A stretch of 64,000 nucleotides of DNA, from contig JAQGDQ010000125.1 in the NCBI GenBank assembly GCA_030141605.1, forward strand, positions 1-64,000. The letters are read 5' to 3'. The first letter of the stretch is position 1, and every line of letters starts with the position of its first letter. The translations under genes were made by a program, and so were the position numbers. The DNA comes from Tubiluchus corallicola (lineage: Eukaryota; Priapulida; Priapulimorpha; Priapulimorphida; Tubiluchidae). This document shows, one piece after another, positions 1 through 64,000 of this stretch. A model generated the notes under the pieces. That model did not search any database. It saw only the letters and a program-made list of their open reading frames with translations, and had not been told where the DNA came from.

Positions 1-768
1 GGAGCGTAGATTATATACATGTATACTTTTAATGCCCCCTTTATAATGCCAACTCGCTTAACACCATTGTTTTTGGCAAAGCAAAACCTCCCTATTTGCT
101 TAGACGTGTGTGTCTTAATGCACATCGTTATAATGCCAAACTCACTTAATGCCAACTTTTTTTTGCAGTTCCTAAGTAGGAGGTATAAAGAAGTTTGATG
201 GCTGTATATGTGTTTGTGTGTGTGGGTGTGGGTGCGTGCGTGCTTGCGTGTGTGGGTGCGTGCGTGTGTGTATTGAACATAAGTCAATAATTTAGTCTGT
301 TAATCATTTAGTGTCTTTAGCTCAGAAGTACTAAAAAAAATTTATTCCCACAGACGAAGAGGTTCTAAAACACCAAATTTTACTGTACCTTATTTGAAAA
401 TGCTAGTTGTTTAAGCTCTGTGAATAAATGAATGAATAAAAATTGAACAGTAAATGAAATGGGTTAGTGTTTGGTACGTAATGACTGGTAGGATTAATTA
501 TGCAACCCCAATCGATCAGGTGAGATCTTTATCATTTAGGCAGTTCACAAATAGATCAACTTAAGGCAGGCAATGCTTTGTAAGCCAGTTTTATGATTCA
601 CTTACTGAATTTTCACTTATGCAAATTCTTTTAGTTTAGAAATGCTTAAAATTTGCAGTTAAGGAACTAATTTAGTCTTGTTAAATACAAATTGTATGTT
701 CTTTCTTTGAACTTATTTGACTTAAATGAGTTAAGTGAAAACAAAAATTATTTCTCATCCATTTGCAG
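1..768 (+). other. SARNP intron upstream of the first visible exon
   Basis: This stretch ends in a good acceptor (ttgcag at 763-768). It holds an impure GT/GTGC microsatellite at about 208-272 and a diverged direct repeat of the motif ataatgccaactcgcttaa near 51 and 130. No coding exon with SAP-domain similarity is visible, so that exon should lie further left. Confidence 0.7.
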
Positions 769-5371
<4,603 letters not shown>

Positions 5372-5640
5372 TAGTTGCTGGAAACTCGTATGCAACGATT
5401 CCACATGAAGACATTTTACAATTTAACGTGTAAACTTTTAACATATCCATAGTTGTTTTAGAAATGTTTTCATTTTAACATGGAACAAAAAGCACTGTTA
5501 ATTGTGAGTAACTTTATTATCCTGCATTTTCCTAATTAGATTTTAAAGTTTCATGATTTTAAAAAGGAAGTAATTTGAAAATGCTGTATGTACCGTATGT
5601 GTTTGAATTTTAATAAATATGTTCAGTAGGTTATTGTGGT
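5372..5640 (+). terminator. SARNP 3' UTR with polyadenylation signal
   Basis: The sequence after the TAG stop is AT-rich and non-coding. A canonical AATAAA lies at 5612-5617, about 240 nt downstream of the stop, and is the best candidate cleavage signal. A second AATAAA-like site follows near 5670. The 3' end has not been demonstrated. Confidence 0.55.
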
Positions 5641-8179
5641 AATAGATTTTTTGGGGTTAATTGATTACAAAATAAATTGCAGTGTCCTAATTGCTTTGCG
5701 ATTCATACTTGAAGAATTGTATTCATAAATTTCGAGTGCCTTGAAGTGTAATGTCCGAATTAAGTAAATAGTACTAATTTTCATGAAACGTGGACCTATG
5801 GATAAAGATTATATGTCACAAACACAGATCCAGTCATTATCGGTTCAAAAAAATTGGTTTGATAACCAAGGTCCATTATAAATTTAAATAAAGATTTTTT
5901 TCTTCTTTGTTGTATGTAGGATAGAAAAGACATACTTTCTGGATATCCTATTATCAATAGCATGGTATTATATTGTTTGTAGTTACTATATAATATGGAA
6001 CTACTCTAGAACATCATGTTTAATCACCTTTTACCCGAGCTGTTTTGAGGGTATAGTCATCCTCGTAATCTTGCTCTAATAAGGACAAGTCAACGGTATT
6101 GATGTTTTACGTAATATGAATGTGCTTTGGTAAGGTTGTTCAAGAGATTACTTATGTTCAAAAAATTATTTATTTTCTTCTATAGCGTGTGAAATATTTG
6201 GATTGGGCATTAACTAATTCTTGTTTAAAGCATAAGTAGTTTCTTCACAGTTAAAAAATTTTTATTATCGTTCTACTAAACTGATAAACATAAAAAATTG
6301 CTTCTATGAGTATTGTTTGTCTAGTACGTGTGACATATTATTTTCTGTGAAGTACTATTAAATTGAGCTGATGTAATTATTGTGTTTTCCATGACATTTA
6401 TACATTGGAGAATTGTATGAAACTACAAATATAGTTTATGTGCAGTAATGAAATTTGTAGTTATAAAAATACATTATATTAATTTTACTAAGTAGGCACT
6501 GGCGTAATTATGTATCCTCAGACCTCACAATTTCGAATGGGCTCACAAAAGATGGGTCTCTGAGGATGAATGAAATAACCACATTGCATATCATTTTTTG
6601 TGCGCAAAACTCCTTATTCAAGACACATCTGCAAATTAGGAAGACAACGATTATAGTTAAATTCACAACTTATTTGATAGTTTTTTTTTGTATAAATGAA
6701 CTAGACCTGTTGTTATAGCAATAGCTCACAAAAACGCCACTCACTGTGTAGGATGAAACTGTTTGCTAAGGGAAACGGCAGAGATTTCACTATTGAAAAA
6801 ATAAATATTTAAGAAATCTTGCTGTGTTTATTTTTTCCCAGTTTGCTAATAAAATAACTACAATTTGAATATTGCTTGGAATGCGTTTCACAAATAACAA
6901 ATCGTTTGGAAATCTTTCAAGTAAAGACCACAAATAGCGCCAAATAAAGCTTTTCCAGATCTTGTGGTGGTAGCATATAACACTACAATAACTGGGAGCT
7001 TTTGAGTGCAATTATGTCACGACCTGAGGATTTATATATATATATATAATAATCTTTATTTGCCATTAAAAACATTGATAATCACTGATAAAAACTTTAT
7101 AGAGATAATCAATCAGTGTTAGTTAATAAAAACTTACACTGCTGAAGGCAAATGCGTCAGTGCAATCTAAACTACTGTGCAGTAATGACGAATAAAATCA
7201 AACATATTTACAACTATACACAAAAAAATATAAAAGAAAAACTATGATTTAATTAATATGGCCGTGGGTATATGAATTCGGAATTAGTGTGTATGTTGTC
7301 GTACTGGTGTGATGGTATTTCATATCTGGTTAATATTAGTGATTTTAATTTTGTTTTAAATGCTGATAGGGACTTGATTTGTTTAACCTGTAATGGTAGA
7401 GAATTCCAAAGTAAAATTGCTTGTTTGATTACAGAGTTCGTTCCATAGTGGGTATTTGTCCTAATTTGTTTTAGATTGCTTGTTCTGGAATTAACGATAG
7501 GATTTGGAAAAAAGGTAAATCTGTTATTCTGGAATTTTAAGTTGCAAATGACGATAATGCCCCAAAATAATTATAAGACCACTAGTTTTAACATAACAAG
7601 ATGTTATAATTGTCCCGTGCATCGTGCTGAGCTCTAACATTGATTAACACGAGTTTCCATGTAGCATGCTGTAATAAATTGTATGACTGCATTAAGAATG
7701 CATTACATTATTTTACTCATGTTAGCCCTTTTCTCTTTATGCCATTTTATTATGGAATTGCATTATTATAGCATTATATTTGTCTCTGAGGAAAATACTG
7801 TCATGATTTTTTAGCATGATGAGATTTGAAAGTAAGCAGTTTAGTGAAACACAAATTCGTCGTGATTGTACAAGTATCACGTCAGATCTTTAGTAGGTGT
7901 AAGAAATAAGTTTTTATAATGATTTATAGTGTTATGCAATTTGTCCCGACAAATGTTGAATATTATAGCAATTAAAAATCAACTGGATATGTGTTGGAAA
8001 TGATGGAGCCGTCTGCAATACTGCAATGAACTGACACCGAATGTCTTCACCGTTGTGTGGTGAGCTTTGTAGTCGTGTGGAATGGAGGTTATTAAGTTGC
8101 AAGCGTCGTCGGTGATCACGGAAATCGATGGTGTCTCATCGGTTTCTATGACTCCGTGTTTGTTTTTTTGTTTTTAATC
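5641..8179. other. Intergenic region between SARNP and KIF28
   Basis: Apart from the LINE fragment near 7.0-7.6 kb, this AT-rich stretch shows no conserved reading frame. The last 200 nt before the kinesin ATG (about 8000-8180) are less AT-rich and hold several CpGs. They are the likely promoter and 5' UTR, but no TATA box or other decisive element is visible. Confidence 0.6.
7029..7560 (-). mobile_element. Non-LTR retrotransposon (LINE) ORF2 3' end, 5'-truncated
   Basis: Read on the minus strand, this gives a nearly continuous frame with the typical end of CR1/Jockey-like ORF2 proteins: NTHYGTNSVIKQAI, then WNSLPLQVKQIKSLSAF and KTKLKS. A stop and an AT-rich 3' end follow, closing in a (TA)n tract at 7034-7049. 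No reverse transcriptase domain is present, so the copy is 5'-truncated. The clade is not resolved. Confidence 0.8.
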
Positions 8180-11100
8180 ATGGAAAAATCAGAAAATGTT
8201 AAGGTTGCGGTGAGAGTGCGACCATTTATATCCTTTTGTTTAATGTGCTGTGCTGCTGCACCAAAATATAGTTAAAACCTGTTCTCTTTTACATAATTTT
8301 CCCAATGATATACATAATAATTACAAATTTGACCACTTTTTGTGGCATAGTCGAATTCGTTTATGAATACGTGGCGGCTCGCATATAGGTACATTGGAAC
8401 TGCAGCAGTTCCTAGTTTTACTCAATATTATCGGTGATATTCAATATAATGAGTTTTTTCTTTAATTCTTCGTTTATACTTGTATGGAACAAGAGCACGT
8501 GAGGGTACACTGCTTCACAGTGGTGTGTTTGGCTGTTGTGCGCATGCGAATAGGACTTCCAATTTTCTGCAGTAGACATGCAAATGCTTCTATCTTTAAG
8601 TGTTAGTGCAGTAAATATGTTAACATCTGACCTGTTGCAGAGAGGACAGGTTGATTGAAGGAGATAAACTGAAATGATAAGTATCAGCATTTCTATGTTT
8701 AAAAATTTTGAGAATAGAAGGATGATGGTGATTGATTGAAAAAATATCGCTAACTTAAGGTCAGTAAACTTAAAAGATGCTGAAACTGTAGAAGGCTGCA
8801 TCTACATTTTGTGTTTAAAAGGTTTAAGTTGAGTTGTCTGAGCCTTTTAGGGCAAGAGAAATCCTAAAGGTCAACACGTGTTTCTACTAAATGCTAATTA
8901 GTTCTTATTGTGAGAATCTAGATATGATTGGCTTCATTAAGATGATGATAAACAAGTGATGTGTAAAATCATTAAAGCATTGTACAGTTAATTTTAACTG
9001 TAATGTGCAAGAAATAAGACCTAATAATTTATGGCACTTAATGACTTTAGTGGTACACTCACATCTCGGTTTGCCAGACCTCGCTTTTATAGATATTAGA
9101 AGAATCGGACAAAATCTAGGCCATTAAAAAGTCCGTTGTTTTGCAAGCTGACCTCTAGTTGAGGGGGGACACTTTGTTTACATCCAAACAGGTGTAACAA
9201 CATGTGAGTAACTTGTATGTCAGCATGTTTAGTGGTTTAACCAGTGTGTGTAAGTGATTTCGTGTCAGATATGGAGAGTTATTTGAGTCAAATGCCGACG
9301 ATTTTTATATACTTCAGTGGCCACTACTACACATTTTTGAGACAATTAGGCGATTTTTTATACATTACCGTGGCGGTTACTGTATTAGCGTAGTATCGAT
9401 AAATACGGACAATTGACAAATTCGTATTGACGTCTCCCCATTTTTGTTCGGCAATGATATGAGTGTAGCTTGCATTTTGCTCAATTCAACTTCAACTTCG
9501 ACTCTATCTTATCAATAGAAGAGGATGTAGAGGCTTTCCATTGGATGCCAATTTACTAGCATTCCAACTCATTGCTGCACAAACACAATCATTTAACAAG
9601 GTGTTACTTTTCATTTATGTCCACGTTTACACCCTACTTTACTTTGTTTTGTCACTTCAATATATTATTTTTATGAGTGTTTTTGCCATTAATGTGTTTA
9701 TCCTTAATAATACCTACAGTGATAGGGAAAAATTAAAAAATGCCACTTGTGTTTTAACCATGATAGACAAGACTACAATACTATATGATCCATCGAATGC
9801 AAAGCAAAAGCCAAGACATTATACATTTGATTGTTCATACTGGTCACATGATGGTTACAGGGAAAATTACAATGGATACTTGGAATCTTCAGCACCTTAT
9901 TATGTTGACCAGGTAAGTTGAGCTTCACAAAAAATTGCTACTAAATTATTAAATAAAATTAAATAATTGATTCTACTGGTTTTGCTGTTGGGTGTGTGAT
10001 GTTTCAAAAGTACCTGAAGAGTTTCTGCTGTTGTGAACTCAGAGTATAGATGTATTTGTTCACCAAAAATTTTGATATTTTCTTTCGCCATTCTGGCTAA
10101 ACTTTTCTTTTTGGTGAAAGGTTATATAAAGCTGCCGGGCCAAGTATGTGCAAAAGCTTATTGGTATTGCAGCTTTTCATTCCTTCTCAAAAGTACTGTG
10201 TTAGTAAGTATAAGCTGAAAGCATTTTTGATAATATTATAATTAGGTGTTCTGGGATTAGGACATGACTTATTGGGGTCAATTTATCTCAGTTTAAAATT
10301 TGTAAGCGATGCAGTGCAAATATTGCTTGTTTTGCAGAAAGTCTGCAGAGTTGTAGTCAGATTTAGCAAGTAATTATCATTATTTTTAGTATGTATTTTA
10401 GTAATTTCAAACTGTTAATCTATTGTTCTACAGTTTATTTTAGATTTTATTAAGGATATATTTATGAGTGACTGTGTGCGTTTTTGTTATTGTTTTTGAT
10501 ATAGCATTGTGTATTGGTTTCTGCAAAACTGTTTTTATTTCTTCTCGAGCTTGTATTTTCTTGTTAGCATTTTTGAAGATTTCAAATCCTGTTTATTATT
10601 TCTTATGATCGTCTTGATTGTTTTAGCAAAAACTTTATGATGACTTGGGAAAGAGCATGCTGAACAATGCTTGGAAAGGTTACAACTGTTCATTGTTTGC
10701 ATATGGACAAACTGGCAGTGGAAAGTCATATTGTATGATGGGCTTTGGTGCTAATAAAGGTGAAATGCTTAGCAGCTTTAAATGGACTAGTCTTGCATTG
10801 ATCAACATCTTGTAAAAGAACATTTTATGTTATCAGTCATAATTTCGTAATAGATTTTCAATTTATGTGATTAGCTGTGTATTTTTCGTACTTAGGCTAT
10901 GGGCATATTTTCAGCATTGTCAATACATTCTAATTTGTATTACAGGTATTATTCCTCTCTTGTGTGAAGATTTATTTAGAACAATTGAAGAAAGAAAGAA
11001 AAACCAACCATCAGACCAAGAATTCCAGGTATTTGATTATTGAGTAATATTCAGAGCGCATGCTGTAAATATTTCAATACACATTTCTTATTTTAAGTTT

Positions 11101-13016
11101 GTTTTACAAATCTGCAGTTAAAAAACTAAATTTTTCTAACTGTTTTAGTTAAATTACATAAATGTGACTAGCACGTTGTATAAAGTTTTTCTTTGGGAAA
11201 TTTTTGTGTCTTATGGAGGAGGAATGTACACAAATAATTGATTATCCTACAAATAGTATACTGTATTCTACACATGCTGAATGTCAACCGCTCACTTACC
11301 GGGGAAAAAAACTTGGTACAGAGCCAACATCATTGTCCCGATAAAAATAATCTGCTACCGCATGGCAGAAAACAGTCATTCCAGGTCAGCTCACTACTTT
11401 GGGCAATTCACTGGGAAGTCGGGTATACTGTGCATGCTTAGTCATTATTCTTATGGCACTGGTATGGGAACATTTTGAAAAAGTTCATTCAAACATTGCA
11501 GAATTTTCATTAGGTAAAAACAAATTAAATTATGAAAGATCAGCAAGATTTGTATTGCTTCATTTACGCATACAGCTCATTTTGAAGTTCATGTTGCAGT
11601 AATTAACATTACAGTTCAGTCTAGGCAAGAGCCTGGATGCAGGTAAATTTATTTTTTGAGCCCAGCAGAGGATGTGGCTCAACAGTTAGCATAATTCAGC
11701 CTAGGCATGTGAACAAATTTATTGTTCTGCCTTAATAACTAACATACGCAGTGATACAGTAAGTGATGCCTTGTATTTTTTGTTTATCTGTTTCCAGATG
11801 GCGTGGCCTACGGCAATAAGCATGGAAGTAAAATATTCCAGGTCACACATTCGATTATTCAAATAATGAGTTATTCAAAATTCCCACCCCTATTATGCAC
11901 AGCTTCACTTTGTAGGCTGTAGCATAAGCACAGTTTTACATTACGTTATGATAAAAATTTCCAAATCTGTTAACAGGCCATTTCTGTGAGCGCTGTAAGT
12001 GCACCAGCAAGAGACGTACTGATGGTGTGTGAATGACTCAGTAAGAATAGAAGCCATGTATTTGATAGATGCATTAAAAATGAATCATGAAATATCAAAT
12101 TTATCACATCTACAATTATCGAAATTCATCAGCCATAAGTTTTATTTGTGTATACATTCTAATAGTAAAATTTTATTACTTTACAAATTAATTTTTTATA
12201 ATCTTATAAGTTGCTTTGTTTTACTTAATATTTACAGGCAGTTTTATTGTAGTAAACAGCTTAAGAACTGTTCATAGAGTGTGTTCTGTGAAGAAAGCTT
12301 AATAGCGCATTTCAGATTTTCTGGACTTTAAATCCAGTGTAGTACTCAATAACACAGTATGCATATTATTTCAGGTTTCTTTCAGTATGATGGAAATTTA
12401 TAATGAACAAGTGAGAGATTTATTAAATTATTCAAGTCATGTAAATGGAGGCCTAAAAGTACGACAGCATCCAGCCAAAGGCTTTTATGGTAAATTTGGT
12501 TATGTAACATTGTATGTGTCTTTATAAGACAGCTTTTAAATAGCTTACACTGATGAAGTGCCATGTAATGATGTGTACTCTGTTTTATTTTGATTGAGAT
12601 GCTTCTATGTTAATGTGATTTAAAAAATAGGTCTATTACTATTATATAGATTCTCTGATATTGTAATATTTGATACGCGTAAATACTATAATGATGCCAT
12701 TTATTGCAAGATTTTTTGTGAACAATCCAAGATCGATAATGTTTTCCAGAAACCTATATTACAATACATTTTACAATTATTCATTTTTCATTTGCTACCT
12801 GTAGACCTGTATTATGAATTTAAGATTAAAAGTGTAAATTTTACCAGCTAACTGAAAGACTAGTCTTATGTTTGGTTAGTTAACACAAAAGAACAATTTT
12901 TTGTAGTTGAGTCTTTATCATCAAATCCAGTGTACAGTTATCAGGATGTGGAAGCTCGCATAATGGAAGGCACTCGGAACAGAACATTAGCTGCTACAAA
13001 CATGAATGCTACTAGC

Positions 13017-13087
<71 letters not shown>

Positions 13088-15963
13088 TGTAACATTTAAA
13101 TAATTTTTAGTGTCAAGAATTGGAGAATTCACAAGAAAAAAATCCGACAAAGAAATTAAAAAGACTTGAAATTTTCAGTACTTCGCTGTCCTCTCTCGCC
13201 AGTTTAAGAAGAGACACAGACAATAGTAAATTTTTAATGTAATGCTGGCTATTCAGCAATAGAAAAAAAACAGAAAAACACAGAAGGAAAAATACAATCG
13301 GTATGAAATAGTGTGAAGAAGTCTTCATAATATTGTGACTTGTGATGTGTTTCTTTTTATTAATGTAAATACAGTAATAAGTGGTATACATCATCTAATG
13401 ATGTTTTGCTATGTTAAGTGATTTTTTTGCTAAAATTACATGAAAGCCAACTTTAAACACTCTAAACACTGCATTACTGTTCATCCTTTTAGAACAAGAT
13501 GACAGCATTGAAATATGTTCTCAAGGAACTAAAAAGTTATTTAATACCTCGTCAAAGATTAAATTGTTTTTTGTTGGATAAGCTGCCAACAAAATTTTGT
13601 GAAGTTAAAGGATCCTGCTCACTTAAGCTATGGCAAGTACCAATATATCATTTTCGTAATTGGAATCACATTGTTTCAGTCGAGCACATACAATTGTTAC
13701 TGTTCAGTTTAATCAAAAGGGGAGAAATGAAAATGGTCAGTTGGTTACCAAGATGGCTAGTATCAATCTTGTGGATCTTGCTGGAAGGTAAGAGTTTATT
13801 CACATAAAAGATTGCGTTGTCTGGTAAACTTTTTCTTCTGCTGGCATGGATTGAAGATAGAGTTGTGTGACCTGACTTGACTTGCTGTTTAGTTGTAAAA
13901 GAATTAAAGAAAATAATTGTTTATTGCAGTTTTCTGCATTTTACCAGTTATTACCCGCTATTTCTAAAATATCTTACATTACATATAAATAAAGAATTAT
14001 CGTACGTCATTATAGTTATTGAGTTAAGCTTGACAATTTCCTAAAAATTAAGGAATATAGGTAGATAAATTTGATATAATATGTATATAAAATATGTCAT
14101 CTGTACACATTCTAATATAAGCAATTAACGAAATATTGCAGCTTGTATCTCCCCTCACGCATTTGCTATCTATACTGAGATGATTAAAACATTGACAAAA
14201 CATGAGTACAATTTATAAATACACTATTACTGAAGAAGCATTAAACAACAATTATGTGTTATATTGTCTGACTTTATGTGTTTAGTGAAAGATCTGATGT
14301 GTCTGGAACAAGTGGCGACAGATTAAAAGAAGGCTCAATGATAAATGTATCGCTTAGTTGTTTGGGCAATGTAATAAGATGCCTTGCTGAAAATAACAAG
14401 ATCAAGAAAACTTTAGTTGGTATGTAATGTAAACATGTGCATTCATTGTTCACTGCTGTACTATTAGGACGCTGCTGGTTTTTTTATGTTTTCCTACTTT
14501 TCGTGAATGACTTCTAATGCGAAAATATATTTAGTTTTTTATTGTTAACTATGTAATCACTGTTCTTCACCACATGTGAGGTATATGACAGTGATAGTCA
14601 CAGACCTGCTGGTTTTCACGGATTAGGCATGTTGTGCAACGTGTTTTTTAATCTTTCAGTTGTGTACAGGCATCAAAGTTTAGTTCTCTTTCATTTTGCT
14701 ACTTCACGCGCAACTTTGCAAAACCACCTGGTTTTGTTCACAATCAGCACTAACTACAACATAATCACTAGCACTATTGTCAGTAAGACAATAGTATTCA
14801 TGTGTGTCACAGCTTATATTATACTACAGTGTATTAAAATTGAAAACTAATTGCTTTTGGGTGCTACTGAGCTTTTTTCGTTGTCCAATTCACACATACA
14901 CTTACAAAGTTCAAAATGCTGTTAGGTTCTAACTTGGACAGACGCTTCTGTGTTTTATGATTAAATGACAACAAAATGCCTAGTACATTAGCATCGTGCA
15001 TTTCATATGCTAATACATATTACGCCGCCTTCTCATGTGTTGCTTTCCTTTAAATTCATTTTATTTTTAATTTTTTTATGTTCCTATTTTTATCTGTTTA
15101 CTACATGCAATTTTGTACGTTTAGTGCCATATCGAGATTCCATCCTCACGAAATTGCTGAAAAATGCCCTGGGAGGAAACAGTATTACAATTATGGTAAT
15201 CTTTTATATACTTTGACAATGTAGTATTTCATTAAAGACTGAACTGTAATTACACACGCTTATTGACATGATATTGATAAATAGGCCTAAATTTTCAATC
15301 TGAGGCTTTCATAATTACTAAAGTGTGGTTTTCACATTTTAACTTTAATGCTGTTGAAAAACCTAGCTTTCAGTGGAAAGCCAAATTGAGTTAAGTTTGC
15401 TGGAGTGTTTTTAAGCATAATAACAACACTTTCGGAGGAATGCCAAAATTTTTTCTCCACAATCGAGATGAATTGAATTGATAATTGTGTTACGAAGATT
15501 TTTGATTTTTCAAACTTCAGTAGGTTTGCTATATTGTTGCTGCGTGTATCCTTTTTTCTCTGAACATATCACTTTTTTGCATCTAAGGTTTTTTTATTTA
15601 TCTTGTATTTTTTCAGATAGCTGCTGTCAGTCCAGCTGACATCCATTACGAAGAAACATTATCCACATTGCGATTTGGTATAATGATTTAATGTATTTAT
15701 TTATGATTATAGCTAATTTAACTGAGTATTAAACATCCCTTTTGCGTACTTTTTAAAAATTAGAATTAAATGTGTATGCATGCTGCGCATTTATTTATGA
15801 CAAATTGTTTTTTGTTTAGCTAATAGGGCTAAGAATATCACCACAGTGGCCCTGATGAATGAAAGTCCAACAGAATTATTATTAAAGGAGCTCAAAGAAG
15901 AAAATCAGAAGCTTTTGCAAATGCTAAAAGCGGGAAAAGTGACACAAGGTTACACTGAAAAAG
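8180..15963 (+). CDS. KIF28: KIF28 motor-domain exons 1-11
   Basis: Exons: 8180-8227, 9718-9912, 10627-10759, 10946-11028, 12375-12489, 12907-13018, 13680-13787, 14286-14419, 15125-15195, 15617-15677 and 15820-15963. The P-loop GQTGSGKS is at residues 108-115. Switch I is NATSSRAH at 225-232, with Ala where many kinesins have Ser. Switch II is DLAGSE at 261-266. The end of the motor, LRFANRAKNI, is followed by the neck and the start of a coiled coil. All nucleotide-contact motifs are intact, so a functional ATPase is expected. Every exon junction keeps the frame. Intron 1 is unusual and is described separately. Confidence 0.92.
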
Positions 15964-18900
15964 GTCAGCAGCCTTTTTATTATTTTTACTGTTTTTGCTA
16001 TTTTCCTAGGCTATTGTTAGTTATTATTTGAAGAGTCGTTCATATTGTAAATAATAGAAAGAAGAAAATCTGGTTAAAAAAACCCAGGGGATCTCAAGGC
16101 TCACATGTAAGGTTCATTTCGTATTACAGATTGATAAGAAATGGTTAACTTTAAAATTTTTCAAACAATTATAATAATAGGTCAACCATTTTTGGGCAAC
16201 ATTTACAACTACTATGACAGCTGCTGTTCTAGCGTATTGCTGTGTAGGTATTTGTTTGCTTAAGTAAATAAACTCTAAATAGATTTTTGTGTCATATACA
16301 TTTGTTCTTTAGAGGTGGAAGAGATTAGACGGTCACTTGAGGAACAGATTAAACAGAACCAAGTAGAAATGGAACAAATGAATAAGTCATGGCAGCAGCT
16401 CTTACAGGAGAACCAACAAGAAAACATGGTAATATATTACAGTGGTGGAGCTAATGTACTGGTAACAGTGTAGGAATAAATCTACACTATAATTAACTTT
16501 GACAAGGAAAGGTGAACAGCATCACAACAGGCCTACCTGTGGTGGAAAACTAGGGATCATAGGACAAAACTCCACCAGGCGAAAGCCCACCGGAGAAAAC
16601 CCCACCATACAAGTTGAAAAAAGACAAAACCGACCAGCGAAAATCGGGTGTCAAAAAAGGGAATAGTTTTGCAACAAAGCTGCGTTGCAAAGAGTTTATT
16701 TCGAGCTAAAATAAAAATTGTGCTTTATTCAACTTGATAGAAACTACATGCAGAGTGATAAATTGATAATATCATGGGAGTGTTTGCAATTGGCTTGTAA
16801 CTCCCGCCTCTAAAGCAAAGTGTTTAGTGATACTGATCGGTTGTTTGTCACCTGAGCAGAGCGAGCCCATTGGACATTTTCTTGCTCTGAAGCTTTTTGT
16901 CTAATGTAGTTAATTACTGACTGAGCTACTAATTATGTACTTATGAAGAAAACTAATAAACACTATTGTCTGTCGGCAGAATAATTAAAACTTGCTTTTA
17001 ATGTTAGCGTTTAAAATGATTGATTTCACGTTTCTTCACAAACTCATGCCGACTCATTCGTGGTAACTGAAAAGTGACAAGACTAAGCAGTAGCTTTCAT
17101 TTGCTAATCACTATGAGCAGCCATTTCTTTACTAGTGTAATTTACTAGTCGAGAAATTTTTATGTAGAACCAGCCTCAGTATTCTCAAATATTTCCCAGT
17201 CACATTAATTTTATTATCCATACCCAGCACCACCCTCGGCCCATTCCAGTTCTTCAGAAATAAGAGGTATAAGTTTCGCAAAAAACGGCTGAAAAATGGC
17301 CATTTTTGGAGGTTTTTCGCCCCCCCTCTTCCTTCCTAGCCCAATTCGAAAAATAAACCATCAATGGCACGACACTAGATCGAGACCTTTCGTTTGATAT
17401 ATAGATCGCCGCAAATGGTGCCCTCGTCCGGGCTGTAGCCTCGAATCTTATATATATATAAATATATTAAGATACCAAGAATATTAATATAACAGATTTG
17501 CAAAATTTGTGTTAGTCTGAATACATTCCCTTCTGCAAATCGACAAAACAAAATTTAATTATTTTTTCTGAGAAATTACGTAGCTTTAATACTTAAATAT
17601 TCATTATGTTAATAATAGATAAGTTTTTAATTGCTTTAATAGTAATTAAAGTAAAATACCATTTCTTAAAATATTTTTGTATTTCTTCTTTTTATAGAAG
17701 AAGAGTTAAAGCAAAGTTAGTTAGCAATTAACGTGAAATGTAACTTAAAATTGTCTTAAGTAAACAGAACTATAACAAATTTAAATATGCGTTAACTTCA
17801 AAAACGTGTGTTTTATAAAATTAAAATTTGAGTGATCATGTTTGCATTTGTCCATCAGTTCTGAGCAGCTCTAAAAATTATTTTATTTTTTATTCGTTTT
17901 TTTAGAAAAAGTTAGAAGAAGAGCGACAGAATCAAGAAAAGAAGAAAGTTATGCCCCACTTATGGAATTTGAATGAGGATCCCATGCTCACAGGAATGCT
18001 CGTTCATTTCATTATTCCAGGAAAATTAATTATTGGAAGCAAAAACACAGTGTCTAAAGTCAACACAAATAACCATATTGTTTTGAAAGGATTGAGGTAT
18101 GACTGAAGTGAATATATATTCTTGAATTTCGTATTTAAATTTTTAGGTTTTTGACTTTGCTAATAACGTCCTGAAGCTTTCTGCCCTTTTTATAAGTAAT
18201 TTCGTTTTCATTTGGTTTAGTCATTACGTAACTCTCTTTGTGTAACTGTGTAATTTGTTCCACTGCGTTTTTTTTTGTTATGAATTCGTTTTTCGTTTCT
18301 TGTAGTATACTACCAGAACATGCTTACTTTACGAACAAAAACAATGTGATTGCAATGAAACCTGGACAGGCTGCAAGAGTATTAGTTAATGGTGATGAGG
18401 TAACTGATAGTGTCTTTCTAAGACACAACGATAGGTAAGTAATTATAGCATATCAAAGGTTTATGTTTATTTAAGCCTTGCCTGTGGGTTGTGGGTGCAA
18501 TGATGAGATGAGTCTTTATTTAGTTATATCATTTTGCCATAAAGCTGCCAGCACCTGCTCTCTTCTTTGTTTAAGGCAGGAGTGTGCAAATTATCTGACT
18601 TGCCGGGACACATTAAACTTTCCCGCAGTTTCTGCGGGCTACAGGCAGTTTGATCAAGGAGCCAAGTACAGAAAGGCCTAATAACGATTTTTTTGCATCC
18701 GACCTGCGTACATCATTACTACTACACTCAAGAAGCTATTTTAGAAGTTATTAAAATTTATATTACAAACCATATGTTTCTACTTTCAGGACAGATAGTG
18801 GTAATTTCATTACAATGCATATTAGTAATGTGTATCACACAGTCTGTGTAGTACAGTGTTATTAAGCTACAACCGTCTTGTAAGGGTTAATGGCATCCGA

Positions 18901-21900
18901 TCTAGTAGAAAAAACTACCCACACTATCTTTGGGATCGTGGCACCGACTTCAGCTGGATACACTCAATTAATCGCCCCGGGCCGCACTTTCATTAGGTTG
19001 ACAAATCTCTTCGCGGGCCGCAATTTGCACACCCCTGGTTTAAGGGTTTCTCCGTCTACAATAAGCAGGTGTCATTTCACGTTTCTTACACTACTTGCTT
19101 TGATTATAATCTTTATTACAACTCAGTGGGACATGTTTAACCCAATCCTGGTAGTGCCTTTGTATTGAGTTTCTCTAGTATTTCGTAGTGTGCAAAGTAA
19201 GCAAATGCTAAATATTTCTAATGGCAATGTATACCACGGCATGAAAAAACTTTGTGAATGCTATTGCGAAATTTTGATGAATGGGCCTGTATTAATAGGT
19301 GTTGTGCTGTGAATGTTATTTGAGTTTGCTACATTGTTAATAATAATGAAAAATGTAAAAGGCAAGTCTGTGGAATACATTATAAAACACTGATTAATAT
19401 TTTTTGCACAGTTTAAGACATTTATATAAACACATACATTTAATTCACTAATGTTACTAACATTTCAAATTTGTGATGTTTATTTTCTAAACAAAAATTT
19501 TTCCATCCTAATAAGGTCAAGCCTCCCACACAACGATTAGACGAAAATCCAGGGCCCATTTTCACAAAGCTGTCACTAACTTAACGATGTCATTATTATT
19601 AATAGCTGAGTGAATGTAATAACGGCGTCACCTACTTATTGACGGCTTTGTGAAACCGGGCCCAGGTCTATATATAGGCCAGCTAATATATTTAGTACAC
19701 AATTTTAGGCACCAAGTTAAACTTTTCGGACAGCATACCCACTTCCAAATTTACCAGTATTTCTGTCGATGGGTGAGAATTAAATAATGGCATGTAAACT
19801 GCAATCAGTTGTTAACTGTTTTTATAGAATTCTGTTTGGCAATAATCATCTGTATGTGTTGCATCATCCACAAGATCTTGCTAAGCAAATACAGGAGGGT
19901 AAAACAGTTGGAAAAGTAACATATGATAAAGCTCAGCAAGAAATAGCTCAGCATTTGGGACTAATTGGAAAAAATACATCACGGGGTATGTGATTCATTA
20001 TTTGAATGCGAAGGTAGCACTAACAATAACGAATATGATGTTAACATAATTTTGATTATGATTTTCATAATTTCGTGTTGACGAGGTTTTTTATTTTTCA
20101 GTTTGAGAAAATATTAGGTATTAAGTTTTTATCTAGAAATATTGTTTATGAGTTTCCAAATCTAAGAATGCATTCAAACTTTTTCAGCTGTTAGCTTATT
20201 TTGATTTACAATAACAAATTGCTTGGTTTATTATAGATGATTTTATATTGGAAGAGGAGCTTATTGAAATTTTGCCACATATTAACGAGGCAAATGCAAT
20301 TGCACAGGAACTAGGAAAAGATTTGCAATTCAAAATTTTGCTAGTTGCTCCACAAGCTCGAGGTTTACAAGCAGGAAAAACTGAGGTTCAACTTTTTTAT
20401 TTATTATGTTATTGGTTTCTCAAATGACACATTTGTTGGCTTAAATTGTTAAATTTGTTTGACAAATGAACATGTAAATTTCATCATCGCTCTAAAGTTG
20501 TTACATATTATACTTTTTAAATGCTTTTTTTAAATCACTTTAGTTTTTATCGTGCACTTACGACATAGCAATAGCTACATTTTGTTTCATTGAGACAAGA
20601 AAAAGTGTTACAGACTCTTACGTAAAACCCGGACTTGTGGCAACGCTGGGCTTTTAAATCGATGAGAATATGTCTTGCTGAAATTTTCAATAGTGACTTA
20701 ATACAATTTATAACCTTTGAAAGTTATTCCAACATTTAACGTATTTAGTTAGCATTGGAAAGTTTGATTATGCCCAGCATCTAACAAAACGTGGTCGTTC
20801 ATGTCTAGAAGAGCAAGTAGGCTGTTTTTTCTATCAGGTTTGAGTGAATGCTTATTGTGTGCACACATTTTGAATAATAATATTATTGTGACAACAATTT
20901 TCATTTAATTCCAATTTTGATTTTCATTTCACCGTTTGTTCTCTGCAGTTTACGCGCAAACATTATATCAAGTTTTATATATTATATAATATTATATCAA
21001 TATTGGACAAGTTTTTCAGTTCGTAACTTTGTTTAAATGTTGTATTTAAATCTATGCTTTGATTACTTTTTGATTATTCTGCTTTCAGTTGTGTGTTAAA
21101 ATGAAAACACTCGATGACAAATGTGAATGGTTGTGGAGTAAAAGCAAGTTCATGAACCGGATATATCTAATGCAAGAGTTGTATCACAAATATATGGATG
21201 GGTTGCTTGATTATGAGTCCCTAAATAAGGTAAAATATATAATATAACTGCTGAAATTAGTGAACTTGAATTAAGAACAGGAACTTCTAAGAAGTGTGTG
21301 ATATTATATCCAAGTTAAACTGTTCAGTTGGTTGTGATAATAATTATGACAGACTGAAGGAGTTAGTTAGTGATGAGATTGAATTAGGTTTTTTGTAAAC
21401 AGGCAGTCTAGTTGACTTTAGTCAGATCCATCAATCCATATTTCTTAATTTAGACTTGACTTTTTCCTGTTTCCCCTTATTTCATTCATCTGTTAAATAA
21501 TTATGGATTAATTCATTGTTAGTTTAGAGTTTTGAAATTGTAAAATTTGTTTGACAATGTGAAATTCATAAGTACTTTAAAGTTATTACATACTATGTTT
21601 TTTAAATGTTTTTTTAAATCTTATGTAAAAACTAAGCCTGTGACAAGACTGGTTTTTAAAATGACAAGAATGTGTCTTGCTAGAATTTTCAATAGTGACT
21701 TAATAGAATTTATAGCTATTGAAAATTTTCTCAAGGTCTAACACATTTAGTTAGCTGTGGTAAGTTTTGGTTATGCCTGGCATCTTACAAGAAGTGGAAG
21801 AGCATCTAGACATTACTTTTTCTAGACATGAGATCAGATTTGAGTGGCAAGAATAAGTCTGAATGAAAGTTTTGTATGCTTCTGTGCGATTAATCTGTCT

Positions 21901-24900
21901 TTTTATGGCTGCTAATTTTTGACTGTGCATCCTCTTCTCATTTTGTTGCAACTGATGCTTTGTGAAAGTTAGTGGAATGCATTTTTCCTGTATTGGCAGG
22001 AGAAGGATCCTTTTTGGGAACCAATGGACACCGAGGTGCCTGTAGGAACGGTACATGTGTATTTGCAGTCATTAACTTACCTCATTGAACTTGACGAAAC
22101 CCTTTCAATTACAGATTTTAAAGGTAACCAAGAAGCTTGGGTTGTAGTCAGATTCAGATAAACTCTTATTTAGCCTTAAGTTTACAATTATGAACCTTGC
22201 ACAACATTCATTCCATTTCATGTTTTAAATCCTATAAGAAAAAAGTTGTTGTAATTTTGCTTGAATTTAACTGCTAACTTTCTGTATTTTTACCATAAAG
22301 TGTTTACTCTAGCACATTATTATGGTATTATTTTAAACTTTATGCATGTTAGTTTGGTGGATTTTCTAATTTTTGAATAAACTTCCACTCCAGGAAAAAT
22401 TAAAAATGCTTATAAATGATCTCAATCTGATGTGCGAGTTTGAAATTTTGTTGTATTTGTATTTGAAAAAACAGCAAGCCATATTTCATTTCCTATAATT
22501 ACTCTATTTGTAAACCTGTTTATTTCATTACATGTTGCTATAAAAATACCTTTATATATTTAATAGCATATATTATATTTAGGTAATGAACAAGGCTCTG
22601 TACGCATTGTTCTGTATCCCTGTGATAGACACGGCCTTGATAAAAAAGGAGATTTTTTGGAGAATCCCCAAGACTTGATTGGAAAGGAACTGAATTTTAA
22701 GCTTGGGATAGTCCATGTTTCAGGCCTACCTACAAAATTATTTTCGGTAAGCGAACATTTAAGTACAAAAGTGTTGTCATGGTTTTGTATAGTGTGCACA
22801 AAGATGCACAAGGTTTGTGTGAAGCTAATTCATGTTAAATTCATCTTGCTTGCTATATTGTTTAGATAGACTGTAAATTTTATTGTTATTTTGCAATGTT
22901 ATGCCTAGAGATGAACATTTCGTCTTTTATCTTGACTTGGCACAAGCTACTTTCCACTTTGCAATGAAAGGGATAGAGAGTGAATGATAACTGAGTTTAA
23001 TGAGTTTATTGCACCAACCAAAAAATGACATAAAAATATGACAAATACGTAACATACCATTACTACAGCAAGATTACAGTTTTTCTAATTAAGAAACATT
23101 AATTTAGGTGCCTTCAACAGTTTAAAAAGACATTAAGTTAATATTAAAAAAGTATTAGTTTTTTAATGATCTATTTACAATATTTCATATTACAGGCACG
23201 AGTGTGGAATTTAAACATTAATACTGTCCTGTAATTTACTTGCATTATATACAAACTTGATTATAATTTTAAGAACATCCAAGTCATTCTGACCCATTAA
23301 AAATTTAAGTTTCTTTTGTTTAAGCATAACAGGAAAAGTAGTTATAAACTGTTTCACTTTTTTCCATAAGTTAGATCTCAAGTCGTCCTAATATATAGTT
23401 CACAATTTAAAGTACAATGCAATATAAAATGAAGTTCATGCTCTACTTTTGACCTTATGCAATTTAGACATACTGGTTTCTCCACTGGGATTTTTTAGGT
23501 TTGTGGTAACGACTTGTTTCATGTAGAATGTATGAGAACTTATTTTAAATTTAGTGAATTTTGTTAATAACTTTTTGTCAAATCCGGACAATACGTAGTT
23601 TTCCATTTTATATTGGGTTTTAAAGGTTCTGTAGGTTCTTAGCATATTTTGTCTTTCTTTTCTATCATTGTTAAAGAGCTCCATTTTCCACGAATTGATA
23701 TAATTTTTTTTTTAATTTTTTATATCAGTTAGGTTTTTTGTGTTAGTGAAAGTGCTTTGGTTCGCCATACGCGAGCAAAACTGCATTTAGTCAAAATATA
23801 TTTTTCGAATGTAACCTACTGCAAGTACGCAGTATTCTGATCGTGGTTGGATAATATAGCTGTTATGAGGTTGTTTAATTATATTTAACCAGTATCTAAG
23901 TATTATTTTAATAATTTTTGCATACAGAAGGAACTGTTCTAATTCAGCTCTGACCGCATTTTCACTAGATTTGCTGTTAACATCTTGTAAATTACGACAG
24001 AGTTTTAAATTGAGTTCCTCGCAATCTATCTTATTAAACTTATTTTGTATTGTATTTCCTCTGTTTTTAATTACATGAGCATCCAATACTTCTGCTGAGG
24101 AAAGCATTGTTGGTTCCACAGTTTGTTCGAAAATCTTAAGGGTTGTTATTAGAGTTATTTCAGTAGGAATATTTCTACGGATAATATAAAATGATTTTGA
24201 TCCTTTATTTTTTAGTCTGTTTGTACCCTGTTTAAATGAACCAGATGTGCAAAAGTCAATGCCTAAGTATTTATCTGTTTCCGCAATAGTTAGTGATTGT
24301 TCCTCGTAATAAAATTAAGATTCTTTATTTTTTATTTGTCTTATTAAATATTATTATTTTGGTTTTTTAATATTAGCAGTTAAGCCCCACTTATTACAAA
24401 ATCTTCTAACTTATTAATTCAGTACTGAAGCTCATCTTTAGTAGATGAGGTTTAGACCATATCATTAGCATAAAGCAAAATTGTTAACTTTAGTATTATA
24501 TAAACAAACTAGATTACTATGTGAGGGGTTCAAATAGCTTTCTGGTTTATCATTTACAAACACCAAAAACCGAGGTGGAACTTAATGGGCAACCTTGTTT
24601 GACACCTACGTAATAAGGTATTTTTTCTGTAAAGCCGCTATTTAATTTTACAGATATATATGAGTTTGAATGTTTTGAATGTGTGCTTTATAAATTTGTA
24701 ATGAAATATCCGCTTACAGCAGTTTACCATAGTTTAAAATAGAGTGCTAAACACCATACCGCATCGAAAGCTTTACTAAAGTCTACAAAACAGCAGCAAA
24801 GTTTTTTCTTGTTGCTTGTAAATTGCTAGTCCTTGACCCTTTTTTCAATCTTATTTGCCTTTTATGTAAACATTGTTTTGGAATAGGTATAAGTCTAGTC

Positions 24901-26807
24901 TATTTGACATTATTTTGGCAAAAAGCTTACTAAGACTATTGATTATTGCTACATCCTTATAATTATTTGGGTCTAAGTGCGCTACCGCTTTTTAGTGTGG
25001 GGATTATTATAGTTCTTATTCGAGTGAGTGGGATAGCATGAATTTGTAAGTATTAAGTTAAATAGTTTAATAAGTTAAATAAAAACATTTGATGTCATTA
25101 ATATATAATAATTGAATTTTATTTCAGTGTTTTTGCAAGTATAAGTTCTATTTAGATGAAAAAGCTGTGATAACATATGAAGCTCATAGAGTGGGAGATT
25201 ATTTTAACATTGGTCATGAACAGTTGTTTACATTCCATCCAGTTACTCAGCAGGTTTGTACTAAACAAAGCAGTGTTAGTTTAATATCAATATAAAATAA
25301 TAGTACCTTTTCTTGCAAAAGTGCAGTTATGTTTATTGGGTTCTTGTAAAATAAATGACTATGTAAATAAATGTACGTATTATGTGGCATGTGTATAATT
25401 TCTATTAGAATTGTATTATATTATAATCATATGTAACATACTCAGTGTGCAATTGTTTGTAATCATTAAAATAACAACTTTTTGCCATGAAATTCATTTG
25501 TGGTGTGACTTTTCAGTTTCTGTCATATCTGTCCAATACTGCACTTATAATAGAAGTCTGGGGCAGACAGGAAGAGTCCAGCTTGCGAAGTCAAACTTCA
25601 GCAGCTTCTTTGATGAGCACTGCAAGCCGAGGAAGTAGTGCACAGAGCATCAGTGGTGTCATAGCAGTAATATTAGTTTATTCTAATATATTTATTACAT
25701 TGTACTACTAAAAACGGAATAAATTTAAAATGTTGGGGTCTTGACTATACTTTATTTGCTTTGCTCTTGCATGACACACTGATGCAACACATACCATTCT
25801 CATGGCAAAAATTAATAAGGTCTGGTAAACCATTGATGCCACTAATGATGTTAAGTATTCATCTTCTTGTCAATGTATATTGCTGCATTATACTAATAGT
25901 ACACTGATAACAATACTGCTGCTGCCATCTACTGAAATTAGTATTCAATTAACAGAAACATGCAATACATTTAATGTCACTTATGCTAAATATTCACTTT
26001 ATAGGATGAAGCACGATGTAGTCAACTAGCACATCAACTAGCTATTTATAAGAAACGAGCTGAAAGGACTGAGGGAATGCTGGTATGTTGCCACTGCACT
26101 TTTAATTTATGACTTGGAGAGCAAAAATTATTTGTTTGTTCTACTGAATTGCATTTATGGGTTAACTTTGTTTTTGTTTTTTTAATTGCAGCTTGCTGTT
26201 AAAAATTTGGTCGAAAAAGCTGTGCAGCAGAATAAAAGCACAGTAGAGGTACGTTTGTTAACATGAACTACTTTTTATGAAAACAAAAAAATGTTTTTAT
26301 TGTAATTGCAGTTAATGTGAGCGTTGTCTTAGCTAACGTAATTTATTAATATTTGTGCAGAGTTTTATGAAACTACTATTAAGCTACTGTGTATCAAGCA
26401 AAATAAACTATAAATGTTGTGCTTTGGTAATAGTATAGTCCTGCTGTAAAGCCTGTTATTCTACGAGTATTCTGCAGGAAAAAAAGAGTTTCTGACTTTT
26501 TGTATGTATTGTGTGATAATTTCTCTTTTTGTTATGTTTAACTTTGGTATGTCGTCCAAAATTGTGGTGCATTTCATTTTGCAAAGAGCTTTGTCAGTTT
26601 ATTCATTCCGACAACAAGATGTTCATTAGTCAGTTTGGCATTTAAGCTGTAATAGACCAGCTTTTTCTCAGAGATTTAATTTTTATGTGATAGGTTGATC
26701 AATTGCTATTAATAGTAAACAGTGAAGCAAGCAGTGACAAGGACAGCAAGATCAGAGACACACACCAGATGAACAATGTACAATCTGAAGCTTGTCTTTT
26801 GCAGTAA
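8180..26807 (+). CDS. KIF28: Kinesin-3 family motor KIF28 / KLP-6
   Basis: This is a complete kinesin-3 gene of 24 coding exons. Summed exon lengths are 2901 nt, giving 966 residues plus a TAA at 26805-26807, close to the length expected for KIF28/KLP-6 proteins. The domain order is N-terminal motor (about 1-358), short coiled coil, FHA domain (about 470-560), kinesin-3 central region and short tail. The marker [16 protein letters not shown] just before the FHA domain is typical of kinesin-3. The tail pattern ([18 protein letters not shown], then a stretch matching EWLW-type KIF28 sequence) points to KIF28/KLP-6 and not KIF1, KIF13 or KIF16B; there is no PH or PX domain. In C. elegans KLP-6 acts in ciliated sensory neurons, and a mitochondrial role was reported for a mammalian homologue. 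The start ATG at 8180 has A at -3 and G at +4 and opens with the standard [10 protein letters not shown] strand. Confidence 0.93.
8228..9717 (+). other. Putative U12-type AT-AC intron in KIF28
   Basis: After CCA TTT at 8222-8227 the sequence continues ATATCCTTTT, which matches the U12 AT-AC 5' splice-site consensus ATATCCTT. No usable GT donor keeps the motor frame here. Near the other end lies TCCTTAAT at 9701-9708, matching the U12 branch-point consensus TTCCTTAAC. The intron would end in TAC at 9715-9717, about 10 nt after the branch A. Joining gives RPF-SDREK, the expected kinesin sequence (RPFNxREK). The alternative AG at 9718-9719 would put a stop in frame. Confidence 0.85.
13019..13084 (+). 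repeat. (AT)n microsatellite touching a splice donor
   Basis: The KIF28 exon 12907-13018 ends in AGCAG and the donor GT at 13019 is itself the first unit of about 33 AT repeats. The usual purine-rich GTAAGT donor context is therefore replaced by GTATAT. Confidence 0.93.
15820..18096 (+). CDS. KIF28: KIF28 neck and coiled-coil exons 11-13
   Basis: Exons 15820-15963, 16313-16428 and the first part of 17906-18096 encode a Glu/Gln/Lys-rich helical segment, about residues 365-455. It includes [17 protein letters not shown] and [16 protein letters not shown], with heptad-like hydrophobic spacing. This is probably the short dimerising or autoinhibitory coiled coil seen after the motor in kinesin-3 proteins. 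The function is inferred from position and composition. Confidence 0.85.
16561..16606. repeat. Short tandem repeat with a period of about 15 bp
   Basis: Three units follow one another: aggacaaaactccacc, aggcgaaagcccacc and ggagaaaaccccacc. A weaker relative lies at 16621-16640. They lie in the KIF28 intron 16429-17905, which otherwise shows no recognisable feature except a (TA)-rich patch near 17451. Confidence 0.7.
17906..19985 (+). CDS. KIF28: KIF28 FHA-domain exons 13-15
   Basis: Exons 17906-18096, 18306-18434 and 19828-19985 encode [18 protein letters not shown], then IIGSK and [10 protein letters not shown]. The block continues with [10 protein letters not shown], then [20 protein letters not shown]. 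These fit the beta strands of the kinesin-3 FHA domain (family G-x-x and S-x-x-H motifs, R-I-x-x-G-x-x-H-x-F). Here GSK and PEHAYF take those places, and [12 protein letters not shown] matches the RI-FG-NH segment. Frame is kept across all junctions. Confidence 0.88.
18569..19045. mobile_element. hAT-type non-autonomous transposon (MITE) with 8-bp target duplication
   Basis: The element at 18577-19037 (461 bp) starts CAGGAGTGTGCAAATT and ends, inverted, in CAGGGGTGTGCAAATT, a terminal match of 15/16. It is bounded by identical 8-bp direct repeats GTTTAAGG at 18569-18576 and 19038-19045. Eight-base duplications and CAG..GTG ends are hallmarks of the hAT superfamily. No transposase is encoded. 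It lies in the KIF28 intron 18435-19827. Confidence 0.9.
19552..19663. mobile_element. Short MITE with GGGCCC-ended inverted repeats
   Basis: The left end GGGCCCATTTTCACAAAGC and the right end (inverted) GGGCCCGGTTTCACAAAGC form 24-bp arms with 3 mismatches around a 64-bp core. The element is 112 bp and lies in the same KIF28 intron as the hAT MITE. The superfamily is not determined. Confidence 0.75.
20237..25666 (+). CDS. KIF28: KIF28 central region exons 16-21
   Basis: Exons: 20237-20385, 21089-21229, 22000-22123, 22583-22746, 25128-25253 and 25517-25666. They encode the segment after the FHA domain, including [40 protein letters not shown] and [31 protein letters not shown] follows. The FW-P and G-VYL motifs match the region that in KIF1-type kinesins follows the FHA domain (KIF1B/DUF3694-like). 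Later sequence includes [15 protein letters not shown], then [16 protein letters not shown], and a Ser-rich stretch. A cargo or adaptor role is assumed from the family only. Intron 22747-25127 carries an antisense LINE. Confidence 0.88.
20448..21800. repeat. Diverged direct repeat pair flanking a KIF28 exon
   Basis: Segments at about 20448-20800 and 21538-21800 share an ordered series of blocks. These include AAATTTGTTTGACAA, TTTAAATG plus a T-run, TCTTGCT followed by AATTTTCAATAGTGACTTAATA, then ATTTAGTTAGC and TTATGCC..GCATCT. They are about 1.08 kb apart, in the introns on either side of exon 21089-21229. They may be two copies of an interspersed repeat or a decayed segmental duplication. 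The exon itself is not duplicated. Confidence 0.7.
22990..25030 (-). mobile_element. Degenerate LINE with reverse transcriptase, antisense in a KIF28 intron
   Basis: On the minus strand, broken frames spell reverse transcriptase landmarks: [14 protein letters not shown] near 24.9 kb, [12 protein letters not shown] near 24.78 kb, and GVKQGCPLS near 24.6 kb. The catalytic box reads LLYANDMV near 24.47 kb. The C-terminal finger [18 protein letters not shown] lies near 23.45 kb. Stops and frameshifts interrupt the frame and the YADD box reads YAND, so this copy is dead. It probably belongs to the Jockey/CR1/L2-like group; the clade is uncertain. Confidence 0.87.
26005..26807 (+). CDS. KIF28: KIF28 C-terminal exons 22-24
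   Basis: Exons 26005-26082, 26192-26248 and 26694-26807 are all phase 0 at both ends. The first two encode a helical segment ([21 protein letters not shown], then [13 protein letters not shown]). The last gives a 37-residue polar tail ending EACLLQ and a TAA stop at 26805-26807. The last exon is the least conserved and is supported by its tract-AG acceptor at 26692-26693 and an open frame to the stop. No PH domain follows, as expected for KIF28. Confidence 0.78.
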
Positions 26808-29800
26808 CAGTAAAATTATGAGGGGTTGATCCAACAATTGAGCATCATATGTAGGACCCCATGTGTAGGTAGCTTACATCTGTTGGTTCATGATGATGAC
26901 ATGCAGGAATAGCCCAGCTGCAGTTGTTACTAAGAAAGCTTAGAAAATGCGTGTTGTTTGTGAAGAAAGTGCTTGTACCAATATGATTTAGTATTATTTT
27001 ATTAAAGTTAGTATTAAATGTATGTCAGTTGTCTTAAAAGTCACAATGCACTTTAATTTCTGTAAATGTCACTTTGAATTATTTTTTTAATTTTCCTTCA
27101 ACCTCAGCAAAGTTTGGTGTGAATTGATTGCACTCTTTAAGCAGTCCTACAACGTTGAAATTTTACAGTGTGATCTTACAAAACATTAGCTTTTGGCTGT
27201 GGAAGTTGAAGTTTATAGTTTCAGTCGTCTTTATATCTAAAAAACTTATTCATGTTAAAAAATTAAATGCCAGAACAATAAACCAACCGAGAAACAGCCA
27301 CTTTGACGTATAAAGCAATCAGTACATCTCATTATAACAATAAAAAAAATCAACCAGTTTACGTCATGATCTTCACTACAGAAAAAAAGCACTAATAAAG
27401 ATTTATTGGCAAAAAAATTGGTTTTAATCATTTGGATTACAGAATCTGGAATGGCCTGACAGAGCCATTTGACATAAACCAATTAAAGGCTAGATATTGA
27501 AGTGCTGGGACTAATGTACCTCAAAAGAAGTGAGAAACTGTATCAGGTTTTTGCAAGAAATGCCCTCGTCTAGTTTGCAGTGAAATTGGTGAACTTGCTG
27601 TAAATTTTGACAATATATATGTGTATTACCATAAGAGGAAGTGCTTTAAAGGTTAGTGGTGTATGAACCGGTGAAATAGTTTTACCAGGTTTTTGTTTAA
27701 TTCAACTAAATTGATTTTCAAAAGTTTTTAGTTCATCTGTACTTATTTTCAAATAATAGCTTTGTGTATTATGACAATTCGAGTAAATTGCAAAACCATG
27801 GTGTGATTGAAGCCTTGCAAGAGTAGAAACAAGTTCTAGTAAAGCATTAGTGCTTTTGCTAAATGTGTAGTACACTTCTATAAGATTTACCAAACATAGT
27901 ATTTACATAAGAGGCTGCCGTCCTGCTTCTGTTGAAGGTAATAGGTGGTTATTAATATTAGTATAATGTCAAATATCATTAGTAATGCATGTTTCTTTAA
28001 AGCTCTGGTTTTAGACTCATTGCAAAAACAGCTGATGCATTGATGCATTTTTTACATACTGCGTGAAGCAGTATGCATTAGCAGCTAGTCAGTGATGTAG
28101 TTTTATATTTTTGCTACTATGTGTTTTTATATCTAATATTTATACCAAAAACAATTTACAAGGAAAATCATTTTAAATTTATTTAGCTTTGCCTAGTAAT
28201 AGTAAATGTATATTTATTTATGGCATTATGTCTCAGTTGTATTATGTATTGTAATTATTGTCTAAACAATAATAGTTTAGTGATCTGGCCAAATATCAGC
28301 CCTGCAGTATTTCTAAAAAAATAATTTACTTGCGAATGCTGATTTTAGTAGTCTCATTTTGAATCTGGTAAATAAATTATATTTATATTTTCAAATTGCT
28401 TTTAAGCTCTTTTTTGTTTTACAACATTTACTGTTCTGTTTCTATACTGTATGCAGTCTGCATTTTCCTAACAACAGGTGCAACAAGTACCTATTTTACA
28501 TGGTCAACATTTGCGAAATATGGGAAAAAACTACACGTTCAATAACATAAACCAGAAAGCGCAAAATTCTTTAATGACTATTTATCTCACATATACATAT
28601 ATTCAAATGTACTTATTGCAAGTAATATTCCATAGGAAATAAGCATTACAATAAATAAAATCTTAAACATGACATGATATAAGTGTAGGCAGGAGCCTGT
28701 GTAGTTCCCAGGTAACAGCTGTTAGCTAAATTTGTACATTATCTACATGCTTAATAACAGCTAATGTTGCCTTATGACTAGATAGTTACAGATTTTGCCA
28801 TGGGATATAGAACAAGAATTAGTTTGCAACTTACAAGCAAATAACACTTAAACTGCTAATATTTATAATCAGATACAAAAAATACAATAATTGAGCTCTG
28901 GGTTTTACTTGTTACACATACATAATCTTGTATACATATAAAATATGACTGTAACCCTCATATACAACATAGTTTACAATAGGCCTAACTTGCCTGCTTT
29001 CTTTCTAATAATAGTTTTAGTGTTGATTAAATAATACTCTGTAGCCAAAAACCAATATGTGTGTTGCTGGTAATGTCTGGCATGTGCTTGAGAGCGATAC
29101 AATGAATCAACTAAAACCGTTTTACTAGACAAACTTCTGTATCCTAATGTTGTTTAATTTAAATATCTTTTGTGATCTAGAGTAATGAACAAAGGACTAG
29201 CGTGATCAGTTATCATTATTAATTGCAATAAATATAATAATATCTACATCTATTAAACTAGGATGACCTGAAGAGAGAAATAGTAGTCAATTTTCACTGT
29301 ACTGTTTTATACTGCAGATATTACTGCGATACATAATATTCTGTGCAGGACACAGACAAGTTAGGCTGTTAATGCCCAGGAACTGTTTTAACTTGTCTAC
29401 AATTTAAAATTATACACACTTATGATCAGCCCAATGTGATCTACCGCCATACGCATCATAATATGATAATACATATGATTAGCAAAACGATTTACACTTA
29501 ATAATTAATAATAAGAAGAATAAAAGTTTACCATGCCCAGGCTCAAATTTAGTAAAGTGGATTTACTAATACACAATGATTTGCTTTAAAATAATCAAAT
29601 GGCAAGAAGTTTAGTTAAAAATATTCTCAACAGACTAAAATATGGAGGTAAAAACAGTACATGGGTTACCTGATGGCATATGATCTTACACTCTCCGTCA
29701 ATTGTAAGAATGAAATCTGTTACACAAAAGTGAGACAACTTCTAAAGCTTATATCTTTATGCCACATCACAAAATTCTGGCTATCACTCAGTTACCCCTT

Positions 29801-30907
29801 GTGCTTAGAGATAGCTCTCATTTAGCTGCTTGTGGTAGACTCTATTTAATTATATAGGTACCCCCATAAGTAACACAGAAATCAAAGTTAATAATAACTT
29901 GATTAAAATGCATTGTGTTGCTATTGTAATGTGCTCTATGCTTGTATCAGACTTACATATAGCTCTGGTACAATATGTATCCAACTTAAATTCTGATGAT
30001 AAACTTTCCTGAACTTGTAAAATTAGAAAATGATTCACATAGTTGATTGTGACACATTGTCGCATAGCTGGCAGTGTCACAGAGTTACACTAGTTTGTTG
30101 AAGGTCAAGTGAAGGAGATGATTCAACACACGAGAATTGCTATACAGTTAAATACTGCACGAATAATGTACTAATATTAGCAGCACTGCGTCGAGTTGTT
30201 TTGCAAGCAGTCCAACTGTTGCACGGAGAAATCTTTACAAATACTAACGTAATAATTAACCAACATACACTAAATAATAATTAGTACTAACTTGTTAGTT
30301 AAGGAATTAATTTATAAAAGCACCCAAAACAACTTATTTTAATACAAGTACTTACTCACATCTATTTCAACATGAAAAAGTGATAAAATACAACAGTAAA
30401 GATATCAAGTCTTTTGTGTTTTTCCTAACAGTCAATATAGTATATTCATGTATGAATCAACTACCAATTAACAGTACTCTGGATTTTTTTGGTAGGGAAT
30501 TCCCACCCATATAGTAATTATCACTAACTGTGTATATATTATATACATATATACACACAAACATAAAATAATTTATTATCGTCTTACAATTAAAGTGTTC
30601 AATTTAAACTTTTCAACCTATACTCAACTTACATTTGAGATCACTAAAGTATCCCTACGAATGCAGCCAAACCCTGACTGTTAACCATGTGTTTACTTTC
30701 ATCCCTAGTCAACATTTACAAAGAAAAGTGGCACGCTCATACATCAAATGTTTAGCAAAACACTTTAATGTAAAGCGTTTTCTACAAAACTTTACCAGTC
30801 TCTTATGTTTACGGATAAAATTTTAGATCTCATACACAATCAGTAATGATATTTTATATACCGGGACAATTAACTGTTAAATACCAGTACCATTCTTGTA
30901 CTGCCGC
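26808..30907. other. Gene-free region between convergent KIF28 and DGKQ; likely 3' UTRs
   Basis: AT-rich sequence with no conserved reading frame. Plus-strand polyadenylation candidates for KIF28 are ATTAAA at 27001-27006 and AATAAA at 27277-27282. Minus-strand candidates for DGKQ are ATTAAA (TTTAAT on the plus strand, 30764-30769) and AATAAA (TTTATT, 30582-30587). The remaining 28-30.5 kb may be a long DGKQ 3' UTR or simple intergenic DNA; the sequence does not decide. Confidence 0.5.
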
Positions 30908-31021
30908 TTACACGGACTCGTCGTCGCCACTCACAACTGATACTTCAGACATTTTTTCTGTTACTTCTGATTCTGTATATCGCCGCTTAATCTTGTTCTT
31001 TGGTTTCCGCAACATAGTGGC
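30908..31021 (-). CDS. DGKQ: DGKQ alternative terminal exon B
   Basis: After acceptor tatacag, this encodes [17 protein letters not shown] and then an acidic/Ser-rich end closing in GDDESV and a TAA stop (30910-30908), 37 residues in all. It is clearly homologous to exon A over the first half and unrelated after it. The C-terminal DESV has an acidic residue at position -2 and a terminal Val, compatible with a class III PDZ ligand; that is only a suggestion. Confidence 0.85.
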   Translation of the reverse strand, partial: ATMLRKPKNKIKRRYTESEVTEKMSEVSVVSGDDESV

Positions 31022-34000
31022 CTGTATACCACAGAAATTACAATTAGACATCTTAAACTACCACGTAAGTGCAAAAATCCGTAAATACACATATTTCCAA
31101 TGCCAGGTACATCACACAATCATTGCTCATAGAAAATGTACATACGTAAACTCAATAATCACTTTGTATTGAAAATATATTATTAAACAGAAGCTTCACA
31201 AAGCACCAACAACTTAGAATTAGAGCGCAACAAATACAGGTCTGTCTAGTCTTGGCTTTACTTGTACACAGTGAGAGACATAGGAGCATGAAGTGAGCAA
31301 AGCTGAACAATCTGTCATGCAGTTTTCTCGCCTGACGGCAGTATAGTTGGTTCCGTGTTGCGTCGTTTAATTTTAGATTTCTTCAGCATGGTGGCCTGTT
31401 CACAAAGACAACAGCAGTCACTACAGCGAGTTATAAACTACCATGTTTCAAGCAGATTTTAGATACACACAGCTATCTCTGCTTCTTTTGCAGATACACA
31501 CAAGCAGGAGTAAGCATGATATTATACACAGAGTTGAAATTACTGAGGTAGGCATGCCACAGTTGTTCATGTAAGATATGAGCAGTCACAGAGGTCACCC
31601 GAATAAATGAACAACATAAAAGCTAGGAGAGAAAAGCACAGAGCACAGTGCCACAAGTAAGTTTGTCAGAGAAATTAACTACTGAGTAATGACCAGTACA
31701 TCAGTACATCATTATGGAATGCACAAAGCCAAGACAAAACTAACCAAGCACAGTTTCATTGAATAGAAGGTTTAAGGTTAGTTTTTGTTAGAACAGGATA
31801 GATTTTGAGAATGTGTTAAGTACCGGCAGCATTGGTGTCAATCAAACACAATGACAGGTAAAACAACATAAAATCCAATCATGTCAGCTGTCTTCTCTAT
31901 TCGTAATACTAGTAATAATTACCGTTCCTTTTAGCAACTAGAAATGCAATTATTAAAGTTAAACTTAAAATCGACAGAATAAAACAATACCAGCTTTTCA
32001 TAAGAGAACATGCACTTGTTAACGAATAAAGAAATTATCAGTTATTCTTACCATTTGTTTTTATTTGTAAAATGCTGTAAGACTGTAAGTTGTAGCACAT
32101 ACGTGACAAGCAATACTATAATATAGCTATTCTGTAGACTCACAAACATACAGTGCAAACAACTATACTACCAATCTCACACCGATTTTCCAACTTTCAA
32201 ATACTATGAAAGGTAAATTTCTCTTAATAAAAAGTACATTAAGTTTTGAGTACAATACAGTTATTAAGAAGTTATTAAAATGTCCCGTAACTATATCTTC
32301 CTGGTATAGGACTTACACACTAACTTTCTTTATACTACAAATGCTAGAAGTATTGATTTGACAATTCAAAAGTAAATAGAAAGTGGCTGCAAAAGCATTA
32401 TTTTTTAGCTCAAATTTGAGGTAGCACAACATTGTTAGCAGTACTCGACAACAATGAGACAAATGTAAAATTTAGCTTAAGACATACTGGAAAAGCTAAA
32501 TCAGGACACAAATTGGTAGTGTGCAATAAAATTATGACATAGATGCAAATTTAAAAAAAAATCAATAAGCTGCAAGTGTCCAGGTAGAACTTTTCAGGTA
32601 AAAGCGCCAGATACATTTCAAATGAATGATCCAAAGTGCAAAAAAAAACAGTTAACCTAAAATAATGCGAGTTACAGTCAAATTTTCGAACTTAATGAGG
32701 ACAAAGCATAGGTTACAGAAATTGACGTTCAAGGACATAGATGATCTTGCTACAGTAATGAATATTGCAAGACAAAATACACATGTACAGAGGTGAGCCA
32801 TGCACAAAATTTTTAATACAATGCATATGCATCCAGAAGCAGAGAGGTGCATCATATTAAAACTTCATCCAGTTAGACATTAAGAACTCTATTCTACAAA
32901 AATAACCCCATGTGTTAGTATATTAGAAGTTGAGGAACATTAAATTTGCACAAGCCCAGGCAACTGTGCATTAAATATTATTTTAATGGATAACAAAGTG
33001 TTCTGAAAGGGTATAGATGCTAAAGTGTAATATATGTATCCAAAAATCAATAATTCGCATAGGGTAACAAACAAACCATCTAGAATGTACATCTGCATTA
33101 TTACTTTTACTATAAAAAAATCCATAATTGTTGATCAGACTCATAGCTGAGAAAAAAATCTCGCCGGAAAGCGGGCGATGTAACTCCACTCTCAAACTGA
33201 TAAACCCTATCATATTTTGTGAGTGAACTACGTATCCAAAATAAAATTTTCAGCCAATCAGTTCAGATCATATGACGTCGCTAAATTCGAGCCTTAGTTT
33301 GACATTTTTAGTACATTAAAGGCAAATTATGTCACCCATTGCCAATTAGAGATTTAGACTTTAAACTTAAGGAAAGACATTTAATGCATTAATAAATATT
33401 ATGGAACAATTTTAATGAATGACATGGAAAAATTCTATACATGAATTGGTTTACCTTTAATGCAGACCGAAGCACCACAACCTGACCTGCTGATTGGATC
33501 CAGGGTTCTCCATCAACTTGCACAGGTAAATCATTGTACATCCAAATCCTTATCTATATTTATACAAATGTATTATGAAAACGTATGCATTAGTTTATTG
33601 TAATAGTACTTTTACACCAGATATCATAACGTAAATTATTCATTCCGTAACATGCCCTGTTGCTGCCATTCACCACTGTATGTCTTCAGGCAGTGAATGT
33701 AAAATGAAACACATTTTTTCTTACATGCCTGATATACAAGGTGCCACTAGTGTGTGGCACAGAAGTGCATTTTGCATAGTAAAGTTTTACAGTAAAATTT
33801 TTGTACATACATATTTTCTTGTTAGTAAAATATTGCTGACTCAACTTATACTTGTATGTTACCCTAAAATGCCCTCTAACTTGACCATTACAATAATCCC
33901 TAAAGTACTACTAAATATATTAGTCAGAAGGCCTAAACTTACATGTCCACCTTGTGCAATTCGAACACCGCTTCGCAATCCAGTCTGTATTTGGCTCATA

Positions 34001-37000
34001 TGTACAACGCCTGTTATGCCAACAACCTCCAACATGCCATCGTAATGGTTGGGCTTACTGAATGCATCCTCTTTTTGCGGACCCCAAGCATTTGCGCCCG
34101 ATCCCCAACTATACAACAAAAAGAATGTATAAACTCCTATAAGATTAAATAAATCTCTTCAGTATTATAAGAATGATATCTCTGAACTATCTGAAAATCT
34201 GTATTGCATGGCTAAATGAACTGGATTTTTGTTGTATAAGAAATGTGAGGAATAACTTAAAATCGATGCACACTATCAATATTGTAAAATAAGAAAATGT
34301 GAAACCACTTGTACAAGTGCACACATAGAGACTATCTAATGTAATACGTGGAGACTAAGCAATGTAATAAAATGGAAGATGGAAACCACGTTTACCTGAG
34401 TATGTTGAGAATAATGAGGCCCTCCAGTGGAGGCAGTTCAATGTGTTTGCCATCTACTTCCACTCGGATTTGGTTTTGCATGTCCTTACAAGACTTGCGA
34501 TTAACCATTTTCCTCAAGCCCATTTTCACGTACACACTCTTATTATGTAGCCTGAATATGACAAACAGAAAAGACGTGATTTTAAGAAGCAAATGCAGAA
34601 AATGTGGAAATCGTACAGGGAAAAATTTAAAGAACATGTTAATAAATAACTTCAGGTTAGAAATGCATAATATAAATGTTTGGTCTAAAGTTTACAATTC
34701 CCCACAAACAAGAAATTAGTTCGTGAAGCGAGGATTAGGATTAAGGTTAATTTAGGATTAGTGTTTGAGTTGGGCGCTCAGATTAAGGATAGGTTGGGTC
34801 AGGGTGAGAGTTAGGGTTAGTGCTCAGGTATTTAAACTGTTATGGGAATTGTGAACTCTTTCCGATTTTTGCAACATGCAGTTGTGCTTTCTGCAGTTGT
34901 TTACAATTTATTGAAATATACTAAAGGGAGCATCTTGACAGCATTCATTGCAATCGGGACAAAAACTTTAGAGCAAAAGCTCTAACATGCTCGCTAAAAA
35001 CTATAAATGATGTGAAGACACGCTAGGTAATTATCAAAAATTCGAGGCATTAAAGAAAAGTTATCATTTAACACTGCTGTAGCTACACGGAAGCGCACAT
35101 TTACCTGCTATTGAATTTATTAGGATTTTCCTCGCGAGCCATATGGAAGTCTAGACAGAGGTCAGCATCCAAGCCTATACCGAAGTAATTGTTCATCACA
35201 AACATGGACGTCTGATCTTCCTGATTTTGTGGAGTATTGTTGCCGAGTGATTGCAGAGACTTAGTATCATCAAAAAGCTTTTCGTCAGGATGGAATACAA
35301 CAGTCCACCTGCAATGCGTTCAAAATTACGTAAATACAAGATCATTAAATTTTCATGTGTAGCTAACATATCCACACATACATAATATTACGATAATTCC
35401 TACTATTTTTAAGTTTGTGTAAAGCCAATTTGAACTTGTATGCTGCCATTTGACAAGAGGCAGCCATTTTAATTTTTCGATGATTGTTCTTATGAAATTA
35501 TGTGAAGTTATACTGTTACACTTACATTATGAAAAAAGATAGGTGGAAAATCATTACAATAATGCATGCATAAGCTCTGTAATAAGTTTTTTTTTTGAGC
35601 TACTGACGCACTCACTCTGTGATCATGCAGCACAGACATTATGGTATTTGAGAGTTTAAACAAATTACTAAGACATTTTGCTATTAACCAGAGCCTTTTA
35701 AATAAATAGAAAAGAAAAGCTGTGCACTGATATAACTTGCTTTTGAATTTTTTTTATAAAATTATGCTTTATAATTTGTAGAGCATCTTTTTTTATATAC
35801 GCATAATTTACTGTTATGTAATACCCATTATCTATTTCAAATTCAAGCTACGTTGTGCCGACAAGCCGACCTCGGGCTAGAAATGCCAATACTTTGTATA
35901 CAATGAACCAACAAACCTGTCCAATCGAATTTCTTCGGCTTCAATAACGTCTTTAAGCATATTTAGAGGATCTTCTCCGCCCGTGTAGCCTGGACCCCAT
36001 CGCAGAACCCTAGCCAGGTCATTGCCAGTTCCAAGAGGAACAATAGCACAGGGTGGTGATGGACATTCTACAATTCCAATATTTATAGTTAGCATGGTTG
36101 CTATTCATGACATGTAGGCAAAAATTATTCCAAATCATTGACTGAACTAAATGCTAATAGATTTCCGTGTTTCTGTCTTCGCAAAGACAACGTGTAGCTA
36201 CTTTGAATACCAATTCGTAAGAACAAAATTCTTATAAATAATTACCTTGTAAGTAAGTCAAAAGCTCAACATTGTGAGTAAAAAAGTACCATGTAGTGAG
36301 AAAGATGAGATATGTAACATGGCAGTTTTCAACATTCAAATCAGACATTCCACTTTGAAATATTAATATGTACGCAGGACCTACCACTGCCAGATGTCCT
36401 CTCTTTCAAAAGCACAGCATATAAGAATAAATGAATGGCCTTACTCACAGAACAGAGTCGGACGTAACACAAACCAGTGGCTTGGAAACATCAATACGAA
36501 GAAAAAACAATCCCCCTCACAATACTCCCCCCCCCCGATAAACAGCATCCGGCAACCCTAGGTTGGCCCCAGAAACATTCTTATTGGACAAACAATGTTG
36601 CAACAAGTGGAAAGCTTTCCTAGACAGCCAGAAACAAAAATTATTTTGGTTTGATTTTGAGTTTATAAAGCTAATTTCATTTTCCCAACTATCCAACACT
36701 TTATTTCAAGTGCCAAGTGATTTTGCTGGAGTAGATAATTGTAAATAAAAATTGTGCATGTTTACCTGAATCCTGTCCAACGTTGTCTAAGCAGGAAAGA
36801 ACCCAACCAACACTACCATCACCACCACACACCATGATCTTATATTTCTTTATATTTCGAAATACATATAACCTGAAACAAAACATTTTCTTCTACAGCT
36901 TGAAACTTTCCTTGCTTTGATCTGGTGCTCAACAACAAGGTCTATTAAAGTATGTAGTTGTGGTATGACTGGAAAGCCTAGTTCAGTATCATGTGTATAA

Positions 37001-40000
37001 TCCACTAAGATGAGAGAGTAAACAAGCTGAGGTATTTTAGCCATATGTGGATGCCTTGTTGCAGAGCGCCACTCTACCCAACTTATCTTATATTAATTTA
37101 ATTATCAGCTTACTAATAACATCTATCTAAAAACGTAAAAAGAACAGCAATATCATTCATTACTGTTATAATAAATTTGACACAGTTTTTGCCATATGTG
37201 TGTGTGTGCGTGTGCGTGCGTGCATGCGTGTGCGTGCGTGCATATGGCAAAAACAGTATAGTGGTTCATTATTAAAAGAAAATTAGAAAATAAGTTACCC
37301 AGCTAATGGACCGCCATTGTCCAGATCAAACACTTGATGAGGATTTAACAGTTTTCGGTATGAGGTTATGAGTTCAAGTCCTTGACAACCACCACTTTTT
37401 ACATTTACAAACACAAGCAGTGGCAAAACACCAGATGGAACCATGTGCATCTATAAAATAGTAAAAAGTGCCCTTGAATTAACTGCAACTGATTTGACAT
37501 GAACAAATCAGAATTTATGGAAAGTTACGCTACAACGTGACTGTATCATCAACATCATTTAACTTTTACTTTTATTTAGAAAAAGATTAAACTCTTAAAT
37601 ACAAAAATGTCAATAACTAAAAAAAAGCAAATTGTAAGCTTAAATATAGTTCTGTTATTAAGGCAAAGCAAAACATATGCACAAATTACCGCCAATTTTA
37701 ACAACTAGAAACGTCTATGCAAATTACTGTTTATTTACACTCTACAATTATATAATCACAAACTACGAATGCAGAAATCTAGACAAAATTTGACAACTTG
37801 AAGGTTTTCACCTGTATGTTTGGTAAGAGAAGAACCAACAACTGCTTATCATCATACATGGCTTCCTGTAGCTTGTTGAAAGATTTCACCGCTTTCTCGC
37901 TAGTATAGTACGTTATCACCAGAGACCCATATTCGTAGTATATAGGACCAATACTGACAAACTTTAATTCTGCAAAAATGAAACAAAAAATAACCAATAA
38001 TTAAATCTTATCTTTGTCCATTTGTAAAGTGCTGCCACCTTTGTTTACTTAACTTCTATGCAGCGTATGCACAAGCAAATTTATCTATAATAAATAAATT
38101 TACACTTTACATAAAATAACACAACAGTATCATGATTGTGATTACCTGAAGTAAAACTAACTGAAAACAAGTAATGTCATTAACAGGCCAAAGGTAAGTT
38201 CACTAACATCGCTACAGTTATAAACTTATAGAATAATGAGTGTGTTTCTCTGATGTTAGTCTGTTAATGTGACGTTAGTGACTCTGGCAAAGCTTTATAA
38301 TGTTCTGAGAAACGTACAGCAAGTCTTGGAGTTTGGGATAAATAAATTTTGAACTGAAATTGCGATGACGAAATACAGCCTAGTTGTTGAGGATTTGGGC
38401 ATTAACTACCATGAGAAGTGATAAAGCCAGACACTAGATTTTTACTCTATCAAGTAGATTAAAAAAATAAGAAAAAAGTATTCTTATGCGGCAACGACCA
38501 AGGAGCTAGAAAGCTGATGTTAATCTTTCAGCACCTTTGAAATTCTCTAGGTAACTCATCGATAGGAAAAAAAATTGGCAATTGGCAATAACACCGTATT
38601 GAGAGCAAACTCAATAAGAAACCACTGTGCGAGATAATCGAGTTATACAATAACGAATGTGCAAAACCCATTTGCAGACACTGTTTGTGCCATTAGGAGA
38701 ATTAAACACGGCAAATTAGAGAACTTAAAAATGCTTTGAACAACATTTTGTTGATTTGCTGGGTTCAGATACATCAAAAGAGATTTTATTGCATTTTTGG
38801 CGAAGCGAATAAACGTATATTAGATACGCGAACAACACTGTGTGACAAAACAGCTCAAATTTTCTAGTTTTCAAATGCAATGCCTTTACTGCCTCTGACA
38901 CAAAAAGCTTATTTACAAAATAGCTTGTATTTCACAGTCAGCTACACTTTAGTTTTGCATTTATAAGTTGCAAATTAGCAAGCCAACAATAAGTTATTGC
39001 CTAACAAGGTGCCAACCAAATGCTTCAAACATAATTGTTCTGATTTATTGTTGCAAAAGTCCATTGTATAGTCATGATAAATGTTATAAGGTCTCATTCT
39101 AAGGGTAAAAATGCGTTTATAATCTTTCCACATGCAATCACACAGGTCTTGTCTCGGATTCTCAATCCAGTGCCGATGCTTTAAACGATTTGTTCGGTTT
39201 TGAGGGTCACAGGCATTTGGATTAGCTATCAAAAGTTGAAATTTTGTCTTACCTTGGACCAAACAATATTATGCTTTTTCTATCTACAAATGGACCTGAC
39301 AATAATATGCTCTGTTTCTGCACACATATAGCGTGTGAACAAAGCTACATGGCTGCCAGATATGCATTGGGAAACAACAGCCACATGTTTTTGTTTACAC
39401 GTGAAAATAGAAACGAGATTCAAATTGTAATAAGTTGTACGGCTACAAACTGCGAATGTAAATTTGAAACCTTATTATTCTGTAGCTTTGTATTTTAGCT
39501 TGTTGTAACCATAATGGAAAAAACAAATCTTTATTATTGTTATAAAATCTAGTATACCCACAATTATTATCCTGTTGTTACAGTTACAAACCTGCCAATC
39601 ATTTGATGTAAAAACTAGTGTGAAAAGTACGAAGCTCCAGGTCCAGTGACCTTATAAATGCCCCAAAAATCCGTTTTTTGGGCACCAAAACCAAAATATT
39701 AAAAAAATTAAGGCAAAAACAAAACATAAGGCAAGTTTTAGACACTACTGACCTTTTGTATGTTGTTACAGCAGCTCATATATATATATAAATGCTCTTT
39801 TCTATACAAGAAAAAAGCTCAATACACACCTAGCATCAAAGTACTTAATTTTCAATTTTAAAACCCTTTAATATAATATAGATGCCACGAGATGCATGAA
39901 CTCTGCTGCACTATTAGGGTTAGTACTGCTAATTGTGTCAAGGTTGAAACTGATGGCAAAGAAAGCCAGGTGATTTGCACAGTTGCGGAATGTGTCAGAA

Positions 40001-43000
40001 GTGAAATTTGATGTGCGTATACACGTGAAAGACCTAAAATGCGTGTGACGCTTTGCCTAATATGTTAGACAGTTAGAGTTAACAGGTCTGTAGTTAGGAT
40101 GAACACAAAAACAGCAGATAAGACAGCACTGACAACCATCATCAATTATAAACTCATGTCAAATTGAATTTAAACAGTTGTATAATTATGAAATAATACA
40201 ATTTCGTATATGCACTACATAATGATGTAGCTACAACTTCTCAAAGCGGACAAAACTAGGTATCTAAATAGACTTCCTCTGGTGGTATATCATCCATATT
40301 TTACTCAGTAATTTGCGTCACATGTAAATGCACTACATAGTGATGTAGCCACAACTTCTCAAAGCAGACAAAACTAGGTATGTAAATAGACATTCTTTGC
40401 TGGTAAATCATCCATGTTTGTATCATATGTATTATAAATGTAATCAACACTTACCTTTGCCTAATATTTTGACTAAAATTGTTTCATACTGCCGCTGGGA
40501 GAGATTTTCTGGCAACTTGCCAACAAATAATGATATAGATGGACCATGAGGATCTTTTACTTGCTGTATGTAAAACCTCGTAACTTGCATTTTATGAAGG
40601 GATTCCTGCAAAAAAGTGTTAAAAATATTTTCACTAGTAAACTTTTAACATGATTTATAAAAGGATGAATATATTTGCAGAAAACATCACGAATGAATGT
40701 CTAAAAATGAAAGTAATGTTTTCTTACCTTTCTAATTTGTTGCATAATTTGCCATGGACACTCAGCTCGCTTGAGTTCCCTTTGTTGAACTAAAAGAAAA
40801 ACAATTTGTATTTTCAAACAAAAACTTATTAAAACTGACCGTAATAGGAACTGTACAATAATCAAAAATCATAAATAAATGATTACCATTTTTAAAATGT
40901 TAGCGAGAAACTAGTGCCATTTACTAAGTACTTACTGCCTCTCTCTAACAAAACTTCCACGAGTTTATACTCCATTGGATCGGCACTCTCCATGCCAAAC
41001 TTTTTTAGTGCATACGAGATTACTTCATCTGCAGTGGTTGCACTAGTAACAGGAATGTTCTTATATGGCACGGCAACCCTGTAACAGCATTAACAGATGG
41101 TAATCTACTTACATATGGCAACAGCCTATTCCATCATGAAATAAGTAGCAGCAGAACATTTTTTTGAACTTTTGCTTTGCTTCTACATGCCCAAAAAATC
41201 GCAAAAACTTTCGAGAAAACTTGGCAGAATTTTGAACAAGTTGTTACATTTTCCACATAAATATATGAGCTGGGTTACGTATGGTATGAGGAATAGTATT
41301 ATTTTTATATTATCAACTCAAAAACTACCTAAATAAATTACGTGTTACAACAAAAGTCGACGCCTTTGTGAATTTTGCAATAAAAAAGTGGATGTAAAAA
41401 TGCAAAAACCTGGCTGACTACAGTGTTATTCAGCAAATAATAAAAAGTGAAAATGCATGATACACAGAAAACCAACCTCAGTGTTCCAGGGTAGACTTTA
41501 ATAAAACCTCTATCTGGGTCTTTCTCATTGTATCGCAGAAAAATGGCGGGTCGCCGGCCATCCCGGCGTCGAAGATTGCGTAGTGACATCTCCTCTTCTA
41601 ACTCTGCTTCATTACCTTCCTTGTCTATTATTTCTGTTACGTAGTACTTTTTGGGGTCATCCGTTATGTGGAATGTACGTAGTGCTGCCTCCTGTAAAAC
41701 AGAAGACATACTTTTATTAATTTCGTACTCATCAAAAAATGAATGTCAGGTGAAAAAAAATTTGGCAATTTTTTAATGACTTTGAATCAATTCACATAGA
41801 AAAAAAGGTGAAAATCCAACAAACAAACAAGTTAGATATGCAAGCAAATGTTGACAAATAAATTTGTGGCCGTGTTTTTTTTACTGTCCAGAACTGATCA
41901 TCAGCTTGATACTGACCAGAGACAAGATCAGGAGGTTAGACTACAGAAACGTTCGGTTTTTATTTTACACTCCACACGTTTAACATGTACATGATGACAC
42001 ATCACACGTGAGTGCACCACCATGATAAGTGGTCACCTGATTGGAAATAACGTTACATGGTAGTTCATACACATTATTTAGGAACAAATGTCTTACCAAT
42101 ATCTCTTGAGCACTGGAAGTCTTTGCAACTGTTATAGTCCTAAACTGACGGCGTTTTAATGATGAATTGCCGTCAAAAACCTTTACTACTTCTGCAAAAA
42201 AAAACAATCAGTATAACATTTCAACTGTGAAACTAACATTTAGAATTTTAAATCTAATAATAATTGTTCAGTATAAGTAGGTATTATGATGTAAATGGGT
42301 GACCATGATAAGGAAATTCAGTACAGTACTAATATGAATTTTGGCACAGTGCAAGCCAGGATTTTGAATTTACTGTAGAATACCTTACTAATATCATGAC
42401 GCGATTCTGTAGGTTTAGCCACGGACCAGCAGAAGTGTTATTAGAATATTTGAATGTATACACATCCTCCTCTTGACTAGAGTATTATAGCTTGGGCAGT
42501 ATGGCAGAAGAAATCAAGTAGGACTATTTTTCCCAGCAGTCACCTTTCCATTTACTAAATGGGCTTGCTTTGCTTAATTTTACAGACACACACACGATCA
42601 TGACCACTCACTTAGCCCGAAGTCGACCACACCCAAAATAACATCAAGATCCACGATGCTAACGCTATTACGAGATTTTGTTTTCCTCAACTCAACTAAT
42701 TTAAATTTTTCAGGTTATTTTTCTTATATTTTAGCAATATAGACTTCACAAATCAATGCAATAAACTCAAGTTTTTAAGCAAAATGATCAATCGGATGCA
42801 ATTACCATAATTTAGTAATGAATGACTTAGTAAATTAACACAAACCTTCATCTCTATCTTTATCCTTATCTTTTGTGCTACCAGTACTAACCATGCCTGG
42901 ATAATCATTATACTCCCTGGCTGACGTTTTGAGATCACCACTAGATGACCACTCCTCTGACATGCTGCGTGCTGCTGAAACATAACGGCTTGGGTAAGAG

Positions 43001-46000
43001 AAAACAAAAATTCATCAGTTTTATGCTGAGAATTGAAAATTTTAATTCCAAATTGCAATCAGAAAATTAGAAGCAGCACATAGTAACAGAAGGCCTATCC
43101 AGTAGACCTTTGAATTTCCGCATTTTATGAGTCATCTATTTCACCATCTAGCACTTTAAAGAACAGGCTACTACTGTTACGTTAATGTAAATGAGTATGA
43201 AAAAATCAGCACAGCAACACGAGGAAGCTCATCATAACTGCAAATACGGCACTTGAATGACCTACTAACCACACAATTTTTTTACGTATATAATCATGTA
43301 ATGCAATTGTGGGGAAAAAGTCAGTGTGAATTCTCTCGTGTTAATATTTATATAATAATTAACAGAACATCTGAAAGTCCAGTTCTTGAAAATTCAAGAA
43401 ATTACAAACTCTTGTAACACGGAAATTGATTTTTTCCTATTTAAATTAATTTTGGTGTTTACAAAATCAAAACTAAAACATTAATTTTTCTCAATTTATG
43501 AAGCACTTATATTTGGTTCGTTAACAGCAAATAGTTAGGAACGCAAAGAGAATAACGTGAAGGCCTTAAGAAAATAAACTATTACCAGCGGCTAGCATAA
43601 AGGTTCGAATAAGGTCTTTAACACTGGCTAGTTTGAGCACTTTACAAAGATAACATTTTGCTCTGCCCACTTAAGCATTTTTAGCGTAACGAACTACCTT
43701 ACAAGAATACAGGACCGTTCAGATATATTTTTACCCGAAGCGTATGAGCCAAGTTGGCTGATGTACTAGTTATTTTATCGAATGGAGAGATTTCATGGCC
43801 AAATAATCACTAATGTAAGTGAGGTTTACAGAAAAACACTTGAGATTAGGTCCAGCTGGCAGCTATGTTCCATTAGCTCCCTCTTTTTCTTTAAATGTCT
43901 CGTGTTAACACCAGAGCAAATTATTAGCTATAAACCAAGGCAGGTTACAAATCAAAGCAAACTGGTGAACTGATACTGTAAAAACAAAGATAATATCAAC
44001 AATACTTACGAGAAAGAGCTTGTCGTCGCTCACACCTAACTCCTAGTATTGTCTCCATTGGAAGGTCAGTTCGTGGGATTGTAACCCCACTTGGTGGCAA
44101 CATTATGTTTTGAAGAACACCAAACCCACATTCTGGCGGTAGACTTTTAAAACATACTGCATGTGCCTGCAACGATAAATTTGTTAAGTCACAGAAAAAA
44201 TTTAAAAAACTTCAATAGCGGTTTTTGTAGTTATTGAACTTTATATTTCATACTCTCTGAATTATGTTTTAATGAACCCACACAATTAGTCATAGAAATT
44301 ATGCATCTATTTGCTGAGACTTTTCAGTCCTTTCCATTCCAGCCGAACAATTATTGTACAGGCATAGAGACACAAAAAACAAATTAGAGTTTTAATTTCG
44401 GTGTTCACAAGACATCTTTCCCTCAAACAGATGTTTAAATATTGAGTTAGTTGTCAAATGCTTACTAAGAAGCGAAGGTCTAGTTAGTTAATAACTATCA
44501 GGATCTGAATTTATTCGAAAAATTAACGACTGCTGTCCGACGAAGGAATCTTACTGTGAATACTTACCGTCACTCCACACCATTCGCACCGCATACCAGC
44601 CAGACATTCCGCTGACCAGCATGTCTTTTTACAGAGTAAACATTTAGAGTTGGCAGGTAAATTTCCTTCCCTCCAATGATGAAGTTGCACAACCTGACTC
44701 TGCAAGCACAAAGCATAGATGTGTAAGCTATAACAGTAAAAAATTACCACTTTAAGGTATTTATTCACTATTTAGTTAGTTAGTTAGTTATGCACAAGCC
44801 TAAATTCAGAAACTAAAGGGGTAATGCAAAATGTTGCAGAACGATTGGTACAATGACATCAACACTTACAATATCTCTGTTTGGGACATATGTTGCACAT
44901 TCTTTGCAGTCACTAACAACAAAGTCTTGGCATTCTAAGTGGGCGTAATATTCACATACTGAAAACAAAAACTGTGATGAACACAAAAACGCTTTCACGA
45001 TACGTATTTATAATGAAATAATAAAGATGTCACTAATTACTGGTGACACAGTAGTACTTAATTTTTTATTCTAACAAAATGACATAAAATCCAGCATTAC
45101 CTTTCAGTCAAAGATAACAGATTAGAAAGTCAAATATTAGACTAGTAAACATTTGGTAATCAAATAACATGATCTGTCACAATCAAAACAATTTGTGTAC
45201 ACAGCATATCAATGCACACACATGTAATTTAATCACATACTTTCACATCTTATTGCCCAGCTGTCTTCTAGTCGTTTCCGACAGACATTGCAGAATTTTC
45301 GTTTGAAGTGGCCTGGTTCGGACCAACAATGAGGAACCGGGTTCTGGAAAATCAAACAAAAATAGAGTGTTTTAAATGTTGACCACAACATCTTTATCTA
45401 ATGTGTATGAATTTATAGTAGATAAAATGGTGCAATATTTCTTCATTGAAATATATAAATATATTAGATAAATTTATATAGTAACTACGATGTATCATAT
45501 ATAAATATATACATATTATATATATGTATATACGATACATGGTAGTTATGTATATATATCTCTTGAGCCAAATAAAATGTCTTAACTCCTAGTTAATTTA
45601 ATCAAGTGACCAAAGTTGTGTCAACAAGACTGCATCCTTAGATGCACATATCCACGCTCATTGCCCTTATACGAGATTCTACAAACAAAAATTTATTTTG
45701 ACTTTTTCATCTTGCGACCTTGACCTTTCACTGAAAAGCTTTCTGGTCTTTCCCAAATCTATCCCTATGCTATGTTTTGATTATTGCTTCACTCGTTTTG
45801 ATTTTATTGTGCAGAGAGACACACAAACAAACATACAGACGCAACTAAATGTTCCACCCATCCAGTACAAGTATCATGGTGTATACAGCACCTTGTGTTC
45901 GCTAGATACACCGAGCTCTTCACCAAGATTTCTCAACTTATTTTTTCTGTCATTTAATAGGCTATTTGCGCACGTTAACATGCATAATCAGAGGGCTAGA

Positions 46001-49000
46001 TAACTGTGGGAACACTGTCATACGGGCGTCAGGAAAAAATCAGCTTCCCACTTTGACACAAAACAGAATTATTTGTCAGTACTCGCGACTCAAACTGCAT
46101 GACTGTTTGACCTTTTCCAAGCTTGACAAATATGTATTGGCAGCCATTCTGTTATTGTACTGGCTGTAGAAAATCAATTGCCGCTGACTGGCTGAGTAGA
46201 GTAGCTCGGTTAGCGAGCCTTAAAAACTTCCTTCAAGCTAATAATAAAAGATGTCAATTCCGCGGGTTGGGAGAGATGCTTGTGAAGAATTTTAGTTTAC
46301 AGGCGTTACAGGGCCCATAACTTTAGTTATTATACTGACGCGATAACAGGCGAAAACTCTAAATTCATTAATATCGGTTCCTTGATACGAAATGACTCGG
46401 AAGAAAATCAAAAATAAAAGACATTAGAAGACATAATTAGTCGCAAACTGATTTGTTTTAAATGATCTTTACGTCTGAATAGGCTGACAGTCTGCATACC
46501 GTACGCCGGTAGCTTAAACAGTTTTTATGAAGGTTAATGTCAATTCGTAATTGCTGTAAAGCTTGAAAAGCCTTCCCACAAGAACAACTTGATATTCAGT
46601 CTCTCATTTCGTGAAATATTCTCTTTTACTACTTTGATCACTTGTGATGGCCATAAAGCCGTAATATGCAAGCTAAACTTGCAGTCAACCTTCCACCACA
46701 ATGAAAATATCGCTGGTGAACTGTTCAAACACTGCCCTCACACATTTTCTTCCGTAAAAATAGTTTTAATAATGGCTTATTTTGTACTGTATTGCCTTTT
46801 TTCTGAAATAAAAATATCTTATATTTTACCCTCTGTTTTAATTTCGCATTACACTACGCATGATTTCTCTTAACAGGGTTCTAAGTGAATGAAGTATTAG
46901 CAAAGTGATTTTATTAAAACACCTAAATTGTTTTTCAGTACAATTTTCACTAAGGTTCTGATCCTGACTAAGATGTACAGAGGAAGTAAAAGAGTTCACA
47001 TGCAGCTTAGTGTAGAATAGGGACCAATTGAGCAGTGCTTGCTTTAATGTAGTTAAGTACTCTGATCGATCGTACATATAGATGGAAGAGTACTTTTAAG
47101 TCATAAAAGGTACTCCTATCAATTTGTAGAAGACTGGTTCTGCTATTCACTGAATTAGTTTGGTTATTAAAGAATATAAGTGTCTTGGAATGCTTACATT
47201 TATATGTAAAAAGAGGTATGTAAAATGTCTTTCCCTTTTTATAAAAAAATGTGTAAATATATTTGTAGAAATCTCACAGAATTACAGTTTGTAAACCAAG
47301 AGTTTTAGTAAGTAATCAAAGAAAGTTGATTAAGACCGTGTTTTTAAGACTTGACTGCTAAGTTTTGTTAATGAATTAACAGGCGTAAGTTCATTATATA
47401 TACTGTGCTTGGAATCTTTGTTCTACAAATACAGCTGCGCGTATATGCAAATATGGTAAGATATTTCATCGTGTCTCAACTACTGAGTTCAGAACAAATT
47501 TCCGATGTGATACTATATGTAAAGAAATGTTGATGTACGTTTTCTCATACAGCGTCAATGTTTTCATTTTCTAAATTGCGTTTATCTATTTTAGGTTAAT
47601 GCAATTTAAACAATCAGCTGATTATTTTTATTACTATGTGGTCTGTCTAATATCCTCCAGTACATGTAAATATGAAAACAGGTAGAAACTTGATGCCTTA
47701 TTAAGCACGCGCAGTATTTAGCTTCTTATACATTTTCACTAAGCTTCTGAATAAATAATGACAAATGTGACTATGAGAAACGATCATATAAAACAGCAAT
47801 GCGGAACTTGACTATAAACTTCCGTTTCTCCAGTTACTTAATACAGATGAGCTACACAAATGAAAAAAATCGTTTTTCATGGCTTACAATAAGAATATTT
47901 GTACAGCGCATAATGCAGCAATAAAACAACATGTACCCAACCGCCAACGTGATATATTGCCCTATGATACATATATACGCTAGGCTTATTATTGGACACT
48001 GGATGAAACCAGTAACCATGTAGCTTTGTGGCAGCTGCATTTCCTCTAGAGCTGCACAAAGTATTGATCGACTGCTGCTGCTGCTGCTGCGCGGATGCTG
48101 AGTGCTGCTGTACCCGCTTCACAGGGATTTTAATTCTGCAAACTGGGTTTATAAATAGAATGCAGGGGAAATTTTCTGAACACACTTGCCATTTCTCCTA
48201 ACCATACCACACTCACTATTTCTTGCTAGTAGCTGAATCCCACTCAGCTACAATACTAAAGCATGAGCTTTTCTAGAATAAATTTCGACAAGTTTCGTTC
48301 ACAAATTTGACACATTGCTGATTGCTGATTTGTCGTGGTGGTAGGTTTAAAAAAACTATTGAAAATATTTTCCTTATTTGAAATTTTTTTTTATTCGGGT
48401 AATCAGAAAACAGCTGCATGAGTGCCGCGGCATTAAAACGATTGTTGCGTAATCAATACTTTACTCTGCACTTTGCAATACTCGTTTCTCTACCAAAAAA
48501 CAATTTTTCTACTATTGCCAGATTCTGAATCCAAGTTTATTTTTTAACAGCAAATTCTAACTGCCCTTGACAAATAACACACAAGGATAAAGATTTACAG
48601 AGAAATTCTTTATTACTGATTAAGTGCAAAGTGATCCTGAACTCTTGAAAAGTCGACTCCTCGCAAATAAGCAAAATGTTGGATATACAGCAAGTTGCAG
48701 ATACTGCTTGGATGCAGCACTAATGCAATTTATTTTTTGCATAAATATATTTAACATTGAAACCCAAGATGTCTTCAGTAGGCAACCTAAGAACCACAAT
48801 CAACTACCAGTACTGGAGCTGACAGCTAACAAGATAGCGCTGAAATAAGGTTTTGGGGTTCGACTCATTAATATGTAACAAGCTGGGAGCAAAAAGCCAA
48901 AACCCAAATTTGTCTGTCAAAATCTTCATTGAAAAACGACGGGAAGAAACGTCTGCAAGCATCATACATTGATCTCCTCCAAAACAGTGTCCAAACCCAC

Positions 49001-52000
49001 GCGGAGATGATACGCCCGGCCTGTCTAATAAGTGTTTTTATACCCTCACTTACTGATACAGCTCGCTGGGCAAAAACAAACACTACGAAGCCACGCTGGT
49101 GTCTAGCATTAACAACACTGAATGTATAACATATAGTTTTTTGTAATTATTAGGTGATAGTATGAAGCAGTGCCTTGTCAGATTTGAAGGTACTAGGCAT
49201 TGTCAATGGGTCTGAAACTGTTAAGCAGTACATACCTTAGGGTATACCCTTTCTTAAAAGTGAGAATCTGCGAGCACAAACAGTCAGATGAGAACTGAAC
49301 CAGATTCCGGTCCCCGATTTAAAGTGCTGAGGAATTTTAGTGCTATTTGTCAAAGAAGATAAAAAATGTTTTCACTGCACTACAGCACTGAAGGAAAAAC
49401 AAAAACAACTTATGCGTGGTTTTTAAACCACATTACATATGAGTTGACTAGAATTTGTTGCACATTCAATAAAAGCAATCTACTACATGCATACTAACTA
49501 GTTTACTACTGCCATGAAGTATGACTGTGCAGTTTGTACAATTTATAATATATGATCAACTCTTAATAATTGTCCCAAATTTTCACTGAAGTAGAGAAGA
49601 ACATGCCTGTTTAGCTAAAGCAGGCACGTCTGGGGGGAGGGGGAGGAGGGTTCTCAACTGGTGGTTACGCAGCCTCAAATGTAGATCTGCTTCTCGCACA
49701 GCGTACGTAACGGTCAGAGAGAATATTAAAGCGTAGTGTAGCAAACATGGTGCTCAATCTACAATCAGATTGCACAGAGACAGCGAAGCATATTCCACGT
49801 TTATGACCTTTACACTTTTTACGTTTTAGAAACAAATTGTAGTCATGTACACAAGTACACATTGCACAGGTCTATTTAACAATACAATGCCAAGCTAATC
49901 TCACATACGACATGGACCAATCTAAACTATTCCAAGTTATTGACAGCTGCTATTACTTTTCTCTTCCAAACATGCAATTATGTATAATTCATGAACGCTG
50001 TCTAAATTTGTTTCTTTTACCTCTGTAGCCTATATATACATGTGTGCCACTTTTGTCATTGTAAATGAGTTAGAAGTTATTATAGCACAGTCATTTCTAT
50101 TTTAAGCTTTACTTAGAGAATAAGTACTTTGAATCGAATTGTACTTAAGTACACTAAAAAAACACCCTGTGTATGGTAAATTGTAATGAGGAAAACAAGG
50201 TTTTACTTGTGCTTGGAAAGACTCACGCAGAATCAGATCCTGCTGCACATGCCCCAGGTGGGTAGACGTAAATACAAAATGGTTCAGTGACTATTCTGAA
50301 TTTCATTTATTAGAATTATTAGTCCCCAAAAATGGAGATAATGAAAATTAGTAACTGTGCTACATACATGTATCTAAAAACAGATCCATGTTATACCTTT
50401 AAAAGAAAAACTGGCTAATTTTTAGATACATTTAGAAAAATGCATGAGAGAAAGTTTACGGTAGGCAGTTGGCAACTTGACAATGGCACCCGTACTTGTA
50501 CGAAAAGGTCGAGTTCGTAGAAAAGAAAATTTTTAGTTTAAGTAATTCGCTCCAACAGTTAAACATCATCCTCGACATCAGACCCAGGATTTCGGCGTGT
50601 ATCTGTATACTAGCTGAGACAACTATTAATTAATATGCTTATTCATGAAATAATGTAATTTATTTTTAGTAAGTTAGTGATTTATGCGCTGCAGATTCTT
50701 TGACTACTTTTTACTGAATTCAAAACTTGTCTCAATTTCCAAACAGACAACCAGATATTGTTAAAAGCCTATGTCCATTATCCAGCCCAGAAGTTATAAT
50801 TTTTAATTCTCTTCAAAACGTGAACTCTGCAGGCAACAGAACTGCCCGTAGACTGTAGACACACGAAATTTCTAGACGAGTTTTTCTCTTTGAGATACGA
50901 AAATGGTCTGATCTTATCTTTAAGTTTCTCACGTATATTTTACAAATTGTAAAAGCGAGCTTAAAAACACCTCGAGAGTTACTTCGCAAAGTTTTGCTTT
51001 GTGTAGAAAAGTGGGTCATGTCCATTCGTGCTGTAACATCCCACAAGCACAGAAATGAAAACACCAAAGTTGATTTAGGTTCGTTCAAATTATGACCACT
51101 TGTGATAACACAAACTACGTGGGCATTTGCAAAAGCCAAGAAACAGAATGCAAGTGCACATGCATATCTGGCCTCTGGGTATGTTATGAAGGTGGTTAGC
51201 ATAATCATGAGTACTGTAGATTAAAACAACACTATATTCATCATTCTTCTAAGAGCAGAATCTTAACACGCTGTTAATAAATTCTTTAATATAATAAAGT
51301 TTAAACAGTTCTTTAAAGTTCAAAATTAAAGCAACGCAACTAAATTTAGAGTCTATCGACACAATTGCTTGGCGTTATGAATGCGCTTCGATATGATAAT
51401 GCCTTCATCGGGGACCCAAAATTAATCAACATATAACTGGCTATTTAAACAGAATTTTTAGATGAAGAATAATTAATTTCGGGAAACAATAGTTAGGCAT
51501 AAGATTGCTATGATACATTCGTTAAAAAACTAAAACTGTAAACACATTTTCCTAGGCAACACACAGCATATTCTTACTCAAAGTTGACAGTTCATTCTTT
51601 ATACTAGTCCAAAAAGTGAAAAATAAGCACATATAACCGTTGTCAAATACAGGCGTCTTCATTACTTTTAGCCTATAACCAGTGCAGAAGGCAGTAAACT
51701 TCGTGTAGTAATAATTTATGTGTTCAAATGCTGAAGAAGTATCCCAGTGAAAGTTTTTTCTAGGGGGTTTTGTTGAACTGCGCAATGTGCATTACCTAGA
51801 TAAATATGTTTACAACAGTTTTTCAACAAATATATAATGGTATGCCTACCTATAGTTCCGTAAGATCACAATGCAATTATACTTAACGTAAAAAGTGCAA
51901 GAAAAAACATCCTGTCTTCCTTTAATTTTTGATCCCCAATGAAAGTATTATGATGCTGAAACACGTTGGACTTATTAAACAAAGATGTTGATGAACTCTA

Positions 52001-55000
52001 AATTACCGTCTTGTGCCAAAGAATTTATGAGATAACTAATTTTCAACTTTCTTAATTTTTACTGCTCAGTTATTTAAATAAAAAACGCCCATCTCTGAAA
52101 TGATTAGACTAGAGTAGCTAATATTATAAATCACGCTGTATATCAATATTAGTCCAGTTAACGTCTACGAACAATTCATGTTTGGCTTCTATGCTTCTAC
52201 TCTTAATATATAAGCAGCTACGAGGCCCCAATTACTGAGGCCCGTAGCGATTGTTTTTCTGGAACATCGCTAACTTTTTTGTGTAGTCGAAGTGGTTGTC
52301 TAAATGATGGAACAGTTTGGAATTGCACATACAGACTGCACTGCAGAGAACTTATTCCTAGTGCTGATTATGTAGAGTTGGTCTGCTGGCTTCATGTGTA
52401 ATCTCATTCGTTACTCTGTAATCACCCCTGCCCACAATTTATTATACATTTTCGTCGAAGATGTGTAAATGAACAGAAAGAGTATAACGTGTCAGCTCGG
52501 CTTGTAAAACCTCTCTGGCCATAATATGCAATGATACTAATCCTAGCTACAGAAGCTTTACTTAACAGTGTGATAAACTTATCTTAGACATCGAGTTCAT
52601 GATGTAAAATAAACAAAACGCACAAAAAAATTGCCATGGCAAAAAAATTTAACCGTTTGTAAAAAAATTCACAATCGCTTACACTCACTATCACACAGTA
52701 GACTTGCTAAAAGTTTAAATATGTTCGAACTTTCAGTTTAGGTCGTTTAAATACAAAGTCGGAGACTGACAAAAAAGTGAAAGTTAAACTGGTGCAATTA
52801 GAAATCCGAAAACGGATAAATAATTGAGCAGATATGAAACAGGTGATTCTAGTAATCTAGTTCTTATCTGTTTCAATGACAACAATGCGGTAATGCATAA
52901 ACTGTCTATGAATGTAAATCTTTCATTTACATTTAAATCTATAAAAACATCTTACCTTTATCAAGTTTACAGCTATACTAGAGCACGGAGATACCACAGT
53001 CTTTAAACATCTATCGTGTACAACGAAATTACATACTGCAAAAAAAAACATCAGTAAGTTATCAAATCACAAACGGTTAAGAAATGAGCTACTATGAATT
53101 AACGATGGTATAAATTTACAATTAATTAAATTTTGATACCAAGACCTGAAAGAGAGGAAGTATGAAAAAGTTGAATTACGCGATCGTATTCGAACTTTTT
53201 TACATATCCTGTCACTCATATTTAATTATGGGTTTGTACCACCAATAATAATAACCTTGACATTAAATTAAATATAATAAGCAACTAATACAAAGAGTTA
53301 AACCTATGAATAAGTTTGTCACAGTGTAATTTTAAATCATTTCGATAATGCTATTCATTCAGATTAAAAAATGTTCCCGACTCTGTCAGTTTAACCACAG
53401 AGTAAGTGTTCTAATTTGAGCTATCAACCCACATGGTTTAAAGAACGTGTGAAGTTATCTATTGAGACATCATGGCCTGCTTTTTGCTCAGTTAATAACA
53501 GGATAGTTTTCTGTGTTTCAGTTTATCTAAGTGCGCGAATATTAATAACGTGCACAGCAAAACAGAGACAACGGGAATTGCTTAATACGAGACTGGCTCG
53601 GCTGACTAAAAGTGAATCTTATTATGTTCCTGCAAACCTAAACGCTTTCAAAAGCGGGCGATTTCTATTACCTTTTAACAGTACATACATGCCTGGGAAG
53701 ATCTAATAGTCATGTACAGCCTACAGTGCTATTTAATCTACGCGTCAGATTACCATCATACAGTGCGCATTTAATAAACACTGATGTTAGCAAGGTGCTA
53801 TACAAGCCTCACGCTAACTGTACTGCTAGTGTTTAGTTAGTATTAAATGCGGGCAATATTTTAACCGTTTCCGTAGCAACGGCGTCTATATGCAGGGACG
53901 ATGAAGCCGCGAGTACAATGTAGTAACGCTCCCACATCCCTGAAGCCAGTCCACAGAGAGGAGCGCAGCTAGCTGAGTGAATGATTTATCGTTTGTTGGT
54001 ACAAAAACCAATAAAATGCTCACAAGTTACAAGTACGAAATTACTTCAAAACTTGAGGCGTTTGTTTTACACGTTAGGTAAACAAAGTAACCGAATAGTC
54101 TTTTCCTTACTGATAAACATTCACTCAGGGTATAACAGACTTCCAAACAAAATATACTAGTAGCCTTCTAAGTGGGCCTACCGCATAATAGTATATGAGT
54201 GCATTCAAAATGCAATAATTGTAGGAAAGAAAAGATAACCTGGATGGGCGACAGGGGACATGAGAGGAGAGATAAACAAGTTAACATAGTGTCACGTCAC
54301 TCTCATATGCAACATTAAAATTATGTTAAATTCTTCTTCTTCGTCCCAGCTTTTCCCTATGCGGGGTCGCCGTTGTGAAAAGTCTTCTCCATGCATTCCT
54401 GTTGTTGACCATCTCTTCATTTATGTTCTTCTCTCTAAGGTCTCCGTTTATACATTCAAACCATCTCAGCTTGGGTCGTTCTCTTCTTCTATTTCCCAGC
54501 ACTTGCATTTCCATGACCTCCCTTCCCACGTGATTTTCCCCGACTCTTCTTTTCAGGTGCCCATACCAACGCAAAATTATGTTAAATTACAATTATTAAA
54601 AAAAATAAAATTAAATAGCTCGCTCAAAAACTAGGACACTATATATTATCTGCGTGGCAATTAAATAGGCTATTTAACTAAGTATACCTATGTTGTTTGT
54701 GTGAATCTGAAACCTGCAAAGACATGTGCTTAGCGATTAAAGTTAAGCGACTGCTGGCCTGGCTAGTAGATGTATGGGTGATTAACAGGAAAGTCACTTC
54801 TAGGTGGATTCATCTGCTATACTGCCCCTGGCTAACTATCTCATTAAGAAAAGGTGTATATAAATGTGAACTGTGCACAATAACACGCCATTAAGACAAT
54901 TATACCAGTTCAGTAATCAGCATCAAACCTTAGAAGATGTCTTTATAATAAACCAGATTTAAATAAATAACAGTAACAGCTTTTCTTAACCAACTGCGTC

Positions 55001-58000
55001 AGTTGAGTGTGACAGACTTCAACAGTATTGAGTAACACGGAAAAAACATTGTCTGAGCCTACCAATTTATGTTTTAGTAGTCACAAAGTGGTGGGTAACA
55101 AGGAGGAAGAATTCACTGAGCCATTTACTTTTTAGTAATCAGAAAATCTTGGGCAACAAGGAGCAAGAATTTTGTGAGCCAGTTATGTTTTAAATTTTTA
55201 GTAACCATAAAGCCTTGCGTAACAAGTCCAAAAGCAACAATTCACCGAACCATTTACGTTTTAATATTCACCGAGTCTTGGGTAACAAGTAGAAATAATT
55301 CACTAAGTCATTTGTGTTTGAATAGTCAAAAAGACTTGTTAAGAGCAAGAATTCATTGAGCTAATCATGGTTTAATAATCACAAAGTTCTGGCAAACTAT
55401 GGTCACCTGTTCGCTTCGCTCACCAATATAATTTTTGCACCATTCCAAGAATGTGGCGCAACTAGTCAGTCCTATCACACATCGTCAATGTTGTTGTTGT
55501 GGCAAATTTGAGAATTAGCACTTTATGTAATCAGATGCGAAAGTTATCATAATATAAGTTATATACCGATCTAAAACCAAAGCTTTACCTCACATTTAAA
55601 ATAACAATAATATAATTACGTTAAAATTTAAACCTAGTTCTACTTTTCCCAAAACCATTTAAGAATGAGTGAGATACTACAACTATATAAATAAATACTG
55701 AGACAGTGTTTACTTTATGTCACTGATAAATTATAAACACTTGATAGAAGAACTAAATTATTGTTACTTAGCATAATTGTTATAGTTACTTAATTATTGT
55801 GAGTAAGGAATGGGTTTCACACTTGCATTCAGAATTACGATTAAAGTGAATAAGAAATTGGGTCCATTCAGAATTATGATTTAATATGAATACGGAAAGG
55901 GGTGCCATTCAGTTCAAGGAGTCCCTCAGTTGGCTTGAAATTCAAAACTTCGTGTAGCATAATAGTTTGTCTGATAATAAAGGTAATAAAAAATGTAAAG
56001 TTAGTTCTGACGCCCTGACTTATATACTCACAAATATTCACAATACATATATACAGGTTCTTTTGTATATATTCTTTCTACCTTTCGAGTGCTTCTTCTA
56101 CATCTTCTGTTGCTCTTCAAGTGCTTCACAAGTTTTACGCCGAGAGCAAAAGAATGGAGAATAGGAGAGGATTATAAACAGCATTAACAAAACACTAGGA
56201 TTTAGATATATGAACACTAAGCAGTCTGAGGACATCAACCTCAGTTACGAAGGAGAGAAAAAGTTATTAGAACTGTGGAGAACCGATAGAAAAGAGACTT
56301 TTTAAGAGAGTTCACAGACACTTAAGACTATGATAGGACTAGGAAGTTGAAAAATTAAACTAGCAGAATATGACAATTGTATGATCATATCAAAATTCCA
56401 ATTGAAGCATTTCACATCAACGCAGTTTTTATACAAGTACATGCACACATACAAACATATATACTTCACTTATATGAAACTCGACATGTACAAAAGAAGG
56501 AAGGATATGAGAGAATGTTAACAGGGTAAGGAATTAGTAATCTTCATGCAAGTAGTAGGAGAAGAATATTATAGCAAAAAATTGTTCAGACGTATAATTA
56601 GCTTGTCTAAGTCCAGCTGACTCTAACACTAAGCTAGGCATTTGAAATTGATACTAAAATGTGAGTGACTTCACAAAATTTTTAACATTACTTAATGATT
56701 GCCTTCTCAATTCCTGCATCCATTCCATCCGAGGTAGAAATGTATGCTACTGCATTATAATCTAACTAACAGTGGTCGTAATGTGGTTTGCCAGATTAAC
56801 GCTTGTAATATGTATATATTAAATAAACAGAAAACAACTGCCAGAAGTCATAATATGAAACATTGCTCAGCATATCTGGCCTATCAGGTTTCCTTTCCCT
56901 GAATGCAACATATAAGAAGGTATATGTTAAAATACTTTTTGTACACTCAACAATGAAGAAAACTTAGATATTGGGGCAAGTGTTGAAGCAAAAATGTCCA
57001 CACAGTGTTTTAATTAATATTTATGTATATTTAATATAACTAATATAAAGAGATCAAATACCCTTGCCTCTAGTAAATGCAAACTAGAAACACTCAGTAT
57101 TAACAATTTTACAGAGAACGGACAAAATATTGATTGCTTTAAAAAGCAAGAAGAAAAAACTTCATTGATAAAGTTATTGGTGTGTTTTCACACCTCGAAA
57201 TCAGAGCTATGCAGACAAGCCAAGTTGTGGAACACTTAATTTTGCGGATCTATACTGCATGTCGATCTGGAAGAGTCGAAAGCCTCCTATTACCGGATCC
57301 AAATTTTTCTGACCAGTTTCAAAACATGCTCAATTAGTTACTCATTAATCACTTTCATGGCTTATAGTCTCATAACTCATAAACAACACAGCCAAGCTAT
57401 AATTAGCGTTACAAATTACTGAATTATTGATTTTTTATGTCAGTTTCATGTTATGCCATCTTAAGATAGAACACCTAGAAAACAAACTTAATAAATATGT
57501 ACATAAATTAAGATTCATACAGAACTTCTTAATTTGAAAATCCGAATGGTTACTCCTAAATTTTCAAGGAAAGACCAAAGTGCACTCTCCTTTAGACCTG
57601 TCGATTAATCATTAATGGACTTTAGTGTGCCATGCTGAAGCAATAAAATTTCAGCCTGGCGGAGTAAATCCATCTACATCTAAGAGAAATGTTATGGAAC
57701 TCTATAAACAAACTACAAAAAATCCAAAATTGTGCAGCTAGAGTAATTGTGTATGTGTGCAAGTATAAGTACGACCACATGACTCCAACATTGCGGGCCC
57801 TACATTGGCAACCGGTGCAATCCTAGAATCAAATTCAAAATTGCTCTGCTGGCATTTAAATGTTTACATGGTCAAGCCCTGTGCTATTTTGCAGAACGGA
57901 TTACTGTTACTCTCTATCCAGAAACTTAAGATCTGGTAATAAAAATCGACTTGTTATGCCAAGGACACAAACAAAAACATTAGGTATGCGTGCCTTTTCC

Positions 58001-58124
58001 CATGCCGCTCTAACTGTTTGGAACAGTCTTTCACTGAATATTAGAGTTTTGTAAAATCTTTGGATGTAAAGCGCAACTGAGTATTTTTATATATTTGGGG
58101 CACTATATAAATTTTATGTATTAC

Positions 58125-58157
<33 letters not shown>

Positions 58158-60873
58158 GGGAGCTATTGACAATTTATATGCCAAACTTTTGGCTGCTGCC
58201 TACAAATACACCATTTAAACAGATTCTTTATAATGATAAAGATAGCAGATTAGCAGTGCATTGACTTCACAAAGATTTCTCTGAAGTGCGTGGCTGCGAG
58301 CTACTAAAAAAACAAAAATGTATGAAATTCGACATTCATAATGACATATGGCACTAGGAGTTACATGTAGCGTAATTTGCGGATTTTGTCCAAGTGTTGC
58401 GATCACTGATCTTTGAATTTCTCTCAACTAATGCAAATTGGAACTTTGTTCTCCTTAAAAATGATTTGTCATCATGAAACATAGTCAACAGACTGTTAGA
58501 TCACCACAGTTTTTAATTTGAGCCCCTTCATATTTTCTTGAGAATCGATCCCACCTATACAATGTACTGACACACCAAGCGCGCAAAGATAAGTACATCC
58601 ATTGTGCGCGTCAACTATGACTTTTGTACCTCAAAATTCTAGATGCAAACAGATACCAAAGGAATTTTTAGCATTAGGGCCTACTTTGAAGGTCAAAGAT
58701 CATTGACATGATCATTGACTGATCATGGTCAACATCTGATGACCCCAAACCCAATGTAGATATGAACCCGAAACTGACTTGCATAAGTCAGCAGATATAA
58801 AACAAAATGGGGCTAGGTAGGTAAACAAGACAGATGAACAAAATACATTCCTTTAACTCTTTTCGAAGACGGATCCCTTTCTACAATAAAATTTTAAGAA
58901 ATTTGTAGTAGTTTACGCATTGCTTCTTGAAAAACTTTTCAGAAAAATGAGCAAAGTCATTAACTAATTACAGTATGACTGCGATTGCCAGAGTTTACAA
59001 ACCATTGTGGTTTACTTTAACAATTATTACCCACTGTGGGTAATGAGCTGGAGAAAGAAAGGAAACATTGAAAAATTGTGGACTAGTCGGGATTTGAACC
59101 CGAGACCTGGGATTAGTGCTCCCATGGTGTCCCGAACAATTCTGAGAAAAGTGTTGATACCATAAATGTAAAAGGTGGTCGTTGCTTAGAACTTCAGAGG
59201 GCATGTATTCATAAAATTTCAGCTTTGTTTCCTGTAACCTATGTTTAGGTGATCAGGCTTGGAGGAAAATAATTACTCGAGTTGGACTATTGATTTTATG
59301 GCACCAATGATGTTTGCTTAAGTTACAATTTGAAGGATTATTATCTTCTGACCCGAAGTTTGTTTTTCTCCTGCTGCAGTTGACTACAGAATCCCCAAGT
59401 CGAGGTTTCTGTCATTTTTCGAAAATTTTTCTATCAAGAAATTGAAAGACCTGTTCAGTTTTTCCTGGAAAAAAGACCAATTCCTAGTTTTCAAACTAAA
59501 AGACAAATTTAAGTAAAATGCTTCGGATCAGCTTTAAACAAAAAAAGGATAGCACTTCTTGCCATCACAGCATCAAAAGTGTAGAACTGTTATTGAACAC
59601 CTGACCATACAAATGATTGCAGTCTAATTTTGAAAACTTACCATCCCTATAACTGCACTTATAACATCCATTTCACTGGCCTTGGCTAAAATGTGCGAAA
59701 ATGTGTTATGCCTCCTCTTATAAATGCTTACAGAAGCACTCCTGCAATCTCCCTACTTAAATGTGAAAAGTACTTATATCTGCGAAGTAAGATTTACTGA
59801 GGTTATCACCTTTTCAACACATCAGTTTCGCTATAGTTAGGTTGTTATAACATAGTAGCGTGATAATGCTTTATGAGTTATCACAAATTACAGTATAGGC
59901 ATATTCACAAGCAGGTAGGCCTATGCAACATAGACTAATAATTTTATATAAGATCTAATTTGTTTGTGTAGCACCACCAGTCCAGTGTAGTTAATTATGA
60001 ATTTTTGCAGCTTAATATGAAGATTTTACAACTGGAAATTATTGAAATTAATTTACATTTCAATACTAAGGTAATGCAAGAATTTTCAAAAAAAAGAATG
60101 ATATTTTATGTCGAGAGTGCCCCGGAGCAATAATTTAGCTATAATATTTATTATAAATTAAAATAAGACTTAGTTTAGATCAGTGGATCAAATTCAGAAA
60201 TATTTATTCCCATTATAGCACACTTGTATTTTGGCGGTTCTTGGCAGTTGAACATACATCACTTCCATCACACTAAATTTCCAATCTCAAAATAATGGAA
60301 AGTCTAATGTTATTCAGGCATTAATCAGCAAGAACCAGTTACTGCAAACTACGTAGATTGTTACAGTTTGAACGAGCTAAATTACTCAACGTGCAACAAT
60401 CAAAATGATAATGCAAGTAATAATTTCTTAAATTCTATTTTTCATAGCTGATAATTCTGGTGTTAATACTCATTAACTAGATGGCAAAGCGATGTCCTAG
60501 GCTTTAGCTAATTTAGGGAATAATTTAGGTAAGAATAGGGAGCCTCAATAAGCCCCAGAGCCGGGCGTGTGTAGATTTGAACCTGCGATCCCAGTTAATG
60601 CTAAAGTAATCATAGAAAGGCGAGTAATTATTTTATTGCAAGGTAACGCTCATATTAGAAAACAGTCAATTCAGGTCTGCTTATCACAGTAAATTGATGC
60701 CCACCTTCACAAATGTATCCCTGTCCTATTAGTCCCCATAACAAGTCTGTGCAATGATGACAGTATGTTGGCTTATGAAAAGTCTTTTTAGTGAAGAAAT
60801 GCCCATGGCCATGCTCATAATCCTGGAGCTCGACCTCTCCTGGATCAGTCACAAAATCCTGGTCGGCCGCCAT
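30908..60873 (-). CDS. DGKQ: Diacylglycerol kinase theta
   Basis: This lipid kinase phosphorylates diacylglycerol to phosphatidic acid, ending DAG signalling at membranes. Twenty common coding exons sum to 2718 nt (906 codons), followed by one of two terminal exons, giving 932 or 943 residues, the length expected for the theta type. Domain order is three C1 domains (about residues 25-215), Ras-associating region (about 287-440), catalytic DAGKc (about 565-700) and accessory DAGKa (about 720-890). Three C1 domains plus an RA domain define the theta class (DGK-1 in C. elegans). The start ATG at 60873-60871 (MAADQDF) is chosen because it begins just before the first C1 domain. The 24-residue lead-in is short compared with the Pro/Gly-rich vertebrate N-terminus. 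All junctions are AG/GT and frame-consistent. Confidence 0.96.
31315..31395 (-). CDS. DGKQ: DGKQ alternative terminal exon A
   Basis: After a good acceptor (gaacag), this open stretch encodes [16 protein letters not shown] and then a short tail ending GEKTA and TGA at 31317-31315 (26 residues). It joins exon 20 in phase 0. The basic ATML-K-K-KRR start is the same as in terminal exon B. No strong polyadenylation signal is visible before exon B. A possible donor (caa-gtaaag) lies about 60 nt after the stop, so exon A may be a stop-containing cassette or a true last exon. Confidence 0.82.
   Translation of the reverse strand, partial: ATMLKKSKIKRRNTEPTILPSGEKTA
33455..35308 (-). CDS. DGKQ: DGKQ accessory-domain (DAGKa) exons 17-20
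   Basis: Exons 35105-35308, 34396-34551, 33943-34108 and 33455-33553. They encode [51 protein letters not shown] and [19 protein letters not shown]. They continue with [12 protein letters not shown] and [10 protein letters not shown]. This is the standard order of the accessory half of DAG kinases. Exon 20 ends in phase 0 at LRSALK, ready to join either terminal exon. Confidence 0.95.
34724..34830. repeat. Degenerate telomere-like GGTTAG/GGATTAG tract
   Basis: Repeated aggattagg, aggttaa, aggattagt and ttagggttag units are spread over about 100 nt of the DGKQ intron 34552-35104. The array is too diverged to be a true interstitial telomere. Confidence 0.5.
35917..37450 (-). CDS. DGKQ: DGKQ catalytic (DAGKc) exons 14-16
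   Basis: Exons 37299-37450, 36766-36872 and 35917-36067. Exon 14 has [11 protein letters not shown] and [14 protein letters not shown]. Exon 15 has the nucleotide-binding motif [16 protein letters not shown], with Ser in place of the usual Thr of GGDGT. Exon 16 has [15 protein letters not shown] and GYTGGEDP. All landmark residues of an active DAG kinase are present, so activity is expected. Confidence 0.95.
37182..37256. repeat. GT/GC microsatellite enclosed by inverted arms
   Basis: The arm at 37182-37197 (acagtttttgccatat) is repeated inverted at 37241-37256, with about 43 nt of alternating GT/GC/CA sequence between. It lies in the DGKQ intron 36873-37298. Confidence 0.8.
37812..42191 (-). 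CDS. DGKQ: DGKQ Ras-associating and linker exons 8-13
   Basis: Exons in order: 42097-42191, 41477-41691, 40936-41078, 40728-40789, 40455-40605 and 37812-37969. The RA-type segment reads [19 protein letters not shown], later EAALRTFHI and [10 protein letters not shown] second ubiquitin-fold-like stretch follows ([19 protein letters not shown], then [14 protein letters not shown]). Exon 12 contains [17 protein letters not shown], a conserved theta-specific linker. Exon 13 leads to [10 protein letters not shown] just before the catalytic domain. Binding of small GTPases is a family expectation, not shown by the sequence. Confidence 0.92.
37970..40454 (-). other. DGKQ intron 12 with a 118-bp tandem duplication
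   Basis: Nothing coding is seen. A tandem duplication at about 40207-40425 has two copies with a period of 118 nt. Both carry TGCACTACAT, GATGTAG, ACAACTTCTCAAAGC and GACAAAACTAGGTAT. The rest is AT-rich, and minus-strand open frames near 39 kb show no family resemblance. Confidence 0.75.
42846..60873 (-). CDS. DGKQ: DGKQ C1-domain exons 1-7
   Basis: Exons in order: 60705-60873, 52956-53035, 45241-45343, 44870-44958, 44568-44699, 44010-44166 and 42846-42974. C1a is split between exons 1 and 2. It starts at His25, has Cys 38, 41, 55, 58, 66 and 74 with His63, and contains PTYCHHC and [10 protein letters not shown]. Exon 2 is short and isolated by introns of 7.6 kb on each side, but its Cys/His spacing (C-x4-H-x2-C-x7-C) fits exactly. 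C1b is in exons 3-4 ([12 protein letters not shown], then [15 protein letters not shown]). C1c is in exons 5-6 ([29 protein letters not shown]). Exon 7 encodes a polar Ser/Lys/Asp linker before the RA domain. Confidence 0.93.
45344..52955 (-). other. DGKQ intron 2 (7.6 kb)
   Basis: AT-rich intron between C1a and C1b exons. A palindromic AT-rich hairpin lies at 45479-45552 (TAACTAC, ATGTATC and TATATA in both arms). A short CTG/CAG run lies at 48069-48090. A G-rich patch (tggggggagggggaggaggg) is near 49631. No exon with family similarity was found. Confidence 0.65.
53867..53880. promoter_or_regulatory. X-box-like RFX binding site
   Basis: GTTTCCGTAGCAAC matches the palindromic RFX X-box pattern (GTNNCC, two bases, RGNAAC). 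It sits at the edge of a patch with several CpGs in otherwise AT-rich intron 1 of DGKQ, about 830 nt upstream of exon 2. A regulatory role is inference. Confidence 0.4.
54317..54588 (-). mobile_element. Short 5'-truncated LINE insertion with perfect 16-bp target duplication
   Basis: The 240-bp insert at 54333-54572 is flanked by identical AAAATTATGTTAAATT repeats at 54317-54332 and 54573-54588. On the minus strand it reads [19 protein letters not shown] and then [14 protein letters not shown] and NRNAWRRLF. This is a familiar LINE ORF2 C-terminus, followed by a GAA-rich tail. The open frame is uninterrupted up to the tail. The flanks make it a clean target-primed insertion in DGKQ intron 1. 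Confidence 0.92.
55010..55400. repeat. Diverged minisatellite, unit about 50-70 bp
   Basis: Roughly six degenerate units follow the order GAATTCACTGAGCC, ATTTATGTTTTAGTA, GTCACAAAGTCTTGGGTAAC, AAGGAGCAA. The GAGCC-like anchors fall near 55053, 55117, 55175, 55245, 55302 and 55353. Located in DGKQ intron 1. Confidence 0.85.
55826..55912. repeat. Two-copy tandem repeat with a period of about 40 bp
   Basis: Units starting CATTCAGAATTACGATTAAA and CATTCAGAATTATGATTTAA, at 55826 and 55865, are followed by a third partial CATTCAG at 55906. Confidence 0.75.
57690..58158 (+). mobile_element. LINE (CR1/L2-like) ORF2 3' end with (ATT)n tail
   Basis: Broken plus-strand frames give [29 protein letters not shown], then [16 protein letters not shown] and [15 protein letters not shown]. 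This is the canonical end of CR1/L2/Rex-type ORF2. The 3' UTR is short and ends in an (ATT)n run at about 58122-58157. A frameshift and stops near 57825-57860 show it is inactive. Located in DGKQ intron 1, opposite to the gene's direction. Confidence 0.88.
59080..59115 (-). repeat. tRNA-like T-arm / B-box remnant (possible SINE)
   Basis: On the minus strand the sequence GTCTCGGGTTCAAATCCCG forms a T-stem and loop (CGGG-TTCAAAT-CCCG) and matches a polymerase III B box. No matching acceptor stem or A box is found upstream, so this is not an intact tRNA gene. A similar minus-strand B box (AGGTTCAAATC) lies near 60575. Confidence 0.5.
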
Positions 60874-61180
60874 ATTGTTTCCCGTAGCTGAATCCAGCTT
60901 GTGGCTTGATGTACAATCAAAAATACACCGAATAGACACAGTAACTATGCCACGACAGCAGCTACACATCACACAACATGTGTGTGCATTCTGAATACAC
61001 CACACTTTTCATTATTACGAATTATCAAGACATTATTTTTCGAACAAACATATCACTAATTTCATACACACGTTATCTAAAATGCAACGCAACCGCAAAA
61101 TGATAACTATCGATGTTCAACTTCAACTTGAGGCTGCGAAGCCACTACGCTGCTGTGCCAAAAGTCGATTACGTTTCTTG

Positions 61181-61190
61181 CGCCATCTTT
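61181..61190 (-). promoter_or_regulatory. YY1-like core-promoter motif upstream of DGKQ
   Basis: AAAGATGGCG on the minus strand, about 310 nt before the start codon, matches the YY1 motif that in animals often lies just downstream of transcription starts. The region around 61.10-61.19 kb is also richer in CpG than its surroundings. It is the best candidate for the DGKQ start region. Confidence 0.4.
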
Positions 61191-64000
61191 AGGACATCTG
61201 ATTAATTGCTAATACATGTATTAAATATACAGACTAACGCAGTATGCAGTGAGTGTTATACATAATGCCTTTTACATTAATTTGCTTGCGAAAATTATTG
61301 CAAAGAATCGCACAAGCCAGTAAGGAAAAAATCACTGATTGTCGCCATGGCAAACACATAACATTAGCTATATGCTACTATACAACGTGTTTAAAGAAGC
61401 AGCAGCTCACAATTTCTAGCTCGTTGTTGTCATTAGATGGCAGTGGATATCTCACAAAAGGCAAACCGTTCCAACAAAACTATTAAATTTTTAGCACATT
61501 ATTCCTTCGAAACAGGCACATAGAGCTGCTGAGAATTCTAAAGAAAAAAGGGTCTTGGCTACTGACAGTTAATCTTGTGAACAGGTAAATAAAAATGAAG
61601 TAACGATCAAAATTTTATAGAAACTGTTATTTATTTGTTTGTATACTGCAATAAATACAACGTTTTTACAAAATAATAACTCTGAAAAACATTACACTTG
61701 AAGATAATTAAACAGAAATAGGTCTGAAATTAGCTCAGCGAAATCACTTTGAAACGCCTCAAACATTATTAATTTGTAACAGCAGATAAGTAAAACATTT
61801 CTGTGGAAGAGGTTGTTCTTTTAAAAGAACTTTAAATATACAACAAGTATTATTATGGCCACAAAGCAAAATCCACTGAGCCACAAAACTACCCCATGGA
61901 GCCCCAGTTCATTAAACGAAATGAAAGACAAAATGTTGCAATCTACAAATTATACTACTGACAAACAGTGCAATTTTATTCTAATACAATACAGTTTATG
62001 GATAAATGGAACAGCTCGTTGCTCGTGGTGTGTGTTTAGCAAACTTAGTAACCTAATATAAGTTAAGTATTGAGACTAGTCAATAACTTGATACGAGAAT
62101 GCATGTAAAAGTGCCTTTTGGGCAGTTTCATTTCTTACACACCCCTATGCAATAAAATGTGCTAGGCAGCCATATTCAGTAGTACAAAGGCACAACATAG
62201 AAAATCACATTTAAAAGGAATAAACTCAGACAGTTATTTGCTTGTACTGGCTGGACATTGGTATAAAGAGAACACGTGCGAAAAGCCCTCTGATGGGCCT
62301 ATTCCTCGTACAATTACAGCAAAGAAAATCCACTGCAAATAGAAAATTATCAATAGGTGCTTATTACAATATAAAGCAACCCGTAACACATCCAATCAGC
62401 CAATGTATTACTAAAACATTGGTCATGTACATTATTAAGTACTGAAAATACAAGTATGAACAAATTCATTTCCCTTTTATAATTAACCAGTATAATTGTT
62501 AATTATTATTATGTGATTATCCTACATAAACAACTTAATCAGTTATACAGCAAATATCATTACAATCAAGTTTATTTAGTAGAATGAGTTAGTTAAATAT
62601 AGTTGATTTACTTATGTTGAGTCCATTAATGGAAATATTACAGATGTAGTGCAATTACTGCACCCTTAGATATGACAGCAAATTAAACCAACATGCAGGA
62701 AAATGACAAACATAAATAAAACAAGAGGAAAATCTTTTTCAGCCTTCCACTGTTCATCAGGTTACACTTCTAAATTTGTACGACTGCTTTGTACTAATAC
62801 ACTACAGAAACAATTGTAGTTTTTTATCATTTCTGTATTCCACAAGCTTTCAACTCTCTCTGGCAGGGCCGCAGTGGTACAGCTACAACTTGTGACACCC
62901 ATAGTGACACTTGAGTTTACATTTGTAAAATCTAGCAATGTTGCACAGCACTTACAATAAATTGCGGAGACACAAAGAGATAAAATAATAAAGCAATACT
63001 GAAAAAAAAATTGTTTGTGATAAGTAAATTCTCCCTGCATACTTCAAAAGCTATGATAGGCCCACTCAAAAGCTTCTTGAACTCTCAACACAGGAAAAAG
63101 TGTGTCTGTAAATGTACTTCACAGTTAACTCAAAACATGTACTGCACAGAAATTTTGAAAACAAAGAAAAGAAAAACTATGTAAATCTTACAAACATATT
63201 AAATCACTAGTTATCAGATTTCTTTGTCACAAACGTTCAACGATATGTGCCATAAACAGTGTTTTCCTGGAAAATTATTTACGTTTTGGCATTTTGGTTT
63301 TTGTTAAGGAAAATTCAAAAAGACTTTGAACAACGTTTATATATTTGTTAAATTAATGTTCAGAAAATCACACGTCGGCATCGAACAGCTGATCCACAAA
63401 CTTGAATGATTTTTAAAATATCATAATATCTGCAACAATAGACATGCTAATTATGACAGACAAATGTCTATTGCCTACAGCAATAAATACGATCCATAAA
63501 GTAGACAGCGACACTTGACTACTGTGTATGCACTTAATAACCTTTCTACTGTTCCGACAGAATCAACTTTTTCAGTGCACTTGATCAAAGTGCTGCCCTC
63601 TAATAAGTGCCACTTAGGGTGAAGTCTACCCCCCCCCAGCCATACCACTACAGGGCCCACTTGATGTGGATGCAGTAGGATCCTAACATATCTCACATCA
63701 AATATAATCTGAGATGAGTCACCAAAGACGTGTTTTACTCATGTTCAGGTTACATACACCTCCCTTAATCAGAAATATAACTGGGGCAATTGATGCAAGA
63801 TGAAACTGCCAAGCATAGTTTTCCAGTGTTCACCTATCCATTAAATAATAACTAATGCCTAACTTTGGTTAACTTTATAACAAAACCTACAATATAAAAC
63901 TGTTCAGCTATTTTCCTTGAATAGAAATATTACATACTGCAACTGCTAAAACAAAGTACACCACAAATAGTTTAATTTTAGAAAAGTATTGCACACTACT
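61191..64000. other. Region right of DGKQ, no supported gene
   Basis: AT-rich sequence without recognisable coding exons. A minus-strand AATAAA near 61630 (TTTATT on the plus strand) could end the 3' UTR of a gene beyond the right edge, which is speculative. A C-tract and a short CpG-poor open frame near 63.5 kb show no similarity that I recognise. Confidence 0.4.

Follow-up and report, generated by a model that had tools for sequence, protein, structure and literature searches.

A probable ancestral U12-type AT-AC intron at the start of the motor domain of a KIF28/KLP-6-like kinesin-3 gene, with a counterpart in a paralogue of the same genome

The stretch of DNA analysed here, hereafter called the window, is 64 kb long (64,000 nt) and carries on its plus strand a kinesin gene, for which we built a model of 21 exons with 20 introns, 19 of them GT-AG and one AT-AC (Table 1). 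The best solved relative of the encoded protein is PDB 7wrg, with which query residues 2-867 are colinear (E 1.5e-258), and KIF1A comes next (1.1e-106). The 7WRG structure is that of full-length C. elegans KLP-6 (PMC9314371). With KLP-6 as the top match and with a motor, an FHA domain and a KIF1B region all present, the gene is most probably of the KIF28/KLP-6 type of kinesin-3, as an earlier sequence-only reading of the locus had held. Exon ends in this model, as well as in that of the paralogue described below, were picked by us with homology in view, and the gene model is provisional at its 3' end, where exon 21 was closed by a guess. Exon 1 consists of 16 codons ending in VRVRPF, its last nucleotides are CCATTT, and its probable start codon at 8180 was placed by the alignment with KLP-6.

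Several other features lie in or near the gene. Upstream of the kinesin start codon there is a 31-codon open reading frame (8082-8177, MEVIKLQ...FFCF), which ends 2 nt short of that codon. A TA-repeat (13019-13084) starts where intron 6 has its donor (GTATATATAT), and a 175-codon open frame on the minus strand of intron 19 (23790-24314) looks by eye like a putative remnant of a retrotransposon reverse transcriptase. Elsewhere, a CT-rich simple repeat is found close to the window start (943-1161), and open frames on the minus strand at about 33000-61000 resemble by eye a putative diacylglycerol kinase gene with C1 domains.

Table 1. Features of the kinesin gene in the window and of the start of its paralogue on contig C166 (contig coordinates for the latter)
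Feature	Position	Strand	Basis or remark
Coding exon 1, kinesin motor start	8180..8227	+	Translation; gap-free alignment with KLP-6 (PDB 7wrg) from residue 2
Probable U12-type AT-AC intron	8228..9717	+	1490 nt, phase 0; sequence and paralogous C166 intron
Candidate 5' splice site ATATCCTTTT	8228..8237	+	Possible base pairing to U6atac and U11
Candidate branch-site element TCCTTAAT	9701..9708	+	Possible base pairing to U12, branch A bulged
3' terminal AC	9716..9717	+	Sequence
Coding exon 2, ends ...YYVDQ	9718..9912	+	Translation and KLP-6 alignment
Remaining exons (3-21): motor, FHA, KIF1B-type region and tail	10627..25650	+	Gene model, Pfam, KLP-6 colinearity
C166 exon 1 (15 residues)	99236-99280		Followed by donor ATATCCTTTT
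C166 AT-AC intron, 722 nt	99281-100002		3' end TTCCTTAACATTTTCCTAC, then NSREK

Introns of the rare U12-type AT-AC class are characterized by a donor of the consensus ATATCCTT and by a branch element of the consensus TCCTTRAY, which is located about 10-13 nt before the 3' end. Directly at the end of exon 1 there is a donor of this kind, ATATCCTTTT, and toward the other end of the intron the element TCCTTAAT corresponds to the branch consensus, its presumed branch A being 10 nt from the intron end. This element ends in T and has no T in front of it, and is hence a weaker match than the element TTCCTTAAC of the paralogue. The 3' end of the intron reads TCCTTAATAATACCTAC, and its terminal AC joins the two exons in frame, since exon 2 opens with AGTGATAGGGAAAAA, encoding SDREK, and continues exon 1 in phase 0. 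Across this junction the joined protein fits KLP-6 residue by residue over 13 residues with no gap. The sequence-only reading had proposed AT-AC termini with a U12-type donor and branch element, and an unbroken frame from RPF to SDREK; the former proved correct to the base and the latter is borne out by the alignment. In none of the 19 GT-AG introns of the same gene model do the final 45 nt contain CCTTRA.

Exons 1-2 were searched against the genome to which the window belongs (343.5 Mb in 2344 contigs), and the loci of the 10 matches obtained were then read. A second KIF28/KLP-6-like gene was found in this way on contig C166, and in its own AT-AC intron the branch A of TTCCTTAAC is 11 nt from the end, which closes with CTAC. 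The AT-AC introns of the two genes occupy an identical codon, alignment column and phase. The sequence-only reading had suggested a comparison of this intron position in KIF28 and other kinesin-3 genes, and within this one genome the position is repeated in a homologous gene. As for the rest of the motor, all nine introns modelled in C166 fall at intron positions of the window gene, whose motor has 10, under exon ends that were not chosen blind. The two motors share 58% identity (224 of 385), while C166 and KLP-6 share 63% (241 of 385) and the window gene and KLP-6 58% (224 of 384). A blastn comparison of the window intron (1490 nt) with the C166 intron (722 nt) gave no match at E <= 1. Given that both donors read ATATCCTTTT, this indicates that the donor was held and the remaining intron diverged.

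By themselves, the donor and branch motifs are unremarkable, as they occur in the window at chance density: ATATCCTT has one plus-strand and two minus-strand occurrences (expected about 1.2-1.3 per strand), and TCCTTRAY has four and eight, respectively (expected about 2.9-4.6 per strand). They become meaningful because they are placed at exon ends, or at the proper distance from them, that homology defines independently, and because the same arrangement is found in the paralogue. According to a rough estimate of our own, which is no program output, multiplying the two motif densities for a single fixed boundary gives about 1e-8, a figure to be raised 20-fold to cover every intron of the gene. 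The donor-like pattern [AG]TATCC[TA] has 25 sites on both strands of the window, one of which is the intron's own, and none of the five checked among the other 24 (56508 and 10459 on the minus strand; 15546, 6512 and 4658 on the plus strand) stands at a recognisable exon end. Moreover, a search of the 343.5 Mb genome for VRVRPF followed by ATATCC, which is blind to variants of either half, gave exactly two matches, both being the KIF28-like genes, and the reversed control gave none.

In respect of the machinery, the genome search found matches to all four minor-spliceosome RNAs above the Rfam cut-offs, namely U12 (105.9 bits), U11 (101.7 bits), U6atac (112.4 bits, together with a second copy at 74) and U4atac (86.0 bits), so that the absence of such RNAs, which the sequence-only reading had named as an objection to itself, does not arise. 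None of the 14 control genomes produced a match, but the ones identified by name are prokaryotes, so that the control says little. An Rfam scan of the 64 kb window at gathering cut-offs gave no match. Contig C2008 carries five collinear matches to the CCDC84/CENATAC family. Four of them exceed the cut-off, and one of these four (25.4 bits against a cut-off of 25.3) has a stop inside the matched stretch. CENATAC is reported to promote the splicing of AT-type minor introns, and its depletion to affect 92% of A-type introns, in the consulted part of PMC8280824.

The donor stretch UCCUUUU can form seven consecutive pairs with the U6atac of this genome and likewise with the 5' end of its U11, and U12 can form seven pairs with the branch element of the window and eight with that of C166, the branch A being bulged and G-U being allowed throughout; these pairing runs are short, have no shuffled control and partly restate the consensus. 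The pairing is also weakly selective, for six consecutive pairs, in a shifted position, are still possible with the second U6atac-like copy, altered as it is. Near this second copy (74 bits; locus L004, G000 C1024:835508-835631, minus strand) a KIF13-like kinesin gene has its start codon, at a distance of about 390 bp; the copy points away from that gene and has AAAGCAGAG in place of AAAGGAGAG in its 5' splice-site pairing box, an alteration by which it may be a pseudogene or a variant.

The boundary between exons 1 and 2 could also be drawn in another way, with an overlapping U2-type GT-AG intron at 8245-9719 in use, by which ISFCLI would replace S after VRVRPF in the protein. When the GTs in 8180-8260 are combined with the AGs in 9601-9760, the frame is kept by this pair and by one other, 8245/9677, which makes a longer insertion, whereas exon 1 ending at 8227 and joined through the AG at 9718-9719 runs into an immediate stop. 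The pair 8245/9719 does preserve the frame to DREK, and its acceptor scores 2.9 bits, which falls within the span (-0.0 to 10.5) covered by the 27 modelled acceptors, although 25 of these score higher. Its donor, AAT/GTGCTG, fares worse: with a matrix made from the 27 GT donors of the window and C166 genes it scores -5.5 bits, against leave-one-out scores of 2.4 to 11.4 for those donors themselves. The net insertion of five residues would find no counterpart in KLP-6, KIF1A, the KIF16-like protein or the paralogue. In C166, reading through beyond the donor meets a stop after three residues, and each of the four frame-keeping GT-AG pairs in the searched ranges swaps part of the first motor strand for more than 20 residues. 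We consider the use of such a GT-AG intron very improbable.

It is slighter still in probability that the AT-AC intron is real and is excised by the major spliceosome. The terminal dinucleotides by themselves leave the class undecided, and 85 major AT-AC introns or related subtypes are mentioned in PMC8280824; the donor in its extended form, ATATCCTTTT, and the branch element close to the intron end are nevertheless of U12-type and common to both paralogues, and the genome carries the minor snRNAs and the CENATAC family. Least credible of all is that exon 1 is unused, with transcription beginning within the intron and translation at the ATG at 9674. There is an open frame upstream of exon 2 (9469-9918) which would accommodate such a start, but the resulting protein would lose 10 residues that align with KLP-6 and recur in the paralogue, and exon 1 would be left as an unexplained conserved coding remnant adjoining a U12-type donor.

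With a probability of about 0.95, we therefore read the intron as ancestral and of the U12-type AT-AC class, in a kinesin-3 gene of KIF28/KLP-6-like type. It is a well-conserved representative of a known class, nothing new in kind, and on the evidence of the paralogue it is most likely older than the duplication that separated the window gene from C166. That the window gene depends on the minor spliceosome is, from its splice signals, a strong inference. In minor splicing, the order of action is U11, U12 and then U6atac. For the present intron, the donor ATATCCTTTT and the branch element TCCTTAAT would be recognised jointly by U11/U12, U6atac would displace U11 at the donor, and the intron would be excised with codon 16 (F) joined to codon 17 (S) in phase 0; CENATAC would probably be required, the intron being A-type. 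The splicing event, the branch point, the use of CENATAC and any regulatory effect are in this sense predictions from the DNA. If the intron is retained, the message reaches a stop after 15 intron-encoded residues, upstream of the ATP-binding part of the motor, so that a full-length motor would need working minor splicing. It is also plausible that gene finders restricted to GT-AG introns would miss exon 1 and with it the first strand of the motor domain.

The kinesin motor family has 130 matches across many contigs in a genome profile search, of which the loci read were those showing a VRVRP-like motif. In the first exon of a KIF13-like gene (L004) a candidate GT donor is located 10 nt further on, and in two unc-104-like first exons (L041 and L043) and a KIF16-like gene (L007) the position is uninterrupted by an intron, these subfamily names being our own reading and not tree-based. 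The AT-AC intron is consequently present in both KIF28-like genes and in none of the four other kinesin-3-like genes examined; the genome may contain additional kinesin-3 genes. Exon 2 also gave two weak matches in the genome, L040 (C2061) and L042 (C760), which looked like chance and were rejected. The KIF16-like gene (G000 C530:334657-335712) has its entire motor domain in a single open frame of 1002 codons, and kinesin motors on C349, C1556 and C2263 are each contained in one open frame.

The phase of the intron deserves attention. Phase 0 accounts on average for about 22% of minor introns (PMC10639083) and is under-represented among them (PMC10639083, PMC7367187), which makes the window intron mildly atypical. 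Phase-0 minor introns have been proposed to be converted preferentially to major introns (PMC7367187). As far as the published surveys were consulted, roughly one human minor intron in four is AT-AC, and AT-AC introns are proposed to be largely unaffected by this conversion; a phase-0 AT-AC intron retained in two copies fits with such an exemption. In an unrooted tree of five motors, which with so few sequences and no outside root cannot establish a clade, KIF1A and the KIF16-like protein are split from the other three with a support of 1.000, and the window gene is placed with KLP-6 against C166 with a support of only 0.764. Taken with the motor identities, the tree suggests, without proving, that the duplication is old and its intron with it.

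A broader reading, which we advance tentatively and at somewhat less than even odds, is that the phase-0 AT-AC intron after VRVRPF may be an ancient and fixed mark of the KIF28/KLP-6 clade, predating the split of the two copies and kept because its A-type donor resists conversion to the major type. That it predates the split is suggested by the two copies being about as far apart (58%) as they are from the nematode KLP-6 (58-63%), and the weakly supported tree even brings the window copy closer to KLP-6. Human KIF28P is classed as a pseudogene and KLP-6 acts in male cilia, as stated in the consulted part of PMC12646758. If the clade-mark reading is true, a motor of ciliary type would be tied to minor splicing across animals. 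Should the intron be present in other animals, a kinesin subfamily would join the list of minor-intron gene families, and the KLP-6-type motor, ciliary in C. elegans, would be linked to minor splicing. KIF28 may already be listed in minor-intron databases; the words "kinesin" and "KIF" do not occur in the main text of PMC6865273. The two genes provide a clean instance, present in duplicate, of an AT-AC minor intron in phase 0.

Compared with known systems, the gene shares with KLP-6 of C. elegans a motor, an FHA domain and a tail that are colinear over query residues 2-867. The window intron shares with AT-AC U12-type introns in general the ATATCCTT donor, TCCTTRAY at 10-11 nt before the terminal AC, the situation of a lone minor intron among GT-AG introns and the minor snRNAs in the genome, and differs from them by its phase 0 alone. 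Minor introns are known to be kept after gene-family duplication in ion channels, MAPK, matrilins and others (PMC6865273, as far as consulted), and the present case is likewise one of two paralogues that retain the intron at one position.
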